Shown here: piece after piece, positions 1-64,000 of the stretch
How positions within the stretch are numbered: the stretch's first letter is position 1
Layout of the letters: each line of letters opens with the position of its first letter
DNA from: Sphingomonas sinipercae
GTDB taxonomy: Bacteria; Pseudomonadota; Alphaproteobacteria; Sphingomonadales; Sphingomonadaceae
NCBI RefSeq assembly: GCF_011302055.1
Contig: NZ_CP049871.1
Coordinates: 578,501-642,500 of the forward strand
Reading direction: 5' to 3'
DNA: 64,000 bases
Program-made: the position numbers and the translations under genes
The notes under the pieces: generated by a model
The model's input: the letters and a program-made list of their open reading frames with translations, nothing else
Told to the model about the DNA's origin: nothing
Database searches by the model: none

Positions 1-479
1 ATGATCCGCCCGTCCGGGGAGAAAGCCGGCCCATTGGTCACCTTATAGCCTTCGTCAATCAGCGTGCAGGCGCCGTTGGCCTGGAGCCGGTAAAGGCTGC
101 CCAGCGCCTGCTTCTCGCGGTCGTCCATCGTTCCCGCCCAGAAATTCCCAAGCCGGTCGGTCTTGCCGTCGTTGAAGCGATTGCCGGGCAACTGCTCCTC
201 CGGATCGAACAGCACTTCGAACCGCCCTTCCGCCAGGTCGATGTCGGAAAAGCCATGTTCGGTGCCGGCGATGAAGCCGCCGCTTTCCTTCGGCGCGATC
301 GCGCCAACGCGAAATGGGGTCTCCCACTGCGCGCGCTCGCCGGACTCGGACAGCCGGAAGATCATCCGCCCCTTGATATCGAGCCAGTAGAGCGCCGATT
401 CCCCGGCCACCCACACCGGCCCTTCGCCAAGCACTGCTTTGACATCGGCGACGCACCGGGCAGGGGACGGATCGGGCAT
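1..479 (-). CDS. SMP-30/gluconolactonase-family lactonase (3' end outside window)
   Basis: The minus-strand reading starts at an ATG (477-479) with MPDPSPARCVADVKAVLGEG and runs off the window edge, so about 159 residues are visible. It shows the SMP-30 hallmarks: LGEGPVW near residue 18 (metal-ligand Glu), YWLDIKG, RFNDGKTD followed by GNFWAGTMD, and VTNGPAFSPDGR. The family hydrolyses sugar lactones. Beside dgoK, dgoA and a sugar dehydrogenase, opening of galactono-1,4-lactone to galactonate is the likely role, inferred from context. A TTG eight codons upstream is an alternative start. It is divergent from dgoK across a 75-bp gap that probably holds both promoters. Confidence 0.88.
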   Translation of the reverse strand, partial: MPDPSPARCVADVKAVLGEGPVWVAGESALYWLDIKGRMIFRLSESGERAQWETPFRVGAIAPKESGGFIAGTEHGFSDIDLAEGRFEVLFDPEEQLPGNRFNDGKTDRLGNFWAGTMDDREKQALGSLYRLQANGACTLIDEGYKVTNGPAFSPDGRI

Positions 480-491
480 GGCTTGGCGATA

Positions 492-523
492 GCTCCGCAA
501 GCTGGAATTGAAACAGGCGGAGC
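492..523. promoter_or_regulatory. Inverted repeat in the divergent lactonase/dgoK gap
   Basis: GCTCCGC (492-498) and GCGGAGC (517-523) are perfect 7-bp inverted arms separated by 18 bp. They lie between the two divergent starts (479 and 555). Position and symmetry suggest a possible operator for a sugar-responsive regulator, but short arms in GC-rich DNA can arise by chance. Confidence 0.25.
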
Positions 524-554
524 GATGTGGCGCCGCCAATGGTTATGGTGACGC

Positions 555-1439
555 ATGCACTGGGCAGATGGTTTCATTGCGGTCGACTGGGGCACGACGA
601 ACCGCCGCGCGTATTTGATCGGCGCCGACGGGGCCTGCACGCGCGAGTTTGAGGACGACAAGGGCATCCTGTCGGTCGCGGCCAACGGTTTCGAAGCGGA
701 AGTCGCGGCAATCCGTGACCGGCTGGGCGACGGGCCGATGCTGCTGGCCGGCATGGTCGGATCGAACCGCGGCTGGATCGAAGTGCCTTACGCCCCGTGT
801 CCGGCGGGGCCGGAGGAACTGGCGCGGCGGGTCGTGCGATCGCCAGACGGGTCGGCGGTGCTGATCCCGGGAGTTTCATATTCAAACGGGCGCGCCGACG
901 TGATGCGGGGCGAGGAAGTGCAATTGCTCGGCGCCGTCGCCACCGGCGAAATCGCGCCGGATTGCCTCGTCTGCCATCCCGGCACGCACAATAAATGGGT
1001 GTTGATGCGCGATTCCAGGATCCAGTCGTTCAGGACGGTGATGACCGGCGAACTGTTCAACCTGCTGCGCGAAAAGAGCATCCTGTCGGACCTGTTGAAG
1101 GCCGAGGCCGAGCCCGGCGCCGCTTTTGCCGCGGGTGTCGATCGCGGGCTGGAAGGGTCTTCGCTGGCGGCGGAGTTGTTCGAGGTTCGCGCCAACGTGC
1201 TGCTCGGCCGATCCGAGCGGGAAGATGCCGCCGCGTTCGTCAGCGGCCTGTTGATCGGCCAGGATGTCCGCGTCGGCATCGGGCAGGACAATGCGCTGCC
1301 AATCACCGTCATGGGGCGGCCCGAATTGACCCGGCTGTACACGGCCGCGCTGGCGCAGGCCGGGTTCGTCGCCCGGGAATGCGACGGCGAACGGGCGTTC
1401 ATCGCCGGTGCGCGCAAGATCGTGGAGCTGCTGCAATGA
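555..1439 (+). CDS. dgoK: 2-dehydro-3-deoxygalactonokinase
   Basis: This 294-residue cytoplasmic kinase phosphorylates 2-keto-3-deoxy-galactonate at O6 using ATP. The N-terminal phosphate-binding motif FIAVDWGTTNRR is at about residues 8-18. Other DgoK signatures are LAGMVGSNRGWIEVPY, VMRGEEVQLLGA, CHPGTHNKWV and TVMTGELFNLL. Length matches the family. The stop overlaps the dgoA start in an ATGA arrangement (1436-1439), so the two are likely translationally coupled. It heads the plus-strand arm of the galactose catabolic cluster. Confidence 0.95.
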   Translation: MHWADGFIAVDWGTTNRRAYLIGADGACTREFEDDKGILSVAANGFEAEVAAIRDRLGDGPMLLAGMVGSNRGWIEVPYAPCPAGPEELARRVVRSPDGSAVLIPGVSYSNGRADVMRGEEVQLLGAVATGEIAPDCLVCHPGTHNKWVLMRDSRIQSFRTVMTGELFNLLREKSILSDLLKAEAEPGAAFAAGVDRGLEGSSLAAELFEVRANVLLGRSEREDAAAFVSGLLIGQDVRVGIGQDNALPITVMGRPELTRLYTAALAQAGFVARECDGERAFIAGARKIVELLQ

Positions 1440-2074
1440 ACGCGCGAGCAATCTTCGACCGATATTTCGATGAGTGCCCGCTGGTGGCGATCATCCGCGG
1501 TGTAACGCCCGATGAGGCCGACGCGATCGGCGATGCCTTGTTCGAAGCCGGCATCCGGATCGTCGAAGTGCCGATGAACTCGCCCGATCCTTTGCGCAGC
1601 ATCAAGCGCCTCGCCGCCCGGCTGGGCGAGCGAGCGCTGGTCGGCGCCGGCACCGTGCTTCGCCCCGACGATGTGCAAAGGGTCCGCGATGCCGGCGGGC
1701 GGCTGGTCGTGTCGCCCAACACCAACATCGCGGTGATCAAGGCGACCGTTGCCGCCGGCGTGGTCGCATCGCCCGGTTTCTTCACCCCAAGCGAGGCTTT
1801 CGCAGCGCTCGAAAATGGCGCGCACGCGCTCAAGCTGTTTCCAGCCGAAGCCGCCTCGCCGGCCGTGGTGAAGGCGATGCGTGCCGTGCTGCCCAAGGAT
1901 GTCCCGCTGCTGATCGTCGGCGGCGTTACGCCCGATACGGTGGGCGGATGGATGGCGGCGGGGGCCGACGGCTTCGGCCTCGGCGGCGCTCTCTACCAGG
2001 CCGGGCAGACGCCGGCAGCGACCCTAAAAAAGGGCCGTGCCTTCGTCGCGGCGGTGCAACGATGCGCCCGCTGA
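1436..2074 (+). CDS. dgoA: 2-dehydro-3-deoxy-6-phosphogalactonate aldolase
   Basis: This 212-residue class I aldolase of the KDPG/KDPGal family cleaves 2-keto-3-deoxy-6-phosphogalactonate to pyruvate and glyceraldehyde 3-phosphate. Visible motifs are VAIIRGV (17-23), the general-base Glu in RIVEVPMNS (E44), VGAGTVL (69-75), SPNTN, SPGFFTPSEA and the Schiff-base lysine in LKLFPAE (K133), then VGGVTPD. The start is the ATG overlapping the dgoK stop. The 3' end overlaps the next gene by 13 bp. It follows dgoK directly in the pathway. Confidence 0.95.
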   Translation: MNARAIFDRYFDECPLVAIIRGVTPDEADAIGDALFEAGIRIVEVPMNSPDPLRSIKRLAARLGERALVGAGTVLRPDDVQRVRDAGGRLVVSPNTNIAVIKATVAAGVVASPGFFTPSEAFAALENGAHALKLFPAEAASPAVVKAMRAVLPKDVPLLIVGGVTPDTVGGWMAAGADGFGLGGALYQAGQTPAATLKKGRAFVAAVQRCAR

Positions 2075-2997
2075 AGATCGCGATCATCGGCTTCGGCAAG
2101 ATCGCCGCCGACCAGCATGTCCCGGCGATTGCCGGCAATGCGCGCTTCGACCTGGTGGCGACGGTCAGCCGGTCGAGCAGCGGCGCGCACCTTGGGCAGT
2201 CGTTCACCAGCCACACCGACCTGCTTGAGGCGGTCACGGATCTGGATGCGGTGGCGATCACCACGCCGCCGGGGGTTCGCTACGAGATCGCTCGTCCCTG
2301 CATCGAACGCGGGCTGCACGTTCTGCTGGAAAAGCCGCCGAGCGTGACGCTGTCGGACATTCACGACCTCGCCTGCCTCGCCGATGCCGAGGAACGGACG
2401 CTGTTCGCCACTTGGCACGCGCGCCACAATCCCGCCGTCGAGGCGGCGGCCAAGGCGCTCGCCGGGAAACGCATCGCGGACATGCAGGTCGTCTGGCATG
2501 AAGACGTGCGCAAATGGCATCCGGGCCAACAGTGGATCTGGGAGCCGGGCGGCTTCGGGGTCTTCGACCCGGGCATCAATGCGCTGTCGATCGTGACGAA
2601 GATCTTTCCTGGGCCGCTGTTCGTGAAGGCCGCGGCGCTATCCTATCCGGACGATGCGCAGACGCCGGTCGCGGCGGAGATTGGTTTCGCCAGCCCGGTC
2701 GCCGACGGGGCAATGCACTGCAGCCTCGATTGGCGGCGCCCGGACGGGGAGGAGTGGACGATCACCATTCGAACGGCCGACGGACTGACCGTGCGGCTCG
2801 AGGATGGCGGCGGCAGGCTGCTGATCGATGGCGTCGAGCAGGCGGCGGAGGGGATCGGCGAATATCCCGACGTCTATCGCGCGTTCGTGCAGTTGATCGA
2901 CGAGCGCCGGAGCCTGGTGGACGTGACGCCGCTTCGGCTGGTCGCGGATTGCCTGTTGATCGGCACTCGCCAAAATGTCGGGCCTACGCCGCGCTGA
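2062..2997 (+). CDS. Gfo/Idh/MocA-family oxidoreductase, probable galactose 1-dehydrogenase
   Basis: This 311-residue protein has an N-terminal Rossmann motif [17 protein letters not shown] (about 6-22), the family EKPP motif (90-93), the WHARHNPAV segment and a substrate-side FDPGINAL segment. These match galactose dehydrogenases of the De Ley-Doudoroff pathway, which oxidise D-galactose to galactonolactone with NAD(P)+. Immediate linkage to dgoK, dgoA and an SMP-30 lactonase supports that specificity, but arabinose or glucose activity cannot be excluded. The start ATG lies inside the end of dgoA. The 3' end overlaps pyrC on the other strand by 14 bp. Confidence 0.85.
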
Positions 2998-4006
2998 GCT
3001 TCCAGCCGAGAGTCTGACCGGCAAGGAACGGAACAATGGAGCCGATGCGTTCCGGCACCGGGCAGTCGCCGCGTTCCAGCGTCACCGAGCCTTCGTTCAA
3101 CGGCAGCCCGTAGAAGCGCGGCCCGTTTTCCGAAGCGAAGGCTTCGAAATGCGCGAGGGCGCCGTCCTCATCGAACACCGTGGCATAAGCCTCGAGCGCG
3201 AAGGGCGCGTTGAAGATGCCGGCGCATCCGCAGCCGGATTCCTTGGCATCGACGGTGTGTGGAGCGCTGTCGGTGCCGAGAAAGAATTTGGCGGACCCGG
3301 ACGTCGCCGCCTTGCGCACCGCAAGGCGATGCTTCTCGCGCTTGGCCACCGGCAGGCAGTAAGCGTGCGGACGAAGCCCGCCGGCGAATAGGGCGTTGCG
3401 GTTGATCATCAAATGCTGGGGCGTGACCGTTGCGGCAACCGTTGCCGGCGCGTCGCTGACGAACTGCGCCGCCTCGGCGGTGGTGATATGCTCCAGCACG
3501 ATCTTCAGCGCCGGGAAGTCACGGACCAGCGGCGCGAGGATGCGGTCGATGAACACGGCTTCGCGGTCGAACACGTCAACGTCCGGGTCGGTGACCTCGC
3601 CGTGGATAAGCAGCGGCATCCCTATCGCCTGCATCCGCTCCAGCGCCGGGAAAAGGTTGCGGATGTCGGTGACGCCGGACGCGGAATTGGTGGTGGCGTT
3701 GGCGGGATAAAGCTTGGCGGCGACCCACAGCTGCTGATCGAAGCCGCGCGCAATCTCATCCGCGTCGGCCTGGTCGGTCAGGTAACAGGTCATCAGCGGC
3801 TGGAAGCCCGGAGCGGCGGCGGCGATCCGATCGCGATAGGCAGCGGCGGCATCGACCGAAGTGACCGGCGGCGTCAGGTTCGGCATGATGATCGCGCGGG
3901 CGAACTGGCGCGCGGTGAAGGGCGCGACCTGGCGCAGCATGTCGCCGTCGCGAAGGTGCACGTGCCAATCGTCGGGGCGGCGGATGGTCAGCGTTTGCAA
4001 TGCCAC
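2984..4006 (-). CDS. pyrC: Dihydroorotase (type II)
   Basis: This 340-residue zinc amidohydrolase of pyrimidine biosynthesis interconverts carbamoyl-aspartate and dihydroorotate. It has the HVHLRD metal motif (15-20), [12 protein letters not shown], the carboxylated lysine in [10 protein letters not shown] (K98), LIHGEVTD, the VLEHITT segment, [10 protein letters not shown] and a late GTDSAPH metal-ligand Asp. Length and motifs are typical of PyrC. It is convergent with the galactose dehydrogenase and divergent from ygfZ, 22 bp away. Confidence 0.97.
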
Positions 4007-4028
4007 GCCGGCTCCTTAGCTAAGGGAC

Positions 4029-4751
4029 ATGGCTGCTACCACCCGCCCGACGACTTTGGCCGACCGCGTACTCGTCCGCCTGTCCGGCGAGGGGGTGCGC
4101 GACTTCGTGCAGGGCCTGGTCACCAGCGACATCACTGCCGCGCTGCCGGTGTGGGCCGGATTGCTGAATCCGCAGGGCAAGTGCCTGTTCGACTTCCTGG
4201 TCTGGGACGACGGCGACGATGTGCTGCTCGATTGCGAGCGCGAAGCGGCGGACGAGCTGATCAAGCGACTTTCGATCTACCGGCTGCGGCGGCCGATCAC
4301 GATCGCTCGGGACGAAAGCCTGGCGGTGCACTGGTCGCCCGATGGCGGCGAGGGGGTCGCCGATCCCCGCTTGCCGGAACTTGGCCGGCGCTGGCTCGGC
4401 CCGGCAGGCGAAGCCGCCGACGGTTGGCTCGACCATCGTCTCGGCCTCGGCGTGTGCGAAGGGCGGGCGGAAGTGGGCGACCTGCTCTGGCTGGAATCCA
4501 ATGCGGCCGAGCTGAACGGCGTCAGCTTCACCAAGGGGTGCTTCGTCGGCCAGGAAAATACCGCGCGAATGAACTGGCGGAGCAAGATCAACCGCCGGCT
4601 GGTCGTGGTGCGCGACTACGATGGTGACCGGGTGCGGATGGCTTATCCCGCGCTCGACCTGACCGTGGTGCACGCCCGGATCGAAGCGATCCCGGCGCAG
4701 GCGATTATCCCGGCGTGGCTCCGGCCCGCGCTTTGCCCGTCACCCGAATGA
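4029..4751 (+). CDS. ygfZ: YgfZ/CAF17-family folate-binding protein
   Basis: This 240-residue protein belongs to the GcvT-like, tetrahydrofolate-binding family that assists maturation or repair of [4Fe-4S] proteins. It shows the diagnostic KGCFVGQE motif at about residues 169-176, preceded by LLNPQGKCLFDFLVW and the YRLRRPI segment. The cysteine in KGC is present. The Fe-S enzyme aconitase (acnA) lies two genes downstream on the other strand, a plausible client, but no operon link exists. The 3' end overlaps the next minus-strand gene by 47 bp. Confidence 0.93.
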   Translation: MAATTRPTTLADRVLVRLSGEGVRDFVQGLVTSDITAALPVWAGLLNPQGKCLFDFLVWDDGDDVLLDCEREAADELIKRLSIYRLRRPITIARDESLAVHWSPDGGEGVADPRLPELGRRWLGPAGEAADGWLDHRLGLGVCEGRAEVGDLLWLESNAAELNGVSFTKGCFVGQENTARMNWRSKINRRLVVVRDYDGDRVRMAYPALDLTVVHARIEAIPAQAIIPAWLRPALCPSPE

Positions 4752-4956
4752 GCGCGTAGATGGCGATCCCGGCCCAGACGACGTTCATCGCCGCGGCGGG
4801 AATCGCGCCGTGCCACCAGCCGTTCACCACGAAGCCCAGCGCACCGAACAGGTTCATCCAATGAAACAACGGCGATTCGCCGGTTAGCCGCCGCGTCGAG
4901 AGCAGGGTGTAGCCGCCTAGGATCAACGCTGCCCCGCCCCAGCCGGCGACCTCCAC
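4705..4956 (-). CDS. Small CBU_0592-type membrane protein
   Basis: This 83-residue protein has three predicted hydrophobic helices: GGAALILGGYTLL, FHWMNLFGALGFVVNGWW and AAMNVVWAGIAIYALI. The pattern GWxGxxLILxxY followed by NLxGALxFxxNxxWHGxxP resembles the CBU_0592 family of small integral membrane proteins of unknown function. It starts 17 bp after acnA's upper neighbour boundary in transcription terms, just downstream of acnA's stop (4974), and so may be cotranscribed with acnA. Its 3' end overlaps ygfZ. Confidence 0.75.
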   Translation of the reverse strand: MEVAGWGGAALILGGYTLLSTRRLTGESPLFHWMNLFGALGFVVNGWWHGAIPAAAMNVVWAGIAIYALIRVTGKARAGATPG

Positions 4957-4973
4957 CGCAAGTTCGGTGACGC

Positions 4974-7652
4974 TCAGGACGCCAGCCTTCGCAGCACGTA
5001 CTGCAGGATGCCGCCGGCCTTGAAATATTCCAGCTCGTTGTAGGTGTCGATGCGGCAGCGGGCGGTGAAGGTGAACTCGTCCCCTTCGTCCGGAGTGACG
5101 CGCACTTCGATATCCTGCCGTGGCTGAAGCTCGGCGATGCCGCCGATCGAATATTTCTCATGGCCGGTGAGACCAAGCGTCTCAGCACTTTCGCCGTCGC
5201 GGAACTGGAGCGGAAGGACGCCCATTCCGACCAGGTTCGAACGGTGGATGCGCTCGAAGCTTTCCGCGATGACCGCGCGGACGCCGAGCAGAACGGTGCC
5301 CTTGGCTGCCCAGTCGCGCGACGAGCCGGTGCCATATTCCTTGCCAGCGATGACCACCAGCGGACGGTTGTCCTGCTTGTAATGCATTGCCGCGTCATAG
5401 ATCGGCATCGTCTCGCAGGTCGGGGCGTAGCGGGTGAACCCGCCTTCGACGTCGTCGAGCATCCGGTTGCGGATGCGGATGTTGGCGAACGTCCCGCGCA
5501 TCATCACCTGGTGATTGCCGCGCCGCGACCCGTAGCTGTTGAACTGGCCGCGGCTGACCTGGTGGTCGAGCAGGTAGCGCCCGGCCGGGCTGTCTGGCTT
5601 GATCGCGCCGGCCGGCGAAATGTGGTCGGTGGTGATGGAATCGCCGAACACCGCCAGCGGGCGGGCGCGGTCGATGTCGCCGGGGGCGACTGCCTCCATC
5701 GTCATGCCGGTGAAGTAAGGCGGGTTCTGGATGTAGGTGGAGCCAGCCGGCCAGGCGTAGGTCTCGCCGCCCGTGACCTCGATCGCCTGCCAGCGCTCGT
5801 CGCCACGATAGACGTCGGCGTAGCGGCTGCGGAACATCTGCGAGTGGACGTGGGCGTCGATCAGCGCGCGGATCTCCGCGTTCGACGGCCAGATGTCCTT
5901 GAGGAACACCGGCTCGCCGTTGGTCGCGGTGCCGATCGGCTCGTTGACCATGTCGGAACGCACCGTGCCCTTGAGCGCGTAGGCGACCACCAGCGGCGGC
6001 GAGGCGAGGTAATTGGCGCGGCAATCGGGCGACACCCGCCCTTCGAAGTTGCGGTTGCCCGAAAGCACGCTGACGGCGACCAGGTCGTTCTCGTTGACTG
6101 CCTTGGAGATCGGCTCCGGCAGCGGACCGCTGTTGCCGATGCACGTGGTGCAGCCGTAACCGACAAGGTCGAAGCCAAGGGCGTTGAGGTCTTCGCTAAG
6201 CCCGCTTTCGGTCAGGTAATCGGTGACGACCTGGCTTCCAGGCGCAAGGCTCGTCTTCACCCACGGCTTGACCTGCAAGCCCTTCTCCCGCGCCTTGCGC
6301 GCAATGAGGCCCGCGCCGATCAGCACCGATGGGTTCGACGTGTTGGTGCAGCTGGTGATGGCGGCGATGACGACGTCGCCATTGCCCAGGTCGTGATCCA
6401 TCCCCTCGACCGGAACGCGCGGATCGGCAGACTTGTGGTAGGTCGTTTCCAGCTCGGCATTGAACTGGTCGTCGAGGTCGCTCAGCAACACGCGGTCCTG
6501 CGGCCGCTTCGGGCCGGCAAGCGACGGCTCGATCGTGGCCATGTCGAGCTCGAGCGTGTCGGTGAACACCGGCTCCGGGGCCGACGCATCGCGCCACATT
6601 CCCTGCGCCTGCGCATAAGCGCGGACGAGTTCGATCCGCTCGTCCTCGCGGCCGGTGAGCTTGAGATAGTCGATGGTCCGCTCGTCGATCGGGAAGAACC
6701 CGCACGTCGCCCCATATTCCGGCGCCATGTTGGCGATGGTCGCGCGGTCGGCGAGCGGCAAATTGTCGAGGCCAGGTCCGTAGAATTCAACGAAGCGGCC
6801 GACGACGCCCTTGGCGCGAAGCATCTGCGTCACGGTCAGCACCAGGTCCGTGGCCGTAATGCCTTCCTTGAGCTCGCCGGACAGGCGGAAGCCGACGACT
6901 TCGGGCACCAGCATGGACACTGGCTGGCCGAGCATTGCCGCCTCGGCCTCGATCCCGCCAACGCCCCAGCCAAGCACGCCCAGGCCGTTGACCATGGTCG
7001 TGTGGCTGTCGGTGCCCACCAGGGTGTCGGGATAAGCGACGGTCTCTCCGTTCTGGTCCGCGGAGGTCCAGACGCACTGCGCGATATATTCGAGGTTCAC
7101 CTGGTGGCAGATGCCGGTGCCGGGCGGGACGACCTTGAAGTTGTCGAACGCTTCCGCGCCCCATTTGAGGAACTCGTAGCGCTCGGCGTTGCGCTCATAT
7201 TCGTATTCGACGTTGCGCTCGAAAGCCTTGGGCGTGCCGAACTCGTCGACCATGACGCTGTGATCGATCACCAAGTGGACCGGGACGAGCGGATTGATCT
7301 TCTGCGGATCGCCGCCAAGCTGCTTCATCGCGTCGCGCATCGCGGCGAGGTCCACGACCGCGGGAACCCCGGTAAAGTCCTGCATCAGCACGCGGGCAGG
7401 TCGGTATTGAATTTCGCGATTGATCCGGCGCTCTTTGATCCATTCTGCAAGCGCTTCGAGGTCGGTCTTCGTGACCGTATCGCCGTCTTCAAAGCGGAGC
7501 AGGTTTTCGAGCAGCACCTTCATCGAAAACGGCAGGCGCGAAATGTCGCCGAGCGACTGCGCCGCTTTCTCAAGCGAATAATAAGCGTAGCTCTTTGCGC
7601 CGACGGTCAGCGTTGAACGCGTGCTGAGGCTGTCCTGGCCGGTAGGGATCAT
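4974..7652 (-). CDS. acnA: Aconitate hydratase A
   Basis: This 892-residue TCA-cycle enzyme isomerises citrate and isocitrate through a [4Fe-4S] cluster. Signatures include [33 protein letters not shown] (first cluster Cys, near residue 435), [14 protein letters not shown] (the other two cluster Cys, near 500), [15 protein letters not shown] and the C-terminal SRDWAAKG swivel-domain motif. The start at 7650-7652 is chosen because AAGGA precedes it at good spacing and [15 protein letters not shown] is where family similarity begins; an upstream ATG at 7799 adds 49 unconvincing residues. Length matches AcnA. Confidence 0.97.
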
Positions 7653-7848
7653 CGATTGTCCTTGGTGTGGGCGTGCCGAAATCGGCGTCCCGGCCCCCTT
7701 AGCAAGCGGGCAGGCTCGCCGCAAAGCGCCGTTGCTGCGCCGAACCGAAGTCGCCGCGAGCCGGAATGCGGGCGAGTGACTCCAAGCCGCCGGAAGCACC
7801 TGCTAAACCTTTCGGACAGATGAACGTGGCTTTGGAAGGTGACCGAAA

Positions 7849-8031
7849 ATGACGCACGACAGCGACTATTTTCGCCGCCGCGCCGCTGAGGAGAGGGCGG
7901 CTGCGTTTCGCAAGGACGCGGATGAGGATGTGGAAGTCGCCGGGCAGCTGGCGCTCGCCTATAGCGCCTTGGCCCGCAAGCGCACGATGCCGCCGTCGGA
8001 TTCGCCCGCCATCCCGCTCATCGAAGAGTGA
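7849..8031 (+). CDS. Small hypothetical protein (60 aa)
   Basis: The protein is charged and alanine-rich: MTHDSDYFRRRAAEERAAAF, then acidic DADEDVEVAGQ and a proline-rich tail. It looks like one amphipathic helix with no membrane segment or signal peptide. A GAAGGTGA ribosome-binding segment lies just upstream of the ATG. The YFRRRAxEE opening resembles small proteins commonly found in alphaproteobacteria, of unknown function. It sits between the divergent acnA and convergent corA. Confidence 0.65.
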   Translation: MTHDSDYFRRRAAEERAAAFRKDADEDVEVAGQLALAYSALARKRTMPPSDSPAIPLIEE

Positions 8032-8046
8032 GGCTGGAACTGCGGT

Positions 8047-9024
8047 CTAAATCCAGCCGCGCCGGCGCAGATACCACAACGGAATGATCCCGCTGGCGAC
8101 CATCAGCCCGAGCGCCATTGGGTAGCCGAAGATCCAGCGGAGTTCCGGCATATGTTCAAAGTTCATGCCGTAAACGCCAGCGATCAGCGTTGGCGGCAGG
8201 AACACCAGCGCCGCCCAGGAGAACAACTTCATCGCGGCGTTCTGTTCGATGCTGATCAATCCGACCGATGCGTCGAGCATGAAATAAAGGTGATTGGCGA
8301 GAAATGCGCTGTGGTCGCTCAGCGACTCGGTATCCGTCGCAAGGCTGGTTAGCCGTTCGCGGGCGTCGGCCGCCTTTCTCATGCGGAGGGCTTTGGCGGC
8401 GCTCAGGAAATTGAGCATCCTGCTGGTGCTGGTTTCGGTTTCGCGGATCTTCGCCAACAACACCTGGGCGCGCCCGATGCGGTTGAGCAGCACGGTCAGG
8501 CGACCCGCCGGAATTCGCCTCGTATCGATCGTCGGCGCGAAGATGTGGCCGGCAATCTTTTCGATTTCAGTGCTCAGATTTTCCAACTCGTCGGCGAGGC
8601 GGTCGACGATAGCGTCGAGCAATCCGCACAGGACGGACAAGGCATCGCTCGCCATTTCCGGATCGCGCCCGATATGGTCGGCGAAGGCGCGCACCGGCTT
8701 TGGATCGACGTAACGGACCGTAACCAGTCGCTTGGGCGTGAGCACGAAGCCGACCGGTGAAGACGCCGGCTCATCCGCCTCGATGCCGTGGATGACGCTG
8801 ATCGTCATGTAGAGCGCGCCTTTATATTCATAGAGGCGGCTCGATGGCTCGATTTCTCGAAGGTCCTCTTGCGTGGGGATTTCCAGGCCGACGCAGCGCT
8901 CGACCAATTCTTCCTCGGCGCGGGTTGGCGATTCAAGGTCGATCCAGGTCGCCCCGAGCGGGATCGATTTGTGGGCGGCGTCAACGACGCTTCCGTCGCA
9001 GCCCGGGCCATAAGCGCGCAGCAT
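8047..9024 (-). CDS. corA: CorA-family divalent metal transporter
   Basis: This 325-residue inner-membrane channel for Mg2+ (or Co2+/Ni2+) has a long cytoplasmic helical domain followed by two C-terminal membrane helices. The selectivity motif YGMNFEHMPEL sits between them, and the tail is basic (YLRRRGWI). The start MLRAYGPG at 9022-9024 is preferred because CorA homologues begin this way; an in-frame TTG 36 bp upstream is the alternative. It is divergent from the DUF2585 gene. Confidence 0.93.
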   Translation of the reverse strand: MLRAYGPGCDGSVVDAAHKSIPLGATWIDLESPTRAEEELVERCVGLEIPTQEDLREIEPSSRLYEYKGALYMTISVIHGIEADEPASSPVGFVLTPKRLVTVRYVDPKPVRAFADHIGRDPEMASDALSVLCGLLDAIVDRLADELENLSTEIEKIAGHIFAPTIDTRRIPAGRLTVLLNRIGRAQVLLAKIRETETSTSRMLNFLSAAKALRMRKAADARERLTSLATDTESLSDHSAFLANHLYFMLDASVGLISIEQNAAMKLFSWAALVFLPPTLIAGVYGMNFEHMPELRWIFGYPMALGLMVASGIIPLWYLRRRGWI

Positions 9025-9088
9025 GATCGCGGTGATGAGTCGGTTCGCTGCGCTTTGCAAGCCGCTTGCTTATGTTAAGGCGCGGACG

Positions 9089-9640
9089 ATGCGGGGGAAA
9101 CACTGGTTGGTAGCGGCGGCAGTCGCGGCAATCGCGGCAGCGGTCCTGCTGGCGATGGGCCGCCCGCCGATTTGTACCTGCGGCACGGTCGCGCTGTGGG
9201 AGGCGGACGCTGCGGGCCCGAGAACCAGCCAGATGCTGAGCGACTGGTATAGCGCCAGCCATATCGTCCACGGCTTTCTGTTCTACGGCTTCCTGTGGTT
9301 GGTGGCGCGCCGGGCGCCGGTCGGAACCCGCTTAGCACTTGCGCTTGCCGTGGAGGCGGCTTGGGAAATCGCCGAGAACACGCCGATGGTGATCGACCGC
9401 TATCGGCAGGCGACGGTCGCGCTCGGCTACACCGGCGATGCGGTGATCAACTCGATGAGCGATATCGCGATGATGGCGGTCGGCTTCCTTGCCGCCCGCA
9501 AGCTGCCGCTGTGGGGCGCGGTGGCGGCGGTCCTGCTGCTGGAGCTTGTCCCGCTGTTCGTAATCCGCGACAACCTGACGTTGAACGTCTGGATGTTGCT
9601 GTCGCCAAACGATTCCATCCGCGCGTGGCAGGCAGGCTAG
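9089..9640 (+). CDS. DUF2585 (UPF0314) integral membrane protein
   Basis: This 183-residue protein has four or more hydrophobic segments: WLVAAAVAAIAAAVLLAMG, IVHGFLFYGFLWLV, ALALAVEAAWEI, and the pair ending in VAAVLLLELVPLFVI. Conserved blocks ICTCGTVALWE, SQMLSDWYSASHIVHGF, EAAWEIAENTPMVIDRYR and NSMSDIAMMAVGF are diagnostic of DUF2585, a family of unknown function in alphaproteobacteria. The ATG at 9089 follows an AAGG. An upstream ATG at 9023 would overlap the corA start and lacks support. Confidence 0.85.
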   Translation: MRGKHWLVAAAVAAIAAAVLLAMGRPPICTCGTVALWEADAAGPRTSQMLSDWYSASHIVHGFLFYGFLWLVARRAPVGTRLALALAVEAAWEIAENTPMVIDRYRQATVALGYTGDAVINSMSDIAMMAVGFLAARKLPLWGAVAAVLLLELVPLFVIRDNLTLNVWMLLSPNDSIRAWQAG

Positions 9641-9672
9641 GCACAAACATCAACTCCCGGGGTTTAGGCATC

Positions 9673-10221
9673 ATGCGCAAATTTTCGTTCAGCCTCGTTT
9701 CGTTTTGTGGAGCAGCGGCAATTTCGCTCGCCGCCGTTCCCGCGCACGCCAGCGAAGTGTTCGCCGGCGCCTACGTCCACGGCGTCGATACGCCCTTCAC
9801 CCTTGGCGGCGACCCGGAAAACGGCATCGACGGCCAGATCGGCTGGCGCGGCGACGGCATCGGCCGCCTGTTCGGCAAATCGCTGCAGCCGCACATCTTC
9901 GGGCAGGTGAATAGCCGCGGCAACACCAGTTTCATTGCCGCCGGCCTGTCGATGAAGTTCGGCGACCAGGTCTACGTGCGGCCCGGCCTTGGGATTGCCG
10001 TTCACACCGGCAGCACGGCCAGGTTCGACGACCCGAGCAATGACAAGATCGAATTCGGGTCGCGGATCCTGTTCGAGCCGGAGCTTGGAGTCGGCGTCAG
10101 GGTGTCACCCCGAGTGACCGCCGAGGCGAGCATCGTCCACCTTAGCCATGCGACCATCTTCAGCGGACAGAACCCGGGCATCGACACCATCGGCATTCGG
10201 GTGAACGTGCAACTGCCCTAA
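9673..10221 (+). CDS. Acyloxyacyl hydrolase / PagL-like lipid A 3-O-deacylase
   Basis: This 182-residue protein starts with a Sec signal peptide ending VPAHA-SE at about residue 26. The remainder alternates beta strands, as expected for a small outer-membrane barrel. The SIVHLSHATIF segment near the C terminus carries the His-x-Ser pair used by PagL enzymes, followed by NPGIDTIGIRVNV. PagL removes the 3-O-acyl chain of lipid A. In sphingomonads, which largely use glycosphingolipids in place of LPS, the natural substrate is uncertain. It lies 32 bp after DUF2585 and convergent with fumC. Confidence 0.8.
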   Translation: MRKFSFSLVSFCGAAAISLAAVPAHASEVFAGAYVHGVDTPFTLGGDPENGIDGQIGWRGDGIGRLFGKSLQPHIFGQVNSRGNTSFIAAGLSMKFGDQVYVRPGLGIAVHTGSTARFDDPSNDKIEFGSRILFEPELGVGVRVSPRVTAEASIVHLSHATIFSGQNPGIDTIGIRVNVQLP

Positions 10222-10226
10222 AGAAG

Positions 10227-11618
10227 TCAGCGGCCGATCATCAGCTCCGGCTTGACGACCCGGTCGAACGTCTCCGCGTCAACCAGCTTCAGTTCCAGGC
10301 CGGCCTCCTTCAGCGTTTGCCCGTTCTTGTGGGCGTGCTTCGCGATTGCAGTCGCATTGTCGTAGCCAATCTCCGGCGCCAGCGCGGTGACGAGCATCAA
10401 CGAGCGGTCGAGCAGTTCGCCGATCCGCTTTTCGTCGGGCTTCAGGCCTTCGAGGCAACGTTCGCGGAAGCTGTCCATGCCGGTCGCAAGCAGGTTGATC
10501 GAGCGGATCACGTTGGCGCCGATCAGCGGCTTGAACACGTTGAGCTCCAGATGCCCCTGCATCCCGCCGATGGTGACGGCGACGTGATTGCCCATGACCT
10601 GCGCAGCCACCATCGTCAGCATCTCAGCCTGGGTCGGATTGACCTTGCCCGGCATGATCGAGCTGCCCGGCTCGTTTTCCGGAAGCTGCAGCTCGCCGAT
10701 GCCGCACCGCGGGCCCGAGCCCATGAGCCGGATGTCGTTGGCAATCTTGGTCAGCGATACCGCGAAGGTATTCATCGCCCCCGACAGCTCGACCATCGTG
10801 TCGTGCGCCGCCATCTCCGCGAACTTGTTGGGCGCGGAGGTGAACGGAAGGCGGGTCAGGTTCGCGATTTCCTTGGCGAACGCCTGGGCGAACCCGTCCG
10901 GCGTGTTGAGGCCGGTGCCGACCGCGGTGCCGCCCTGCGCCAGCCGATAGATGCGGGGGAGAAGCTCCTCCAACCGAGCCAGGTTCGCTTCGACCTGCGC
11001 GGCATAACCGGAAAATTCCTGGCCCAGTGTCAGCGGAGTCGCGTCCTGCATGTGGGTGCGGCCGATCTTGACGATCGAATCCCACTTGGCCGCAAGCTTG
11101 GAAAGCTGGTCGCGCATCGCCCGCGCGGCCGGCAGCAGCTTGCTGTTGAGCGATCGCGCGGCGGCCACATGCATTGCCGTCGGGAAGCTGTCGTTGGACG
11201 ACTGGCTTTTATTGACATGATCGTTGGGGTGGACCGGCTCCTTGCCGCCCCGGCTGCCGGTGAGGCGCTCGTTGGCGCGGCCGGCAATGACTTCGTTCGC
11301 ATTCATGTTCGATTGCGTGCCGGATCCGGTTTGCCAGATGACCAGCGGGAACTGGCTGTCGAGGTCGCCGCGCGCGACTTCGCCGGCCGCCTGCTGGATC
11401 GCTTCGGCCAATTGCGGGTCGAGGATTCCCGCGCGCGCGTTCACCCGCGCCGCCGCCTGTTTGATAAAGCCCAACGCGTGGATCAGCTCGGCCGGCATCT
11501 GCTCACGCGGGCCGAAGGGGAAGTTGCCGATCGATCGCTCCGTCTGCGCGCCCCAATAGGCGTCAGCCGGCACCTCGATCGGGCCAAAGCTGTCGGTTTC
11601 GGTGCGGGTGCTGACCAT
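10227..11618 (-). CDS. fumC: Fumarate hydratase class II
   Basis: This 463-residue homotetrameric, iron-independent TCA-cycle enzyme hydrates fumarate to malate. Signatures are [81 protein letters not shown] and the superfamily signature [16 protein letters not shown], which carries the catalytic serine loop. GGAGGATCG immediately precedes the ATG at 11616-11618. Another TCA enzyme, acnA, is 3 kb away on the same strand but not in one operon. Confidence 0.97.
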
Positions 11619-11722
11619 CGATCCTCCGTCGTGCCGCGACAGGCGGCATCCAGCTGTTGATTTTCCGGCCGCGCCTAGCGGCGAAAGTGCCGCTCGTCAT
11701 GCCCCGCGTGGAGTCGGCGGGG

Positions 11723-12208
11723 CTATTTCTTGCGCTTAAAGTCGATGCTTACGACGTTTGAGCCGTCGTCCACCGCGGGACCGGCGCCGGGCTCGTCATT
11801 TTCGGCATGCTCATGGTCTTCGTGCTCGGGATCGACTGCATTGGCCTGGAACTTCAGGCTGAAATCGACCGCCGGATCGACGAAATCCGTCACCGCCGCG
11901 AACGGCACGCGAAGGGTCGACGGCACTCCGCCAAAGGACAGGCCGACGCTGAACGCATCCTCCTCCACCTTCAGGTCCCAGTAGCGATGCTGGATGACGA
12001 TAGTCATGTCTTCGGCAAAGCGTTCGGCCAGGTGCTTGGGGATGGCGACGCCGGGCATCCGCGTGTTGAAGGTGATATAGAAATGGTGGTCGCCCGGAAG
12101 CGCGCCGGCCTTTTCGACCTTGCCAAGGACGCGCCCAACGACGTCGCGCAGCGCCTCCTGCACGATTTCATCGTAGGGGATAAGGCTTTCGGGTGTCTCG
12201 CCGGTCAT
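11723..12208 (-). CDS. sspB: SspB-type ClpXP proteolysis adaptor
   Basis: This 161-residue protein delivers ssrA-tagged substrates to ClpXP. The globular part spans about residues 10-122 (IPYDEIVQEALRDVVGRVL, FYITFNTRMPGVAIP, MTIVIQHRYWDL, FSVGLSFGG, VPFAAVTDFVDP). A long acidic, histidine-containing linker follows (DPEHEDHEHAENDEPG), then the short ClpX-binding tail NVVSIDFKRKK. This is the standard alphaproteobacterial SspB layout. The ATG at 12206-12208 has CCGGAG upstream. It is divergent from the HIT gene. Confidence 0.9.
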   Translation of the reverse strand: MTGETPESLIPYDEIVQEALRDVVGRVLGKVEKAGALPGDHHFYITFNTRMPGVAIPKHLAERFAEDMTIVIQHRYWDLKVEEDAFSVGLSFGGVPSTLRVPFAAVTDFVDPAVDFSLKFQANAVDPEHEDHEHAENDEPGAGPAVDDGSNVVSIDFKRKK

Positions 12209-12259
12209 CCACTCCGGTGGTAACGAGCAGGCCACACCGGTCAAGCGGAGTCCTGTCGA

Positions 12260-12637
12260 ATGCCCGTCGATCCGACCAAGCCTTATGACGACGACAACAT
12301 TTTCGCCCGCATCCTGCGCGGGGACCTGCCGTGCAAGCAGGTCTATGAAGACGAGTTCGCGCTCGCCTTCCATGACATCAACCCGCTGGCGGCCGTCCAT
12401 GTGCTGGTCGTCCCGAAGGGAAAATACGTCTCGTGGGACGATTTCAGCGAGCGCGCGTCCGATGCTGAATTGGCCGGCTTCGTGCGGGCGATTGGCAAGG
12501 TTGCGCGGGAGCAGCAGTTGGTCGTGCAGGGATATCGGTTGCTGGCCAATACCGGCAAGCGCGCGGGGCAGGAGGTTCCGCACCTGCACGTCCACATCTT
12601 TGGCGGCCAGCCCCTGGGCCCGATGCTTGCCCGCTAA
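12260..12637 (+). CDS. HIT-domain (HinT-like) nucleotide hydrolase
   Basis: This 125-residue cytoplasmic protein of the histidine-triad superfamily probably hydrolyses adenosine 5'-phosphoramidates. It has the conserved IFARILRGDLPCKQVYED opening, the HVLVVPKGK strand and the active-site triad HLHVH at residues 108-112, followed by the glycine-rich IFGGQPLGPM tail of the HinT group. It stands 51 bp from the divergent sspB start. Confidence 0.93.
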   Translation: MPVDPTKPYDDDNIFARILRGDLPCKQVYEDEFALAFHDINPLAAVHVLVVPKGKYVSWDDFSERASDAELAGFVRAIGKVAREQQLVVQGYRLLANTGKRAGQEVPHLHVHIFGGQPLGPMLAR

Positions 12638-12706
12638 GGGGGATTGCGCGGTCAGAAGCAGCCGCTAGGCTCCGCGCAAAATCAACCGCCATAAAGGGGT
12701 CATTGA

Positions 12707-14320
12707 ATGGCGACATCAGCACCGCGCGGAGGACTATTCGGCCGCGTCAAACCACTCGACGCAATCCTCGCAACCGCTGAAAGAAAGTCGCTGCATCGAT
12801 CGCTGGGGGCGATCCAGCTGACCCTGTTCGGTATCGGCTGCATCATCGGCACGGGCATCTTCGTGCTGACCGCTGCCGGCGCGCAGAAGGCGGGGCCGGG
12901 CCTGATGCTGGCATTCGTCATTGCCGGTGCGGTCTGCATCGTTGCCGCGCTTTGTTACGCCGAAATCGCGGCGATGATCCCGGTCGCGGGGTCCGCCTAC
13001 ACCTACACTTATGCGACGATGGGCGAGTTTCTCGCCTGGACGGTCGGCTGGGCGCTGGTGCTTGAATATGCCATCGCCGCCTCGGCGGTGTCGGTCGGCT
13101 GGTCCGGCTTCTTCTCCGGGACGATCCTCAAAGAAACGTTCGGGATAGCCTTGCCGGCCTACCTGACCGCCGGGCCGCTGGCCCTGGGCGGCGCTCCCGG
13201 CGGGTTCATCAACCTGCCGGCGATGGTCATCGCTCTGCTCGTCACTTGGTTGCTGATGATCGGCACCAGCGAGAGCGCCAAGGTCAATGCGGTGCTGGTT
13301 GCGATCAAGCTGGGAGCACTGACTGCCTTCCTCGCCCTGACGCTGCCGCGCGTGAACATGGAGCACTTCAATCCATTCCTTCCCGCCGGTGTCTTCGGCG
13401 GCTTCGGAACCGGGGTCGGCGCGGTTGGCGCGGCGGCGACGATCTTCTTCGCCTACGTCGGCTTCGACGCGGTTTCGACGGCAGCCGAAGAAACCAAGAA
13501 CCCGCAGCGCAACGTGCCGATCGGCCTGGTCGGCTCGCTGCTGTTCTGCACCGTCGTCTACATCCTGGTTGCGGCCGGCGCGATCGGCGCGATGCCGACC
13601 GGCGGCCAGCCGATCATGGGGCCCAACGGGGTCCCGTTCCCGGCCGGTTCCGAAGAACTCGCCCGCCAATGCGCGATGCCGCAATTCAAGGAAGCGCTGG
13701 TCTGCTCGAACGAGGCGCTTGCCCACGTCCTTCGGACGATCGGCTTCGGCAAGGTCGGCAACGCTGTCGGTTACGCCGCGATCCTGGCGCTGCCTTCGGT
13801 CATCCTGATCCTGCTGTTTGGGCAGACCCGGATCTTCTTCGTGATGGCGCGTGATGGCCTGCTTCCGGAAAGCTGGAGCAAGGTGCACCCGAAGTGGAAG
13901 ACGCCTTACGTGATCACCGCGATCACCGGTGTAGTCGTGGCGGTCGCCGCCGCCTTCCTTCCGGTCGGCCAGCTTGCCGACATCGCCAATGCCGGAACGC
14001 TCTACGCCTTCCTGATGGTGGCGGTTGCAGTGATGGTCCTTCGCCGCACCGATGGTGGCCGCAAGCGGGCATTCACCGTGCCGGGCCTGATCATCGTCGG
14101 CCCGCTCACGATCCTGGGCTGCCTGTTCCTGTTCTTCAACTTGCCGACGGCGGCCATGCTGGTCCTGCCCATCTGGGGCGCGATCGGGTTGGTAATCTAT
14201 TTCCTCTACAGCCGTCGCAACAGCCACCTGGGTCGTGGAATCATCGAGGTTCCGGAAGACTATGTCGACCAACTGGAACCCACGGTTGCGGGCGTGGGCG
14301 GCGAAGACGCCGGCCGCTAG
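12707..14320 (+). CDS. APC-family amino acid permease
   Basis: This 537-residue inner-membrane transporter has about 12-14 hydrophobic segments. The family start LTLFGIGCIIGTGIFVLTA (around residue 37) is the substrate-binding GIG motif, followed by YTYTYATMGEFLAWTVGWALVLEY and FFAYVGFDAVSTAAEETKNPQRNVP. The arrangement matches YfnA or cationic amino-acid transporters. The exact substrate cannot be read from sequence. A strong intrinsic terminator follows at 14342-14372. Confidence 0.9.
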   Translation: MATSAPRGGLFGRVKPLDAILATAERKSLHRSLGAIQLTLFGIGCIIGTGIFVLTAAGAQKAGPGLMLAFVIAGAVCIVAALCYAEIAAMIPVAGSAYTYTYATMGEFLAWTVGWALVLEYAIAASAVSVGWSGFFSGTILKETFGIALPAYLTAGPLALGGAPGGFINLPAMVIALLVTWLLMIGTSESAKVNAVLVAIKLGALTAFLALTLPRVNMEHFNPFLPAGVFGGFGTGVGAVGAAATIFFAYVGFDAVSTAAEETKNPQRNVPIGLVGSLLFCTVVYILVAAGAIGAMPTGGQPIMGPNGVPFPAGSEELARQCAMPQFKEALVCSNEALAHVLRTIGFGKVGNAVGYAAILALPSVILILLFGQTRIFFVMARDGLLPESWSKVHPKWKTPYVITAITGVVVAVAAAFLPVGQLADIANAGTLYAFLMVAVAVMVLRRTDGGRKRAFTVPGLIIVGPLTILGCLFLFFNLPTAAMLVLPIWGAIGLVIYFLYSRRNSHLGRGIIEVPEDYVDQLEPTVAGVGGEDAGR

Positions 14321-14341
14321 GTCCGGTGAATCGAATGAAGG

Positions 14342-14372
14342 GGGCGGTGCCGGCGACGGCGCCGCCCTTTTT
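14342..14372 (+). terminator. Rho-independent terminator after the amino acid permease
   Basis: An 11-bp stem (14342-14352 with 14357-14367, one G-U pair) closes on a GCGA tetraloop and is followed by five T (14368-14372). It begins 22 bp after the permease stop and ends at the stop codon of the convergent adenosine kinase gene. Confidence 0.9.
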
Positions 14373-15368
14373 CTATGACAACAGGTCGCTGGCCAGCGCG
14401 GCCAAGTCCAGCTCCGGCCGTGCGCCGTAATGCTGGATAACCTCGGCGGCGGCGATGGCGCCAAGCCGGAGAGATTGCTCGAGCGGCTTACCGAGCGCTT
14501 CGCCGGCAAGGAAGCCGGCGGCGAACAGGTCGCCGGCGCCGGTGGTGTCGACCAGCTTCTCGATTGGTTCGGCGTTCACCGACGCGCGCTCGCCGCCGCG
14601 CACGGCGACCGCGCCCTTTTCGCTGCGCGTGACCACCAGCAACGGGACCTTGGCCGCGGTCTGGTCGACGGCGGCGTCGAAGTCGGCGACCCCCGCAAGC
14701 TCGGTGATTTCCGCCTCATTGGCGAACAGGATGTCGATCCGCCCGTCATCGATCAGGCGCAGGAAATCGGCGCGGTGACGGCTGATGCAGAAGCTGTCGG
14801 ACAGGGTGAAGGCAATCCTGGTCCCGGCTGCACGCGCATGGTCGAACGCCTGCTCGATCGCGGCGCGCGGTTCCTCCGGGTCCCACAGATAGCCTTCGAC
14901 GTAGAGGATCTGCGCCGACGCGATCAGGTCGGCGGGGACCGACGAGGAATCGAGCCGCTGCGCCGCGCCGAGGAAGGTGTTCATCGTCCGCTGCGCGTCG
15001 GGCGTAACCAGGATCAGCGAGCGGGCGGTCGCCCCGACATCGGACCGCGCCGGCGTATCGAATTCGACCCCCAGGCTGCGAATGTCGTGGCGATAAATGG
15101 CGCCAAGCTGGTCGTCGGCGACCTGGCCGATGAAGCCCGCCCTTAATCCAAGCGCCGCGACGCCAGCCGCCGTGTTCCCGGCCGACCCGCCGCTCAGTTC
15201 GCGGCCCGGGCCCATGGCGCCATACAGGCGCTCGGCCTCGGCCTCGTCGATCAGCCGCATGCCGCCCTTGTCGAGCCCTTGCTCGGCGATGAAGGCGTCG
15301 CTGGAATCGGCGATCACATCGACGATGGCGTTGCCGATGGCGAGCACGTCCAGGCGTTTGTCGGGCAT
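14373..15368 (-). CDS. PfkB-family kinase, probable adenosine kinase
   Basis: This 331-residue ribokinase-superfamily enzyme has the N-terminal GNAIVDVIA segment, the sugar-binding GGSAGNTAAGVAALG (about 60-74), FIGQVADDQLG and the C-terminal catalytic and anion-hole motif DTTGAGDLFAAGFLAG. This form (GNAIVDV..., SGGSAGNT, RTMNTFLGA) corresponds to the alphaproteobacterial adenosine kinase group, which phosphorylates adenosine to AMP. A different nucleoside or sugar substrate is possible. Confidence 0.85.
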   Translation of the reverse strand: MPDKRLDVLAIGNAIVDVIADSSDAFIAEQGLDKGGMRLIDEAEAERLYGAMGPGRELSGGSAGNTAAGVAALGLRAGFIGQVADDQLGAIYRHDIRSLGVEFDTPARSDVGATARSLILVTPDAQRTMNTFLGAAQRLDSSSVPADLIASAQILYVEGYLWDPEEPRAAIEQAFDHARAAGTRIAFTLSDSFCISRHRADFLRLIDDGRIDILFANEAEITELAGVADFDAAVDQTAAKVPLLVVTRSEKGAVAVRGGERASVNAEPIEKLVDTTGAGDLFAAGFLAGEALGKPLEQSLRLGAIAAAEVIQHYGARPELDLAALASDLLS

Positions 15369-15461
15369 TCGGATCTCCGGGAAAGGGAAGGCGGCCGCCT
15401 AGCTGGCGCGGCGCGCTATCGCAACCTTGCCTCCCAGCATGGCTCCGGCCATGGTCCGGCG

Positions 15462-15815
15462 ATGCGTTTCCTCCTCGTTGCCCTCGTTTCCCTTATGCTT
15501 TCCGCCTGCGCTTCCCGGCCCCCGGTGTCGGGGCCGCAGCCGCAGCCTTCCCCGTCATCGCAGCACGTGCATGGCCCGATCATCGGCCTGACTCCGCAGG
15601 AACTGGTCCAGCAGCTCGGCTCCCCGGCACTCCAGATCCGCGAAGGGAGCAGCCTCAAGCTGCAGTTCCGCAATGCCGAATGCGTGCTCGACGCCTACCT
15701 CTATCCGCCGCCCGGCGCTGCGGCGCCGCTTCGCGTGACCTATGTCGACGCGCGCAACCGCTCGCTGGCGTCGGTTGACCAGGGTGCCTGCCTGCACTCC
15801 TTCGAAGGGCCCTGA
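15462..15815 (+). CDS. Small hypothetical lipoprotein
   Basis: This 117-residue protein has a type II signal peptide MRFLLVALVSLMLSAC with lipobox Cys at residue 16, then a Pro/Ser-rich linker. The small domain reads IIGLTPQELVQQLGSPALQI ... LKLQFRNAECVLDAYLYPP, and resembles a SmpA/BamE-like fold in the GLTxxELxxxLGxP pattern. Two later cysteines (in AECVL and GACLH) could form a disulfide. Its last 76 bp overlap queG on the opposite strand. Confidence 0.75.
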   Translation: MRFLLVALVSLMLSACASRPPVSGPQPQPSPSSQHVHGPIIGLTPQELVQQLGSPALQIREGSSLKLQFRNAECVLDAYLYPPPGAAAPLRVTYVDARNRSLASVDQGACLHSFEGP

Positions 15816-16840
15816 AGCGCGGCCATTGCCCACGTTGCGGCATCGGCGACCACCGGGTCTTCGCTTTGCAGGTGGGGACGGACCGCCTCGATCAACGCCC
15901 CATCGCCGCTGTTTCCCGCCGCAACCAGGCAATTGCGGATCATCCGGTTGACGCCAATCCGCTTGATCGGAGATCCCGAAAACATCGCCCGGAAGGCCGC
16001 ATCGTCGAGCTTGAGGAGGTCAGCGAGCGGGGGCGCCTTCAATTCTTCCCTGCCGATGAAGGCGCGGTTCGCCGCCGCGCTGGTCGCGAAACTGTTCCAG
16101 GGGCAGACGGCCAGGCAGTCGTCGCAGCCATAAATCCGGTTGCCGATCGCGGCGCGATTTTCCTCCGGAATCGGCCCGGCATGTTCGATCGTCAGGTAGG
16201 ATATGCATTTGCGGGCATCGATGCGGTGCGGGCCGTCGAAGGCATTCGTCGGGCACGCATCGAGGCAACGCCTGCAGCTGCCGCAAGTGATCGGGGCCGG
16301 CTGGTCCGGCTGCAGCTCAAGGCTGGTCATGACGACGCCGAGGAACAGCCAACTGCCGTGCTGGCGTGAAACGAGGTTGGTGTGCTTGCCCTGCCAGCCG
16401 ATGCCGGCGGCGGCGCTCAGCGGCTTTTCCATGACCGGGGCGGTATCGACGAAGACCTTGAGCTGGCCGCCGTGGCGGTCCGCGAGCCAGCGGCCGAGCG
16501 CCTTCAGCGCCTTTTTCACCGTCTTGTGATAGTCGCCGCCCTGCGCGTAGACCGAAATCCGGCCGGCCGACGGCTGGTTGGCCAGTGCCCGCGGGTCGCG
16601 GTCCGGCGCATAGCTCATGCCCAGCGCGATGACCGACCGGGCTTCCGGCCACAACGCGGTCGGGGCGACGCGGTGATGGGCGCGCGCTTCGAACCATTCC
16701 ATGCTGCCGTGGCGGCCGTCCTCGATCCAGCGGAGCAGGTTCGCACCGGCCTCGGGCACGGCGTCGGCGCGCGCGAAGCCGCATGCGACGAAGCCGAGCT
16801 CGCGCGCCTTGTCCCGAATTTCCTGTTCTAAACTTGCCAT
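15740..16840 (-). CDS. queG: Epoxyqueuosine reductase
   Basis: This 366-residue cobalamin-dependent enzyme performs the last step of queuosine tRNA modification, reducing epoxyqueuosine to queuosine. It has the N-terminal cobalamin-binding region (SYAPDRDPRALA, ISVYAQGGDYHKTVKKAL, FVDTAPVMEKPLSAAAGIGWQGKHTNLVS) and two ferredoxin-type 4Fe-4S clusters, CGSCRRCLDACPT and CDDCLAVCPWN. The C-terminal tail after SSKEC-like PSKECRQAP is low-complexity and lies over the lipoprotein gene on the other strand, so the extreme end is the least certain part. Confidence 0.95.
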   Translation of the reverse strand: MASLEQEIRDKARELGFVACGFARADAVPEAGANLLRWIEDGRHGSMEWFEARAHHRVAPTALWPEARSVIALGMSYAPDRDPRALANQPSAGRISVYAQGGDYHKTVKKALKALGRWLADRHGGQLKVFVDTAPVMEKPLSAAAGIGWQGKHTNLVSRQHGSWLFLGVVMTSLELQPDQPAPITCGSCRRCLDACPTNAFDGPHRIDARKCISYLTIEHAGPIPEENRAAIGNRIYGCDDCLAVCPWNSFATSAAANRAFIGREELKAPPLADLLKLDDAAFRAMFSGSPIKRIGVNRMIRNCLVAAGNSGDGALIEAVRPHLQSEDPVVADAATWAMAALQGPSKECRQAPWSTDASERLRAST

Positions 16841-16869
16841 TTACCGGGCCGACTCTACCACGCCGGCCC

Positions 16870-17799
16870 ATGGGGGCCAGCGGCACCGCTGTCGAGGCGA
16901 CGGGCCTCATCAAGGATTTCGCCGAAACGCGGGCGGTCGACGGCGTCAGCCTGTCGGTGCCCGCGGGCTCGATCTACGGGCTGCTCGGACCCAACGGCGC
17001 GGGCAAAACGACGACCTTGCGGATGCTGCTGGGGATCATCGACCCGTCCGGGGGTGAAGTGACCGTGCTCGGGTACAAGCGGCCGATCGATGCGGCGAAG
17101 CTGGTCGGTTACCTGCCGGAGGAGCGGGGCCTGTACCCATCGATGCAGGCGCGCGAAGCGATCGCGTTCATGGGCGCGCTGCGTGGCCTGCCGCTTGCCG
17201 AAGCCCGGAGGCGCGGCGACCAGCTGCTGCTCGACCACGGACTCGGCGATTGGGGCCGCAAGCCGATCCGGACACTGTCCAAGGGCATGGCGCAGACCGT
17301 CCAGCTGCTTGGCACGCTGGTCCACCGCCCGCGCCTGATCGTGCTCGACGAACCGTTCTCCGGGCTCGATGCGATCAACCAGGGCAAGCTCGAGCGGCTG
17401 ATACGCTCGGAGGCGGCCGGCGGCGCGACGATCATCTTTTCGACCCACGTCATCGCCCATGCCGAGCGGCTGTGCGAGCGGGTGGCCATAATCGCCAGCG
17501 GCAGGGTCGCGTTCGAAGGCAGCGTCGACGAGGCCCGCGCGCGGCTGCGTCCGATCGTCCGGCTGCGGACCCGGGAAGTGGACGGCCCGTGGCGCCGAGC
17601 GTTTCCGGCCAATGCCCGCCGCGAGGGCAAGGAATGGATTTTCGAGCTGCCCGAAAGCGGGCCCGAGCCTTTGCTTCGGGCGCTGCTGGACAACGGAGCA
17701 GGGATAGAGACGCTGGCGATCGAGCGGCCCGGGTTGCACGACGCCTTCGTCGCCATCGCCGGTCATCCCGCGGCGGTCGCAATGGAACAGGCCGCCTGA
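16870..17799 (+). CDS. ABC transporter ATP-binding protein (NatA-like)
   Basis: This 309-residue ATPase has Walker A GPNGAGKTTTL (about 42-52), a Q-loop region GYLPEERGLYP, the signature LSKGMAQTVQLLG (a variant of LSGGQ), Walker B LIVLDEPFSGLD and a switch His in STHVIAHAERL. The C-terminal extension resembles NatA/DrrA-type exporters. It sits 8 bp upstream of an ABC-2 permease and surely forms one transporter with it. The substrate is unknown. Confidence 0.93.
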   Translation: MGASGTAVEATGLIKDFAETRAVDGVSLSVPAGSIYGLLGPNGAGKTTTLRMLLGIIDPSGGEVTVLGYKRPIDAAKLVGYLPEERGLYPSMQAREAIAFMGALRGLPLAEARRRGDQLLLDHGLGDWGRKPIRTLSKGMAQTVQLLGTLVHRPRLIVLDEPFSGLDAINQGKLERLIRSEAAGGATIIFSTHVIAHAERLCERVAIIASGRVAFEGSVDEARARLRPIVRLRTREVDGPWRRAFPANARREGKEWIFELPESGPEPLLRALLDNGAGIETLAIERPGLHDAFVAIAGHPAAVAMEQAA

Positions 17800-17807
17800 G
17801 CGTGGAA

Positions 17808-18995
17808 ATGCTGCGCGCCGCCCTCGTCATTGCCCGCCGCGACTTCACCGCGACGGTCATGTCGCGCGCCTTCCTGCTGTTCCTGATCGGCCCGCTGTTC
17901 CCAGTGCTAGTCGGGGCCATCTTCGGCAGCATCGGCAGCGGCGATACCAAGCCCGAGCGGCTGATCGTCGCGGTGGTCGCGCCCCCCGCCGAGTTCGCGG
18001 CGATGGAGCAAGCGCGCAGCGAAGCCGCGTCTGCATTCGCGGGCGCTCGGCTGATCGAATTGCGGCGGTTCGACCCTGATGGCGACTCGGCTGGACTGCG
18101 GCAGCGGCTGCTCGGCCAGCATCAGCCGCCGATCGTCGCGGTACTGGAAGGCGGCGTCTCCGCACCGCGGCTGACCGGCGCCGTCGCACCCGACGGCATC
18201 GTCGCCAGCCAGCTGCGGCTGATCGTCGCCAACGCCCGCAAGCCGGCGCCGCCGAAGGTCGCCGTCCAAGTCACCAGCACCGGCACTTCGCAGGCCAGCG
18301 TCACCGCGGCGCGGGCAGTGACCGCGCGCGTCGGGCAGGGCCTGCTGTTCGTCCTCACCATCCTGCTTGCCGGGATGACCCTGTCGCAGCTGATCGAGGA
18401 GAAATCGAACAAAGTGATCGAGGTACTTGCCGCGGCAATCCCGGTCGACGCCATCTTCCTCGGCAAGCTGCTCGCAATGCTCGCGACATCATTCGTCGGC
18501 ATCGCCGTCTGGGGATCGGCTGGGGCGCTCGCGATCGCCATCTTCTCGGCCAAGGGCTTCGCGGCGATTCCGGCGCCGGCAGTCGGCTGGAGCGTCTTCG
18601 CGGTGCTGGCGCTGACCTATTTTGCGATGAGTTACTTGCTGCTCGGCTCCGTCTTCCTGGGCATTGGCGCGCAAGCGAACAGCGTCCGCGAAGTGCAGAC
18701 ACTGTCGATGCCGGTGACGATGGCGCAAGTGCTGATCTTCGCCCTTGCATCGGCGACCGTCGGCCAGCCGGACAGCACGCTGGCGCTCGCCGCGACGCTG
18801 TTCCCGCTGTCCTCTCCCTACGTCATGCTTGGGCGTGCGGCCGAGCTGCCCGGGCTGCTTCCCCACGTGGCTGCGCTTGCCTGGCAATTGCTGTGCGTCG
18901 CCGCGATCCTGATGTTCGCGGCCCGCCTGTTCCGCCGCAACGTGCTGAAATCCGGCGCGGTGCGACGCAAGTGGTGGCGAAGGGCCCGGGTCTAA
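17808..18995 (+). CDS. ABC-2 type permease (NatB-like)
   Basis: This 395-residue membrane protein pairs with the upstream ATPase. One N-terminal helix (FLLFLIGPLFPVLVGAIFG) is followed by a large extracytoplasmic domain (about residues 50-180), then about five helices starting GQGLLFVLTILLAGMTLSQLIEEKSNKVIEVLAAAIP, the conserved EEK-NKVIEVL motif of NatB/ABC-2 permeases. An in-frame GTG six bases upstream (17802) is an equally possible start. Its stop overlaps the convergent gene's stop by 4 bp. Confidence 0.9.
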   Translation: MLRAALVIARRDFTATVMSRAFLLFLIGPLFPVLVGAIFGSIGSGDTKPERLIVAVVAPPAEFAAMEQARSEAASAFAGARLIELRRFDPDGDSAGLRQRLLGQHQPPIVAVLEGGVSAPRLTGAVAPDGIVASQLRLIVANARKPAPPKVAVQVTSTGTSQASVTAARAVTARVGQGLLFVLTILLAGMTLSQLIEEKSNKVIEVLAAAIPVDAIFLGKLLAMLATSFVGIAVWGSAGALAIAIFSAKGFAAIPAPAVGWSVFAVLALTYFAMSYLLLGSVFLGIGAQANSVREVQTLSMPVTMAQVLIFALASATVGQPDSTLALAATLFPLSSPYVMLGRAAELPGLLPHVAALAWQLLCVAAILMFAARLFRRNVLKSGAVRRKWWRRARV

Positions 18996-19735
18996 ACGAT
19001 CGCCGCGCGGGCAGCGTCCTGGAGCTGCTTCATCAGTGCCTTGTGCGGGAACGGGCCGTGGCTGATGCGGGCGACGCCGGCGCTGGCCCATTCGGACTTT
19101 GAAGGCGCGCCGGGGAAGGCGATGACGTTGAGCGGTAACGGCACCTCGCGAACGATGCGCTCGATCTGGCGCGGGTCGGCGAGGCGCGGGACGAAGAAGC
19201 CGTTTGCGCCGGCACCGGCGAAGGCCTTGCCGCGTTCGATGACCTGATCGATCACCGCATCGCCATGGTCCTGCGTCTTCAGCAACAGGTCCGTGCGCGC
19301 GTTGATGAAGAACGACTCGCCAACGGCGCTCCGGATGGCCTCGATCCTGCGGCATTGCAGGTCGAGCGGGTGAAGCCCTTCGCCGCCGATAACCTGGTCT
19401 TCGAAGTTGCAGCCGACTGCGCCGGTAGCGGCGAGACGGGCGACATTGCGCCCGCCCTCCTCCGGATCCGTTGAATAAGCGCCTTCGAAGTCGATCGTTA
19501 CCGGAAGCGCGACTGCGTCAACGATCCGCTTCGCATTCGCCAAGGCAAAATCGATCGGCACCTGCTCCCCATCGGCAAAGCCGTTGGCGTCGGCGACGGG
19601 ATGGCTTCCGGTCGCAAGCGCCTTCGCGCCCGCTTCGACCACGGCAAGCGCGCTGCCGACGTCCCAAATGTTGTAAAGCACGACCGGGTCGCCGGGCACG
19701 TGCAGCGTCGCGAATGTCTCGAACTTGCTTGTCAT
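18992..19735 (-). CDS. Isocitrate lyase / PEP mutase family enzyme
   Basis: This 247-residue TIM-barrel protein belongs to the ICL/PEPM superfamily that makes or breaks C-C or C-P bonds of 2-oxo acids. Motifs include VLYNIWDVGSALAVVEAG, VPIDFALANAKRIV, VTIDFEGAYS (metal region), AVGCNFEDQVIGGEG, FFINARTDLLL and GANGFFVPRLADP. The reaction (for example oxaloacetate decarboxylation or carboxy-PEP type cleavage) cannot be fixed from sequence. AGGAGACC precedes the ATG at 19733-19735. Confidence 0.85.
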   Translation of the reverse strand: MTSKFETFATLHVPGDPVVLYNIWDVGSALAVVEAGAKALATGSHPVADANGFADGEQVPIDFALANAKRIVDAVALPVTIDFEGAYSTDPEEGGRNVARLAATGAVGCNFEDQVIGGEGLHPLDLQCRRIEAIRSAVGESFFINARTDLLLKTQDHGDAVIDQVIERGKAFAGAGANGFFVPRLADPRQIERIVREVPLPLNVIAFPGAPSKSEWASAGVARISHGPFPHKALMKQLQDAARAAIV

Positions 19736-19852
19736 GTGGGTCTCCTGCGAACCGAGGCCGGCTATTAGCACCTGCGCGAAGGCGAAGACATTGGCCTCTA
19801 GCCGGGTAAGCCCGGATGATGCTTAATGACGTCAATTGGGGGAGGGCGGACA

Positions 19853-21589
19853 ATGAAGCGCATTCTGCTTTGGGCGATCCTAGCGGGTATCGCTGCACCG
19901 GCGGCAACCGCGGCGCCGCAGGTGACGGCGCTCGTCGGCGGCACCATCGTCGACGGCAATGGCGGTGCGGCGATCAAGGACGGCGTTATCCTGCTGCAGG
20001 GCGACAGGATCCTCGCCACCGGGCCGCGCTCGACCGTCGCGATACCCAAGGGCGCAACACGCGTCGATGTGTCGGGCAAGTGGCTGACCCCTGGCCTCAT
20101 CGACGCGCACGTGCATTTCTTCCAATCGGGCGGGCTGTACACGCGTCCCGATGGGGTCGACCTCACCAAGGTCGTGCCTTACGCCAAGGATATCGAGCGG
20201 TCGAAGGCGCGGCTCGACGAAACCTTCGCCCGCTACCTAGCCAGCGGCGTCACCACCGTCGTCGATGCCGGCGGCCCGTTATGGAATTTCGAAGTGCGGC
20301 GTCGCGCGATGGCGAGCGGACGAGCGCCGCGCGTGGCGGTCGCCGGACCGCTGATCGCGACCGAACCCACCGAACCGCAAAAGCACCTTGGCGTCGACGA
20401 CCGGCCGATCATTTCCGCCGCCAATGTCGAGGAAGCGCAGCGCCTGGCGCGGGCGCAGCTCGCCTACAAACCTGAGCTGATCAAGATTTGGGGCATTGGG
20501 TCCGGCGCAAGCGGTGCTGCGAAGCTTCGCGACATCACTCGCGCGGTCGTCGCAGTCGCCCATCCCGCCGGCGTCCGCGTAGCGGTGCATGCGACTGAGC
20601 TTTTAAACGCGCAGGCGGCGCTGGACGGTGGCGCCGACATCCTGGTGCACAGCGTCGACGATGCCGCCCTCACGCCCAAATTCATCGGCGACCTCAAGGC
20701 CGGCAATCACGTTTACGTGACGACCGCTGTGGTCGGAGAGGGCTATGGCGACGCCTTCAAGGGGCGGCCGGAACTGCTGCCGATCGAGCGCAAGCTGGGC
20801 GACCCAGTTATCATCCAGTCGCTTTACGAAATTCCGGCAGCCTTTGCGGAGAAGGTTGCGGGCCTGCTTCCGCCGAGCAGCATCAAGCAGATCCTGGTCA
20901 ATGCCAAGACACTGGTTGATTCGGGGGTCCGGGTGGCCGCCGGCACCGATGCCGGAAATATCGGCACGTTGCACGGGCCGGCCATTCATCGCGAGCTCCA
21001 GTTGCTGTCGACGGCCGGGCTCACGCCGGCGCAGGTTCTGACCGCAGCAACGCGTGACGCTGGGTTCGTCTATGCCAGCAAGCCTGACATCGGGCTGATC
21101 AGGCCCGGCTATCGCGCCGACGTGCTGGTGCTCGACGCCGACCCGCTCGCCGACGTCGCCAACTTGCAGAAGATCGCGACCGTCTGGTCACGCGGCAAGG
21201 CGATCGATCCGGCCACGTTGTTGCCCGACACCCCCGAAAGCGTCGTGCAGCGGCAGCTGGAACGGTACAATGCGCACGACCTGGACGGTTTCCTCGGTAC
21301 GTATGCCGACGAAGCTCAAATCTTCGACTTGCCGCACACGAAGCCGAGCATGTCCGGCAAGGCGACGATGCGGGAAGTCTATGGCAAGCTATTTGCCAAA
21401 TACCCGCAAGTGCATTGCCGGGTCGCCAATCGCATCGTCGAAGGTAGGTTCGTCACCGACCAGGAGGTCTGCACCGACGGCAGCAACAAGCCGCCGATGC
21501 ACGCCGGCGCGACTTACGAGGTGGTCAACGGCGCGATCCTGCGGGTCTGGTTCACCGACCCGCAAGCGCCGTTCGACGACAACAAGTAA
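19853..21589 (+). CDS. Exported amidohydrolase with C-terminal SnoaL/NTF2-like domain
   Basis: This 578-residue protein has a Sec signal peptide (cleavage near ATAAP, residue 21). The amidohydrolase domain shows the HVH metal pair in LTPGLIDAHVHFF (about 86-88), a likely carboxylated-lysine region PELIKIWGIG, VAVHATEL and ADILVHSVDD histidines, and AAGTDAGNIG near residue 365. It resembles imidazolonepropionase-like or prolidase-type hydrolases. After about residue 460 the sequence changes to a SnoaL/NTF2-like fold (VVQRQLERYNAHDLDGFLGT ... FDLPHTKPSMSGKATMREVY ... YEVVNGAILRVWF). GGAGGGCGG precedes the ATG. Confidence 0.85.
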   Translation: MKRILLWAILAGIAAPAATAAPQVTALVGGTIVDGNGGAAIKDGVILLQGDRILATGPRSTVAIPKGATRVDVSGKWLTPGLIDAHVHFFQSGGLYTRPDGVDLTKVVPYAKDIERSKARLDETFARYLASGVTTVVDAGGPLWNFEVRRRAMASGRAPRVAVAGPLIATEPTEPQKHLGVDDRPIISAANVEEAQRLARAQLAYKPELIKIWGIGSGASGAAKLRDITRAVVAVAHPAGVRVAVHATELLNAQAALDGGADILVHSVDDAALTPKFIGDLKAGNHVYVTTAVVGEGYGDAFKGRPELLPIERKLGDPVIIQSLYEIPAAFAEKVAGLLPPSSIKQILVNAKTLVDSGVRVAAGTDAGNIGTLHGPAIHRELQLLSTAGLTPAQVLTAATRDAGFVYASKPDIGLIRPGYRADVLVLDADPLADVANLQKIATVWSRGKAIDPATLLPDTPESVVQRQLERYNAHDLDGFLGTYADEAQIFDLPHTKPSMSGKATMREVYGKLFAKYPQVHCRVANRIVEGRFVTDQEVCTDGSNKPPMHAGATYEVVNGAILRVWFTDPQAPFDDNK

Positions 21590-21595
21590 ATCAGG

Positions 21596-23317
<1,722 letters not shown>

Positions 23318-23358
23318 CGGGCGCTTGTAGCAGCGCGGCCCGCGCTGCGGCAAACGGC

Positions 23359-24162
23359 TTAGTGGACGAACCGCGCGACGACGTCGCGATAGCTTCGGCT
23401 GACTTTCACTTGCGCGCCGGAGTCCAGCACCAGGAAGCATTCGCCATTGGTATGCGGCTTCACTTGCCGGACCAGGTCGAGATTAACGATGGTCGAGCGG
23501 TGAACGCGCTGGAACCGCCTCGGATCGAGGCGCTTTTCCAGGTCCTTCATCGTTTCGCGAAGGATCAGCGTGTTGTCGCCGGTCTGGATGCACATGTAAT
23601 CGCCGGCGGCATCGATCCGCTCGATCGTGTCCACGTCGACGCGGAAGATCTGCCCCTGGTCCTTGATGTTGATCATTTTCTCGAAGCGGTTCGATGCGTG
23701 CGCCTCGGGCTCGCCATCGGCCATTTCTTCCGCTGCTTCGGGGGCGTGTTCCGCAAGCGCTTCCTTGAGCCGGCCGGCTTCCTCCGCGCTCCGCTTTTCC
23801 TGCAGGCGCAGCCGCACCCGGTCGAGGCATGAGGCGAGTCGGTCTTCGTCCACCGGCTTCATCAGATAATCGACGGCCTGCGCATCGAAGGCGCGAAGCG
23901 CGTGGTCGCCGTAAGCAGTGACGAAGACGAACAGGGGCGGCTCGACCTCCATCAGACCCTGGATGACCGAAAATCCGTCAAAGCCCGGCATCTGGATGTC
24001 GAGGAAGACGAGGTCGGGCTTGTCGGTCTTGATCGCGCGGATCGCTTCGCGCCCATTGGCCGCGGTGCCGATCACCTCGACGTCGTCATGGGCTTCCAGT
24101 CGGAGCCGAAGCCCCTGTGTGGCAAGCGGTTCGTCATCGACCAAAATGGTCCGGATGCTCAT
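23359..24162 (-). CDS. LytTR-family response regulator
   Basis: This 267-residue protein has an N-terminal receiver domain (acidic pocket DD at 9-10, phosphoacceptor D55 in VFLDIQMPG, TAYGDHALRAF, K in YLMKPVDEDRL). A charged linker of about 40 residues follows, then a C-terminal LytTR DNA-binding domain from about 165 (RVDVDTIERIDAAGDYMCIQ ... FQRVHRSTIVNLDLVRQVKPH ... VKVSRSYRDVV). It overlaps the stop of the upstream kinase by one base (TGATG), so the pair is one operon. The regulated genes are unknown. Confidence 0.95.
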   Translation of the reverse strand: MSIRTILVDDEPLATQGLRLRLEAHDDVEVIGTAANGREAIRAIKTDKPDLVFLDIQMPGFDGFSVIQGLMEVEPPLFVFVTAYGDHALRAFDAQAVDYLMKPVDEDRLASCLDRVRLRLQEKRSAEEAGRLKEALAEHAPEAAEEMADGEPEAHASNRFEKMINIKDQGQIFRVDVDTIERIDAAGDYMCIQTGDNTLILRETMKDLEKRLDPRRFQRVHRSTIVNLDLVRQVKPHTNGECFLVLDSGAQVKVSRSYRDVVARFVH

Positions 24163-25334
24163 CAGTCCTTGTCTCCGCTCTCGTAGGGAATTTCTACGAC
24201 AACGCTGAAACCCCCATGTTCGTTCTTCCGCGTCGTAAACGCGTGTGAATTTCCATAGGCCTGGGCCAGCCGCTCGCGGATGTTGGCAAGGCCGACGCCG
24301 GTCGATGGGGTCGCTGCAAGGTCCGCGCCTTCGCCGTTGCCATTGTCGGCAACCTCGATCCGAACGGACTGCGCTTCACGCCGCGCCGTCAGCCAGATGT
24401 CGGCGCCGACTTCGCTTGGGGTGACCGCATATTTGATCGCATTTTCGATCAGCGGCTGCAGCAACAGCGACGGCAGGCGAGCGCCGATCGTCTCGGACTC
24501 GATCTTGAAATGCGGGCGGAGCCGATCCTCGAACCGCATCTTTTCGATCTCGAGGTAGAGCTTTAGCGTCTCGACCTCTTGGGCGAGCGTCACTTTCGCC
24601 GTCGATTCATTGGCCAGGGTGTAGCGCAGGAAGGACGACAGGCGCGCCAGCATCGCGTTGGCCCGCTCCGTCTGCTTGAGCAGCACCAGCGTCGAAATCG
24701 AATTGAGCGTGTTGAACAGGAAGTGTGGGTTGAGCTGATAGCGGAGCATCGCCAACTGCGCCGACGACGCCTGACTTTCCAGCCGCTCCCGCTGGTGGAT
24801 CTGCTCTTCCAGCAGGATGTAATAATTGATTCCGTAATAAAGCGCCGTCCAGGCGGCGAGCAGCGAGAAATTGAGCAGGATCGCGCCGAGATACTCGAAG
24901 CCCATCGGCCGGGAATCCGGCTTCAGGAAGGTCGCGTAGCTCCACGTTTCGATCACCGAAAAGATGGTCGAGGCGAGCACCACCGCGATCAGCGAAAGCA
25001 CCGCGGTCCAGATCACCCGCATCTTGATCAGCCGGCGGAACAGCGCGCCCATCAGCAAGGTCAACGAATAGCCGGTGGCGGTCAGCAGCGCGGTGTGGAC
25101 AAGCCACATCGCGCCCATGCTGTTGGCGAAGCCGGACAGCGAACGGAGGATGAAATAACCGCTCCAGCCGAACCCCTGGAGGAACCAGAAGGCGCGGTTC
25201 TTGTCCTGGAAGAAGGGGGCGTCGAGCCCAACGCCTTCAAGGATCGGGCGCGCCGGCGAATTGACGCGCGGCGTCTCCGACCGGCGGCGCTCGGGTCGAT
25301 CGGGCTGCGTCAAAGCTACGCTGTCGGTCGCCAT
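24162..25334 (-). CDS. LytS/YehU-type sensor histidine kinase
   Basis: This 390-residue membrane kinase has four hydrophobic helices between residues about 48 and 175. The His_kinase domain follows with phosphoacceptor H204 in QLNPHFLFNTLNSIS, then an HATPase domain with LLLQPLIENAIKYAV (N-box), VADNGNGEG (G1) and TGVGLANIRERLAQAYG (G2). Its partner is the LytTR regulator immediately downstream. The start at 25332-25334 was chosen over an upstream one at 25559, which gives an Ala-rich non-homologous stretch overlapping the divergent M1 peptidase gene. Confidence 0.93.
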   Translation of the reverse strand: MATDSVALTQPDRPERRRSETPRVNSPARPILEGVGLDAPFFQDKNRAFWFLQGFGWSGYFILRSLSGFANSMGAMWLVHTALLTATGYSLTLLMGALFRRLIKMRVIWTAVLSLIAVVLASTIFSVIETWSYATFLKPDSRPMGFEYLGAILLNFSLLAAWTALYYGINYYILLEEQIHQRERLESQASSAQLAMLRYQLNPHFLFNTLNSISTLVLLKQTERANAMLARLSSFLRYTLANESTAKVTLAQEVETLKLYLEIEKMRFEDRLRPHFKIESETIGARLPSLLLQPLIENAIKYAVTPSEVGADIWLTARREAQSVRIEVADNGNGEGADLAATPSTGVGLANIRERLAQAYGNSHAFTTRKNEHGGFSVVVEIPYESGDKD

Positions 25335-25401
25335 CGCGATCGATATAGGCCGGAGGCTTGGCCATTGCGAGACACCCGTATCCCGTGCAGGAGCTTGGGC
25401 C

Positions 25402-27339
25402 ATGTCCAGCTTACGCCTCCTGCTTGCGACAGCCGCTGCTGCCGCCCTCGCCTCATGCCAGTCCGTGGCCCCCAACCTTGCATCGATGACGCCGCAGCCG
25501 TCGCCGGTCGCGGCCGCACCCATCGCCCCGGTGCTCGCCACCGCCGACGCGGTCGACATTCACTCCTATGCGCGGCCGCTGGAAGCGCGGGTCACGCATG
25601 TGAGCCTGGACCTGGCGGTCGACTTCGAAACCAGGCGCCTGTCGGGGACTGCGGCGCTGGATATCGTCCGCCGGCCCGACGCGCGGGAAATCGTGCTCGA
25701 CGATCGCGGTCTTGAGATCCAGTCGATCGTCGATGGGTCCGGTGCGCCGCTCCAGTATAGCGTCGGGACTTCGGATCCCCAGCTCGGCTCGCCGCTGGCG
25801 ATCGCCCTTCGGCCGGACACCCGCCGGATCGTCATTCGCTATGCGTCGGCCTCCGACGCCGGGGCGCTCCAGTGGCTGACCCCGCAGCAGACCGCGGGCA
25901 AGCGTTTGCCGTATCTGTTCAGCCAGGGGCAGGCGATCGAGAACCGGAGCTGGATCCCGACCCAGGATTCACCTGGCGTCCGCCAGAGCTGGGAGGCGCG
26001 GATTACCGTTCCGACCGGGCTGGTGGCGGTGATGAGCGCGCCATCGGCTGGTCCCGGACGTTCGAACGAGCGGGACCCCGGCCATGTCACCTACAGCTTC
26101 CGGATGCCGCACAGCGTGGCGCCCTACATGATCGCGATTGCCGTCGGCGATGTCCGCTTCCAGTCGCTCGGCCCGCGTTCCGGCGTCTGGACGGAACCGT
26201 CGACGATCGCCGCGGCCGCCCGCGAGCTTGAAGACACCGAAAAGATGATCGCGGCTGCCGAAGCGCTCTACGGGCCCTATCTGTGGGGCCGCTACGATCT
26301 GCTCGTCCTGCCGCCGTCCTTCCCGTTTGGGGGGATGGAAAACCCGACGCTCACCTTCCTGACGCCAACCTTCATTGCCGGCGACAAGAGCCTCGTCAGC
26401 CTGGTTGCGCACGAACTTGCGCACAGTTGGTCGGGAAATCTCGCCACCAACGCGACCTGGGCCGACTTCTGGCTGAACGAGGGGATGACGACTTACGCCA
26501 CCTATCGGATCGTCGAATCGCTTTACGGCCCGAAACTCGCGGCGCAGCAATATGCCAACGGCTTCGATGCGATGATGACGGCGATCGACGACGCGGGCGG
26601 CATGAAGGCGCCGGATTCGCGGCTTCACATCGACTTGAAGGGCCGCCACCCGGACGATGGCCTGACCGATGTCGCTTATGAAAAGGGCGCTGCCTTCCTG
26701 CGCACGATCGAGCATGTCGCCGGGCGCGAGCGCTTCGATGCCTGGCTGAAAGGCTGGTTCGGGTGGCACCGTTTCGAGCCGGTGACGTCGGCGATCTTCC
26801 TTGCCGACATTCGGCAGAACCTGGTGCGGGGCGACGCTGCGCTGGAGCAAAAGCTGATGCTCGACGCATGGGTTTACGAGCCCGGGCTGCCGTCGAACCT
26901 GGTCAGGCCCGACCCCGCAGCGTTCGCGAACGTCGATGCCGCGGTGTCGCGCTTTGCGTCGAATGGCACGATCCCGTCGCAGCTCTGGGCGAGCTGGAAC
27001 ACCGACGAGCGCCTGCGCTTCGTCAACCGGCTGCCGCGCAAGATTACCAAGCAGCGCCTTGGCGCGCTCGACCGGGCGCTGTCTCTGTCGGAAACCGGGA
27101 ACAATGAAGTGCTGTTCGCCTGGCTCAGCCTTGCCGTTGCCAACCGCTACGGCGCCGCGGTCCCGGCCCTCGAGCGTTTCCTCACCACCCAGGGACGCCG
27201 TAAGTTCGTGGCGCCGCTGATCAAGGCGCTGGCCAAGGACAGCGCTTGGGGCCGGCCGATCGCTTCGCGGGTCTACCGGGTTGCGCGGCCGCTCTATCAC
27301 CCGATCACCGCGCGCGGGCTCGACGAATTGAAGCTATAA
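25402..27339 (+). CDS. M1-family metallopeptidase (lipoprotein)
   Basis: This 645-residue protein has a type II signal peptide (AAAALASC, Cys near residue 19), suggesting envelope anchoring. It carries the exopeptidase motif GGMEN (about residue 309) and the zinc motif HELAHSWSGN with the downstream Glu in WLNEGMTTYATYR (about 337-360). The C-terminal helical domain is of the leukotriene-A4-hydrolase/aminopeptidase type. Likely role: N-terminal trimming of peptides in the periplasm. AGGAG lies at suitable spacing before ATG 25402. It is divergent from the sensor kinase. Confidence 0.93.
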   Translation: MSSLRLLLATAAAAALASCQSVAPNLASMTPQPSPVAAAPIAPVLATADAVDIHSYARPLEARVTHVSLDLAVDFETRRLSGTAALDIVRRPDAREIVLDDRGLEIQSIVDGSGAPLQYSVGTSDPQLGSPLAIALRPDTRRIVIRYASASDAGALQWLTPQQTAGKRLPYLFSQGQAIENRSWIPTQDSPGVRQSWEARITVPTGLVAVMSAPSAGPGRSNERDPGHVTYSFRMPHSVAPYMIAIAVGDVRFQSLGPRSGVWTEPSTIAAAARELEDTEKMIAAAEALYGPYLWGRYDLLVLPPSFPFGGMENPTLTFLTPTFIAGDKSLVSLVAHELAHSWSGNLATNATWADFWLNEGMTTYATYRIVESLYGPKLAAQQYANGFDAMMTAIDDAGGMKAPDSRLHIDLKGRHPDDGLTDVAYEKGAAFLRTIEHVAGRERFDAWLKGWFGWHRFEPVTSAIFLADIRQNLVRGDAALEQKLMLDAWVYEPGLPSNLVRPDPAAFANVDAAVSRFASNGTIPSQLWASWNTDERLRFVNRLPRKITKQRLGALDRALSLSETGNNEVLFAWLSLAVANRYGAAVPALERFLTTQGRRKFVAPLIKALAKDSAWGRPIASRVYRVARPLYHPITARGLDELKL

Positions 27340-27369
27340 CGGAAGGTCAGTCTTAACCGCGTCTCAACT

Positions 27370-27401
27370 CTCTTCCTCTAGTCGACCGGGAATAGGAAGA
27401 G
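27370..27401 (+). promoter_or_regulatory. Inverted repeat overlapping the Shine-Dalgarno of the GGDEF-EAL gene
   Basis: CTCTTCCT (27370-27377) and AGGAAGAG (27394-27401) form perfect 8-bp arms around a 16-base loop. The 3' arm contains the GGAAGAG ribosome-binding segment, 10 bases before ATG 27412. As RNA the hairpin could occlude initiation; this function is inferred. Confidence 0.35.
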
Positions 27402-27411
27402 CGGGACGCGG

Positions 27412-29748
27412 ATGTACGAAGCCCCTGACCGTTATAAGCGGATGATCTCGGCACGCCTGCCGGATGGCGGATCGCTGGCGTTTTCAGCGAAGGAAGCCGA
27501 AGCGGCAGCATCGCCGTTGCGTGACTCGCAGCTGATGGCTCGCGCCCAGCTCGCGCCGTTCTTCGCAGCGGCCAATGTCGTGGCGTCGGCGATGATGGTC
27601 GCTGCCCTTTGGGGCCAGGCCGAAATCGCATGGCTGTTCGGCTGGACCGCCGCGGTCGCCGCCGTGAACCTTGTGGCGATGCAGATCGCCCGCACCCAGG
27701 CGATTACCCACGTCGGGCGTTCCGGCCGGCGCGTTCCGGACTGGCTGCTGATCGGCGAAGTCGGCGTTCGCGCCGCTGTCTGGCTGTCGCTTCCGCTTTA
27801 CCTGTTCCATTCGCTGCCCCTGGCTGGCCAGGTCATCAGCGCCTCTATCATGGCCGGGCTTGGGATCGCGGCGCTGGGCCTGATTGTCTTCCTCCCCTGC
27901 GTCGTCGCGTGGATGGCCGCCTTTACCGGCGGCATTTGCGCCGTGTTGCTAATCGGCCGCAACAGCGTGCCGTTCGAACATATGCTGTCGATCCTGTTCA
28001 CGCTTGGGGTCGCCATCTTCGGCGTGCTGGCGGTCGCGCGCTGGGCCTTTACGCAGATGAAGACCAATGCCGACGTCGGCTCGCAAAGCGAAAGCGCGTC
28101 GTTGCTGCTGCAGGAATATGAGCAGCGCGGCGTCGGCTGGCTGTGGCAGGTCGATAGCGAAAACCGTGTGACTTACATCTCGTCGCGAATGACGGCGCTG
28201 CTCGGCCGGCCTGCGAACCAGCTGCTTGGCCATTCGCTTCCGTCGCTGCTTGGCGGCAATGCCGAGCTCGGCCGCAAGCTTCTCGACAAGCAGGCGTTCA
28301 ACCAGCTTGAAATGGAGCTGGAGACCGCGCGCGGGCCGCGCTGGATTTCGATCGCCGGCGATCCGATCATCGATACCGCCGGCCGCTTCGAGGGTTTCCG
28401 CGGCGTCGGCTCGGACATCACCGAGATCCGGCAGACGCAGGAGCGGCTGACGCACCTGGCCAACATGGACGTGCTTTCGGGCTTGCCGAACCGCGGCCGA
28501 GTCCGCCAGCTTTTGGGTGACGCCCTTCGGGCGGCCACCGCCGGCAACGTGCCGTGCGCGATCCTCTTCCTCGACCTCGACGGCTTCAAGCCGGTCAACG
28601 ACACCTTTGGCCACCCGAAGGGCGACGCCGTCCTGCGCGCGGTGGCCAAAAGGCTGATGGACCAGGTCGGGAACGACGGCCATGTCGGCCGCATGGGCGG
28701 TGACGAGTTCGCCATCGTCGTCACCGATGCGCAAAGCCGAAAACTGGTCGAGCAGATGTCCGACCGGATCATCGCCGCGATCAAGGAGCCGTACTTGATC
28801 GAAGGCACCGAAATTACCATCGGCGTGTCGATCGGCTGCGCGTTCGGCCCCATCGACGGCGCCACGGTCGACGACCTGATCCTCAAGGCCGACCTTGCGC
28901 TGTACCAAGCCAAGGACGCCGGCCGCGGCGTGGCCCGCTACTTCTCGTCCGAACTTCAGTCCGAACAGGAAGATCGCGTCCGCCTCGAAAGCGACCTGCG
29001 CTCCGCGCTTGCGGCCAAGCAGTTCCACCTCGTTTTCCAGCCGCTGATCAACGCCAAGTCGCAAAAGCTGGTCGGCTTCGAAGCCCTGCTTCGCTGGAAT
29101 CACCCGAACCGCGGGCTCGTTCCGCCCAACGTCTTCATCCCGGTGGCCGAGGAAATCGGCATGATGAATGCGATCGGCGACTGGGTGATCGAGGAATCCT
29201 GCCGGGCCGCAGCAACGTGGCCCGATTCCATCAGCGTCGCGCTGAACGTCAGCCCCAAGCAGATCGTCCTACCGGCGCTGCCCAACACGGTCAGCGAGGC
29301 GCTCGCCCGCCACCGCGTGCAGGCGAACCGGCTGGAGCTGGAAGTGACCGAAGGCGTCTTCCTCGGCGACAATGGGCCGACCCTCGACGTGCTTCGTCGG
29401 CTTCGGACGCTCGGCGTGGGCATTGCCCTCGACGACTTTGGAACCGGCTATTCTTCAATCGGCTATTTGAACAAGGCGATCTTCCACAAGCTGAAGATCG
29501 ACGGCAGCTTCGTTCGCGAAGCGGGCACCCGGTCGGAAAACATCGCCATCATCCAGTCGATCGTCCAGCTGGCCAAGAGCTTCCGCATGTCGGTCACCGC
29601 GGAAGGTGTCGAAACCGCCGAGGACTTCGAACGCATGCGCGACCTCGGGTGCGACACCATCCAGGGTTACCTGTTCGGCCGGCCGCTTTCCTATGAGCGG
29701 GCAAACCAGATGGTGATCGGCCTTTCGACCAAGCGGATGGCCAGTTAA
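27412..29748 (+). CDS. Membrane PAS-GGDEF-EAL cyclic-di-GMP enzyme
   Basis: This 778-residue protein has about five N-terminal membrane helices (residues 45-215), then a PAS domain (WLWQVDSENRVTYISSRMTALLG ... GFRGVGSDITEIRQTQERL), a GGDEF domain (MDVLSGLPNRGR ... LDLDGFKPVND ... GRMGGDEFA near 430) and an EAL domain (FEALLRW near 557, NVSPKQI, DDFGTGYSSIGYL, TAEGVET). Both GGDEF and EAL residues are intact, so synthesis and breakdown of c-di-GMP are both possible. The RxxD inhibitory site before GGDEF is absent, so product inhibition of the usual type is not expected. Confidence 0.95.
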   Translation: MYEAPDRYKRMISARLPDGGSLAFSAKEAEAAASPLRDSQLMARAQLAPFFAAANVVASAMMVAALWGQAEIAWLFGWTAAVAAVNLVAMQIARTQAITHVGRSGRRVPDWLLIGEVGVRAAVWLSLPLYLFHSLPLAGQVISASIMAGLGIAALGLIVFLPCVVAWMAAFTGGICAVLLIGRNSVPFEHMLSILFTLGVAIFGVLAVARWAFTQMKTNADVGSQSESASLLLQEYEQRGVGWLWQVDSENRVTYISSRMTALLGRPANQLLGHSLPSLLGGNAELGRKLLDKQAFNQLEMELETARGPRWISIAGDPIIDTAGRFEGFRGVGSDITEIRQTQERLTHLANMDVLSGLPNRGRVRQLLGDALRAATAGNVPCAILFLDLDGFKPVNDTFGHPKGDAVLRAVAKRLMDQVGNDGHVGRMGGDEFAIVVTDAQSRKLVEQMSDRIIAAIKEPYLIEGTEITIGVSIGCAFGPIDGATVDDLILKADLALYQAKDAGRGVARYFSSELQSEQEDRVRLESDLRSALAAKQFHLVFQPLINAKSQKLVGFEALLRWNHPNRGLVPPNVFIPVAEEIGMMNAIGDWVIEESCRAAATWPDSISVALNVSPKQIVLPALPNTVSEALARHRVQANRLELEVTEGVFLGDNGPTLDVLRRLRTLGVGIALDDFGTGYSSIGYLNKAIFHKLKIDGSFVREAGTRSENIAIIQSIVQLAKSFRMSVTAEGVETAEDFERMRDLGCDTIQGYLFGRPLSYERANQMVIGLSTKRMAS

Positions 29749-29825
29749 TCCACGCTTTCGGCGGCGCCGATGGATCGTGATGCGGTTCCCGCGTGTTCTC
29801 TTACGAAACCGCGAGGAGTGTAGCG

Positions 29826-31319
29826 TTGTTTCGTAAAGCCTTGATGATTTCCGCCGCCGTCCTGGCCCTGTCCGGATGCGACAACAGTCCAATCAAATTC
29901 AACGGCGGCGACCAGGGTGAGTCCGGCTCCCCCGGCGGCGAACGCGTCCAGCAGCAGCTTCGCGACGCACTGAAGTCCAGCATCCAGCACGGCCTGACCA
30001 CCGACCTGTTTTTCAAGGGCGATCTCGGTTCCGCCAGCGAAAGCGACCTGCGCGATGCGGTGGTCAAGCTCGCTTCGGCCCTCGCGCAGGGCAAGGTCGA
30101 TCCCAAGTCGACCGCGGAAGTCTATACCGTGGCACGGCCGAAGGTGGACGTGCAGGCCGGGTTCGACAAGGCGATGTCGGAAGGCAAGGTCGGCGAGTGG
30201 CTCGCCTCCCTGGCCCCGCAGACGCCCGAGTATCAAACGCTGTCCCGAGCGTTCGTCCACTATGCGGACCTCGCTTCGAAAACGCCCGATACCAACATCC
30301 AGCCAGGCGAGCCGCTGAAGCCAGGCGTCAAGGATCCGCGCGTGCCAGCAGTGGTCGCGGCCCTGAAGGCCGGCGGCTACCTCGAAGCCGAGCCGCAGAC
30401 GCCGGAGGCGACAGGCGCCACGAACCGGCCCGCAGCTGCCCAAGGCGGGCAGGCGGCCGCAGCGCCGGATAGCTACACGCCGGCAGTGGCCGCAGCGGTG
30501 AAGCGGATGCAGCAGGATTTCGGCCTGAAGCCCGACGGCGTCATCGGCAACGACACGCTCAAGGCCGTCAACACCAGCGCCAAGGACCGCGCCCGCCAGC
30601 TTGCAGTCGCGCTCGAGCGGCTACGCTGGCTCGAGCGGACTCCGCCCGCGACCAGGATCGACGTCAATACGGCTGCGACGACCCTCGATTATTGGCGCGA
30701 CGGGCAGCATGTGGACCAGCGCAAGGTGGTCGTCGGTGAGCCGGGCAAGGAAACCCCGCAGCTTGGCTCGCCCATGTTCCAGCTGGTCGCCAACCCGACT
30801 TGGACCGTCCCGGACTCGATCGCCGAAGAGGAATTGGCGGGCAAGAGCGACGCCTATTTCCGCAAGAACAACATGACCCGCAAAAACGGGCGCATCGTCC
30901 AAGAACCGGGGCCGAACAATTCGCTCGGCGAGGTCAAGTTCGACATGAAGAACGGAGAGGCGATCTATCTTCACGACACGCCCGCCAAGGCGCTGTTCGG
31001 CCAGAATGAGCGGCACCGGAGCCATGGCTGCGTGCGCGTCGAAAACGCGCTTGGGTTCGCGCGGATGCTGGCCGAGCAGAACGGCATCCTCGATCAATTC
31101 AACAAGGCGCTTGCTACCGGCGACGAAACCTTCGTGAAGCTCAAGTCGGAAATCCCGGTGCGGCTGCTCTACCATACGGCGTTCGTCGGCAGCGACGGCA
31201 AGGTGCGGTTCGTGGACGACGCCTATGGCTGGGACAACGATGTCGCGGCCGCGCTCGGCTATGAACGAAAGGCAGCCAAGCCGCGCGCGAAAGTCCCGGG
31301 CGCCGACGTCGGTCCGTAA
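29826..31319 (+). CDS. L,D-transpeptidase (YcbB-type) lipoprotein
   Basis: This 497-residue cell-wall enzyme forms 3-3 peptidoglycan cross-links or attaches proteins. It starts at TTG 29826, supported by AGGAG at 29814-29818; this gives a lipobox signal MFRKALMISAAVLALSGC. An N-terminal scaffold domain is followed by a peptidoglycan-binding motif (AAVKRMQQDFGLKPDGVIGNDTLK, about 220-245) and the YkuD catalytic domain with HDTPAKALFG and RSHGCVRVENA, catalytic Cys near residue 402. The GTG at 29793 would add residues before the signal and has no ribosome-binding site. Confidence 0.92.
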   Translation: MFRKALMISAAVLALSGCDNSPIKFNGGDQGESGSPGGERVQQQLRDALKSSIQHGLTTDLFFKGDLGSASESDLRDAVVKLASALAQGKVDPKSTAEVYTVARPKVDVQAGFDKAMSEGKVGEWLASLAPQTPEYQTLSRAFVHYADLASKTPDTNIQPGEPLKPGVKDPRVPAVVAALKAGGYLEAEPQTPEATGATNRPAAAQGGQAAAAPDSYTPAVAAAVKRMQQDFGLKPDGVIGNDTLKAVNTSAKDRARQLAVALERLRWLERTPPATRIDVNTAATTLDYWRDGQHVDQRKVVVGEPGKETPQLGSPMFQLVANPTWTVPDSIAEEELAGKSDAYFRKNNMTRKNGRIVQEPGPNNSLGEVKFDMKNGEAIYLHDTPAKALFGQNERHRSHGCVRVENALGFARMLAEQNGILDQFNKALATGDETFVKLKSEIPVRLLYHTAFVGSDGKVRFVDDAYGWDNDVAAALGYERKAAKPRAKVPGADVGP

Positions 31320-31393
31320 ACGACCTGCCGCCTTGGCGGGGGCAATGGTTTGGCGCATTGACGAAACCTCAACTTTGCGAGGTTCGATCTGCG

Positions 31394-33247
31394 ATGCGCT
31401 ACACCCCCCATACCCCCATGCTCTGCGTTTCCGCTGTCGCGTTGGGGGCATGTTCGACAAGCGCGCCCGTCGCAATCGTCCCGCCGGTGCCAGTTGCCTT
31501 GGTCGCACCCGCTCCGGCGGCCGATCCGCAGGCGGAACACGACCGCCTGTTTTCCCTGTTCAAGGCCAGCGACGAAGCGGCGCTTGAACGCAACCCGCTG
31601 ACCGCAATTGGCAGGGGCGACCTGCGCAATGCCGCGCATTTCGGCGACTATATCACCGACGAATATAACGCACAGAGCCGGGCCGCCGCGGAGGCTGACC
31701 TGGCAGCGCTCCGGCAGATCGACCGCTCGGTGCTGAGCCAGACCGACCAGTTGGCCTACGATGTGTTCGAATATCAGCGAAAGGACGACCTGCGCGGGCT
31801 GCAGCCCGACCTGCTGGCGCTGACCGAGGTCCGCCCGCTCAACCACTTTTTCGGCTTCCACACCTTTTACCCGACGTTCGCGAGCGGGGAGGGAGCGGCG
31901 CCATTCAAGACGCTTGAAGATTATGAGAACAGCCTGAAGCGGAACACCGAGTTCGTGACCTACCTCGACCGGGCCATCGAGCGATTCCGGCAGGGGCAGC
32001 GCAGCGGCGTCGTCGATACCAAGATGACGGTCCGCAACATGATCGAGCAGATCGGAAACATCCTGGCCGAAAAGCCGGAAAACTCGCCTTTGTACCGACC
32101 GATCAGGAAGTTTCCGGACACGATCGGCGCTGCCGACCGGACCCGCCTTGCCGCGGCCTATGAGGCCTCGATCGCCAACGATCTCTACCCTGCCTATCGG
32201 CGCCTTCGCGACTATCTGAAGACCGAATATCTGCCCGCGGCCCGCGACGGATACGGCCTCATGTACATGAAGGGCGGCGACAAGCTGTATCGCTATCTCG
32301 TCGAATCGACGACCACTTTGCCGCTCACGCCGGAAGAGATTCACACCATCGGCCTCAACGAGGTGGCGCGAATCACCGGCGAGATGGAGAAGGCCAAGCA
32401 AGAGATCGGCTTCAAGGGCACGCTGCCGCAATTCTTCGACCACCTTCGTTCCGATCCGAAGCTGAAGATGAAGAGCCGGGAGGCCCTGACGGCGGGCTAT
32501 TATGCGATCGCCAAGAAGGTCGATGCCCAAGTGCCGCGCCTCTTCTCGACCGTCCCGAGAAGCCGGCTGGAAATCCGCCCTTACGAGCCGTTCCGCGAGA
32601 AGTTCGAGGCCGGCGGCGCGTATAGCCGCGGAAGCCCCGACGGATCGCGCCCCGGCGTGTTCTACTTTAACGCTTACGACCTGCCGTCGCGCACGACGCC
32701 GGGGATGACGACGCTTTACCTTCACGAAGGCGCGCCCGGGCATCACTTCCAGCTCAGCCTAGCGCAGGAAAACGAGGCACTCCCCGCCTTTATGCGCTTC
32801 GGCTTCAATACCGCTTACGTCGAAGGTTGGGCGCTTTATGCCGAAACCCTGGGCTACGACATGGGCCTGTATGACGACCCCTATCAGCGGTTCGGTACGC
32901 TATCGGACGAGATGTTCCGGGCGATGCGGCTGGTGGTCGATACGGGCATTCACTCCAAGGGTTGGACCCGCCAGCAGGCGATCGACTACATGCTTGCCAA
33001 TTCCGACCTCAGCAGGACGGAGGCGACGGCCGAGGTCGAGCGCTACATCGTCATTCCAAGCCAGGCGCTCGCCTACAAGATCGGTGCTCTCACCATCCAG
33101 CGGCTTCGCCGAAAAGCGGAAGCGGAGCTTGGCCCGAAGTTCGACATCCGCGACTTCCACGCCCAAGTGCTGATGACCGGCGCGTTGCCGATGACGATCC
33201 TGGAGCAGAAGATCGACCGCTGGATCGCTGCGCGCAAGGCGACATGA
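31394..33247 (+). CDS. DUF885 putative metallopeptidase (lipoprotein)
   Basis: This 617-residue protein has a lipobox-like signal (SAVALGAC near residue 20). It belongs to DUF885, whose members carry a zinc-peptidase-like HEGxPGHH motif; here YLHEGAPGHHFQ lies at about 443-452, with YVEGWALYAE downstream supplying the expected Glu. Length and the PSQALAYKIGALTIQRLR and LMTGALPMTILEQKI C-terminal blocks fit the family. A peptidase role in the envelope is probable but the substrate is not known. Confidence 0.85.
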   Translation: MRYTPHTPMLCVSAVALGACSTSAPVAIVPPVPVALVAPAPAADPQAEHDRLFSLFKASDEAALERNPLTAIGRGDLRNAAHFGDYITDEYNAQSRAAAEADLAALRQIDRSVLSQTDQLAYDVFEYQRKDDLRGLQPDLLALTEVRPLNHFFGFHTFYPTFASGEGAAPFKTLEDYENSLKRNTEFVTYLDRAIERFRQGQRSGVVDTKMTVRNMIEQIGNILAEKPENSPLYRPIRKFPDTIGAADRTRLAAAYEASIANDLYPAYRRLRDYLKTEYLPAARDGYGLMYMKGGDKLYRYLVESTTTLPLTPEEIHTIGLNEVARITGEMEKAKQEIGFKGTLPQFFDHLRSDPKLKMKSREALTAGYYAIAKKVDAQVPRLFSTVPRSRLEIRPYEPFREKFEAGGAYSRGSPDGSRPGVFYFNAYDLPSRTTPGMTTLYLHEGAPGHHFQLSLAQENEALPAFMRFGFNTAYVEGWALYAETLGYDMGLYDDPYQRFGTLSDEMFRAMRLVVDTGIHSKGWTRQQAIDYMLANSDLSRTEATAEVERYIVIPSQALAYKIGALTIQRLRRKAEAELGPKFDIRDFHAQVLMTGALPMTILEQKIDRWIAARKAT

Positions 33248-33351
33248 GCCGATCGCTGCGAAGCGCTGAGCCGTGTCCGCTAGCTCGGCAAAAAAGGCCG
33301 AGACTCTGCGGTTGAAGGTGGGCAAACTCGCCTGATTGAGGGGAGTCGCGC

Positions 33352-33861
33352 ATGATCGATGTATTTGCAGCATTGGTGGTCTCGGTGGCTGGGCTTCAAC
33401 AGGTTGCACCGGCGGCCCCAGTTCGAGTTCAGAGCATCGGGCCGAAACAGGACGATCCTCGCACGCAATGCGGGACGCCGGGCCGAACCATTATCGTTCA
33501 GGGCGGTTCGCCGGCCCGCGGCATTGTCGTGCAAGGCGGGCGCGAGGCGATCGGGCCCAAGCAGGACGACCCGCGCAAGCTGGCGATCGGGCCCAAGCAA
33601 GATGACCCGCTGACGCCTGGAACGCTGTCACGCCCGGGTGATGACAACGATCCGAAAGCATCCGGCGGATCCGGCCACAGCATCCGCGGCATCGTGGTGC
33701 AGGGCGGGCGTGAGGCAATCGGTCCCAAGCAGGACGATCCCCGGGCGCTGGCGATCGGCCCGAAGCAGGACGACCCGCTGACGCTTGGCACGCACGCTCG
33801 TCCGGGCGATGACAACGACCCGAAGGCGGCGGGTATCTGCGAAGCTCCCCATTCCCACTGA
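33352..33861 (+). CDS. Putative secreted repeat protein with IGPKQDDP units
   Basis: This 169-residue protein of unknown function has a short hydrophobic N terminus (MIDVFAALVVSVAGLQQVAP) that could be a signal or anchor. The rest is hydrophilic and repetitive. IGPKQDDP occurs five times (residues 29-36, 67-74, 79-86, 123-130, 135-142), I(I/V)VQGG three times, and RPGDDNDPKA twice. A 50-residue block (56-105) is duplicated at 112-161. GAGGGGAG precedes the ATG at good spacing, which supports translation. No domain is recognised. A structural or peptide-precursor role would be speculative. Confidence 0.7.
   Translation: MIDVFAALVVSVAGLQQVAPAAPVRVQSIGPKQDDPRTQCGTPGRTIIVQGGSPARGIVVQGGREAIGPKQDDPRKLAIGPKQDDPLTPGTLSRPGDDNDPKASGGSGHSIRGIVVQGGREAIGPKQDDPRALAIGPKQDDPLTLGTHARPGDDNDPKAAGICEAPHSH
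33517..33834 (+). repeat. Internal 150-bp tandem duplication (two units)
   Basis: Unit 1 is 33517-33666 and unit 2 is 33685-33834, offset by 168 bp in frame. They encode near-identical 50-residue blocks beginning RGIVVQGGREAIGPKQDDP. Differences are mostly synonymous or conservative (RKLA/RALA, TPGTLS/TLGTHA), so the frame appears to be under selection. Confidence 0.85.
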
Positions 33862-33906
33862 CCTTGGCGGGATAACCGATCCTGGGTTTGATTAAGGAGT
33901 TCATCG

Positions 33907-34413
33907 ATGCGGCAATTCGGGTCAGTCGGGCTTTTGATGCTGGCGGCAGCCTTGGCGGCGTGCGGCAAATCGGCCGATGCGCCACCGGCTGGTGACGCGG
34001 CGCCATCCCAGGCAGCCGCGGCCGGTTCCAAGGCCTGCGACGTCCTGACCGAGCAGGATGCGGAGCGCGCCTTCGGCCGCGATGCCGAAAAGCTTCCCGC
34101 CGATGGCGGCGCGGCCGGGCTCGATATCTGCCAATTCGGTTTTCAGGGCGAGCGGCTGATGGACACCGGCAATACCAGCGTCATCGTCAAGGATGTCGAC
34201 TTTGCCAGCGCGAAGAAGGGCGTCGTCGACCAAGGCTCCAAGATCGAACCGATAGCCGGGATCGGCGACGAAGCCTTCTGGTCAGACGACTTTGGCCTGT
34301 ACGTCGGCAAAGGCGGCCGCACGGCGATCTACCTGTTCGCGGTCGGCGGCCAGGACGCGACCAACAAGGCCAAGACCATCGAACTGGCCAAGGCGACCGT
34401 CCAGCGCCTTTAA
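33907..34413 (+). CDS. Small hypothetical lipoprotein
   Basis: This 168-residue protein has a clear lipobox signal MRQFGSVGLLMLAAALAAC (Cys19), then an Ala/Pro linker. A globular domain from about residue 43 reads CDVLTEQDAERAFGRDAEKLP ... GLDICQFGFQGERL ... IAGIGDEAFWSDDFGLYVGKGGRTAIYLF. The pattern (CxxLTxxDAxxxLG, a second Cys before xF, GIGDEAFW) resembles DUF3558-like ligand-binding lipoproteins. The two Cys could form a disulfide. Function unknown. Confidence 0.75.
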   Translation: MRQFGSVGLLMLAAALAACGKSADAPPAGDAAPSQAAAAGSKACDVLTEQDAERAFGRDAEKLPADGGAAGLDICQFGFQGERLMDTGNTSVIVKDVDFASAKKGVVDQGSKIEPIAGIGDEAFWSDDFGLYVGKGGRTAIYLFAVGGQDATNKAKTIELAKATVQRL

Positions 34414-34417
34414 CGGC

Positions 34418-35995
34418 TCAGGCGGTGGCGAGCGCTTCGGCGATAAGCTTGCGGCTATTCTCGATCCCGTAAAGCGCGATGAAGCTGCCCATCCGCGGCC
34501 CTTGGCTGGAACCAAGCAGTGTTTCGTAAAGCGCCTGGAACCAGCCGCGAAGCTGCTCCTTGCCGAAATGCTGCTTGCCGACCTCGAAGACGATGTTCTG
34601 GATGGGGTCGGCCTCCGTGGCATCGGTCGCCGCCAGCTGGCTATCGAGATCGCGCAGCGCCGCCGCTTCCTCGGCAGTCGGCGCGCGGCGCTTCAGGTTC
34701 GGCGCGACGAAGTCCCGCGCATAATTGACGGCAAGCCCGATGAGCTCGTCCAGCTCCGGACTGTTTTCCGGCGATGTGCCTGGCGCATAGCGCTGCACGA
34801 ATTTCCAGGCGGTTGCCTTGTCGCCAACTCCGGGCAGGCTGACGAGGTTGAGCAACAGCCCGTAGGTCAGCGGGAGGGCGGCTGACGGCACCTTGCCGCC
34901 ATGAATGTGATGGACCGGGTTGCCGAGCTTCTGCTCAATCGGTTGCGCTGCGTAATTGCCGCGAAACTGCAGATAATCGTCCACCGCGCGCGGGATCACC
35001 CCGATGTGCAGGCTCTTCGCCTTCTTCGGCTCGCGGTAGATGTAGAAGGCCATGCTTTCCTGCGTGCCGTAGGTCAGCCATTCCTCGAGGCTGAGGCCGT
35101 TGCCCTTCGACTTCGAAATCTTCTCGCCCTTTTCGTCGAGGAACATTTCATAGTTGAAGCCTTCCGGCGGACGGCCGCCGAGCGCGCGGGCGATCTTGCT
35201 CGACTGCACGACGCTGTCGATCAAGTCCTTGCCGGCCATTTCATAGTCGATGCCGAGCGCCACCCAGCGCGCCGCCCAGTCCACTTTCCACTGCAGCTTG
35301 GCGCGTCCGCCGAGCGCAGACTGCTCGACACGCTGGCCGCCGTCTTCGAACGCGATGATTCCGGCATCGGCATCGACGACTTCGACCGGGACCTGAAGGA
35401 CGACTCCGCTGGTCGGCGAGATCGGAAGCACCGGCGAATAGGTCTTGCGGCGCTCTTCGCGCAGGGTCGGCAGCATCACCGCCATCACGGCGTCCCACTG
35501 GCGCAGCACCTTGCGCAGCACCTCGTCGAACCGGCCCGATGCATAGCAATCGGTTGCCGACATGAATTCATAGTCGAAGCCGAACCGATCGAGGAAGCGG
35601 CGGAGCATCGCATTATTGTGGTGCGCGAAGCTTTCGTGCTCGCCGAACGGGTCGGGGATACGAGTCAGCGGCTTGCCCAGGTACTCCGTCAGCATCGCAT
35701 GGTTCGGGACGTTGTCGGGAACCTTGCGCAGGCCGTCCATGTCGTCGCTGAACGCGATCAGCCGGGTCGGCGCCCCCCCGGTCAGCTCGGCATAGGCCTG
35801 GCGGACGAAGGTCGTGCGCGCGACTTCGTTGAAAGTGCCGATGTGCGGCAGTCCGGAGGGCCCGTAGCCGGTCTCGAAGATGACCGCTTCGCCGCCCGGC
35901 TTCCCGTCCGGCCAGCGCTTCAGCAGCTTGCGCGCCTCCTCGTAAGGCCAGGCCTTGGATTGCATCGCGGCGGTGGGGAGATCAAAGTCGGACAT
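34418..35995 (-). CDS. lysK: Lysyl-tRNA synthetase, class I
   Basis: This 525-residue enzyme attaches lysine to tRNA-Lys. It is the class I (archaeal-type) form also found in alphaproteobacteria. The HIGH-equivalent is GPSGLPHIGTF (about 45-55), followed by AFSDDMDGLRKVPDN, and the KMSKS-equivalent is KISKSKGNG (about 290). The start is the ATG at 35993-35995 giving MSDFDLPTAA; an upstream in-frame start (36241) would overlap the divergent GFA gene and is rejected. It is convergent with the small lipoprotein gene, 4 bp apart. Confidence 0.96.
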   Translation of the reverse strand: MSDFDLPTAAMQSKAWPYEEARKLLKRWPDGKPGGEAVIFETGYGPSGLPHIGTFNEVARTTFVRQAYAELTGGAPTRLIAFSDDMDGLRKVPDNVPNHAMLTEYLGKPLTRIPDPFGEHESFAHHNNAMLRRFLDRFGFDYEFMSATDCYASGRFDEVLRKVLRQWDAVMAVMLPTLREERRKTYSPVLPISPTSGVVLQVPVEVVDADAGIIAFEDGGQRVEQSALGGRAKLQWKVDWAARWVALGIDYEMAGKDLIDSVVQSSKIARALGGRPPEGFNYEMFLDEKGEKISKSKGNGLSLEEWLTYGTQESMAFYIYREPKKAKSLHIGVIPRAVDDYLQFRGNYAAQPIEQKLGNPVHHIHGGKVPSAALPLTYGLLLNLVSLPGVGDKATAWKFVQRYAPGTSPENSPELDELIGLAVNYARDFVAPNLKRRAPTAEEAAALRDLDSQLAATDATEADPIQNIVFEVGKQHFGKEQLRGWFQALYETLLGSSQGPRMGSFIALYGIENSRKLIAEALATA

Positions 35996-36040
35996 GTGAC
36001 GGCGCGTTAGCGCGGGAAGGTTTGAGGGGAAAGGACGGCG

Positions 36041-36385
36041 ATGAGCTACCAGGCTTCGTGCCACTGCGGCGCGGTTACCGTTGACGTCGATGGCGACCTG
36101 CCGGGCGAAGCGATCTCCTGCAATTGCTCGCACTGCCGCCGCAAGGGGATGCTGCTGACCTTCGTCGCGCGGGACAAGGTTGTGGTCGGCGGCGAGGAGG
36201 CGCTTGGCGAATACCGCTTCAACAAGCGCGTCATCGCGCACCGCTTCTGCCGGACCTGCGGCGTGCAGCCGTTCGCGGAAGGGCCGGGCCCCAACGGTCC
36301 GGGGGCGATGATCAACCTGCGCTGTGTCCCGAACCTGGATCTGGACAGCCTGAAAATCACCCCATTCGACGGGGCCAGCCGCTAA
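36041..36385 (+). CDS. GFA (CENP-V/GFA) family zinc-binding protein
   Basis: This 114-residue protein of the glutathione-dependent formaldehyde-activating enzyme superfamily has the metal motifs CHCG (residues 7-10), CNCSHC (27-32) and CRTCG (70-74). The family name comes from a proposed S-hydroxymethylglutathione synthase, but most members have unknown activity. GGGGAAAGGA precedes the ATG. It is divergent from lysK. Confidence 0.88.
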   Translation: MSYQASCHCGAVTVDVDGDLPGEAISCNCSHCRRKGMLLTFVARDKVVVGGEEALGEYRFNKRVIAHRFCRTCGVQPFAEGPGPNGPGAMINLRCVPNLDLDSLKITPFDGASR

Positions 36386-36425
36386 GCTTCGTTGCTATTT
36401 TGTTCGCCTGCTTTCAAATGAGCTG

Positions 36426-39170
36426 GTGAGCCGGCTTCCACTTCCCGCACTGCACGCCACCCATGCCGGCATCTGGATCGCCGATCGCGGCGGCGACGTG
36501 CGCGAGGCGGAGCGGGGCGAGGCGATCGCGCGCGCTGCCGAAACGCCGCATATCGTGCTCAACGCGCCGCTGGTCGGTCAGCGGCTCGGCTATGGCGAGC
36601 TGTCGGGCCTCGACCTTTTGGAGCTGTTCGCCTTCATCCATCCGGCGCGGTTCGCGGTGCCGACCCCAGCGGGCCTGAGCCGCGCCGTCGGACTCGACCC
36701 GCCGGGCAGCGAAACCGAGGCCGCGGCAGCGCTGCAGTCGATCGCCGCCCAGTTGCTCGACAGTCTCGACGATCCCGATTGGCGCGAACGCGAAGGCGCG
36801 TGGACCGTCAACGCCAGCCTGGCGCGGATGGGTTGGCCGTGGGCGCCTCTGGTGTCGGAACGGCTGGCCCGGCCGGAGCGCGGCGAGCGGATGCTGTTTT
36901 CCCGGCTGAAGGTTTGGGAAGAGGGTGCGGAACGGCCACCCGCGCGGGCCGTCAGCGTCGGCCGCGAAGCCGCCGAGTCCAAGCTCAAGGGTCTTGTCGG
37001 CACCACCTCCGAAACGCGCGATGGCCAGCGGGCGATGACTGCCGCGGCAAGCAAGGTGTTTGCGCCGCGCCGGTCGCAGGACTCGCCCAACATGCTGCTG
37101 GCGGAGGCCGGGACTGGCATCGGCAAGACGCTCGCTTACCTCGCGCCCGCCTCGCTGTGGGCTGAGCAGGCGGGCGGCACCGTTTGGGTATCGACCTTCA
37201 CCAAGGCGCTCCAGCGGCAGCTCGATGCCGAGGGCGCGCGGCTGTTCGGCGATGCCGACGAGCGGGCGCGGCGCATCGTCGTCCGCAAGGGCCGCGAAAA
37301 CTACCTGTGCCTGCTCAATCTTGAGGACGCATTGCAGGGCGGCTTCGCGGGCCGCGCCGCGATCCTCGCCCAGCTGGTCGGCCGTTGGGCCGCTTATTCA
37401 AAGGACGGCGACATGGTCGGCGGCGACTTGCCTGGCTGGCTGCCGAGCCTGTTCCGCCGTGCCGGCGCGACGGCGCTCACCGACCGGCGCGGTGAATGCG
37501 TGTTCGCCGGCTGCCCGCACTACCGCCGCTGTTTCATCGAACGCGCCGAACGCGCGGGGCGCGAGGCGGATCTGGTGATCGCCAACCATGCCCTGGTGAT
37601 GATCAACGCCGCCCGCGCTCGCGAAGCTTCGCCGCAACGAATCGTGTTCGACGAAGGCCATCACCTGTTCGACGCCGCCGATTCGACGTTCGCCACCTGT
37701 TTCGGCGGGCAGGAAGCGATCGAGATGCGCCGCTGGATCGTCGGCCCGGAAGGCAAGTCGCGCGGGCGTCGGCGCGGTTTGGCCGCGCGGCTGATGGACG
37801 TCGCTTCTTATGACGAGGAAGGGGCGGCGGCGCTCGAAGCGGCGCTCGATGCCGCGCGCTTCATGCCGTCCGACGGCTGGCTTGGGCGGATTGCCGAAGG
37901 CGCGCCATTTGGGCCGATCGAGGCGCTTCTGGGTGAGGTGCGCGGCACCGTTTACGCGCGGGCGAAGGCGCAGGACGCGGGCTATGGGCTCGAAACCGAA
38001 CTGGCCGAAGCCGATGGCGCCTTGGTGGCAAGCGCGGCCGCGGCGATGGAGGCGCTGGAAGCGCTGCAAAAGCCGCTCGCCGCACTGTCGCGCCGCCTTG
38101 AAGCGGTGCTCGAGGACGCACCCGACTGGCTGGACAGCCAGGCGCGGGCGCGGGTCGACGGGGCAATCAACGGCCTTACCTGGCGCCGCGAAATTCTGCT
38201 GGCGTGGATCGGCCTGCTGGCGCGCATCGGCGGCCCTGCCGACCCCGACTTCGTCGACTGGCTGGCGGTCGACCGGGTCGATGGTCGGGAATTCGATATC
38301 GCCATCAACCGCCGATGGCTCGACCCGACCCGGCCGCTGGCGCAGGCGGTGCTGAAACCGGCGCAAGGCGTATTGGTGACTTCAGCGACCCTGCGCGGCG
38401 GCGACGGCTGGGATTCGGCGGAGGCGCGCACCGGCGCCGCCCACCTCGATGCTCCGGTCGAGCGGTTCGAGGCGGAAAGCCCGTTTGACTATGCGGCGGC
38501 TTCGGAAGTCCTCATCGTCACCGACGTCAGGCAGGGCGACATTCCGGCATTGTCGGGCGCCTACGCGCGGCTGATCGAGGCGGCGGGGGGCGGAACGCTG
38601 GGCCTGTTCACCGCCATCCAGCGGCTCAAGTCGGTCCATGCGCGGATCGCCGACCGGCTCGCGCGCGCCGGGCTCCCGCTGCTTGCCCAGCATGTCGATC
38701 CGATCGACGCGGGCACATTGGTCGACATTTTCCGCGACGATCCGCGCGCTTCATTGCTCGGGACCGATGCGTTTCGGGACGGGGTCGACGTGCCGGGCGA
38801 ATCGCTGCGGCTGGTAGTGATGGAACGCGTGCCTTGGCCGCGGCCGACGGTTCTGCACGCGGCGCGGCGCATGGCGGGCGGCGGCGCGGCCTACGACGAC
38901 CGCGTCGTCCGGGCCCGGCTCGCGCAGGCCTTCGGGCGGCTGATCCGGCGTGATGGAGACCGGGGCGTTTTCGTCATCCTGTCGGCGGCGATGCCCTCGC
39001 GGCTGCTGCGCGCTTTCCCGCCGGGCGTCGAAGTCAGGCGCGTTCCGCTGGAGGAAGCGGTCGCTCGGGTTCGCGGGCGCCTATTCGCCCAGCGCGGCGG
39101 CGAGCCGATCGCGGATGGCGATGAGCCTGGCAATGTCGACCTGGCCGCCGTTGTGGGCAGGGACGGGTGA
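36426..39170 (+). CDS. dinG: DinG/XPD-family ATP-dependent DNA helicase
   Basis: This 914-residue superfamily 2 helicase starts at GTG 36426. It has Walker A LAEAGTGIGKTLAYLAP (about 224-240), Fe-S-cluster-type cysteines (CLLNLEDAL, CVFAGCPHYRRCF), the Walker B DEGHHLF, and C-terminal motifs LLGTDAFRDGVDVPGESLRLVVMERVPWPRP and QAFGRLIRRDGDRGVFVIL. Such helicases unwind 5'-tailed or structured DNA. The first 200 residues are an extra N-terminal domain seen in alphaproteobacterial homologues. The 3' end overlaps merR on the other strand by 90 bp. Confidence 0.93.
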   Translation: MSRLPLPALHATHAGIWIADRGGDVREAERGEAIARAAETPHIVLNAPLVGQRLGYGELSGLDLLELFAFIHPARFAVPTPAGLSRAVGLDPPGSETEAAAALQSIAAQLLDSLDDPDWREREGAWTVNASLARMGWPWAPLVSERLARPERGERMLFSRLKVWEEGAERPPARAVSVGREAAESKLKGLVGTTSETRDGQRAMTAAASKVFAPRRSQDSPNMLLAEAGTGIGKTLAYLAPASLWAEQAGGTVWVSTFTKALQRQLDAEGARLFGDADERARRIVVRKGRENYLCLLNLEDALQGGFAGRAAILAQLVGRWAAYSKDGDMVGGDLPGWLPSLFRRAGATALTDRRGECVFAGCPHYRRCFIERAERAGREADLVIANHALVMINAARAREASPQRIVFDEGHHLFDAADSTFATCFGGQEAIEMRRWIVGPEGKSRGRRRGLAARLMDVASYDEEGAAALEAALDAARFMPSDGWLGRIAEGAPFGPIEALLGEVRGTVYARAKAQDAGYGLETELAEADGALVASAAAAMEALEALQKPLAALSRRLEAVLEDAPDWLDSQARARVDGAINGLTWRREILLAWIGLLARIGGPADPDFVDWLAVDRVDGREFDIAINRRWLDPTRPLAQAVLKPAQGVLVTSATLRGGDGWDSAEARTGAAHLDAPVERFEAESPFDYAAASEVLIVTDVRQGDIPALSGAYARLIEAAGGGTLGLFTAIQRLKSVHARIADRLARAGLPLLAQHVDPIDAGTLVDIFRDDPRASLLGTDAFRDGVDVPGESLRLVVMERVPWPRPTVLHAARRMAGGGAAYDDRVVRARLAQAFGRLIRRDGDRGVFVILSAAMPSRLLRAFPPGVEVRRVPLEEAVARVRGRLFAQRGGEPIADGDEPGNVDLAAVVGRDG

Positions 39171-39449
39171 AGGCTGCTCCGCCGGGGCGGCCCGTGCTGG
39201 ACCGTCTTTCGCGTCCAGCACCTTTTGGACACCGCGGACGGTATAGCCTTCCTGGTTGAGCAGGCGATGGATGCGGCGCGCAAGCGCGACGTCTTCGGGC
39301 CGGTAATAGCGGCGGTTGCCGGCCCGCTGCAGCGGCCGAAGCTGGGGAAACTTGCTCTCCCAATAGCGCAGGATGTGCTGGGCCACGCCCAGATCGGCGG
39401 AAAGTTCGCCGATCGTCTTGAAAGCGCCCGGGTCTTTTTCGACGCCCAC
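39081..39449 (-). CDS. MerR-family transcriptional regulator
   Basis: This 122-residue protein starts at GTG 39447-39449, five bases after the ihfA stop. It has an N-terminal winged helix (FKTIGELSADLGVAQHILRYWESKFPQLRPLQRAGNRRYY, about 9-48) and DVALARRIHRLLNQEGYTVRGVQKVL. No metal-binding cysteines or large effector domain are present; the tail after residue 80 is Ala/Pro-rich. The rpmF-plsX-fabH-ihfA-merR order is typical of this lineage. The target is unknown. Confidence 0.88.
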   Translation of the reverse strand: MGVEKDPGAFKTIGELSADLGVAQHILRYWESKFPQLRPLQRAGNRRYYRPEDVALARRIHRLLNQEGYTVRGVQKVLDAKDGPARAAPAEQPSPVPAHNGGQVDIARLIAIRDRLAAALGE

Positions 39450-39454
39450 GCTGG

Positions 39455-39784
39455 CTATTTGGCGATCCGTTCGCGCAGGATCTGGCTGGCGCGGAACGTC
39501 ATCACGCGGCGCGGCGCGATCGGGACTTCGATCCCGGTCTTCGGGTTGCGCCCAACGCGCTCGCCCTTGTCGCGCAGGATGAACGTGCCGAAACCTGAAA
39601 TCTTCACGTTTTGGCCGTCCGACAGGGAATGGCACATGTGATGGAGCACGCGCTCGACCACGTTGGCCGACTCGGCCCGCGACAGGCCGAGCTTGCGGTG
39701 CACGACATCGGAAAGGTCGGCGCGCGTCAGCGTACCGGAAAGTGCAGCTTCACTGCTGACCCGAGGGATTCCCAAGTCGGCCAT
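39455..39784 (-). CDS. ihfA: Integration host factor subunit alpha
   Basis: This 109-residue HU/IHF-family DNA-bending protein has [54 protein letters not shown] and a beta-arm with the intercalating Pro in [14 protein letters not shown]. It has a ten-residue N-terminal extension before TRADL compared with enteric IhfA. GGGAG lies ahead of the ATG (39782-39784). Same strand as fabH, with about 105 bp between them. Confidence 0.95.
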
Positions 39785-39889
39785 TGTTTTCTCCCGCCCT
39801 CCGTTCGGCCCCCTAAGCCGATACATGACCGTAACGGAGTCCGGTCACTTCGGCAATTCAGTCGTAATGCCCAGAAATACTGATATTTA

Positions 39890-40849
39890 TCAATACCTGA
39901 GCGCGGCAGCGCCCCATGTAAAGCCACCGCCCATCGCTTCCAGTACCAGCAGGTCGCCGCGCTTGATCCGTCCGTCCTTCACCGCCGTGTCCAAGGCGAG
40001 CGGGACCGACGCGGCGGATGTGTTGGCGTGCTGGTCGACAGTCACCACCACCTTGTCCGGCGACAGCCCAAGCTTTTTTGCAGTTGCATCGAGAATGCGC
40101 GCATTTGCCTGGTGCGGCACTACCCAGTCGACATCGGCTGAGTTCAGCCCGGCCTCGGCCAGCACTTCGTTCAACACGTCTGCCAGGTTGACGACCGCGT
40201 GGCGGAACACCTCGCGGCCTTTCATCCGAAGCTTGCCGACGGTGCCGGTGCTAGATGGCCCGCCATCGACGAACAACAGGTCGTTGTGGCGCCCGTCCGC
40301 GTGCAGCTTGGTGGCCAGGATACCGCGCTCGCCGTTTTCCGCGCGAAGCACCAGTGCGCCGGCGCCGTCGCCGAACAGGACGCAAGTGGCGCGGTCTTCC
40401 CAGTCGAGGATTCGGCTGAAGGTCTCGGCCCCGATGACCAGCGCGGTCGTCGCAGTGCCGGATCGGATCATCGAGTCGGCGACGGTCAGCGCATATAGAA
40501 AGCCGGTGCACACCGCGTGGACGTCGAACGCCACGCAGTCGTTGATGCCGAGCGCCGCCTGGACCTTGGTTGCGGACGAGGGGAACGTCTGGTCGGGGGT
40601 CGCGGTCGCAAGGACGATCAGCCCCACTTCCGACGCGTCGATGCCCGCATGCTCCAGCGCCTTGCGCGCCGCATCCGTGGCCAGGCTGGCGGTGGTTTCG
40701 CCTTCGCCAGCGATATAGCGGCTGCGGATTCCGGTGCGCTCGACGATCCACTGATCGGAAGTGTCGACGGTCTCGGCCAGTTCGGCGTTCGAGACCCGCC
40801 GCTTCGGCAGTGCCGAGCCGACGCCGGCAACGATTGAACGCAGGGCCAT
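39890..40849 (-). CDS. fabH: Beta-ketoacyl-ACP synthase III
   Basis: This 319-residue enzyme starts fatty-acid synthesis by condensing an acyl-CoA with malonyl-ACP. The catalytic triad is visible: C114 in [11 protein letters not shown]246 in VPHQANARI and N276 in DQHANTSAA. The [17 protein letters not shown] C terminus is present as [13 protein letters not shown]. The start codon directly abuts the plsX stop region (plsX ends at 40850), so the two are coupled. Confidence 0.97.
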
Positions 40850-41896
40850 TTATGCCCCCTCGTGATTGAAGGCGTGGGCGCGGAATTCGTCGAGATCCTC
40901 GCCGATCTTTCGCGTGATATCGTTGCGAACCATGCTCGCGGCGACCTTGACCGCGTTGGCGACCCCCTTGGGATTGGCGCCGCCGTGACTCTTCACCACC
41001 AGGCCGTTGAGGCCTAGGAAGACCGCGCCGTTGTGGTTGTTAGGGTCAAGGTGGACCTTGAGCAGGTTCAGCGCCGGCTTCGACAAGGCAAAGCCCGCTT
41101 TCGACCGGAGCGAGCTTTTGAAGGCACGGCGCAAGAGGTCGGTGACGAACCGCGCGGTGCCCTCGGCCGTCTTCAAGGCGATGTTTCCGGAAAAGCCGTC
41201 GGTCACCACGACGTCGACGTTGCCTCGAGACAGCTGGTCGCCCTCGGTAAACCCGTCGAACCGCAACGGCAGATAATCGGCTTCGCGGAGCAGGGCCGCG
41301 GCTTCCTTCAGCTCGTCAGTGCCCTTGAGCTCCTCGGTGCCGATGTTGAGCAGCTTCACCCGCGGCTTCTGCACTTGCAGCACCGTTCGGGCGTAGGCGG
41401 ATCCCATGACCGCGAACTGGACCAGATTCTGCGCATCGCACTCGGTATTGGCGCCCAGGTCCAGCATCACCAGGTCGGTGTCGGTCAGGGTCGGCAGCAA
41501 TGCGGCAAGCGCGGGCCGGTCGATCCCCGGCATGGTGCGCAGCGCCAGCTTGGCCATCGCCATCAGCGCGCCGGTGTTCCCGCCCGACAATGCCGCATCG
41601 GCCTCGCCATCCTTTACCGCATTGATCGCCATGCCCATCGAGGTGACGCGCGCCCGGCGGATCGCCTGGCTCGGCTTTTCGGAGGCGGCGATCGATTCCG
41701 CGGTGTGGACAATCTCGGAGGCCGCGCGCATGGCCGGAAGGCGCTCGAGCTCGGCGCCGATCAGCTTCTCGTCGCCGTAAATCAGGAAGCGAAGCTTGGG
41801 GTCTTTGCGCAACGCGCGGGCGGCCCCGGCGACCATCGCCACCGGGCCGGTGTCTCCACCCATTGCGTCAATCGCGATCCGCGGGGCTGCGTCCAT
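40850..41896 (-). CDS. plsX: Phosphate acyltransferase
   Basis: This 348-residue enzyme converts acyl-ACP to acyl-phosphate for phospholipid synthesis. Motifs are [13 protein letters not shown] at the N terminus, [61 protein letters not shown] and [13 protein letters not shown]. It lies between rpmF (31 bp upstream) and fabH (immediately downstream), the widespread rpmF-plsX-fabH arrangement linking ribosome and membrane synthesis. Confidence 0.97.
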
Positions 41897-41927
41897 CGCT
41901 GATTAGCCCCTTACTCGCTGGAGAAGC

Positions 41928-42107
41928 TTAGGCGTCGTCCGAGACGATCTCACGGCCGTTGTAGTGGCCGCAAGAGTTGCACAAATTGTGCGGCAGCTTG
42001 AGCTCCCCGCAATTCGGGCATTCCTGAAAGGCCGTAGCCTTCAACGCATGATGGCTGCGGCGCATGTTGCGCTTCGACGGCGAGGTTTTTCTCTTAGGGA
42101 CAGCCAT
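41928..42107 (-). CDS. rpmF: 50S ribosomal protein L32
   Basis: Translating the minus strand from ATG 42105-42107 gives 59 residues beginning [20 protein letters not shown]. It contains the paired zinc-type cysteines CPNCG and CNSCG and ends in REIVSDDA. This matches the alphaproteobacterial L32 length and form. AAAGGTG is the ribosome-binding site. It is the first gene of the minus-strand rpmF-plsX-fabH-ihfA-merR series. Confidence 0.97.
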
Positions 42108-42116
42108 TGCGGCACC

Positions 42117-42130
42117 TTTGAATATTCAAA
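42117..42130. promoter_or_regulatory. Perfect 14-bp palindrome upstream of rpmF
   Basis: TTTGAATATTCAAA reads identically on both strands and lies 10-23 bp before the rpmF start, just upstream of and touching its ribosome-binding region. It is AT-rich in otherwise GC-rich DNA, as expected of a repressor operator. The binding protein is unknown. Confidence 0.45.
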
Positions 42131-42206
42131 AAAATTAGCGACGATCTCGCGCCTTTCTCAACGGGCTAGCCCGAAGGTGGCGGCCGGATCGTCGCGAACC
42201 GCGGCT

Positions 42207-42234
42207 CCTATAGCGGAACGGAGCGTCAGCGCAA
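42207..42234 (-). promoter_or_regulatory. Candidate sigma-70 promoter for rpmF-plsX-fabH
   Basis: Read on the minus strand, TTGCGC (42229-42234) and TATAGG (42207-42212) are separated by 16 bp and sit about 100 bp upstream of the rpmF ATG, just after the MBL hydrolase stop. A perfect palindrome CGGGCTAGCCCG follows downstream at 42162-42173. The boxes were matched by eye. Confidence 0.4.
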
Positions 42235-42245
42235 CCCGTCGAAGC

Positions 42246-42905
42246 CTATGCGGCAAGCGCCGAGTCGCCGACGTAAGGGTTGGTCCTGCGCTCGTGCCCG
42301 AAGGTCGACATCGGCCCGTGGCCGGGGATGAACGCGGTGTCCTCGCCCATCGGCCACAGCCGCTGGGTAATCGAATCGAGCAGGGCCTGATGATTTCCGC
42401 GGGGAAAGTCGGTGCGGCCGATCGATCCGCGGAACAGAACGTCGCCGACCAGCGCAAGCTTCGATTCGGGATGGTGAAAGACGACGTGGCCCGGGGTGTG
42501 CCCGGGGCAATGGCGGACGTCGAGCGTCAGTTCGCCGACCGTTACGCGATCGCCGTCGGCAAGCCAGCGGTCCGGCTCGAAGGGGTCGCCGGGAACGCCA
42601 TATTTCGCCCCATCTTCGGGAAGCCGGTCGATCCAGAACCGATCGTCCTCGTGCGGGCCTTCGATCGGCACGCCCAGTTCGGCAGCGAGCACCCCGGCTT
42701 GTCCGGCATGGTCGATATGGCCGTGGGTCAGCAGGATTTTCTCGACCGTGACCCCGGCCTGCTGCGCGACGGCCTTCAGGCGGGCGAGGTCGCCGCCCGG
42801 ATCGACGAACGCGCCTAGCATCGTCTGCGTGCACCACAGCAACGTGCAATTCTGCTGCAGCGGGGTGACTGGCGTGATCGCGGCGCGGAGCGGGGGATTG
42901 GTCAC
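42246..42905 (-). CDS. MBL-fold metallo-hydrolase (glyoxalase II-like)
   Basis: This 219-residue protein has the metal motif THGHIDHAG (about 60-68), VRHCPGHTPGHVVFHH (about 131-146), VGDVLFRGSIGRTDFPRG and a late GHGPMSTFGHERRTNPYV. This is the YcbL or hydroxyacylglutathione-hydrolase-like group, thought to act on thioesters. Its start overlaps the dipeptidase stop by 4 bp, so the two are coupled. Confidence 0.92.
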   Translation of the reverse strand: MTNPPLRAAITPVTPLQQNCTLLWCTQTMLGAFVDPGGDLARLKAVAQQAGVTVEKILLTHGHIDHAGQAGVLAAELGVPIEGPHEDDRFWIDRLPEDGAKYGVPGDPFEPDRWLADGDRVTVGELTLDVRHCPGHTPGHVVFHHPESKLALVGDVLFRGSIGRTDFPRGNHQALLDSITQRLWPMGEDTAFIPGHGPMSTFGHERRTNPYVGDSALAA

Positions 42906-44158
42906 TTCACCGTCTCCATGGTCGCCATCGACGCCGGTTCGTCTTCCATCGACGCCGCCACCGCCTCGGCCCCGCGAAGCGCGCGCAGGACGTTGCCGCC
43001 GGCAAGCTTGGCAAGATTGCGATCGCTCCAGCCGCGCCGGATCAATTCGGCGAACAGCGCCGGATAGCCGTCGACAGCTTCCAGGCCGTCGACCGTGAAC
43101 GGCACCCCATCCAGGTCGCCGCCGATCCCGACATGATCGAACCCTGCGATCCGGACGATATGTTCAATGTGATCGGCAACGAGGCTTACCGGAACGCGCG
43201 GTCGCGGATGTTGGACTTCCCAGGCGGCAAGGTTCGCTTCGACCTCTTTGGAGCTGAACGGATAGAGCGCCTTCAGGCGGGTTTCCTCCATCGACCGGGC
43301 GATCGACCAGTCCCGCACCTGCCGGGACAGGAACACCGGGAAGAAATTCACCATGACGACGCCGCCATTGGCCGGCAGCAGGGCGAGCACGTCATTGGGG
43401 ACATTGCGTGGGTGCGGGTTGAGCGCGAACGCGTCGGAGTGGGAGAAAATCACCGGCGCTCTGCTGGCGGCGATCGCGCGCTTCATCGTCAAGGGCGCAA
43501 CATGGCTGAGGTCGACCAGCATCCCGAGGCGATTCATCTCTCGAACCACCGCGACCCCGAACGGACTGAGCCCATCGTGCTTGTAATCGTCGGTCGCCGA
43601 GTCCGCCCACTCAGTCGTCTGATTGTGCGTCAGGGTCATGTAGCGGACGCCCAGGTTGTAGAACTGGCGCAGCGCGGCGAGCGAACCTCCGATCTGCCGA
43701 CCGCCTTCAATCCCGAGCAATGAGCTGATGCGCCCTTGCCGATGGATTCGAACCATATCGTCGGCGGTGCGCGCCAGCCGCAAGTGCTGCGGGTAAGCGT
43801 CGATGATGCGCCGGGCGGTGTCGATCTGCTCGATGGTCGTGCGGATCGCCTCGTCGCCGACCAGCGTGCCGGTGATGTACACCGACCAGAATTGCCCGCC
43901 GACCCGGCCCGCGCGAAGCCGCGCCATGTCCGTCATCAGCGGGGGCGTCCGCCCCGCGCTGCCGGCTTCCAGCCCCTCGACCCGGCTCTTGAAGCCCTCG
44001 CGTAATGCCCATGGCAGGTCGTTGTGTCCGTCGATCAGCGGGGTACGCTTCAGGATCCGGTCGATCCGCGCTTGCGTTCGCGGGTCGATCGGTTGCGCGT
44101 TCGCGGCGGACGACAGCAGCAAGAGCGCGCAAAGCGAGAGTGGGAGGCTGGCCTTCAT
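42902..44158 (-). CDS. Exported membrane dipeptidase (M19 family)
   Basis: This 418-residue protein has a Sec signal peptide ending AANAQ (about residue 22). The zinc site appears in LIDGHNDLPW (about 42-50), the bridging Glu region GIEGGRQIGGS, LTHNQTTEWADSATD, LVDLSHVAPLTMKRAI, PVIFSHSDAFAL and HVGIGGDLDGV. M19 enzymes hydrolyse dipeptides, including those with D-residues. It is upstream of and coupled to the MBL hydrolase. Confidence 0.95.
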   Translation of the reverse strand: MKASLPLSLCALLLLSSAANAQPIDPRTQARIDRILKRTPLIDGHNDLPWALREGFKSRVEGLEAGSAGRTPPLMTDMARLRAGRVGGQFWSVYITGTLVGDEAIRTTIEQIDTARRIIDAYPQHLRLARTADDMVRIHRQGRISSLLGIEGGRQIGGSLAALRQFYNLGVRYMTLTHNQTTEWADSATDDYKHDGLSPFGVAVVREMNRLGMLVDLSHVAPLTMKRAIAASRAPVIFSHSDAFALNPHPRNVPNDVLALLPANGGVVMVNFFPVFLSRQVRDWSIARSMEETRLKALYPFSSKEVEANLAAWEVQHPRPRVPVSLVADHIEHIVRIAGFDHVGIGGDLDGVPFTVDGLEAVDGYPALFAELIRRGWSDRNLAKLAGGNVLRALRGAEAVAASMEDEPASMATMETVK

Positions 44159-44239
44159 TGCTCAAAGTCTTATGCGGCGGGCCCGTGACAGGCAATCGCG
44201 GGGCTTGCGCCAGCCGCCGCCGCCCGCGAAACACGCACG

Positions 44240-44488
44240 ATGAGCGAAACCAACCGGCAGGCCGACCTGGAAGAGAAAATGCGCTTCGACCCCGAAGACG
44301 GGATTCTCGATCTCGACCGGCATCTCGACAGCCTCAAGGAAGGCGCGGAAGCGCAAGGCTGTAGCTTTGATCGCCACGCCGCCCGCAACGAACTTCAGGC
44401 CGCAACTTTCGGCAAGCGCAAGCCGGCGACCGCGCGGCTGCTGCTCAGCCCAAGCGGCGCGATGGCGATCGAACTGAAGCTCGACTAG
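44240..44488 (+). CDS. Small hypothetical protein (82 aa)
   Basis: The protein is acidic and soluble: MSETNRQADLEEKMRFDPED ... LDRHLDSLKEGAEAQGCSFD, ending in ATARLLLSPSGAMAIELKLD. No membrane segment, signal or known motif is visible. Its TAG stop shares a CTAG tetranucleotide with the stop of pdeM on the other strand. It is divergent from the M19 dipeptidase gene. Function unknown. Confidence 0.6.
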   Translation: MSETNRQADLEEKMRFDPEDGILDLDRHLDSLKEGAEAQGCSFDRHAARNELQAATFGKRKPATARLLLSPSGAMAIELKLD

Positions 44489-45147
44489 GCCGCGATCGGG
44501 AAGCGCAGCAGTCGGTCGGCGACCGGCACCAGCGCCTGCGCCCCGCCATCCAGCTGCTTGACGATTTCGGGGTGACGGACATCGAGCCCGCCGGTCAGCG
44601 AGCCGAAGGCCGGCATGATGATCTTCGAGGACGACATGACGAAGCAGCGGCGCGACACGTTCTTGCCGCGAACGCTAAGCCGCATCTTCGGGTGATAGTG
44701 GCCGGAAATTTCGCCGCGCGGCTCTTTGCGCACGGCTTCGTGGCGAAGCACGATCGGGCCGGCCTCAACCTCTTCGACGATTCGGCCGCCGCAATGGTCC
44801 GCGAAGCCGGGATCGTGATTGCCGATGATCCACACCCAGTCGACCTGCGCCGTCATCCGAACCAGCAACTCGCGCGACTGGTCGGGCAGGCGGTCGCAGC
44901 CGAAGCGATCGTGGAAGCTGTCGCCCAGGCAATAGACCCGGCTCGCCCCGGTCCGCTCCAGCTCCGCCGCAACGGCCGTCAGCGTCGCGTGCGAATCGTA
45001 AGGCGGCAGCAACTGCCCTAACCGGGCGTACCAGCTCGCCTTTTCCAGATGCAGGTCGGCCACCAGCAGCGCCTGCTGGGCGGGCCAGTAAAGCGCACCT
45101 TCGGCCGACGGCACGAATGTTTCGCCTGCGAACGAAAAGGGAACCAT
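44485..45147 (-). CDS. pdeM: Ligase-associated DNA damage response endonuclease PdeM
   Basis: This 220-residue calcineurin-like metallophosphoesterase has LLVADLHLEKASWYARLG (about 26-43), YCLGDSFHDRFG, WIIGNHDPGF and GEISGHYHPKMRLSVRG. This is the PdeM form, a DNA endonuclease usually encoded with an Lhr-like helicase, an MBL exonuclease and an ATP-dependent DNA ligase. The first two lie 2.4 and 5 kb away. It follows the RNase-AS-like gene by 26 bp on the same strand. Confidence 0.92.
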   Translation of the reverse strand: MVPFSFAGETFVPSAEGALYWPAQQALLVADLHLEKASWYARLGQLLPPYDSHATLTAVAAELERTGASRVYCLGDSFHDRFGCDRLPDQSRELLVRMTAQVDWVWIIGNHDPGFADHCGGRIVEEVEAGPIVLRHEAVRKEPRGEISGHYHPKMRLSVRGKNVSRRCFVMSSSKIIMPAFGSLTGGLDVRHPEIVKQLDGGAQALVPVADRLLRFPIAA

Positions 45148-45173
45148 GGACCCGCTTTGCTTGAAAAGCGGCG

Positions 45174-45623
45174 CTATTCCAAGCTCAAGATGTGATCCCT
45201 GAGCGCCCGCGCGTCGTGCAGCGCATTGTGCGGCACCTTGCTGTTGGCCGCGGTACTGAAGCCGCTGAGCGGGAGGAGCTGGAACAGCACGTGGCGGACG
45301 TCGATCATGTCGCCCTCCGCGATGACCATGAGACCGCAGAACAGCGCGATGTCCTCGGGCCAGTCGGCGAAGATCAGCGGTTGCTCGTCGTGGCGAAGGT
45401 AATTCTCCAGCGCGTGGGCGGCATCACTGCGGGAAAGCCTCGGGCACGACAGCTGGTCGGGCACGTGATCCATATAAGGGACTACGTTGCGCTCCACCCA
45501 TTCGACCGGCTGCTGCTCCGGCTTCAGGGTCAGGTACAGGTCGTCGCCATCGTCCGGGACCAGGGCCAGGCTCAGCAACTCGCCGCCGCGTCCATTATAT
45601 TCGGTGTCGAGGAAATAGCGCAT
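45174..45623 (-). CDS. RNase AS-like DEDDh 3'-5' exonuclease
   Basis: This 149-residue protein opens with the Exo I motif MRYFLDTEYNGRGGELLSLALV (D6, E8), has an internal PLIFADWPEDIALFCGLM (Exo II Asp) and ends with the Exo III motif PHNALHDARALRDHI (His and Asp). The layout matches the mycobacterial RNase AS family, which trims 3' adenylated RNA. DNA as substrate is not excluded. The ATG at 45621-45623 was chosen because the family begins MRYFLDTE. It is upstream of pdeM and probably cotranscribed. Confidence 0.85.
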   Translation of the reverse strand: MRYFLDTEYNGRGGELLSLALVPDDGDDLYLTLKPEQQPVEWVERNVVPYMDHVPDQLSCPRLSRSDAAHALENYLRHDEQPLIFADWPEDIALFCGLMVIAEGDMIDVRHVLFQLLPLSGFSTAANSKVPHNALHDARALRDHILSLE

Positions 45624-45721
45624 TGGCAGGGCGTGTAGGCGCGCGGCCACGGCCCGTCCAATGCGCTGGACAGCCGTGCTTCGGCGCGCAATCGTGCCCC
45701 GGTCAAAAAACGGGGGACATG

Positions 45722-47224
45722 ATGCGAAACTGGGTCACGGGTCTGGCGCTGCTTGCAACGGCGGCAACCACTTCTGCGGGGGCGGCAACGCCGGGCCGCG
45801 GGCAGCTGCAGGCCGCGGTCAAGGCGGAGCATTCGGCCAATGTGAAGCGGCTGCAGGACTGGATCGCCCACCCGACCATCGCGGCGGAAAAGACCAACGT
45901 CGACAAGGGCGCGGAATATATGCGCGGCCTGCTGCTCGACGCCGGCTTCCAGCAAGCGAAGATCGTGCCGACCTCCGGCGTTCCGGGTGTGTTCGCAACG
46001 CTCGACGCCGGGGCGCCGACGACGCTTGGGATCTACTTCATGTACGACGTGAAGCAGTATGTGCCGAGCGAGTGGTCGTCGCCCCCGCTGGAGGCGCGAT
46101 TGGTCGACCGGCCGGAAGGCAAGGCCATCGTCGGCCGCGGGGCGGTCAACCAGAAGGGGCCCGAAATGGCCTTTCTCGCCGCGCTTCGAGCGTTCAAGGC
46201 GACCGGGCGCAAGCTGCCGGTCAACATCGTGCTGGTGGCCGAGGGCGAAGAGGAAATCGCGTCCCCCAACTTCCACGAGGTCATCGCCAATCCCGAAGTC
46301 CAGGCGGCGATGAGCAAGGCCATCGGCGTGTTCATTCCCGGCGCCGGGCAGGAATCGAACGGCGCGACCTCCATCGACCTCGGTGCCAAGGGCGCGATCG
46401 AGCTGCAGCTTATTTCAAGCGGCGAGCACTGGGGCCGTGGGCCGGCCAAGGATGTCCATTCCAGCCTGATGGCGATCGTCGACAGTCCCGCTTGGCGGCT
46501 GGTCAAGGCGCTCGACACGCTGGTCGCCGATGACGGGCACACGCCGGCGATCGACGGCTGGTTCGAAAATGTCGTGCCACTCACCGCACGGCAGAAAGAA
46601 TTGATCGCCCAGGGCGTGAAGAATTCCAACGAAGTCGAAACCAAGGCGCAACTCGGCGTCAAGCAATGGATCGACAATGAGGATTACCTGACCGCCTCCT
46701 ATCGCCTGGCGCAGCAGCCGACGGTGAACATCCAGGGCCTCGTCAGCGGCTACACCGGCCCCGGCGGCAAGACCGTCCTTCCGGGCCGCGCCGAAGCGAA
46801 GATCGACCTGCGGCTGGTCCCCAACATGACCAAGGACGAAGCGGTGGCGAAGCTGAAAGCGCACCTGGCGAAGCGCGGCTTTTCCGACATCATCGTCAAC
46901 GTCAGCGGCGGTTACGGGCCGACTCAGTCGGATGAGAACAGTCTGCTGGTGCAATCGCAAATCCGGACGCTCAAGCGCGCCGGCGTCGAATATTCGCTCA
47001 GTCCGCGCCTGGCCGGTTCATGGCCGGGCGTGACCTTCACCGGTCCGCCGCTCAAGCTGCCGGCGGTCGGTTTCGGGCTCGGCACCGGCGGCGGCGCGCA
47101 TGCGCCGAACGAATGGTATCTGATCCACAGCAGCAACCCCAAGGTCGCGGGGTTCGATGAATCGGCGATGTTCTACGTCGATTATCTCTACGACCTGGCG
47201 GAGATGGCGCCCAAGGGCCGCTAG
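45722..47224 (+). CDS. Exported M20-like peptidase homologue with degenerate metal site
   Basis: This 500-residue protein has a signal peptide (cleavage near SAGAA, residue 21) and the M20 fold. The expected first zinc ligand in the HxD motif is replaced (IYFMYDVKQ, M107), the bridging Asp is Asn (GRGAVNQKGP, N143), and the second Asp after the EGEEE motif is not evident (VFIPGAGQE). The catalytic Glu pair (AEGEEEIA, about 176-178) and final His (GGGAHAPNEW) remain. Hydrolase activity is therefore doubtful or uses altered metal binding. ATGATG at 45719 gives two possible starts. The CTAG stop is shared with the convergent lipoprotein gene. Confidence 0.85.
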   Translation: MRNWVTGLALLATAATTSAGAATPGRGQLQAAVKAEHSANVKRLQDWIAHPTIAAEKTNVDKGAEYMRGLLLDAGFQQAKIVPTSGVPGVFATLDAGAPTTLGIYFMYDVKQYVPSEWSSPPLEARLVDRPEGKAIVGRGAVNQKGPEMAFLAALRAFKATGRKLPVNIVLVAEGEEEIASPNFHEVIANPEVQAAMSKAIGVFIPGAGQESNGATSIDLGAKGAIELQLISSGEHWGRGPAKDVHSSLMAIVDSPAWRLVKALDTLVADDGHTPAIDGWFENVVPLTARQKELIAQGVKNSNEVETKAQLGVKQWIDNEDYLTASYRLAQQPTVNIQGLVSGYTGPGGKTVLPGRAEAKIDLRLVPNMTKDEAVAKLKAHLAKRGFSDIIVNVSGGYGPTQSDENSLLVQSQIRTLKRAGVEYSLSPRLAGSWPGVTFTGPPLKLPAVGFGLGTGGGAHAPNEWYLIHSSNPKVAGFDESAMFYVDYLYDLAEMAPKGR

Positions 47225-47502
47225 CGCGGCGGCATCGGGACGCAGCTATCGGTAGGGAGCGGCCGGCCCTTGCGGCACCGCTCCTCCATCTGCCGAAGCT
47301 CGCGCCCGCGCCGTTCCTCGGCCTCGCGCAGCTGGCGTCCGCGCTTCTGGTCGGCTTCGGCCTGGCTGGTCGTCACTGCATCGACGCCGGCGGACACCGC
47401 CTTCACCGGCAGGGTGACGACATCGACGGCAGTGCTTGCGACCTGGCCGACGACACAGCCCGACAGCGGTGCGGCAAGCATGACAAGGATGAACTTTTTC
47501 AT
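47221..47502 (-). CDS. Small hypothetical lipoprotein
   Basis: This 93-residue protein has the lipobox signal MKKFILVMLAAPLSGC (Cys16). A short amphipathic stretch VDVVTLPVKAVSAGVDAVTTSQ is followed by a highly charged helix AEADQKRGRQLREAEERRGRELRQ that looks like a coiled coil, and a Cys-containing tail (ERCRKGRPLPTDSCVP). Comparable TAVDVVTLPVKA lipoproteins are common in sphingomonads. Function unknown. Confidence 0.75.
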   Translation of the reverse strand: MKKFILVMLAAPLSGCVVGQVASTAVDVVTLPVKAVSAGVDAVTTSQAEADQKRGRQLREAEERRGRELRQMEERCRKGRPLPTDSCVPMPPR

Positions 47503-47543
47503 CCCGCTGGAATCGCACGGGCGGCAACCGATGGCAACGCGGG

Positions 47544-49958
47544 TCATATTCGCATCGCCTCGTTGGCAAGGGCTTCCGCCTCGACCAGCAGGCTGTCGTC
47601 GGCCTGCGTGCCCGATGGCAGGGCCTCGCGGCCGACGATGACCATCAGCGGCACCGCCATCGGCGTGATCCGGTCCGCCTCGACGTGCACCATGGTTGCC
47701 GCGGCCCGGTCGACCAGCCGCACCAGCCGCCCAAGCTCCGTCATCCGCGACCGGGCGTCGTCCCAGGCCGCGCGCAGCAGCAAATGCTGCGGCTCGTACC
47801 GCCGCAGCACGTCGTAGATGAGGTCGGTCGAAAAGCTCACCTGCTTGCCGGTCTTGCGCCGCCCGGGGTGCTGCCGCTCGACGAGCCCGCCGATCACCGC
47901 CACTTCGCGGAAGGCATTTTTCAGCAGCATCGAATTCTCCACCCAATCGACGAACTCGCGCTCCAGGATGTCGGGGGAAAATAGCGCTTTGGGGTCGGTG
48001 ATCGGCTCCAGCCCATAGCAGGCGATGCCATAGTCGTTGGCGACGAAGCCCATCGGCTTCAGCCCCGCGGTTTCCATCCGGCGGGTGATCAACATGCCGA
48101 GCGACTGGTGGGCGTTCCAGCCTTCGAAGCTGTAGGCGACCATGTAATGCAGCCGTTCGTGCTGGAAGGTTTCGACCAGCAGTTCGTCGGGTTCCGGAAT
48201 CCGTGATCGGCGGTCCTGCACTTCCAGCCATTCGCTGACGCCTTCCGGGAAGCGGGCCCAGTCGTTGCGGTCGGCAATCATTTGCCGGACCCGGTTGGCG
48301 AGGTGCGTGGACATGCTCATCCGCTGGCCGCCGTAAGTGACGATCCGCGCTTCTTTCGACGATGCGCGGACCAGGATGTCCGTGTCCTTGAACTGCTCGA
48401 CCTCAAGGCTGAGGCCCGAGAAATAGAAATGGTCGCCGACGGTCAGGGTCGATGCATAGCCTTCCTCGATGGTGCCGAGCTTGCGGCCGTTGCGAAAGCG
48501 GACGGTCAGCAACGGCTGCTCGACAATCACGCCCGCATTCAGCCGGTGCTGCGCGGCGATGGTCGGCTTGGCGATCCGCCAGGTGCCGTCGCTTTCCCGG
48601 ACCAGCCGCCGGAACTTGTCGTAGGCCTTGAGGGAATAGCCGCCGGTGGCGATGAAATTGAGGATCTCCTCGAACGTCTCGTCCTTCAGCCCGGCGTAGG
48701 GTGCGGCGGATCGCACTTCGGCAAGCATCGCGCTTTCATGGAAAGGCGACGCGCAGGCCATCGCCAGCAAATGCTGGGCAAGTACGTCGAGCGTGCCCGG
48801 CCGGAGCTGCTCGGGATCGAGCTCGCCGTCGTCGATCGCGTCCAGCGCCGCGCGCGCCTCCATATATTCGAAGCGGTTGCCGGGGACGACGATGCCCTTG
48901 CTGGGCTCGTCGAGGCGATGGTTGGCGCGGCCGATCCGCTGCAGCAGTCGTGAACTCCCCTTGGGCGCGCCCATCTGCACCACCAGGTCGATGTCGCCCC
49001 AGTCGATGCCAAGGTCCAGGCTGGCGGTGGCGACCAGCCCGCGCAGCTTGCCCGCCGCCATCGCCGCTTCAACCTTGCGGCGCGCCTCCAGCGCCAGGCT
49101 GCCGTGATGGATTCCAATCGGCAGCGACTTGTCGTTGACCGTCCACAGGTCCTGGAAAATCAGCTCGGCCAGGCTGCGCGTATTGCAGAAGACGAGCGTG
49201 GTGCGGTGCTGCTCGATCAGCTCCATGACTTCGCGCGCGGCATGGCGGCCGGAATGGCCGGACCAGGGGATCCGGTTCTGCGGGATCAGGATCGACAGGT
49301 CCGGCTCCGCGCCGGGATCGCCCTGCACCAGCGCGACCGTTTCGATGTCGCCATCCGGCGCGAGCCAGGCGCGATAGGCGTCCGGGTCGCTGATCGTCGC
49401 CGACAGCCCAACGCGCCGAAGGCCGGGTGCCAGGTGGTGAAGCCGGGCGATGGACAGCGCCAGCAGGTCGCCGCGCTTCTCCCGTGCGAAGGCGTGAAGC
49501 TCGTCGATGACGATGGTCTTCAAACCCGCGAACATCGTCGCGCTGTCGGGATAGCTGAGCAGCAGGCTCAGCGATTCGGGCGTCGTCAGCAATATTTGCG
49601 GCGGCCGCACGCGTTGCCGCGCCTTGCGGTCGGACGGCGTATCGCCGCTACGGGTCTCGGCGCGGATGTCGAGGCCCATCTCCTCGATCGGCCCGACGAG
49701 GTTGCGCTGGACATCGACGCCAAGCGCCTTGAGCGGCGAAACATAGAGGGTGTGCAGCCCTTCGGCCGGGGCCTCGGCCAGGTCGCAGATGGTCGGCAGG
49801 AAGCCGGACAAGGTCTTGCCCGACCCGGTCGCCGCGACCAGCAACGCATTGCGCCCCGCGCGGGCGGCGTCGAGCATGTCGAGCTGGTGCCGCCGCGGCT
49901 GCCAGCCACGCTCGGCGAACCATTGCTCGACGACGGCTGGAAGCGGCGCCCTGCTCAG
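47544..49958 (-). CDS. Ligase-associated DNA damage response DEXH helicase (Lhr-like)
   Basis: This is an SF2 helicase of about 804 residues with Walker A AATGSGKTLSGFLP, TTPESL, Walker B VIDELHAF, SATISDP, LVATASLDLGIDWGDID and QRIGRANHR, plus the Lhr-core C-terminal domains. The first ATG (49875-49877) lies after the conserved segment WFAERGWQPRRHQLDML, which is in frame upstream. Between that ATG and the in-frame stop at 49992-49994 no ATG, GTG or TTG exists. The only near-start is CTG 49956-49958, overlapping the preceding TGA as CTGA. The start is therefore set there, tentatively. Confidence 0.9.
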   Translation of the reverse strand: MSRAPLPAVVEQWFAERGWQPRRHQLDMLDAARAGRNALLVAATGSGKTLSGFLPTICDLAEAPAEGLHTLYVSPLKALGVDVQRNLVGPIEEMGLDIRAETRSGDTPSDRKARQRVRPPQILLTTPESLSLLLSYPDSATMFAGLKTIVIDELHAFAREKRGDLLALSIARLHHLAPGLRRVGLSATISDPDAYRAWLAPDGDIETVALVQGDPGAEPDLSILIPQNRIPWSGHSGRHAAREVMELIEQHRTTLVFCNTRSLAELIFQDLWTVNDKSLPIGIHHGSLALEARRKVEAAMAAGKLRGLVATASLDLGIDWGDIDLVVQMGAPKGSSRLLQRIGRANHRLDEPSKGIVVPGNRFEYMEARAALDAIDDGELDPEQLRPGTLDVLAQHLLAMACASPFHESAMLAEVRSAAPYAGLKDETFEEILNFIATGGYSLKAYDKFRRLVRESDGTWRIAKPTIAAQHRLNAGVIVEQPLLTVRFRNGRKLGTIEEGYASTLTVGDHFYFSGLSLEVEQFKDTDILVRASSKEARIVTYGGQRMSMSTHLANRVRQMIADRNDWARFPEGVSEWLEVQDRRSRIPEPDELLVETFQHERLHYMVAYSFEGWNAHQSLGMLITRRMETAGLKPMGFVANDYGIACYGLEPITDPKALFSPDILEREFVDWVENSMLLKNAFREVAVIGGLVERQHPGRRKTGKQVSFSTDLIYDVLRRYEPQHLLLRAAWDDARSRMTELGRLVRLVDRAAATMVHVEADRITPMAVPLMVIVGREALPSGTQADDSLLVEAEALANEAMRI

Positions 49959-50143
49959 AGCCCGTCGGTCCCCTCGCGGCGGCGCGCTTCCTCATCCGCA
50001 TAGAGCTCGCGCGTGCCTGCGTCCGCGCGCCGGTCCTCGACCGAATTGCGCTTCGAACGGGTGCGCAGCACCAGCCATAGCAAGACGACCACGATCAGCG
50101 CCGGACCGACGATGTTCATGAGCGCCCACATCGCATCAGCCAT
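49955..50143 (-). CDS. Small single-pass membrane protein (62 aa)
   Basis: The protein has one membrane helix (VGPALIVVVLLWLVL, about 12-26) followed by a basic and acidic cytoplasmic tail (RTRSKRNSVEDRRADAG ... YADEEARRREGTDGL). GGAGGAAATTGT precedes the ATG at 50141-50143, a very strong ribosome-binding site. Its stop overlaps the inferred CTG start of the helicase, so it is probably cotranscribed and coupled with it. Function unknown. Confidence 0.8.
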   Translation of the reverse strand: MADAMWALMNIVGPALIVVVLLWLVLRTRSKRNSVEDRRADAGTRELYADEEARRREGTDGL

Positions 50144-50199
50144 ACAATTTCCTCCCTGATATTCGGAACGCATAAGAGCCTTCGTTCATATAGCTCACA

Positions 50200-51198
50200 A
50201 TGGCGCGCATCGGTTCCTGCATCGAGGTTTTTCCCGAAGGCATTTACGTCAAGCCGGCCGACGCGTGGATCGACCCTTCGCAGCCCAAGCCGAGGGCGTT
50301 GGTCACCCACGGCCATGGCGACCATGCCCGCGGCGGCCACGGCGCCGTGCTCGCAACGCCCGAGACGCTCGCGATCATGGGCGTGCGCTACGGCGACCAG
50401 AACGGCCAGCCGCTTGCTTATGGCGAAAGCGTCCGCGTCGGCGACGTCGACGTCAGCTTCGTTCCTGCCGGCCACGTGCTCGGCTCGGCCCAGATCGTGC
50501 TCGAACATGGCGGTGAGCGCGTGGTCGTTTCCGGCGATTACAAGCGGCGCGCCGACCCGACGTGCGAGCCGTTCGTGCCGGTCCCTTGCGACGTCTTCAT
50601 CACCGAAGCGACCTTTGGCCTACCGGTATTCCGACATCCCGATATCGGCGGGGAAATGGACAAGCTGCTCCACCGGCTGCACGCTGACCCGTCACGGTGC
50701 GTGCTGGTCGGGGCCTATGCGCTGGGCAAGGCGCAGCGGGTGATTTGCGAACTTCGCCGCCGCGGTCACCATGACCCGATCTACTACCACGGCGCCCTCG
50801 AACGGCTGTGCCAGCTCTACCAGGAACTCGGCGTCGATCTGGGCGAGCTCCGCCATGTCGCGAGCGCGACCAAAGAGGAGATGAAGGGCCACATCGTCAT
50901 TGCCCCGCCCGGCCAGCTCAACGACCGCTGGTCGCGGCGCCTGCCCGACCCGATTACGGCCATGGCCTCGGGGTGGATGCGGATCCGCCAGCGCGCGCGC
51001 CAGTCGAACATCGAACTGCCGCTGATCATTTCCGACCATGCCGACTGGGACGAGCTGACCTGCACCATCCGCGACGTGGCCCCGAGCGAGGTCTGGATCA
51101 CCCATGGCCGCGAGGAAGCGCTCAAGCACTGGTGCATGACCCACCAGATCAAGGCGCGGGAGCTCAACCTCATCGGCTACGAAGACGAGGACGACTGA
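50200..51198 (+). CDS. Ligase-associated DNA damage response MBL-fold exonuclease
   Basis: This 332-residue member of the beta-CASP-like MBL nuclease group has VTHGHGDHARGGHGAVLATPET (H37, H39, D41, H42), FVPAGHVLGSAQIVLEHGG, VVSGDYKRR, FITEATFGLPVFRHP and ISDHADWDEL. It belongs to the same DNA repair set as the Lhr-like helicase, from which it is divergent, and PdeM. The usual companion ATP-dependent DNA ligase does not follow; the next gene is a flavoprotein. Confidence 0.92.
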   Translation: MARIGSCIEVFPEGIYVKPADAWIDPSQPKPRALVTHGHGDHARGGHGAVLATPETLAIMGVRYGDQNGQPLAYGESVRVGDVDVSFVPAGHVLGSAQIVLEHGGERVVVSGDYKRRADPTCEPFVPVPCDVFITEATFGLPVFRHPDIGGEMDKLLHRLHADPSRCVLVGAYALGKAQRVICELRRRGHHDPIYYHGALERLCQLYQELGVDLGELRHVASATKEEMKGHIVIAPPGQLNDRWSRRLPDPITAMASGWMRIRQRARQSNIELPLIISDHADWDELTCTIRDVAPSEVWITHGREEALKHWCMTHQIKARELNLIGYEDEDD

Positions 51199-51216
51199 TC
51201 CGGTTAGAGGGGCTGC

Positions 51217-52404
51217 GTGCAGCGGTCCGGCCCAGAAGAATTTGATGCGATCGTCCTCGGCGGCGGCGGCGCCGGGCTGATGTGCGCCGGTGTCGCGGCG
51301 CAGCGTGGGCGGCGTATCCTGCTGGTCGACCATGCCGACGCGCCGGGCAAGAAGATCCTGATCTCCGGCGGCGGCCGCTGCAACTTCACCAACATCAACG
51401 CCAGCCCGGCCCAATATCTTTCCGCCAACCCGCATTTCATGAAGTCGGCGATGGCTCGCTACACGGCGCAGGACTTCATCGACCTTGTCGATGCGCACGG
51501 CATCGCCTGGCACGAAAAGACGCTTGGCCAATTGTTCTGCGACGGATCGGCGAAGCAGATCGTCGCGATGCTGCTTGCGGAATGCGCGAAGGGCGGAGCT
51601 GAACTTCAGCTCGGCCATGCCATTCGCGATATCGAACATGCCGATGGGCGCTTCCGGGTACAGGTCGGGGAGCGGACGGTCGCCGCGCCCAAGCTGGTCA
51701 TCGCCACGGGCGGTCCGTCGATCCCCAAGCTTGGCGCAACTGGCTTCGCTTATGAGCTTGCCCGCCGTTTCGGGCTCAAGGTGGTCGAGCCGCGCCCCGC
51801 GCTCGTGCCGCTGACGCTGGGCGGCGACGAAGTGCTGTTCCGTGAGCTTTCCGGCGTCGCCACCGACGTCGTCGCGAAGCACGGCAAGACCCGCTTCCGC
51901 GAGGCGGCGCTGTTCACCCATCGCGGCCTGTCGGGGCCGGCGATCCTGCAGATTTCCTCTTATTGGCGGCCGGGCGAGGAGATTGGGATCGATTTCCTGC
52001 CGGATGCCGAGCCCGGGCATTTCCAGGCCGCCAAGAGGACCCGCCCGTCGGCGGACTTTGCCGCCACGCTCCGCGCGCTGCTTCCGGGCAGGCTTGCCGA
52101 CACGCTGGGCGATAAGCTGGGCGTGGCCGGCGACCTCGGCAACGTCAGCGACAAGGCCCTGGCGGCGGCCGAGCAGCGCCTGCGCGACTGGCGCTTCCGG
52201 CCGAACGGCACCGAAGGCTTTGCCAAGGCGGAAGTGACGGTCGGCGGCATCGCCACCGCCGGGCTTTCCTCAACGACGATGGAGGCCAAATCCGTGCCCG
52301 GACTCTACGCGATCGGCGAGGCGGTGGACGTCACCGGCTGGCTTGGCGGCTACAACTTCCAATGGGCCTGGGCGAGCGGCTGGGCCGCTGCGCAGGCGCT
52401 ATAA
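51217..52404 (+). CDS. YhiN/HI0933-type FAD-dependent oxidoreductase
   Basis: This 395-residue protein has the N-terminal FAD dinucleotide motif IVLGGGGAGLMCAGVAAQRG (about 12-31), the family-specific SGGGRCNFTN, VIATGGPSIPKLGATGFAYELA, FTHRGLSGPAILQIS and the C-terminal GLYAIGEAVDVTGWLGGYNFQWAWASG. It starts at GTG 51217 with AGAGGGG upstream. The family (PF03486-type flavoproteins) has no firmly assigned general reaction. Confidence 0.9.
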   Translation: MQRSGPEEFDAIVLGGGGAGLMCAGVAAQRGRRILLVDHADAPGKKILISGGGRCNFTNINASPAQYLSANPHFMKSAMARYTAQDFIDLVDAHGIAWHEKTLGQLFCDGSAKQIVAMLLAECAKGGAELQLGHAIRDIEHADGRFRVQVGERTVAAPKLVIATGGPSIPKLGATGFAYELARRFGLKVVEPRPALVPLTLGGDEVLFRELSGVATDVVAKHGKTRFREAALFTHRGLSGPAILQISSYWRPGEEIGIDFLPDAEPGHFQAAKRTRPSADFAATLRALLPGRLADTLGDKLGVAGDLGNVSDKALAAAEQRLRDWRFRPNGTEGFAKAEVTVGGIATAGLSSTTMEAKSVPGLYAIGEAVDVTGWLGGYNFQWAWASGWAAAQAL

Positions 52405-52409
52405 CCGGG

Positions 52410-53789
52410 CTAGTGCGCCCCCTCGGTGCGCTCGATCCCCGACTGACCAAGCTGCTCGTCGATCTGCGCCATCAGGCGCGCCAGGCCGCTTTCATCGCTG
52501 GATTCAGCGCGTGCCACCAGCACGTCCTGCGTGTTCGAAGCGCGCAGCAGCCACCAGCCGTCGCCGGTGTTCACCCGCACGCCGTCGGTGGAATCGACCT
52601 TGGCGCCGGTCCCGGCAAGACGTTGCCGGACCTCGTCTATCACGGCGAACTTCCGGCTCTCGTCCACCGGAAAGCGCAATTCGGGCGTGGAGGTCGTGCT
52701 GGGCATGGCGTCCATCAGTTCGGTCAGGCTCTTGCCCGACCGGCTGACGGCTTCGATCAGCCGCACGGCCGCGTAGAGCGCGTCGTCAAAGCCGTACCAG
52801 CGGTGCTTGAAGAAAATGTGGCCGCTCATCTCGCCCGCGAGCGGCGCCCCGGTTTCCTTCATCTTCGACTTGATCAGGCTGTGGCCGGTGTTCCACATCA
52901 ACGGCTTGCCGCCCAAGGCGGCGATGCCGTCGAACAGCACCTGGCTGGCCTTCACGTCGGCAATGATCGTCGCGCCCGGAAGCTCCTCAAGCACGGGCTC
53001 GGCCAGGATCAGCATGAGCTGGTCGCCCCAGATCACTCGGCCCTTGCCATCGACGGCGCCGATGCGGTCGCCGTCGCCGTCGAAGGCGATGCCGAAGTCC
53101 AGCTGCTTGTCCGCGACCAGCCGCTTCAGGTCCTCAAGGTTGGCTTCCACCGTCGGGTCCGGATGGTGGTTGGGGAAGGTGCCGTCGATCTCGGTGAAAA
53201 TGGTGAAATGCTGCCCAGGAAGACGATCGACCAGCCGGTCAAGGATCGGTCCGGCGGCGCCGTTGCCCGCGTCCCAGCCGATGCGGAAGTCGCCGCCCTG
53301 GAAATCCTCGACCAGCCGATCGACGTAGGCCTGGCTGATATCGACCTCTTCGACGGTGCCTTCGCCATTGCTCCAATGCCCGTCGCTGGCGCGGCGGCCG
53401 ATGTGCTGGATCGCCTCGCCGAAGACCGAGCCGCCCTTCAGCAGCATCTTGAACCCGTTATAGTCGGCGGGGTTGTGGCTGCCCGTGACCTGGATGCCGC
53501 CGTCGACGTCGAGGTAGTATGTGGCGAAGTAGAGCATCGGGCTTGGGCCCCGGCCGATCAGGACCGCGTCGATGCCGCCTTCGGTCAGCCCGCGCACCAG
53601 TGCCGCCTCCAGCTGTCCGGAATGGGTGCGCCCGTCGCGGCCGACCGCGATCCGCTTGGCGCCTTCCTCGCGGGCGATGGCCGCATAGGTTCGCCCAAGC
53701 GCGTAGGCGTCGTCTTCGTGGAGCGTCTTTCCGACAATTCCGCGAATGTCATATTCGCGGAGGATGGTTGCGTTGAATGTGTGAGTCAT
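52410..53789 (-). CDS. Phosphomannomutase/phosphoglucomutase
   Basis: This 459-residue enzyme of the AlgC/ManB alpha-D-phosphohexomutase family interconverts hexose 1- and 6-phosphates for exopolysaccharide and glycolipid sugars. It has the N-terminal LREYDIRG, the phosphoserine loop VTGSHNPADYNGFK (S104), the metal loop IAFDGDGDRIGAVD (about 240-250) and the sugar-specificity loop GEMSGHIFF. A C-terminal phosphate-binding segment RASNTQD closes the protein. It is convergent with the flavoprotein gene. Confidence 0.95.
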   Translation of the reverse strand: MTHTFNATILREYDIRGIVGKTLHEDDAYALGRTYAAIAREEGAKRIAVGRDGRTHSGQLEAALVRGLTEGGIDAVLIGRGPSPMLYFATYYLDVDGGIQVTGSHNPADYNGFKMLLKGGSVFGEAIQHIGRRASDGHWSNGEGTVEEVDISQAYVDRLVEDFQGGDFRIGWDAGNGAAGPILDRLVDRLPGQHFTIFTEIDGTFPNHHPDPTVEANLEDLKRLVADKQLDFGIAFDGDGDRIGAVDGKGRVIWGDQLMLILAEPVLEELPGATIIADVKASQVLFDGIAALGGKPLMWNTGHSLIKSKMKETGAPLAGEMSGHIFFKHRWYGFDDALYAAVRLIEAVSRSGKSLTELMDAMPSTTSTPELRFPVDESRKFAVIDEVRQRLAGTGAKVDSTDGVRVNTGDGWWLLRASNTQDVLVARAESSDESGLARLMAQIDEQLGQSGIERTEGAH

Positions 53790-53821
53790 CAGGCTTTCGA
53801 ACGTAGCAAGCGGGCGTTGGT

Positions 53822-54616
53822 TCAGCCCGCGGCGGCGAGCCTCTGGTCTTCACCGGCATTGGGAATGCCAAGGCCCGAGATCATCTCCCGAAGTTCCTGG
53901 CGGGCGGCGATATGGCCAATGCCGACCTCGCCGAGCTGCTGCAAGTCCAGAAGCGTGATGCCCTTGGGAAACAGTTCGCGATAGACGACCCGCTCGCCAA
54001 GGCCCGGAATCACTCGGAATCCGACCCGCTTGGCAAGCTCGTTCAGCGCGGCGCCGACGCGGCGCAGGTTATGCGATTCGATGTGTTGCAAGCGGTTGCG
54101 AAGGACCACCCAGTCGACGCTTTTGCCGGTGACCTTGGCCCGCTGGGTGCGGCTGTTCCAGATCAGCTCGGCGTAGAAGCTGGGCTTGGTGACCTTGAAA
54201 TTTTCCGGGTGGACCTGGCCGATGAGGTCGAGGTCGACGAAGCTGTCGTTCATCGGCGTCACCAAAGTGTCGGCTTTGAGGATCGCGGCGCGGGCGATCG
54301 CGTCGTCGCGGCCAGGCGTGTCGATGACGATGACGTCGGCGTCCTGCGACAGCCGGTCGATGGCGGCGTCCAATGCTTCTTCGGTCTGGTCGGCAAGCAC
54401 TTCGTAACGCGCCTGCGGAAGGTCGGTTGAAAGACGGCGGATCGTCGCGTCGCGGTTCTCGAGGTAGCGGGTCATTGTCCGCTGCCGGCTGTCGAGGTCG
54501 AGCGCGGCGACGCGGTGGCCGGACGCGGCAAGCGCAACCGCCGTGTGCACCGCCGTCGTCGACTTGCCGGTGCCGCCCTTTTCGTTGGCGAAGACGATGA
54601 AATGCGGCTGGCCCAT
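53822..54616 (-). CDS. mipZ: Division-plane positioning ATPase MipZ
   Basis: This 264-residue ParA/MinD-family ATPase forms a gradient from the cell poles and restricts FtsZ to mid-cell in alphaproteobacteria. It has the deviant Walker A NEKGGTGKST (11-20), the MipZ-characteristic LDLDSRQRTMTRYLENR, VIVIDTPGRDD, TPMNDSFVDLDLIGQV and LRNRLQHIESHNLRRVGAAL, and ends with FPKGITLLDL. It is divergent from panC. Confidence 0.95.
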   Translation of the reverse strand: MGQPHFIVFANEKGGTGKSTTAVHTAVALAASGHRVAALDLDSRQRTMTRYLENRDATIRRLSTDLPQARYEVLADQTEEALDAAIDRLSQDADVIVIDTPGRDDAIARAAILKADTLVTPMNDSFVDLDLIGQVHPENFKVTKPSFYAELIWNSRTQRAKVTGKSVDWVVLRNRLQHIESHNLRRVGAALNELAKRVGFRVIPGLGERVVYRELFPKGITLLDLQQLGEVGIGHIAARQELREMISGLGIPNAGEDQRLAAAG

Positions 54617-54696
54617 GCTTCGGCCCCCTTGTGTTTGACCCCCCGCGCGTTGAAAGCGCGGCCCACTTGGGCCAGCTTACCGGAGGGGAATCGGCG

Positions 54697-55533
54697 GTGC
54701 AAACAGTCCGTGACACTGGCCAGCTTGGAAACGCGCTGGTCGCGCTCCGCGCCGGCGGCCACCGGGTTGCGCTGGTGCCGACGATGGGCGCGCTTCACGC
54801 CGGGCACATGGCCCTGGTCGAAGAAGCGCAGCGGCAGGCCGACCGGGTCGTCGTCAGCATCTTCGTCAACCCGCTGCAGTTCGGCGCCAACGAAGACCTC
54901 GACCGCTATCCGCGGCAGGAGGAGGAAGATGCCCGGCGGCTGAATCAGGCCGGCTGCGACCTTCTGTGGATGCCGACGGCGCAGCAGATGTACCCGGCGG
55001 GCTTCGCCACCACGGTCAGCGTCGGCAAGCTGGGCGAGCGCTGGGAGGGCGAGGCCCGGCCCGGCCATTTCGATGGCGTCGCGACGGTGGTCGCCAAGTT
55101 GCTGGCGACGGTCAGGCCCGACGTCGCGGTGTTCGGCGAAAAGGATTTCCAGCAGCTGGCGGTGATCAGGCGGATGGCGACGGACCTCGCCCTGGGCGCC
55201 GCTATCGTCGGCCTGCCGACGGTTCGCGATCCCGACGGCCTCGCTTTGTCTTCGCGCAATGCCTACCTTTCGCCGCAGGAGCGCCAGCAGGCGCTGGCGC
55301 TGCCCAATGCGCTGCGCGACGCGGCGGAGAAGATCGCGGCTGGCGGCGACGTTGCCGAGGCGCTCGGCGCGGCCCGCCGGTCCCTTGCCGACGCCGGCTT
55401 CCGGACCGATTATTTCGCCTTGGTCGATGCCGCGACGCTCGAGCCAATCAGCGCGCCGGCGGGGCGGATGCGCCTGATTGCAGCGGCGACGATCGGCACC
55501 ACGCGCCTGATCGACAACCTGCCGCTCGATTGA
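54697..55533 (+). CDS. panC: Pantothenate synthetase (pantoate-beta-alanine ligase)
   Basis: This 278-residue enzyme joins pantoate and beta-alanine using ATP. It has the nucleotidyltransferase HIGH-type motif PTMGALHAGH (28-37), VVSIFVNPLQFGANEDLDRYPR, FGEKDFQQL, GLPTVRDPDGLALSSRNAYLS and a C-terminal domain ending TTRLIDNLPL. It starts at GTG 54697, supported by GGAGGGG at about 54683-54688; an upstream ATG at 54631 overlaps the mipZ promoter region and lacks homology. Confidence 0.95.
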   Translation: MQTVRDTGQLGNALVALRAGGHRVALVPTMGALHAGHMALVEEAQRQADRVVVSIFVNPLQFGANEDLDRYPRQEEEDARRLNQAGCDLLWMPTAQQMYPAGFATTVSVGKLGERWEGEARPGHFDGVATVVAKLLATVRPDVAVFGEKDFQQLAVIRRMATDLALGAAIVGLPTVRDPDGLALSSRNAYLSPQERQQALALPNALRDAAEKIAAGGDVAEALGAARRSLADAGFRTDYFALVDAATLEPISAPAGRMRLIAAATIGTTRLIDNLPLD

Positions 55534-55608
55534 TGGTTTTTTCGCGTTAACCATTTTTTCGTGAAGTCGGGCCGACAACTCACCGCAACGGGAACAGGGG
55601 AGTTGGAA

Positions 55609-55908
55609 ATGGCGATCAGTGAGAAAGCAGCAGAGTTCTTGGTCCGCAGCCGGCTGGCCGATGCGGAAGCGGGCGATGTCGATGCCCTCTTCGAACTTGG
55701 CGTAACCTATTCGACCGGCCGGGGGGCTATTCCGGTCGACCTCATCGAAGCGCACAAGTGGTTCAACCTCGCCGCGCTTTCGGGCTGCACCCGCGGCCAG
55801 GAATGCCGGGCCGAAATCGCGGTCGAAATGACTGCCCGCGAAATCGCCGAAGCCCAGCGCCAGGCGCGCGCCTGGCTGGGCAGCACGCCGCAGCGCTACG
55901 CCGCCTAG
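55609..55908 (+). CDS. Sel1-like repeat protein (99 aa)
   Basis: This 99-residue soluble protein has one Sel1-like helical pair: ADAEAGDVDALFELGVTYSTGRGAIPVDLIEAHKWFNLAALSGC (about 17-60), where the AHKWFNLAA portion is the Sel1 signature. A third helix follows (TAREIAEAQRQARAWL). GGGGAGTTGGAA precedes the ATG at 55609. A small protein-protein adaptor is likely; partner unknown. Its stop shares a CTAG with the OmpA-like gene. Confidence 0.85.
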   Translation: MAISEKAAEFLVRSRLADAEAGDVDALFELGVTYSTGRGAIPVDLIEAHKWFNLAALSGCTRGQECRAEIAVEMTAREIAEAQRQARAWLGSTPQRYAA

Positions 55909-56342
55909 CGGACGATCATCACCACGCGGGGGCCGACCCCGACGACGGTGGTGCCGATCCGCATCGTTCCGGGGCGTTCCTTGCCCCAGGTTGCGACGGC
56001 CAGCCGTTCGGGCGGGATGCCCTGCGTAATCAGGAAGTCGCGCACTTCCGAGGCGCGCCGCTCGCCGATGGCGAATGCATAATCCCTTGTGTCGCCCTGG
56101 TCGCCGTGGCCTTCGAGCCGGAGGGTGGCGAACGGATTGGCGCGAAGCCATTGCGCCGTCGCCCGCAAGGTGCCGAGCGCCTGCGCCGTCAGCCCATAAC
56201 CCTGCGACGAGAAATAGACCGTGTCCGCCCCAGCTCCCGTCGCCAGGCTGGCCTGTGGGGAGGGCGGCGCCGGCGCGGGCCGCTGCGCCTGCGCGGTGCC
56301 GGCGAGCGAAAGTGCCAGAATTGCGATCGTCAGCTTGCTCAT
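55905..56342 (-). CDS. OmpA-domain protein in the Pal position, without lipobox
   Basis: This 145-residue protein has a signal peptidase I-type signal (MSKLTIAILALSLAGTAQAQ, cleavage near residue 19) and no lipobox cysteine. A Pro/Ala linker leads to an OmpA peptidoglycan-binding domain: LRLEGHGDQGDTRDYAFAIGERRASEVRDFLITQGIPPERLAVATWGKERP. It sits where pal normally follows tolB (5 bp downstream), but true Pal is an outer-membrane lipoprotein. It could be a soluble periplasmic or diverged Pal; its function is uncertain. Confidence 0.85.
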   Translation of the reverse strand: MSKLTIAILALSLAGTAQAQRPAPAPPSPQASLATGAGADTVYFSSQGYGLTAQALGTLRATAQWLRANPFATLRLEGHGDQGDTRDYAFAIGERRASEVRDFLITQGIPPERLAVATWGKERPGTMRIGTTVVGVGPRVVMIVR

Positions 56343-56347
56343 CGCAT

Positions 56348-57655
56348 CTACTCCTGCGGCCGCGACCAGGCGGGGTCGGACGCGTCACCCGGGGTCGTCA
56401 CCGGGGTCGCCTCTCCGCCGCCAAGGGCGATGGTGAATAAGCGCGAGCGGCCGTTAGCCTGCCGCTGGAACAGCAGATGGCTGCTGCTCGGCCCCCAGGT
56501 CGGCGCTTCATCGGCAGGCCCGTTCGTGACCAGCCGCATGTTCGCGCCGTTGGCATCCATCACGCCGATCTTGCGGAACGGGCCGTCGACCTTGGTGAAG
56601 GCGATGCGCTCTCCATCCGGGCTCCAGCGCGGGGAACCGTGGCCGCCGGAACCGAAGCTGATCCGCCGCTCGTTCGAGCCGTCGGCGTTCATCACATAGA
56701 TTTGCGGCTGCCCCGAGCGGTCGCTTTCGAACACGATCCTCGATCCGTCGGGCGAGAAGCTGGCGCTGGTGTCCGCGCCCGGCGTGGCCGTCAGCCGGCT
56801 CGCCAGGCCGCTGCGCAGGTCCATCACGTGCAGGTCGGTGTTGCCGCCTTCCGAGCGCGCGAACACGACCAGGTTGCCGTCGGGGGAGAAGCGCGGGGCC
56901 GAGGTGATGCTGTTGTCAGTCAGCAGCGGCCGCGCCTCGCCACTGTTCATCGACAGGATCATCGCTTGGGGCCGGCCGTCACTAAGGCCGACGAAGGCGA
57001 GGCGGTCGCCCTTCGGCGACCAGGCGGGGCTGACGACGGTGACGTCGCCGGCGGTCAGATATTTGTGATCGGCAAGGTCGAAATCCTGCACCGCCAGGCG
57101 CTTGACCCGCACCGGCCCGGCGCTCGTTTCCTCGACATAAGCGATGCGCGAGTGGAACAGGCCGGGTTCGCCGGTCGCTTTCTCGTAGATGGCGTCGGCG
57201 CAGCGATGGGCAGCCTTGCGCCAGTCGCTGGGCGCGATGATGAAGCCCTTGCGGGTCAACTCCCGCTCCCGCTGCACATCGTAGAGGTAGCAGCCGACCG
57301 TCAGCCTGCCGTCGGAACGGGCCTGGACGAAGCCGGTCACCAGCTGCCCGGCGGCGGTCTTCTGCCACATCGGGTAAGTCGGCGCCGTCACTTCCGGGAA
57401 GGAGGGGATCCGAACCGACTCAAGATTCACCGGCGCAAAGCGCTGGCTGAAGGTCAGGTCCCTGGCGATGACTTCGGCCATTTTCGTGGCGATGGCATAG
57501 GTCGATCCGGCCGGGGTGGATTCATTCTTCGGCGTCGACAGCGGCGGCACTGCGATGGCGACGGCGCCGCCCGACCGGGCGGTCTGCGCAGCGGCGCCGG
57601 CGCTGCACAGAAGCGCGGCGAGGCTGAAAATGATCGTCCGGTTCGGCTTCATCAT
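56348..57655 (-). CDS. tolB: TolB, periplasmic Tol-Pal component
   Basis: This 435-residue protein has a Sec signal (cleavage near GAAAQ, residue 24) and the TolB N-terminal domain (VAIAVPPLSTPKNESTPAGSTY ... ARDLTFSQRFAPVN ... VTGFVQARSDGRLTVGCYLYDV). A C-terminal beta-propeller follows with repeated blades (SPAWSPKGDRLAFVG, APRFSPDGNLVVFAR, SASFSPDGSRIVFES, SPRWSPDGERIAFTK). The start ATG overlaps the ybgC stop (ATGA), so ybgC and tolB are directly coupled, with no tolQ, tolR or tolA between them. Confidence 0.93.
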   Translation of the reverse strand: MMKPNRTIIFSLAALLCSAGAAAQTARSGGAVAIAVPPLSTPKNESTPAGSTYAIATKMAEVIARDLTFSQRFAPVNLESVRIPSFPEVTAPTYPMWQKTAAGQLVTGFVQARSDGRLTVGCYLYDVQRERELTRKGFIIAPSDWRKAAHRCADAIYEKATGEPGLFHSRIAYVEETSAGPVRVKRLAVQDFDLADHKYLTAGDVTVVSPAWSPKGDRLAFVGLSDGRPQAMILSMNSGEARPLLTDNSITSAPRFSPDGNLVVFARSEGGNTDLHVMDLRSGLASRLTATPGADTSASFSPDGSRIVFESDRSGQPQIYVMNADGSNERRISFGSGGHGSPRWSPDGERIAFTKVDGPFRKIGVMDANGANMRLVTNGPADEAPTWGPSSSHLLFQRQANGRSRLFTIALGGGEATPVTTPGDASDPAWSRPQE

Positions 57656-58101
57656 TGTCTTTCGCTGATCGCCTTGAACTTGTGCACCCATTCGCGCGGC
57701 TGCCGCTGCGGCCGGCCATCCGGCGTCAGGAAGGCCGCGGTGACCCGAGCATCGGTCAGCTGTTCACCACCGCGCATGACCCGTTGATGAATCTCGACCG
57801 AAACGCCACGAACTTCCTCGACCGCGCTGACGACGACCAGATCATCGCCAAGCCGGGCCGGCCGCATGTAGCGGATGTTGACCTCCGCGACCGCATAGAC
57901 GCCGACGCCGTCGCGCTGGGCGGTGACCTGGTCGACTCCGGCCGCCCGGATCATGTCGGAACGGGCCCGCTCCATGAACTTCAGGTAATTGGCGTAATAG
58001 ACGATGCCGGCGGTGTCGGTGTCTTCGAAATAGACGGTCAGCGCAAAGTGGTGCTCGCGCCCGACGAAGCCGCCGCGATAAGGGGTGTCGAAATCGTTCA
58101 C
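57652..58101 (-). CDS. ybgC: YbgC/FadM-family acyl-CoA thioesterase
   Basis: This 149-residue hotdog-fold thioesterase, normally the first gene of the tol-pal operon, has the catalytic signature VYFEDTDTAGIVYYANYLKFMERARSD (Asp near residue 26) and VNIRYMRPARLGDDLVV. It acts on short- or long-chain acyl-CoA or acyl-ACP. The start overlaps the DUF3089 stop by 4 bp and its stop overlaps the tolB start. Confidence 0.93.
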   Translation of the reverse strand: MNDFDTPYRGGFVGREHHFALTVYFEDTDTAGIVYYANYLKFMERARSDMIRAAGVDQVTAQRDGVGVYAVAEVNIRYMRPARLGDDLVVVSAVEEVRGVSVEIHQRVMRGGEQLTDARVTAAFLTPDGRPQRQPREWVHKFKAISERQ

Positions 58102-59237
58102 CGCCGCCTTCCAAGTTCTTCGAGCTGCCGCAGCAGGTCGCCCTGGGCGATCACCATGTCGGCAAGGTGCATTCCCCAGCCGGGCAGGAACATGCCAAGC
58201 ACCGCGACCTCGCCGCCGATGCGGTCGGTGCGCTTGTCTTTGAGATCGGCATTGGTGCGGACGGAAAGGTAGCCGCGGCGGCCGTCATTGACGCAGCGGG
58301 CGGATACCAGGCCTTCGGTACGCACGTAAGGCGTCGATGGCGCGCCTTCGGTCGACCATGCGATCGGTCCGCCGGGCACCGCCAGCCTGGAACGGGTGAA
58401 GAAGTAGCTGTCGAGCGGCTCCCAATTCGGCGAGCCGGGGCGGGCGGGATTGGTGCAAGCGACCGTCATGCCCGGAGGCGCGAAGCCGAAGATTGCGCCG
58501 TCGGGCGGCACGTTGCGCTCCCGGAAGCTGACCCAGCTCATCACGCAGCCGACCTGCGCCGGCGACGAGCAGAGCGGCGTTCGCTGGAAGGTGCCGCCGA
58601 CCAGCCGGCCCTGCGGCACCAGCACGTTATAGCCGGGGATGATGGCGCGCAGCATCTGCCGGGCGACCGGCTTGCCCTCGATTTCCCGTCTGATCAGTTC
58701 CTGGATCATCAACGATCCCTGGCTGTGGCCGATCAGGACGAACGGGCGGCCCTTGTTCGACTTGGCGAGGTAGGTGCGCCAGGCGTTGGCGACGTCGTTG
58801 TAGGCGAGCTCCCCGGGGGCGCGCATATCGCTGCCGAATGCCGCCGCCGCGACCGCGCCCGAGGTCATCTGGCGATAGAGCGGGACGAAGGTCCGGCAAA
58901 CCCCGGCAAAGCGGGCGAATTGCGTTTCGACCGCCGCCCGTTCGACATCGACGGTGAGGTCGCTGTTGAGGCCGCGGTCCCCCGAGACGGTCGGGTAGAC
59001 GTAGAAGCAGTCGATCGGCGGATTTGCGGCAACTGTGCTGCGTCCGACCGAACCGTAGCCGTTGGCGTTGAGCGCGGTCGTCGGCAACGGCGTCGAGCAA
59101 ACATCGGTGCGGCCGGGCAGGCAGATCCAGTTGCGGTCGAGCTGGTAATTGACGGCCGGCGTGGCGACGGGGGTCTGGGCGATGGCGGGCGTGGCGGCGG
59201 CAAGGCCGGCCAGAAACAGCAACGCGGTACGAATCAC
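58098..59237 (-). CDS. Exported DUF3089 alpha/beta-hydrolase-like protein
   Basis: This 379-residue protein has a Sec signal ([21 protein letters not shown], cleavage near residue 20). It has the DUF3089 features [30 protein letters not shown], and the serine-hydrolase nucleophile elbow [14 protein letters not shown] (S172), with several paired cysteines. Hydrolysis of an ester or lipid in the envelope is plausible but unproven. It overlaps ruvB and ybgC by 4 bp each, an unusual insertion between the two. Confidence 0.85.
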
Positions 59238-60277
59238 TTGGGCGCGGCTCCATTGTCGAACAGGCCCGTCTGGCTGCCCTGGGGCTGCGGCATGCCCAGA
59301 TGCGCGTAGCCCCGGCCATTGAGGCAGCGTCCCCTTGCCGTTCGGGCGATGAGGCCGAGCTGAATGAGATAGGGCTCGATCACGTCTTCGATCGTGTCGC
59401 GCGGCTCCGACAAGCCGGCGGCCAGCGTCTCAACCCCGACCGGGCCGCCGCCGTAAAGGTCGGCGATCATCATCAAGTAGCGGCGGTCCATCGCGTCGAG
59501 GCCGAGCGCGTCGATTTCGAGGCGGGAGAGGGCACGGTCGGCAACGCCCGCGTCGACGGTCGCCGCCCCCGCGGCATGGGCGAAATCGCGAACCCGGCGG
59601 AGCAGCCGCCCGGCGATGCGCGGAGTCCCGCGGGAGCGGCGGGCGATCTCGCTGGAGCCGTCGTCGGTCATTTCAACGGCGAGCAGCCGGGCGGCGCGGC
59701 GGACCACCTGCTCAAGCTCATCGACCGTATAGAAATTGAGCCGAACCGGGATCCCGAAGCGGTCGCGCAGCGGCGTGGTCAGGAGCCCCTGCCGCGTGGT
59801 CGCGCCGACGAGGGTGAAGCGCGGCAGGTCGATCCGGACCGAGCGGGCCGACGGCCCTTCGCCGATCATCAGGTCGAGTGCGCGATCCTCCATCGCCGGG
59901 TAGAGCACTTCCTCGACGGCCGGATTGAGCCGGTGAATTTCGTCGATGAACAGGACGTCGCCGTCTTCCAGGTTGGTGAGCAGTGCGGCGAGGTCGCCCG
60001 ACTTGGCGATGACCGGGCCCGACGTGGCGCGGAAGCCGACGCCCATTTCGCGGGCGAGGATCGCGGCCAGCGTCGTCTTGCCAAGGCCCGGCGGGCCGTG
60101 GAGCAGGACATGGTCGAGCGCTTCGCCGCGGCTCTTGGCCGCGCTGACGAAGACGCGCAGGTTTTCCCGCGCCGACTTCTGCCCGATGAATTCGTCGAGC
60201 GTCTTGGGTCGAAGCGCCGCGTCGGCATCCTCGCTGGTCCGCTCGGGCGTCGTGATTCGGGCGGGATCAGTCGCCAT
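59234..60277 (-). CDS. ruvB: Holliday junction branch migration ATPase RuvB
   Basis: This 347-residue AAA+ motor drives branch migration with RuvA. It has [11 protein letters not shown], Walker [12 protein letters not shown] (61-71), Walker [11 protein letters not shown], sensor GATTRQGLL, the arginine-finger region PLRDRFGI, and the C-terminal winged helix ([24 protein letters not shown] ... [17 protein letters not shown]). ruvC and ruvA lie 1.3-2.5 kb upstream on the same strand, separated by three unrelated small genes. Confidence 0.97.
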
Positions 60278-60296
60278 GAAGGTGCCTTATCGTCAC

Positions 60297-60333
60297 TAAA
60301 GTCACGCGGTCGTGCAGCGTTTTCGTGACTTTA
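60297..60333. promoter_or_regulatory. Inverted repeat upstream of ruvB
   Basis: TAAAGTCACG (60297-60306) and CGTGACTTTA (60324-60333) are perfect 10-bp inverted arms separated by 17 bp, 20-56 bp upstream of the ruvB start. An extra GTCAC half-site lies at 60292-60296. A regulator-binding site controlling ruvB is plausible. It does not resemble the SOS box GTTCN7GTTC that I would expect in alphaproteobacteria. Confidence 0.45.
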
Positions 60334-60427
60334 AGCGAACGGCCGGAGCCATCGGCGGAACATCGATCCTGGCAGGTCGCAAGCATCGCCGCATGTTGCA
60401 CGTTTGGAGCCGTGTAGGACAGTTTCT

Positions 60428-60799
60428 TCAGCCCTTGCGCTGCTTCGCGCCCGAGCGCTGCCACGGCCAATGGCCTTCAATCTCCACCTCAAGGCTGAAG
60501 CTGAGGAACGTTCGGATGGCGACGATTCCGGCGAGGACGGCGAGGCTCTCCAAAGTCGGTTCAATGGCGACGGTGTTGATGATGTCGGCCGCGACCAGGA
60601 ATTCGAGGCCAAGCAGGATGGCGCGCCCGAGGCTGGAGCGGAAAGCGGCGACCGCTTGCTCATAATCTTCCTGGCGGGCCATGCGATAGGCGAACAGCGC
60701 AAGCGTGGCGAAGGCACCGAGCGCGATGATGGCGATGCCGGTGAGCTCGATCGCCCGGCTGACGACCGGTGCGGCGGCAAGGGCGATCTCTTCAAGCAT
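60428..60799 (-). CDS. DUF1622 membrane protein
   Basis: This 123-residue protein has three hydrophobic helices: ELTGIAIIALGAFATLALFAY, RAILLGLEFLVAADIINTV and LESLAVLAGIVAIRTFLSFSLEVEIEG. The LGLEFLVAADIINTVAI and IRTFLSFSLEVEIEGRWPW-like ends are diagnostic of DUF1622, a family of unknown function. It starts 8 bp after the GFA gene and is likely cotranscribed. Downstream, a 150-bp gap separates it from ruvB. Confidence 0.88.
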   Translation of the reverse strand: MLEEIALAAAPVVSRAIELTGIAIIALGAFATLALFAYRMARQEDYEQAVAAFRSSLGRAILLGLEFLVAADIINTVAIEPTLESLAVLAGIVAIRTFLSFSLEVEIEGHWPWQRSGAKQRKG

Positions 60800-60807
60800 T
60801 GGGCGCC

Positions 60808-61209
60808 TCAGGAAAAATGGTCGATGCCGTCGCCGACGATTTCGACCCAGGGTTGCTTGCGGCCTTCGTACACGGAGTAGAGCGGCTGGGCATGGAAGGG
60901 CGCGTCGAAGGCGCCGACCGCGACGGCGATCAAGCCGCTCATCTCGCCGTCTACCGCGTAGAACATCGGCGCGCCGCAGGTCGGGCAGAAGGAAAAGGTG
61001 CCGGTGTTGCCGCTGTCGCCGGTGTACGACCAGCTTCTGGCCTCACCCTCGATTGTGACCCGGTCGGCGGGCCAGCGCGCCTGCGCGGCAAAGGCGCTGC
61101 CTGAGCGCTTCTTGCATTCGAGGCAGTGGCAGACGGACACTCTGACCGGCTCGCCGGTGGCAGTGAGGCGAAGCTGGCCGCAGCGGCAGGAGGCGGTGCG
61201 GGTGGTCAC
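60808..61209 (-). CDS. GFA-family zinc-binding protein
   Basis: This 133-residue protein of the glutathione-dependent formaldehyde-activating superfamily has motifs CRCG (residues 8-11), CHCLECKKRSG (about 26-36) and CPTCG (about 73-77). It starts at GTG 61207-61209 with TTGGAG upstream. That GTG overlaps the stop of the GIY-YIG gene (GTGA), and the ribosome-binding site lies next to the end of the 30-bp repeat. It is a second GFA protein in the window, not closely similar to the one at 36041. Confidence 0.88.
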   Translation of the reverse strand: MTTRTASCRCGQLRLTATGEPVRVSVCHCLECKKRSGSAFAAQARWPADRVTIEGEARSWSYTGDSGNTGTFSFCPTCGAPMFYAVDGEMSGLIAVAVGAFDAPFHAQPLYSVYEGRKQPWVEIVGDGIDHFS

Positions 61210-61535
61210 TTTTCTCCAATTCCGTTCGTCCCGAGCGAAGTCGAGGGGCGCTCTCTTGGCGGTCGAGCAAAATGCGACAGGGTTCGCCAGTCGCTGCGTA
61301 TCAGCGCCTCCTTTTTGGATCTCGACCAAGGCTTGATCCGCCGTTCCGCCTCCAGAGCTTCCAGTCTGCTCCCGAAACCCTGCGACCAGACGAGTTCAAT
61401 CGGCCGCCTACGCCGCGTCCAGTCGCCGCCTTCTCCACGAGCGTGCTGGGCGATCCGCACGTCGAGATTGTCGGTGTGGCCGGTGTAATAAGACCCATCG
61501 CCACAGCGCAGGATGTAGGCCCAGAATGTTAGCAA
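61206..61535 (-). CDS. GIY-YIG nuclease (YhbQ/URI-like) in an inverted-repeat cassette
   Basis: This protein of about 109 residues starts at a TTG (61533-61535); no ATG or GTG fits better. It has the nuclease signature WAYILRCGDGSYYTGHTDNLDVRIAQH (GIY and YIG appear as AYI and YTG), catalytic-type Arg in DVRIAQH and Glu in LEALEAERRIK. Domain similarity ends near residue 92. The last residues (RPSTSLGTNGIGEK region) are encoded by one copy of a 30-bp dispersed repeat. Its stop overlaps the GFA start. It interrupts the ruvA-to-ruvB stretch. Confidence 0.85.
   Translation of the reverse strand: MLTFWAYILRCGDGSYYTGHTDNLDVRIAQHARGEGGDWTRRRRPIELVWSQGFGSRLEALEAERRIKPWSRSKKEALIRSDWRTLSHFARPPRERPSTSLGTNGIGEK
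61222..61251. repeat. 30-bp inverted repeat, copy A
   Basis: This sequence is the exact reverse complement of 61543-61572 over all 30 bases. Match stops sharply on both sides. It encodes the C-terminal tail of the GIY-YIG protein. The core contains a short imperfect hairpin (CTCGA with TCGGG), so the unit looks REP-like. Confidence 0.92.
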
Positions 61536-61542
61536 GATGCAG

Positions 61543-61572
61543 GCGCCCCTCGACTTCGCTCGGGACGAACGG
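61543..61572. repeat. 30-bp inverted repeat, copy B
   Basis: This is the exact inverted partner of 61222-61251. It lies 7 bp upstream of the GIY-YIG start and 30 bp after the ruvA stop. Together the copies delimit a 351-bp unit (61222-61572) containing essentially only the nuclease gene. Confidence 0.92.
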
Positions 61573-61602
61573 GGTTGGGAAGGCTGCCTGGCGAAAATTT
61601 GC

Positions 61603-62199
61603 TCACTTCGCCGCTTTCTTCAGCGCCAGCCGTACGAGCTCATCGAGGGTCGCGTCGGCACCGAGGTCGTCCAGCGCGGCGTTGACGGCGGCGCTGGCGT
61701 CGGCGGGTTTGAAGCCGAGGTTGGCGAGGGCGGACAAGGCGTCGGCGGCGGTGTTGCCGCGCGGCGGCGGGGCTCCGGCTACGCCGGCGAGGGCAGGGGC
61801 GCCGAGCTTGCCCTGCAACTCGTTGGCGATGCGGGCGGCGAGCTTGGGGCCGACGCCGTTGGCGCGGGAGATCAGGGCCTTGTCGCCGTTGGCGGCGGCG
61901 CGGGCGAGCTCGTCGGGCGGAAGGACGGAGAGGATGGCGAGCGCCAGCCGGCCGCCGACGCCCTGGATGCTGGTCAGCGCACGGAAAGCGTGGCGTTCCC
62001 CGGCAGAGCCGAACGCGAACAAGGTCCACGCGTCTTCGCGTACCTGCAGTTCGGTGAGCACCATCACCTGGCTGCCGGTGCCGCCAAGGGCCTCGAGCGT
62101 GCGGGCGCTGGCGAGCACCTGGTAGCCGACGCCGCCGACGTCGATGACGGCGCTGTCGGCGGTGACTTCAGCAAGGATGCCGGAAAGGCGGGCGATCAT
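61603..62199 (-). CDS. ruvA: Holliday junction-binding protein RuvA
   Basis: This 198-residue protein binds Holliday junctions as a tetramer and recruits RuvB. It has domain I ([12 protein letters not shown] ... [11 protein letters not shown]), the helix-hairpin-helix regions ([19 protein letters not shown] and [14 protein letters not shown]) and the flexible linker followed by the RuvB-contacting domain III ([19 protein letters not shown] ... [14 protein letters not shown]). The start ATG is at 62197-62199. ruvC ends 75 bp upstream across a palindromic repeat. Confidence 0.96.
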
Positions 62200-62223
62200 G
62201 CGGGGCACACTAGCGCGAGTTTT

Positions 62224-62294
62224 CGTCATTGCGAGCGCAGCGAAGCAATTCAGCGGTTCTGGATTGCCGCGTCGCTACGCTCCTCGCAATGACG
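62224..62294. repeat. Palindromic intergenic repeat between ruvC and ruvA
   Basis: CGTCATTGCGAG (62224-62235) and its exact reverse complement (62283-62294) bound an imperfect palindrome of 71 bp; inner arms also pair (GCAAT with ATTGC). The type is familiar as a dispersed repeat in alphaproteobacteria. The right half encodes the last residues and stop of ruvC. Confidence 0.88.
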
Positions 62295-62766
62295 ATCGGG
62301 TGGCCAAGTGATGTGCGTGCGTGATGGCGACGGCGAGCGCGTCGGCGGCGTCGGGGCCGGCGATCTTGCAGCCGGGGAGCAGGCGCTGGATCATCGCGTG
62401 GACCTGCGCTTTCTCGGCGCCGCCGGTGCCCACCACGGCCTTCTTGACCAGCGTGGGCGCATATTCACCGACGGCGATTCCGGCGCGGGCGGCGATCATC
62501 AGCGCGACCCCGCGGGCGTGCGACAGCTTGAGCGTGGATTGCGGGTTCTTGTTGACGAACACTTCCTCGACCGCGGCGGCGGCGGGGCGATGCTCGGCCA
62601 GGACAGCCTCCACTTGCGCGGCTAGGTCGGCGAGCCGCTCCGGCAGCGGCGAGGCGGCGCTTGTCGTGAGCTGGCCGTTGGCGATGTGGCGCAGGCGGTT
62701 GCCCTCGGCCTCGATCACGCCCCAGCCCGTGGTGCCGAGGCCCGGGTCCAGGCCCAGAATCACCAT
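62275..62766 (-). CDS. ruvC: Holliday junction resolvase RuvC
   Basis: This 163-residue endonuclease cleaves Holliday junctions. It has the acidic catalytic residues in [15 protein letters not shown] (D7), [24 protein letters not shown] (Glu near 68) and the C-terminal [17 protein letters not shown] (two Asp). The last six residues (SSLRGA) and the stop codon come from the palindromic repeat 62224-62294, so the native C terminus appears to have been replaced or extended. It lies 10 bp after the DUF3147 gene. Confidence 0.96.
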
Positions 62767-62776
62767 GAGCGCACGA

Positions 62777-63127
62777 TCACAGGCGGATGCCGAGACGGGG
62801 AGCGAGGAACAGCATCCCGGCGTAAAGGACGATGGTCAGCAGGCAGCCCAGCGCGAGCGCCGCATAGAAGCCGACGCCGGCGCGAAGCATCGCGGGAATG
62901 ACGAGGAACATCGGCAGGCTGGGGAGGACGAACCAGAAGGTCGCCTGCGCGTGGCTCGCCATGTTGGCGGCGTCCGGCTTTGCCTGCCACAGCCAGATCA
63001 TGCCGAGCACGGACACCAATGGTAGCGAGGCGATCAGGCCGCCAACGCCGGGATAGCGTTTGGCGACCTCGGAAACGGCGGCGACGATGATGCCGGAGAC
63101 CAGGGCCTTGATCGCCAGCCACCACAT
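62777..63127 (-). CDS. DUF3147 membrane protein
   Basis: This 116-residue inner-membrane protein has four hydrophobic helices: [61 protein letters not shown] and [22 protein letters not shown]. The pattern KALVSG..[32 protein letters not shown] is the DUF3147 signature. It is 2 bp downstream of yebC and 10 bp upstream of ruvC, so it is probably an operon member. Function unknown. Confidence 0.88.
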
Positions 63128-63129
63128 GG

Positions 63130-63873
63130 TCAGCCGAGCTTCTCGAGCTCTTCTTCCGAGACGTCGTAATTGCCCCAGACGGTCTGGACGTCGTCGTCTT
63201 CCTCGAGCGTGTCGATCAGCTTCATCAGCCCGGCCGCGTCGTCGCCCGCGACCTCGACTTCCGTAGACGGCTTCCACGCGAGCTTGGCGGTTTCGGGCTC
63301 GCCGAGCAGAGGCTCGATCGCCTTCAGCACTTCATGCAGGCCGTCCTGCGCGGTCCAGATGCGGTGGCCGTCGTCGTCGCTCTCGACGTCGTCGGCGCCG
63401 GCTTCGATCGCGGCTTCGAAGACCTTGTCCGCATCGCCGGCGGTGGCGGCATATTCGATCAGGCCGACACGCTCGAAGCCGTGGCTGACGCTGCCGCTGG
63501 CACCGAGGTTGCCGCCGTTCTTCGAGAAGGCTGTGCGCACATTGGTCGCGGTGCGGTTGCGATTGTCGGTCAGCGCTTCGACGATCAGCGAGACGCCGCC
63601 CGGGCCGAAGCCCTCGTAGCGGATTTCCTCGTAATTTTCGGCATCGCCGGTTGAGGCCTTGTCGATCGCGCGCTGGATATTGTCCTTCGGCATCGACTGG
63701 GCGCGGGCGGCGAGCACCGCGGCGCGGAGCCGCGGGTTCATGTCGGGATCGGGCAGGCCCATCTTCGCCGCGACGGTGATTTCGCGGCTGAGCTTGGAGA
63801 ACATCGCCGAGCGCTTCTTATCCTGCGCGCCCTTGCGGTGCATGATGTTCTTGAATTTGGAATGGCCCGCCAT
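63130..63873 (-). CDS. yebC: YebC/PmpR-family protein
   Basis: This 247-residue protein of the YebC/TACO1 family is variously described as a transcriptional regulator and as a ribosome-associated factor relieving stalls at proline stretches. It shows [22 protein letters not shown] at the N terminus, [54 protein letters not shown] and [14 protein letters not shown]. The yebC-ruvC-ruvA order is widespread. It is 14 bp after the GapR-like gene. Confidence 0.95.
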
Positions 63874-63887
63874 GGTCGCCCCTTAGC

Positions 63888-64000
63888 CTAGCAGCCGATC
63901 GCGGCGCGATAGGTTTCGAGGATCGCGTCCTGTTCCTGGCGCGTGTGCGATTCCATCTTCCGAAGGCGAACGACCATGCGCATGATCTTGGGATCGTAGC
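63888..64000 (-). CDS. DUF2312/UPF0335 (GapR-like) nucleoid protein, C-terminal part
   Basis: Only the last 37 residues are inside the window: YDPKIMRMVVRLRKMESHTR then QEQDAILETYRAAIGC and a TAG stop (63888-63890). The pattern (F/Y)DxKIMRxVxxLRKMxxxxRxEExAILxxYxxAxG is that of DUF2312, whose Caulobacter member GapR is an AT-rich, overtwisted-DNA-binding chromosome protein. The 5' part lies beyond 64000. Confidence 0.8.
   Translation of the reverse strand, partial: YDPKIMRMVVRLRKMESHTRQEQDAILETYRAAIGC

Follow-up and report, generated by a model that had tools for sequence, protein, structure and literature searches.

Between ruvA and a GFA-family gene, the window (the whole stretch of 64,000 nucleotides that was analysed) carries a gene for a small GIY-YIG nuclease enclosed by perfect inverted repeats. 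We propose, with moderate confidence, that this is a REP-bounded single-gene mobile element that was inserted here and would be driven by its own nuclease. The gene order at the locus is ruvC-ruvA-(unit)-GFA-DUF1622-ruvB, with GFA and DUF1622 assigned by Pfam; the names ruvC, ruvA and ruvB, taken over from an earlier sequence-only reading, are presumptive. The locus comprises:

60808..61209, minus strand: GFA-family gene, downstream of the insert (Pfam PF04828, E 2.1e-30)
61206..61211: candidate target-site duplication AAGTGA (read on the minus strand), GFA side; it provides the nuclease stop codon and overlaps the GFA start
61206..61535, minus strand: gene for the GIY-YIG nuclease of 109 aa, starting at TTG (from the ORF list; Pfam PF01541, E 1.5e-16)
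61222..61251, plus strand: perfect 30-bp inverted repeat, left arm, a REP-like hairpin (sequence comparison)
61543..61572, minus strand: right arm of the same inverted repeat
61212..61602: probable full extent of the insert (391 bp), enclosed by the two AAGTGA copies, as suggested by congeners in which GFA overlaps the ruvA end
61603..61608: second AAGTGA of the candidate target-site duplication, on the ruvA side, including the ruvA stop codon
61603..62199, minus strand: ruvA, upstream of the insert, its start taken as the ATG at 62199-62197

The sequence-only reading had described a GIY-YIG gene enclosed by exact 30-bp inverted repeats and placed between ruvA and the genes toward ruvB; this is confirmed, and the gene is intact. 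With these perfect arms a trait of insertion sequences and transposons, terminal inverted repeats, is present, and the inverted pairing extends to 36 nt at 94% (61216-61251 with 61543-61578). The same reading let the mobile unit end exactly at the arms and saw no obvious target-site duplication. At the ends of this 351-bp unit we saw none either, but the AAGTGA pair brackets 391 bp, which more likely represent the insert; the arms sit 10 and 30 bp inside its proposed ends, and a unit limited to the arms is unsupported.

Evidence for the insertion comes from the junction in the genus. Sixty congeners were searched for ruvA and 30 loci examined (29 best matches plus L072); as for the family protein matches and the named-genome sister-clade loci described below, only best matches were considered. 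The nuclease was present at none of these 30 ruvA loci, so relatives carrying it here without the repeats were not seen. In 15 of the 30, the GFA gene overlaps the ruvA stop codon (distance -1 or -4; L270 has no standard start codon there), which provides the likely empty site that the sequence-only reading had proposed to look for. The GFA gene lies 568-738 bp further on in six congeners, and no GFA gene was found at ruvA in nine, some of them cut by contig ends. Five loci from other genera comprise two with the GFA/ruvA overlap, two with GFA directly after ruvA, and one (L108) with 1.2 kb between them. G077 was dropped as a direct empty site, its junction being occupied by other genes. The stop/start overlap of ruvA with a GFA-family gene, two genes without an obvious functional link, was seen in L248, L250, L253-L260, L273, L109 and L112.

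One such overlapping junction, that of L273, reads GCGGCGAAGTGACCACGCACACCGC. The corresponding letters of the window are GCGGCG-AAGTGA on the ruvA side and, separated from them by 391 bp, AAGTGA-CCACCCGCACCGC on the GFA side. The AAGTGA pair fits an insertion leaving a candidate 6-bp target-site duplication, of which the GTGA part is forced twice because both genes need it to survive. Judged from these junctions, the unit looks like a private insertion between ruvA and GFA within the genus.

The repeat is rare in its own genome. Within the single 2.07-Mb contig, the 22-bp repeat core (at most 2 mismatches) occurs five times, as the window pair and three single copies; the latter have no facing partner within 150 bp, and a reversed control pattern of the core had no match in the whole genome. 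This count, a check named in the sequence-only reading, thus gives a rare repeat concentrated at the nuclease, and abundance without such enrichment was not seen. The genome has three small GIY-YIG genes, each with its own arm type: that of the window, TGTGCCCCTGCG (L007) and CGTCATTGCGAG (L008). Two larger GIY-YIG loci of this genome (L009 and L010) both lack arms. Eleven copies of the CGTCATTGCGAG repeat (at most 3 mismatches) were found, two of which flank the gene of L008. As a side observation, the stretch 62224-62294 between ruvC and ruvA holds a head-to-head dimer of CGTCATTGCGAG-type REPs, i.e. of the type belonging to L008, which lies outside the window. An Rfam SAH-riboswitch match overlapping this dimer is sub-threshold (24 bits, cut-off 37) and probably due to chance.

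Pairing of the gene with flanking arms is a general feature of the nuclease clade. By one measure applied to all loci (300 bp of flank), arms are present at 65 of 79 clade loci in related genomes. The 79 loci fall into 33 genomic contexts (single-linkage groups), and in 31 of these one member or more has arms; the loci are not independent, since two contexts hold 20 and 18 of them. Nine of the 14 loci without arms belong to the 18-member context, three to the 20-member context and two lie elsewhere. Within a locus both arms mostly match each other, and their sequences differ between loci. Among 119 genomes of the family, a protein match was found in 84 and the repeat in 36. One set of genomes used for comparison was hand-picked, mostly from those without the clade nuclease.

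When inverted repeats flanking the gene were searched for de novo, 26 of the first 30 clade loci scored at least 17 (400 bp of flank), and 2 of 120 shifted windows at least 15. The cut-off of 15 was set after this search; further clade loci reached it in 23 of 30 and 15 of 19 cases, compared with 1 of 60 and 0 of 114 shifted windows (300 bp). Twenty lower-scoring GIY-YIG loci (L051-L070, 400 bp), meant as a negative control, bore arms in 19 cases and therefore became a second positive clade; GFA genes then served as the control and had arms at none of 30 loci (400 bp), with a top score of 14. REPs favour intergenic space according to Di Nocera et al. 2013 (PMC3733652), so that intergenic repeats might merely happen to flank small free-standing genes. 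To this coincidence we assign a negligible probability: the copy number (five in the genome, two of them here) and the near-zero controls speak against it.

The window protein has GIY-YIG as its sole Pfam match; PADLOC and PHROGs searches gave no match, and three Rfam matches were all under the gathering score. The closest solved structures by sequence are UPF0213 GIY-YIG proteins, 1zg2 (E 3.8e-17) and 1ywl (E 3.1e-12). Y7, Y17, R27 and E64, which we take to be the catalytic residues of a GIY-YIG nuclease, are kept in 76, 77, 79 and 78 of the 79 clade members. Gene and arms overlap closely. The left arm is translated as part of the C-terminus (RPSTSLGTNG), so that RPSTSLGTNGIGEK forms the end of the protein, and the stop codon lies at 61206-61208; relatives in the genus show a similar C-terminal tail. 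At the other end, GAGGGG of the right arm precedes the TTG start by 10 nt, with the same spacing before the ATG in L277, suggesting that it may be used as ribosome-binding site. Relatives on plasmids (45 records) have less than 60% identity. The sequence-only reading had brought in homing endonucleases, an identity for which we find no support: the gene is free-standing between two coding genes, without the residence in an intron, an intein or a cleaved allele as for GIY-YIG homing endonucleases.

The arms were also said to form a small REP-like hairpin. Taken alone, the window arm folds weakly, at -3.4 kcal/mol (z +0.71), and 153 of 200 shuffled sequences fold as well; the stem is supported by covariation between loci instead. 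Among 147 distinct arms with the core GAGC-N-GTCGA, stem positions 1 to 5 form Watson-Crick pairs in 145, 141, 136, 120 and 108 arms, with two to four pair types per position, and sliding the stem partner by one or two positions lowers pairing to 23-107 of 147. Of 179 core instances near nucleases, 138 face the gene in the same orientation as in the window and 41 do not. Arm types are lineage-specific: of the 65 arm pairs of the clade, 57 contain the core and 4 contain GTCRY; of the 93 pairs of the sister clade, none contains the core and 80 contain GTCRY. Within the clade, the loop type equals that of the nearest nuclease from a different context in 44 of 57 cases (shuffle mean 30, p 0.001; label shuffling ignores relatedness, and eight of the 65 pairs had no assignable type and were left out).

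In the sister clade, the arms of L051-L070, which come from the same family genomes, are mostly CGTC-type REPs, and lower-scoring GIY-YIG loci within the genus had arms in 9 of 10 cases. A scan of named genomes (300 bp), covering the best 80 of at least 578 loci, gave arms with a score of at least 15 at 65 of 80 loci, compared with 2 of 293 shifted windows; L137 and L157 among the 80 are probably the same loci as L069 and L058, whose contigs agree with theirs in length and position. These best 80 loci are mostly proteobacterial. Outside the Proteobacteria, arms passed in records of Elusimicrobia, Omnitrophota and candidate division LCP-89, and scores of only 7 to 14 were obtained for two Anaerolineae, two Planctomycetota and one each of Myxococcota, Ignavibacteriales and Nitrospirae. 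The Neisseria relatives L187 (Neisseria gonorrhoeae) and L206 have dRS3-like inverted arms. Most of the small GIY-YIG genes examined here have matching arms.

CGTC REPs are described as abundant in some genomes, and Neisseria dRS3 is classed as a CGTC-1 repeat; according to that paper, they are not associated with transposase genes and a dedicated transposase is apparently lacking; GIY-YIG is not mentioned there (PMC3733652). We tentatively suggest that CGTC-type REPs have dedicated mobilisers in the small GIY-YIG nucleases, with every lineage moving its own hairpin by GIY-YIG cutting without a transposase, and with bare dimers as non-autonomous forms; this broader proposal appears possible rather than probable. 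If the repeats were instead moved by an unrelated transposase (RAYT or IS), the nuclease gene would be a passenger, as might be thought from genomes with many repeat copies and no close nuclease. This is very unlikely, given that the arm type tracks the nuclease clade and that CGTC repeats lack the association with transposase genes. G085, G053 and G003 are the genomes in question, with 47, 23 and 17 copies and no close clade nuclease; such copies may be relics after loss or point to another mobiliser. In G053, the 23 copies include eight close pairs, seven of them in the same order. G112 differs from other repeat-rich genomes in having 41 copies on one strand and a single copy on the opposite strand, perhaps as a tandem array.

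Across the genus, repeat number follows the nuclease. At least two copies were found in 17 of 20 genomes with a clade nuclease and in 15 of 51 without (71 genomes; Fisher 3.5e-5), and in genomes at least 95% complete in 14 of 15 and 8 of 37 (2.2e-6). When two copies were subtracted per nuclease genome, p was 0.0016 (all) and 1.7e-4 (at least 95% complete); none of these values is corrected for relatedness.

The commonest clade site in the genus lies between genes presumed to be yqeY and dnaG (eight genomes). This gap holds the repeat at 7 of 8 loci with the gene and in none of 23 congeners without it, 10 of which have a gap of only 2-67 bp. At one of these sites (L281) both repeat copies point the same way. 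In the genome of the window, no dnaG turned up in the neighbourhood of yqeY (L319). With 20 of the 79 clade loci at this one conserved site, much of the spread is vertical. Such conservation of position in many genomes also agrees with a non-mobile regulator of DNA uptake or recombination resembling Ssn, in which the repeats would be recognition sites kept for autoregulation or matched by gene conversion, and spread would occur by homologous recombination only. The concerted evolution of the arms within a locus, the reported action of Ssn on transformation and the N. gonorrhoeae relative with dRS3-like arms (L187) point the same way. We regard this as rather unlikely, because the unit sits at a new site in the window's genome and at another in G167, and a sister unit has multiplied to nine copies with common deletions in G071.

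The G167 unit (L277) is located between ruvC and ruvA and shows no sharp duplication. Of 27 congener loci with both genes, 10 have a ruvC-ruvA gap of no more than 15 bp, and in five congeners this gap holds bare head-to-head dimers of the window repeat class; in G127, one dimer half in this gap is the variant of the genome's own nuclease arms (L257, L291). Over L247-L275, the gap resembles an insertion hot spot, with REP dimers of different classes in some loci and at most 15 bp in ten others. One may also imagine homing-like spread, in which the gene invades the spacer of existing REP dimers and the dimer is the cleaved target. The gene indeed takes the place of the spacer in a head-to-head dimer, and the ruvC-ruvA gap has a bare dimer in G150 (L247) and a gene-bearing unit of the same variant in G167. 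We consider this unlikely for the window, as in 15 of 30 congeners the ruvA-GFA junction is too tight to hold a dimer; the insertion there therefore seems to have brought its own arms. The coding sequence of a carA-like gene (L276, 1-903, minus strand; the name carA is likewise presumed) apparently contains a head-to-head dimer of the repeat in frame (RPSTSLGTN...SFVPSEVE).

The strongest evidence for mobility is the multi-copy unit of G071, but it concerns the sister clade. G071 has seven nearly full-length and two shorter copies, 86-97% identical to the query. Four copies that were compared align over 443-489 bp and not beyond, except for one other short repeat. A 47-bp deletion is common to two of the seven, and a larger one to both shorter copies, so the deletion forms have been copied themselves.

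A single-gene mobile element driven by its nuclease is thus the reading that we prefer. The GIY-YIG nuclease would recognise the hairpin formed by the repeat of its lineage, probably in single-stranded DNA, and would cut at it; two facing repeats would delimit the moving unit. With the gene between them, the unit would be autonomous; without a gene, a bare head-to-head REP dimer would result and could be moved in trans. For the window, we infer cutting of the repeat by the nuclease, movement driven by this cutting, and target-site duplication as the origin of the AAGTGA pair. The comparisons made here, all at the level of sequence, give gene/arm pairing, lineage-specific arm variants, hairpin covariation and a likely empty site, and for the sister unit in a relative, dispersed copies with deletions in common. 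With a lineage-matched nuclease partner, the origin and spread of CGTC REPs can be tested directly on a single small protein and a single hairpin, for which the genus is a convenient system, having few repeat copies per genome and clean junctions in relatives. If nuclease-driven movement is true, there would be a further way for DNA to move that needs no transposase.

The sequence-only reading had drawn an analogy to RAYT/REP systems (REPtrons, REPINs). The layout and the likely empty site in relatives bear this out; nuclease-driven movement is the part that is only inferred. As in REPtrons, one enzyme gene is flanked by matching inverted REPs (65 of 79 clade loci), the REP type follows the enzyme lineage, and bare dimers occur elsewhere in relatives. 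In contrast to RAYTs, a GIY-YIG nuclease, the only Pfam match of the protein, replaces the HUH tyrosine transposase, and the unit, which would work like a RAYT/REP system, is not a RAYT, because the defining transposase is absent. CGTC REPs form head-to-head dimers dispersed in the genome, an arrangement seen for the window repeat class in congeners but not for the three single copies of its own genome. Sister-clade nucleases are flanked by repeats of the CGTC type. CGTC REPs have an unpaired CGTC tag, a stem of 8-9 bp, a loop of 4-5 nt and a CCA-like tail (PMC3733652). These features fit the sister-clade arms better than the window arm, whose core is GAGC-N-GTCGA, whose CGTC falls in the covarying stem (positions 3-6 outward) and which has no CCA tail.

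Judged by titles and the beginnings of abstracts, none of the papers listed appears to link GIY-YIG to REPs; mobility evidence and a link to the transposase-less CGTC REPs were likewise not found in print in this material. The nearest relative in kind is Ssn. Chenal et al. 2025 (Nat Commun) are reported to describe Ssn as site-specific GIY-YIG nucleases cutting single-stranded DNA at a dispersed Neisseria repeat, with many homologues of other specificities. Ssn is thus reportedly also a small single-domain GIY-YIG protein with a dispersed repeat, and the window protein has the single domain (Pfam) and the presumed catalytic residues. It is 32% identical over 85 residues to the N. gonorrhoeae relative (E 1.7e-8), and it differs from Ssn in its repeat core and in coming with insertion evidence. 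The nuclease/repeat pairing of Ssn probably anticipates the gene-repeat pairing described here. If this account of Ssn holds, pairing of enzyme and repeat is known in kind, and what is new is that this clade has a hairpin core of its own, that a candidate duplication accompanies the likely empty site, that deletion forms have multiplied, and that there is a link to CGTC REPs.
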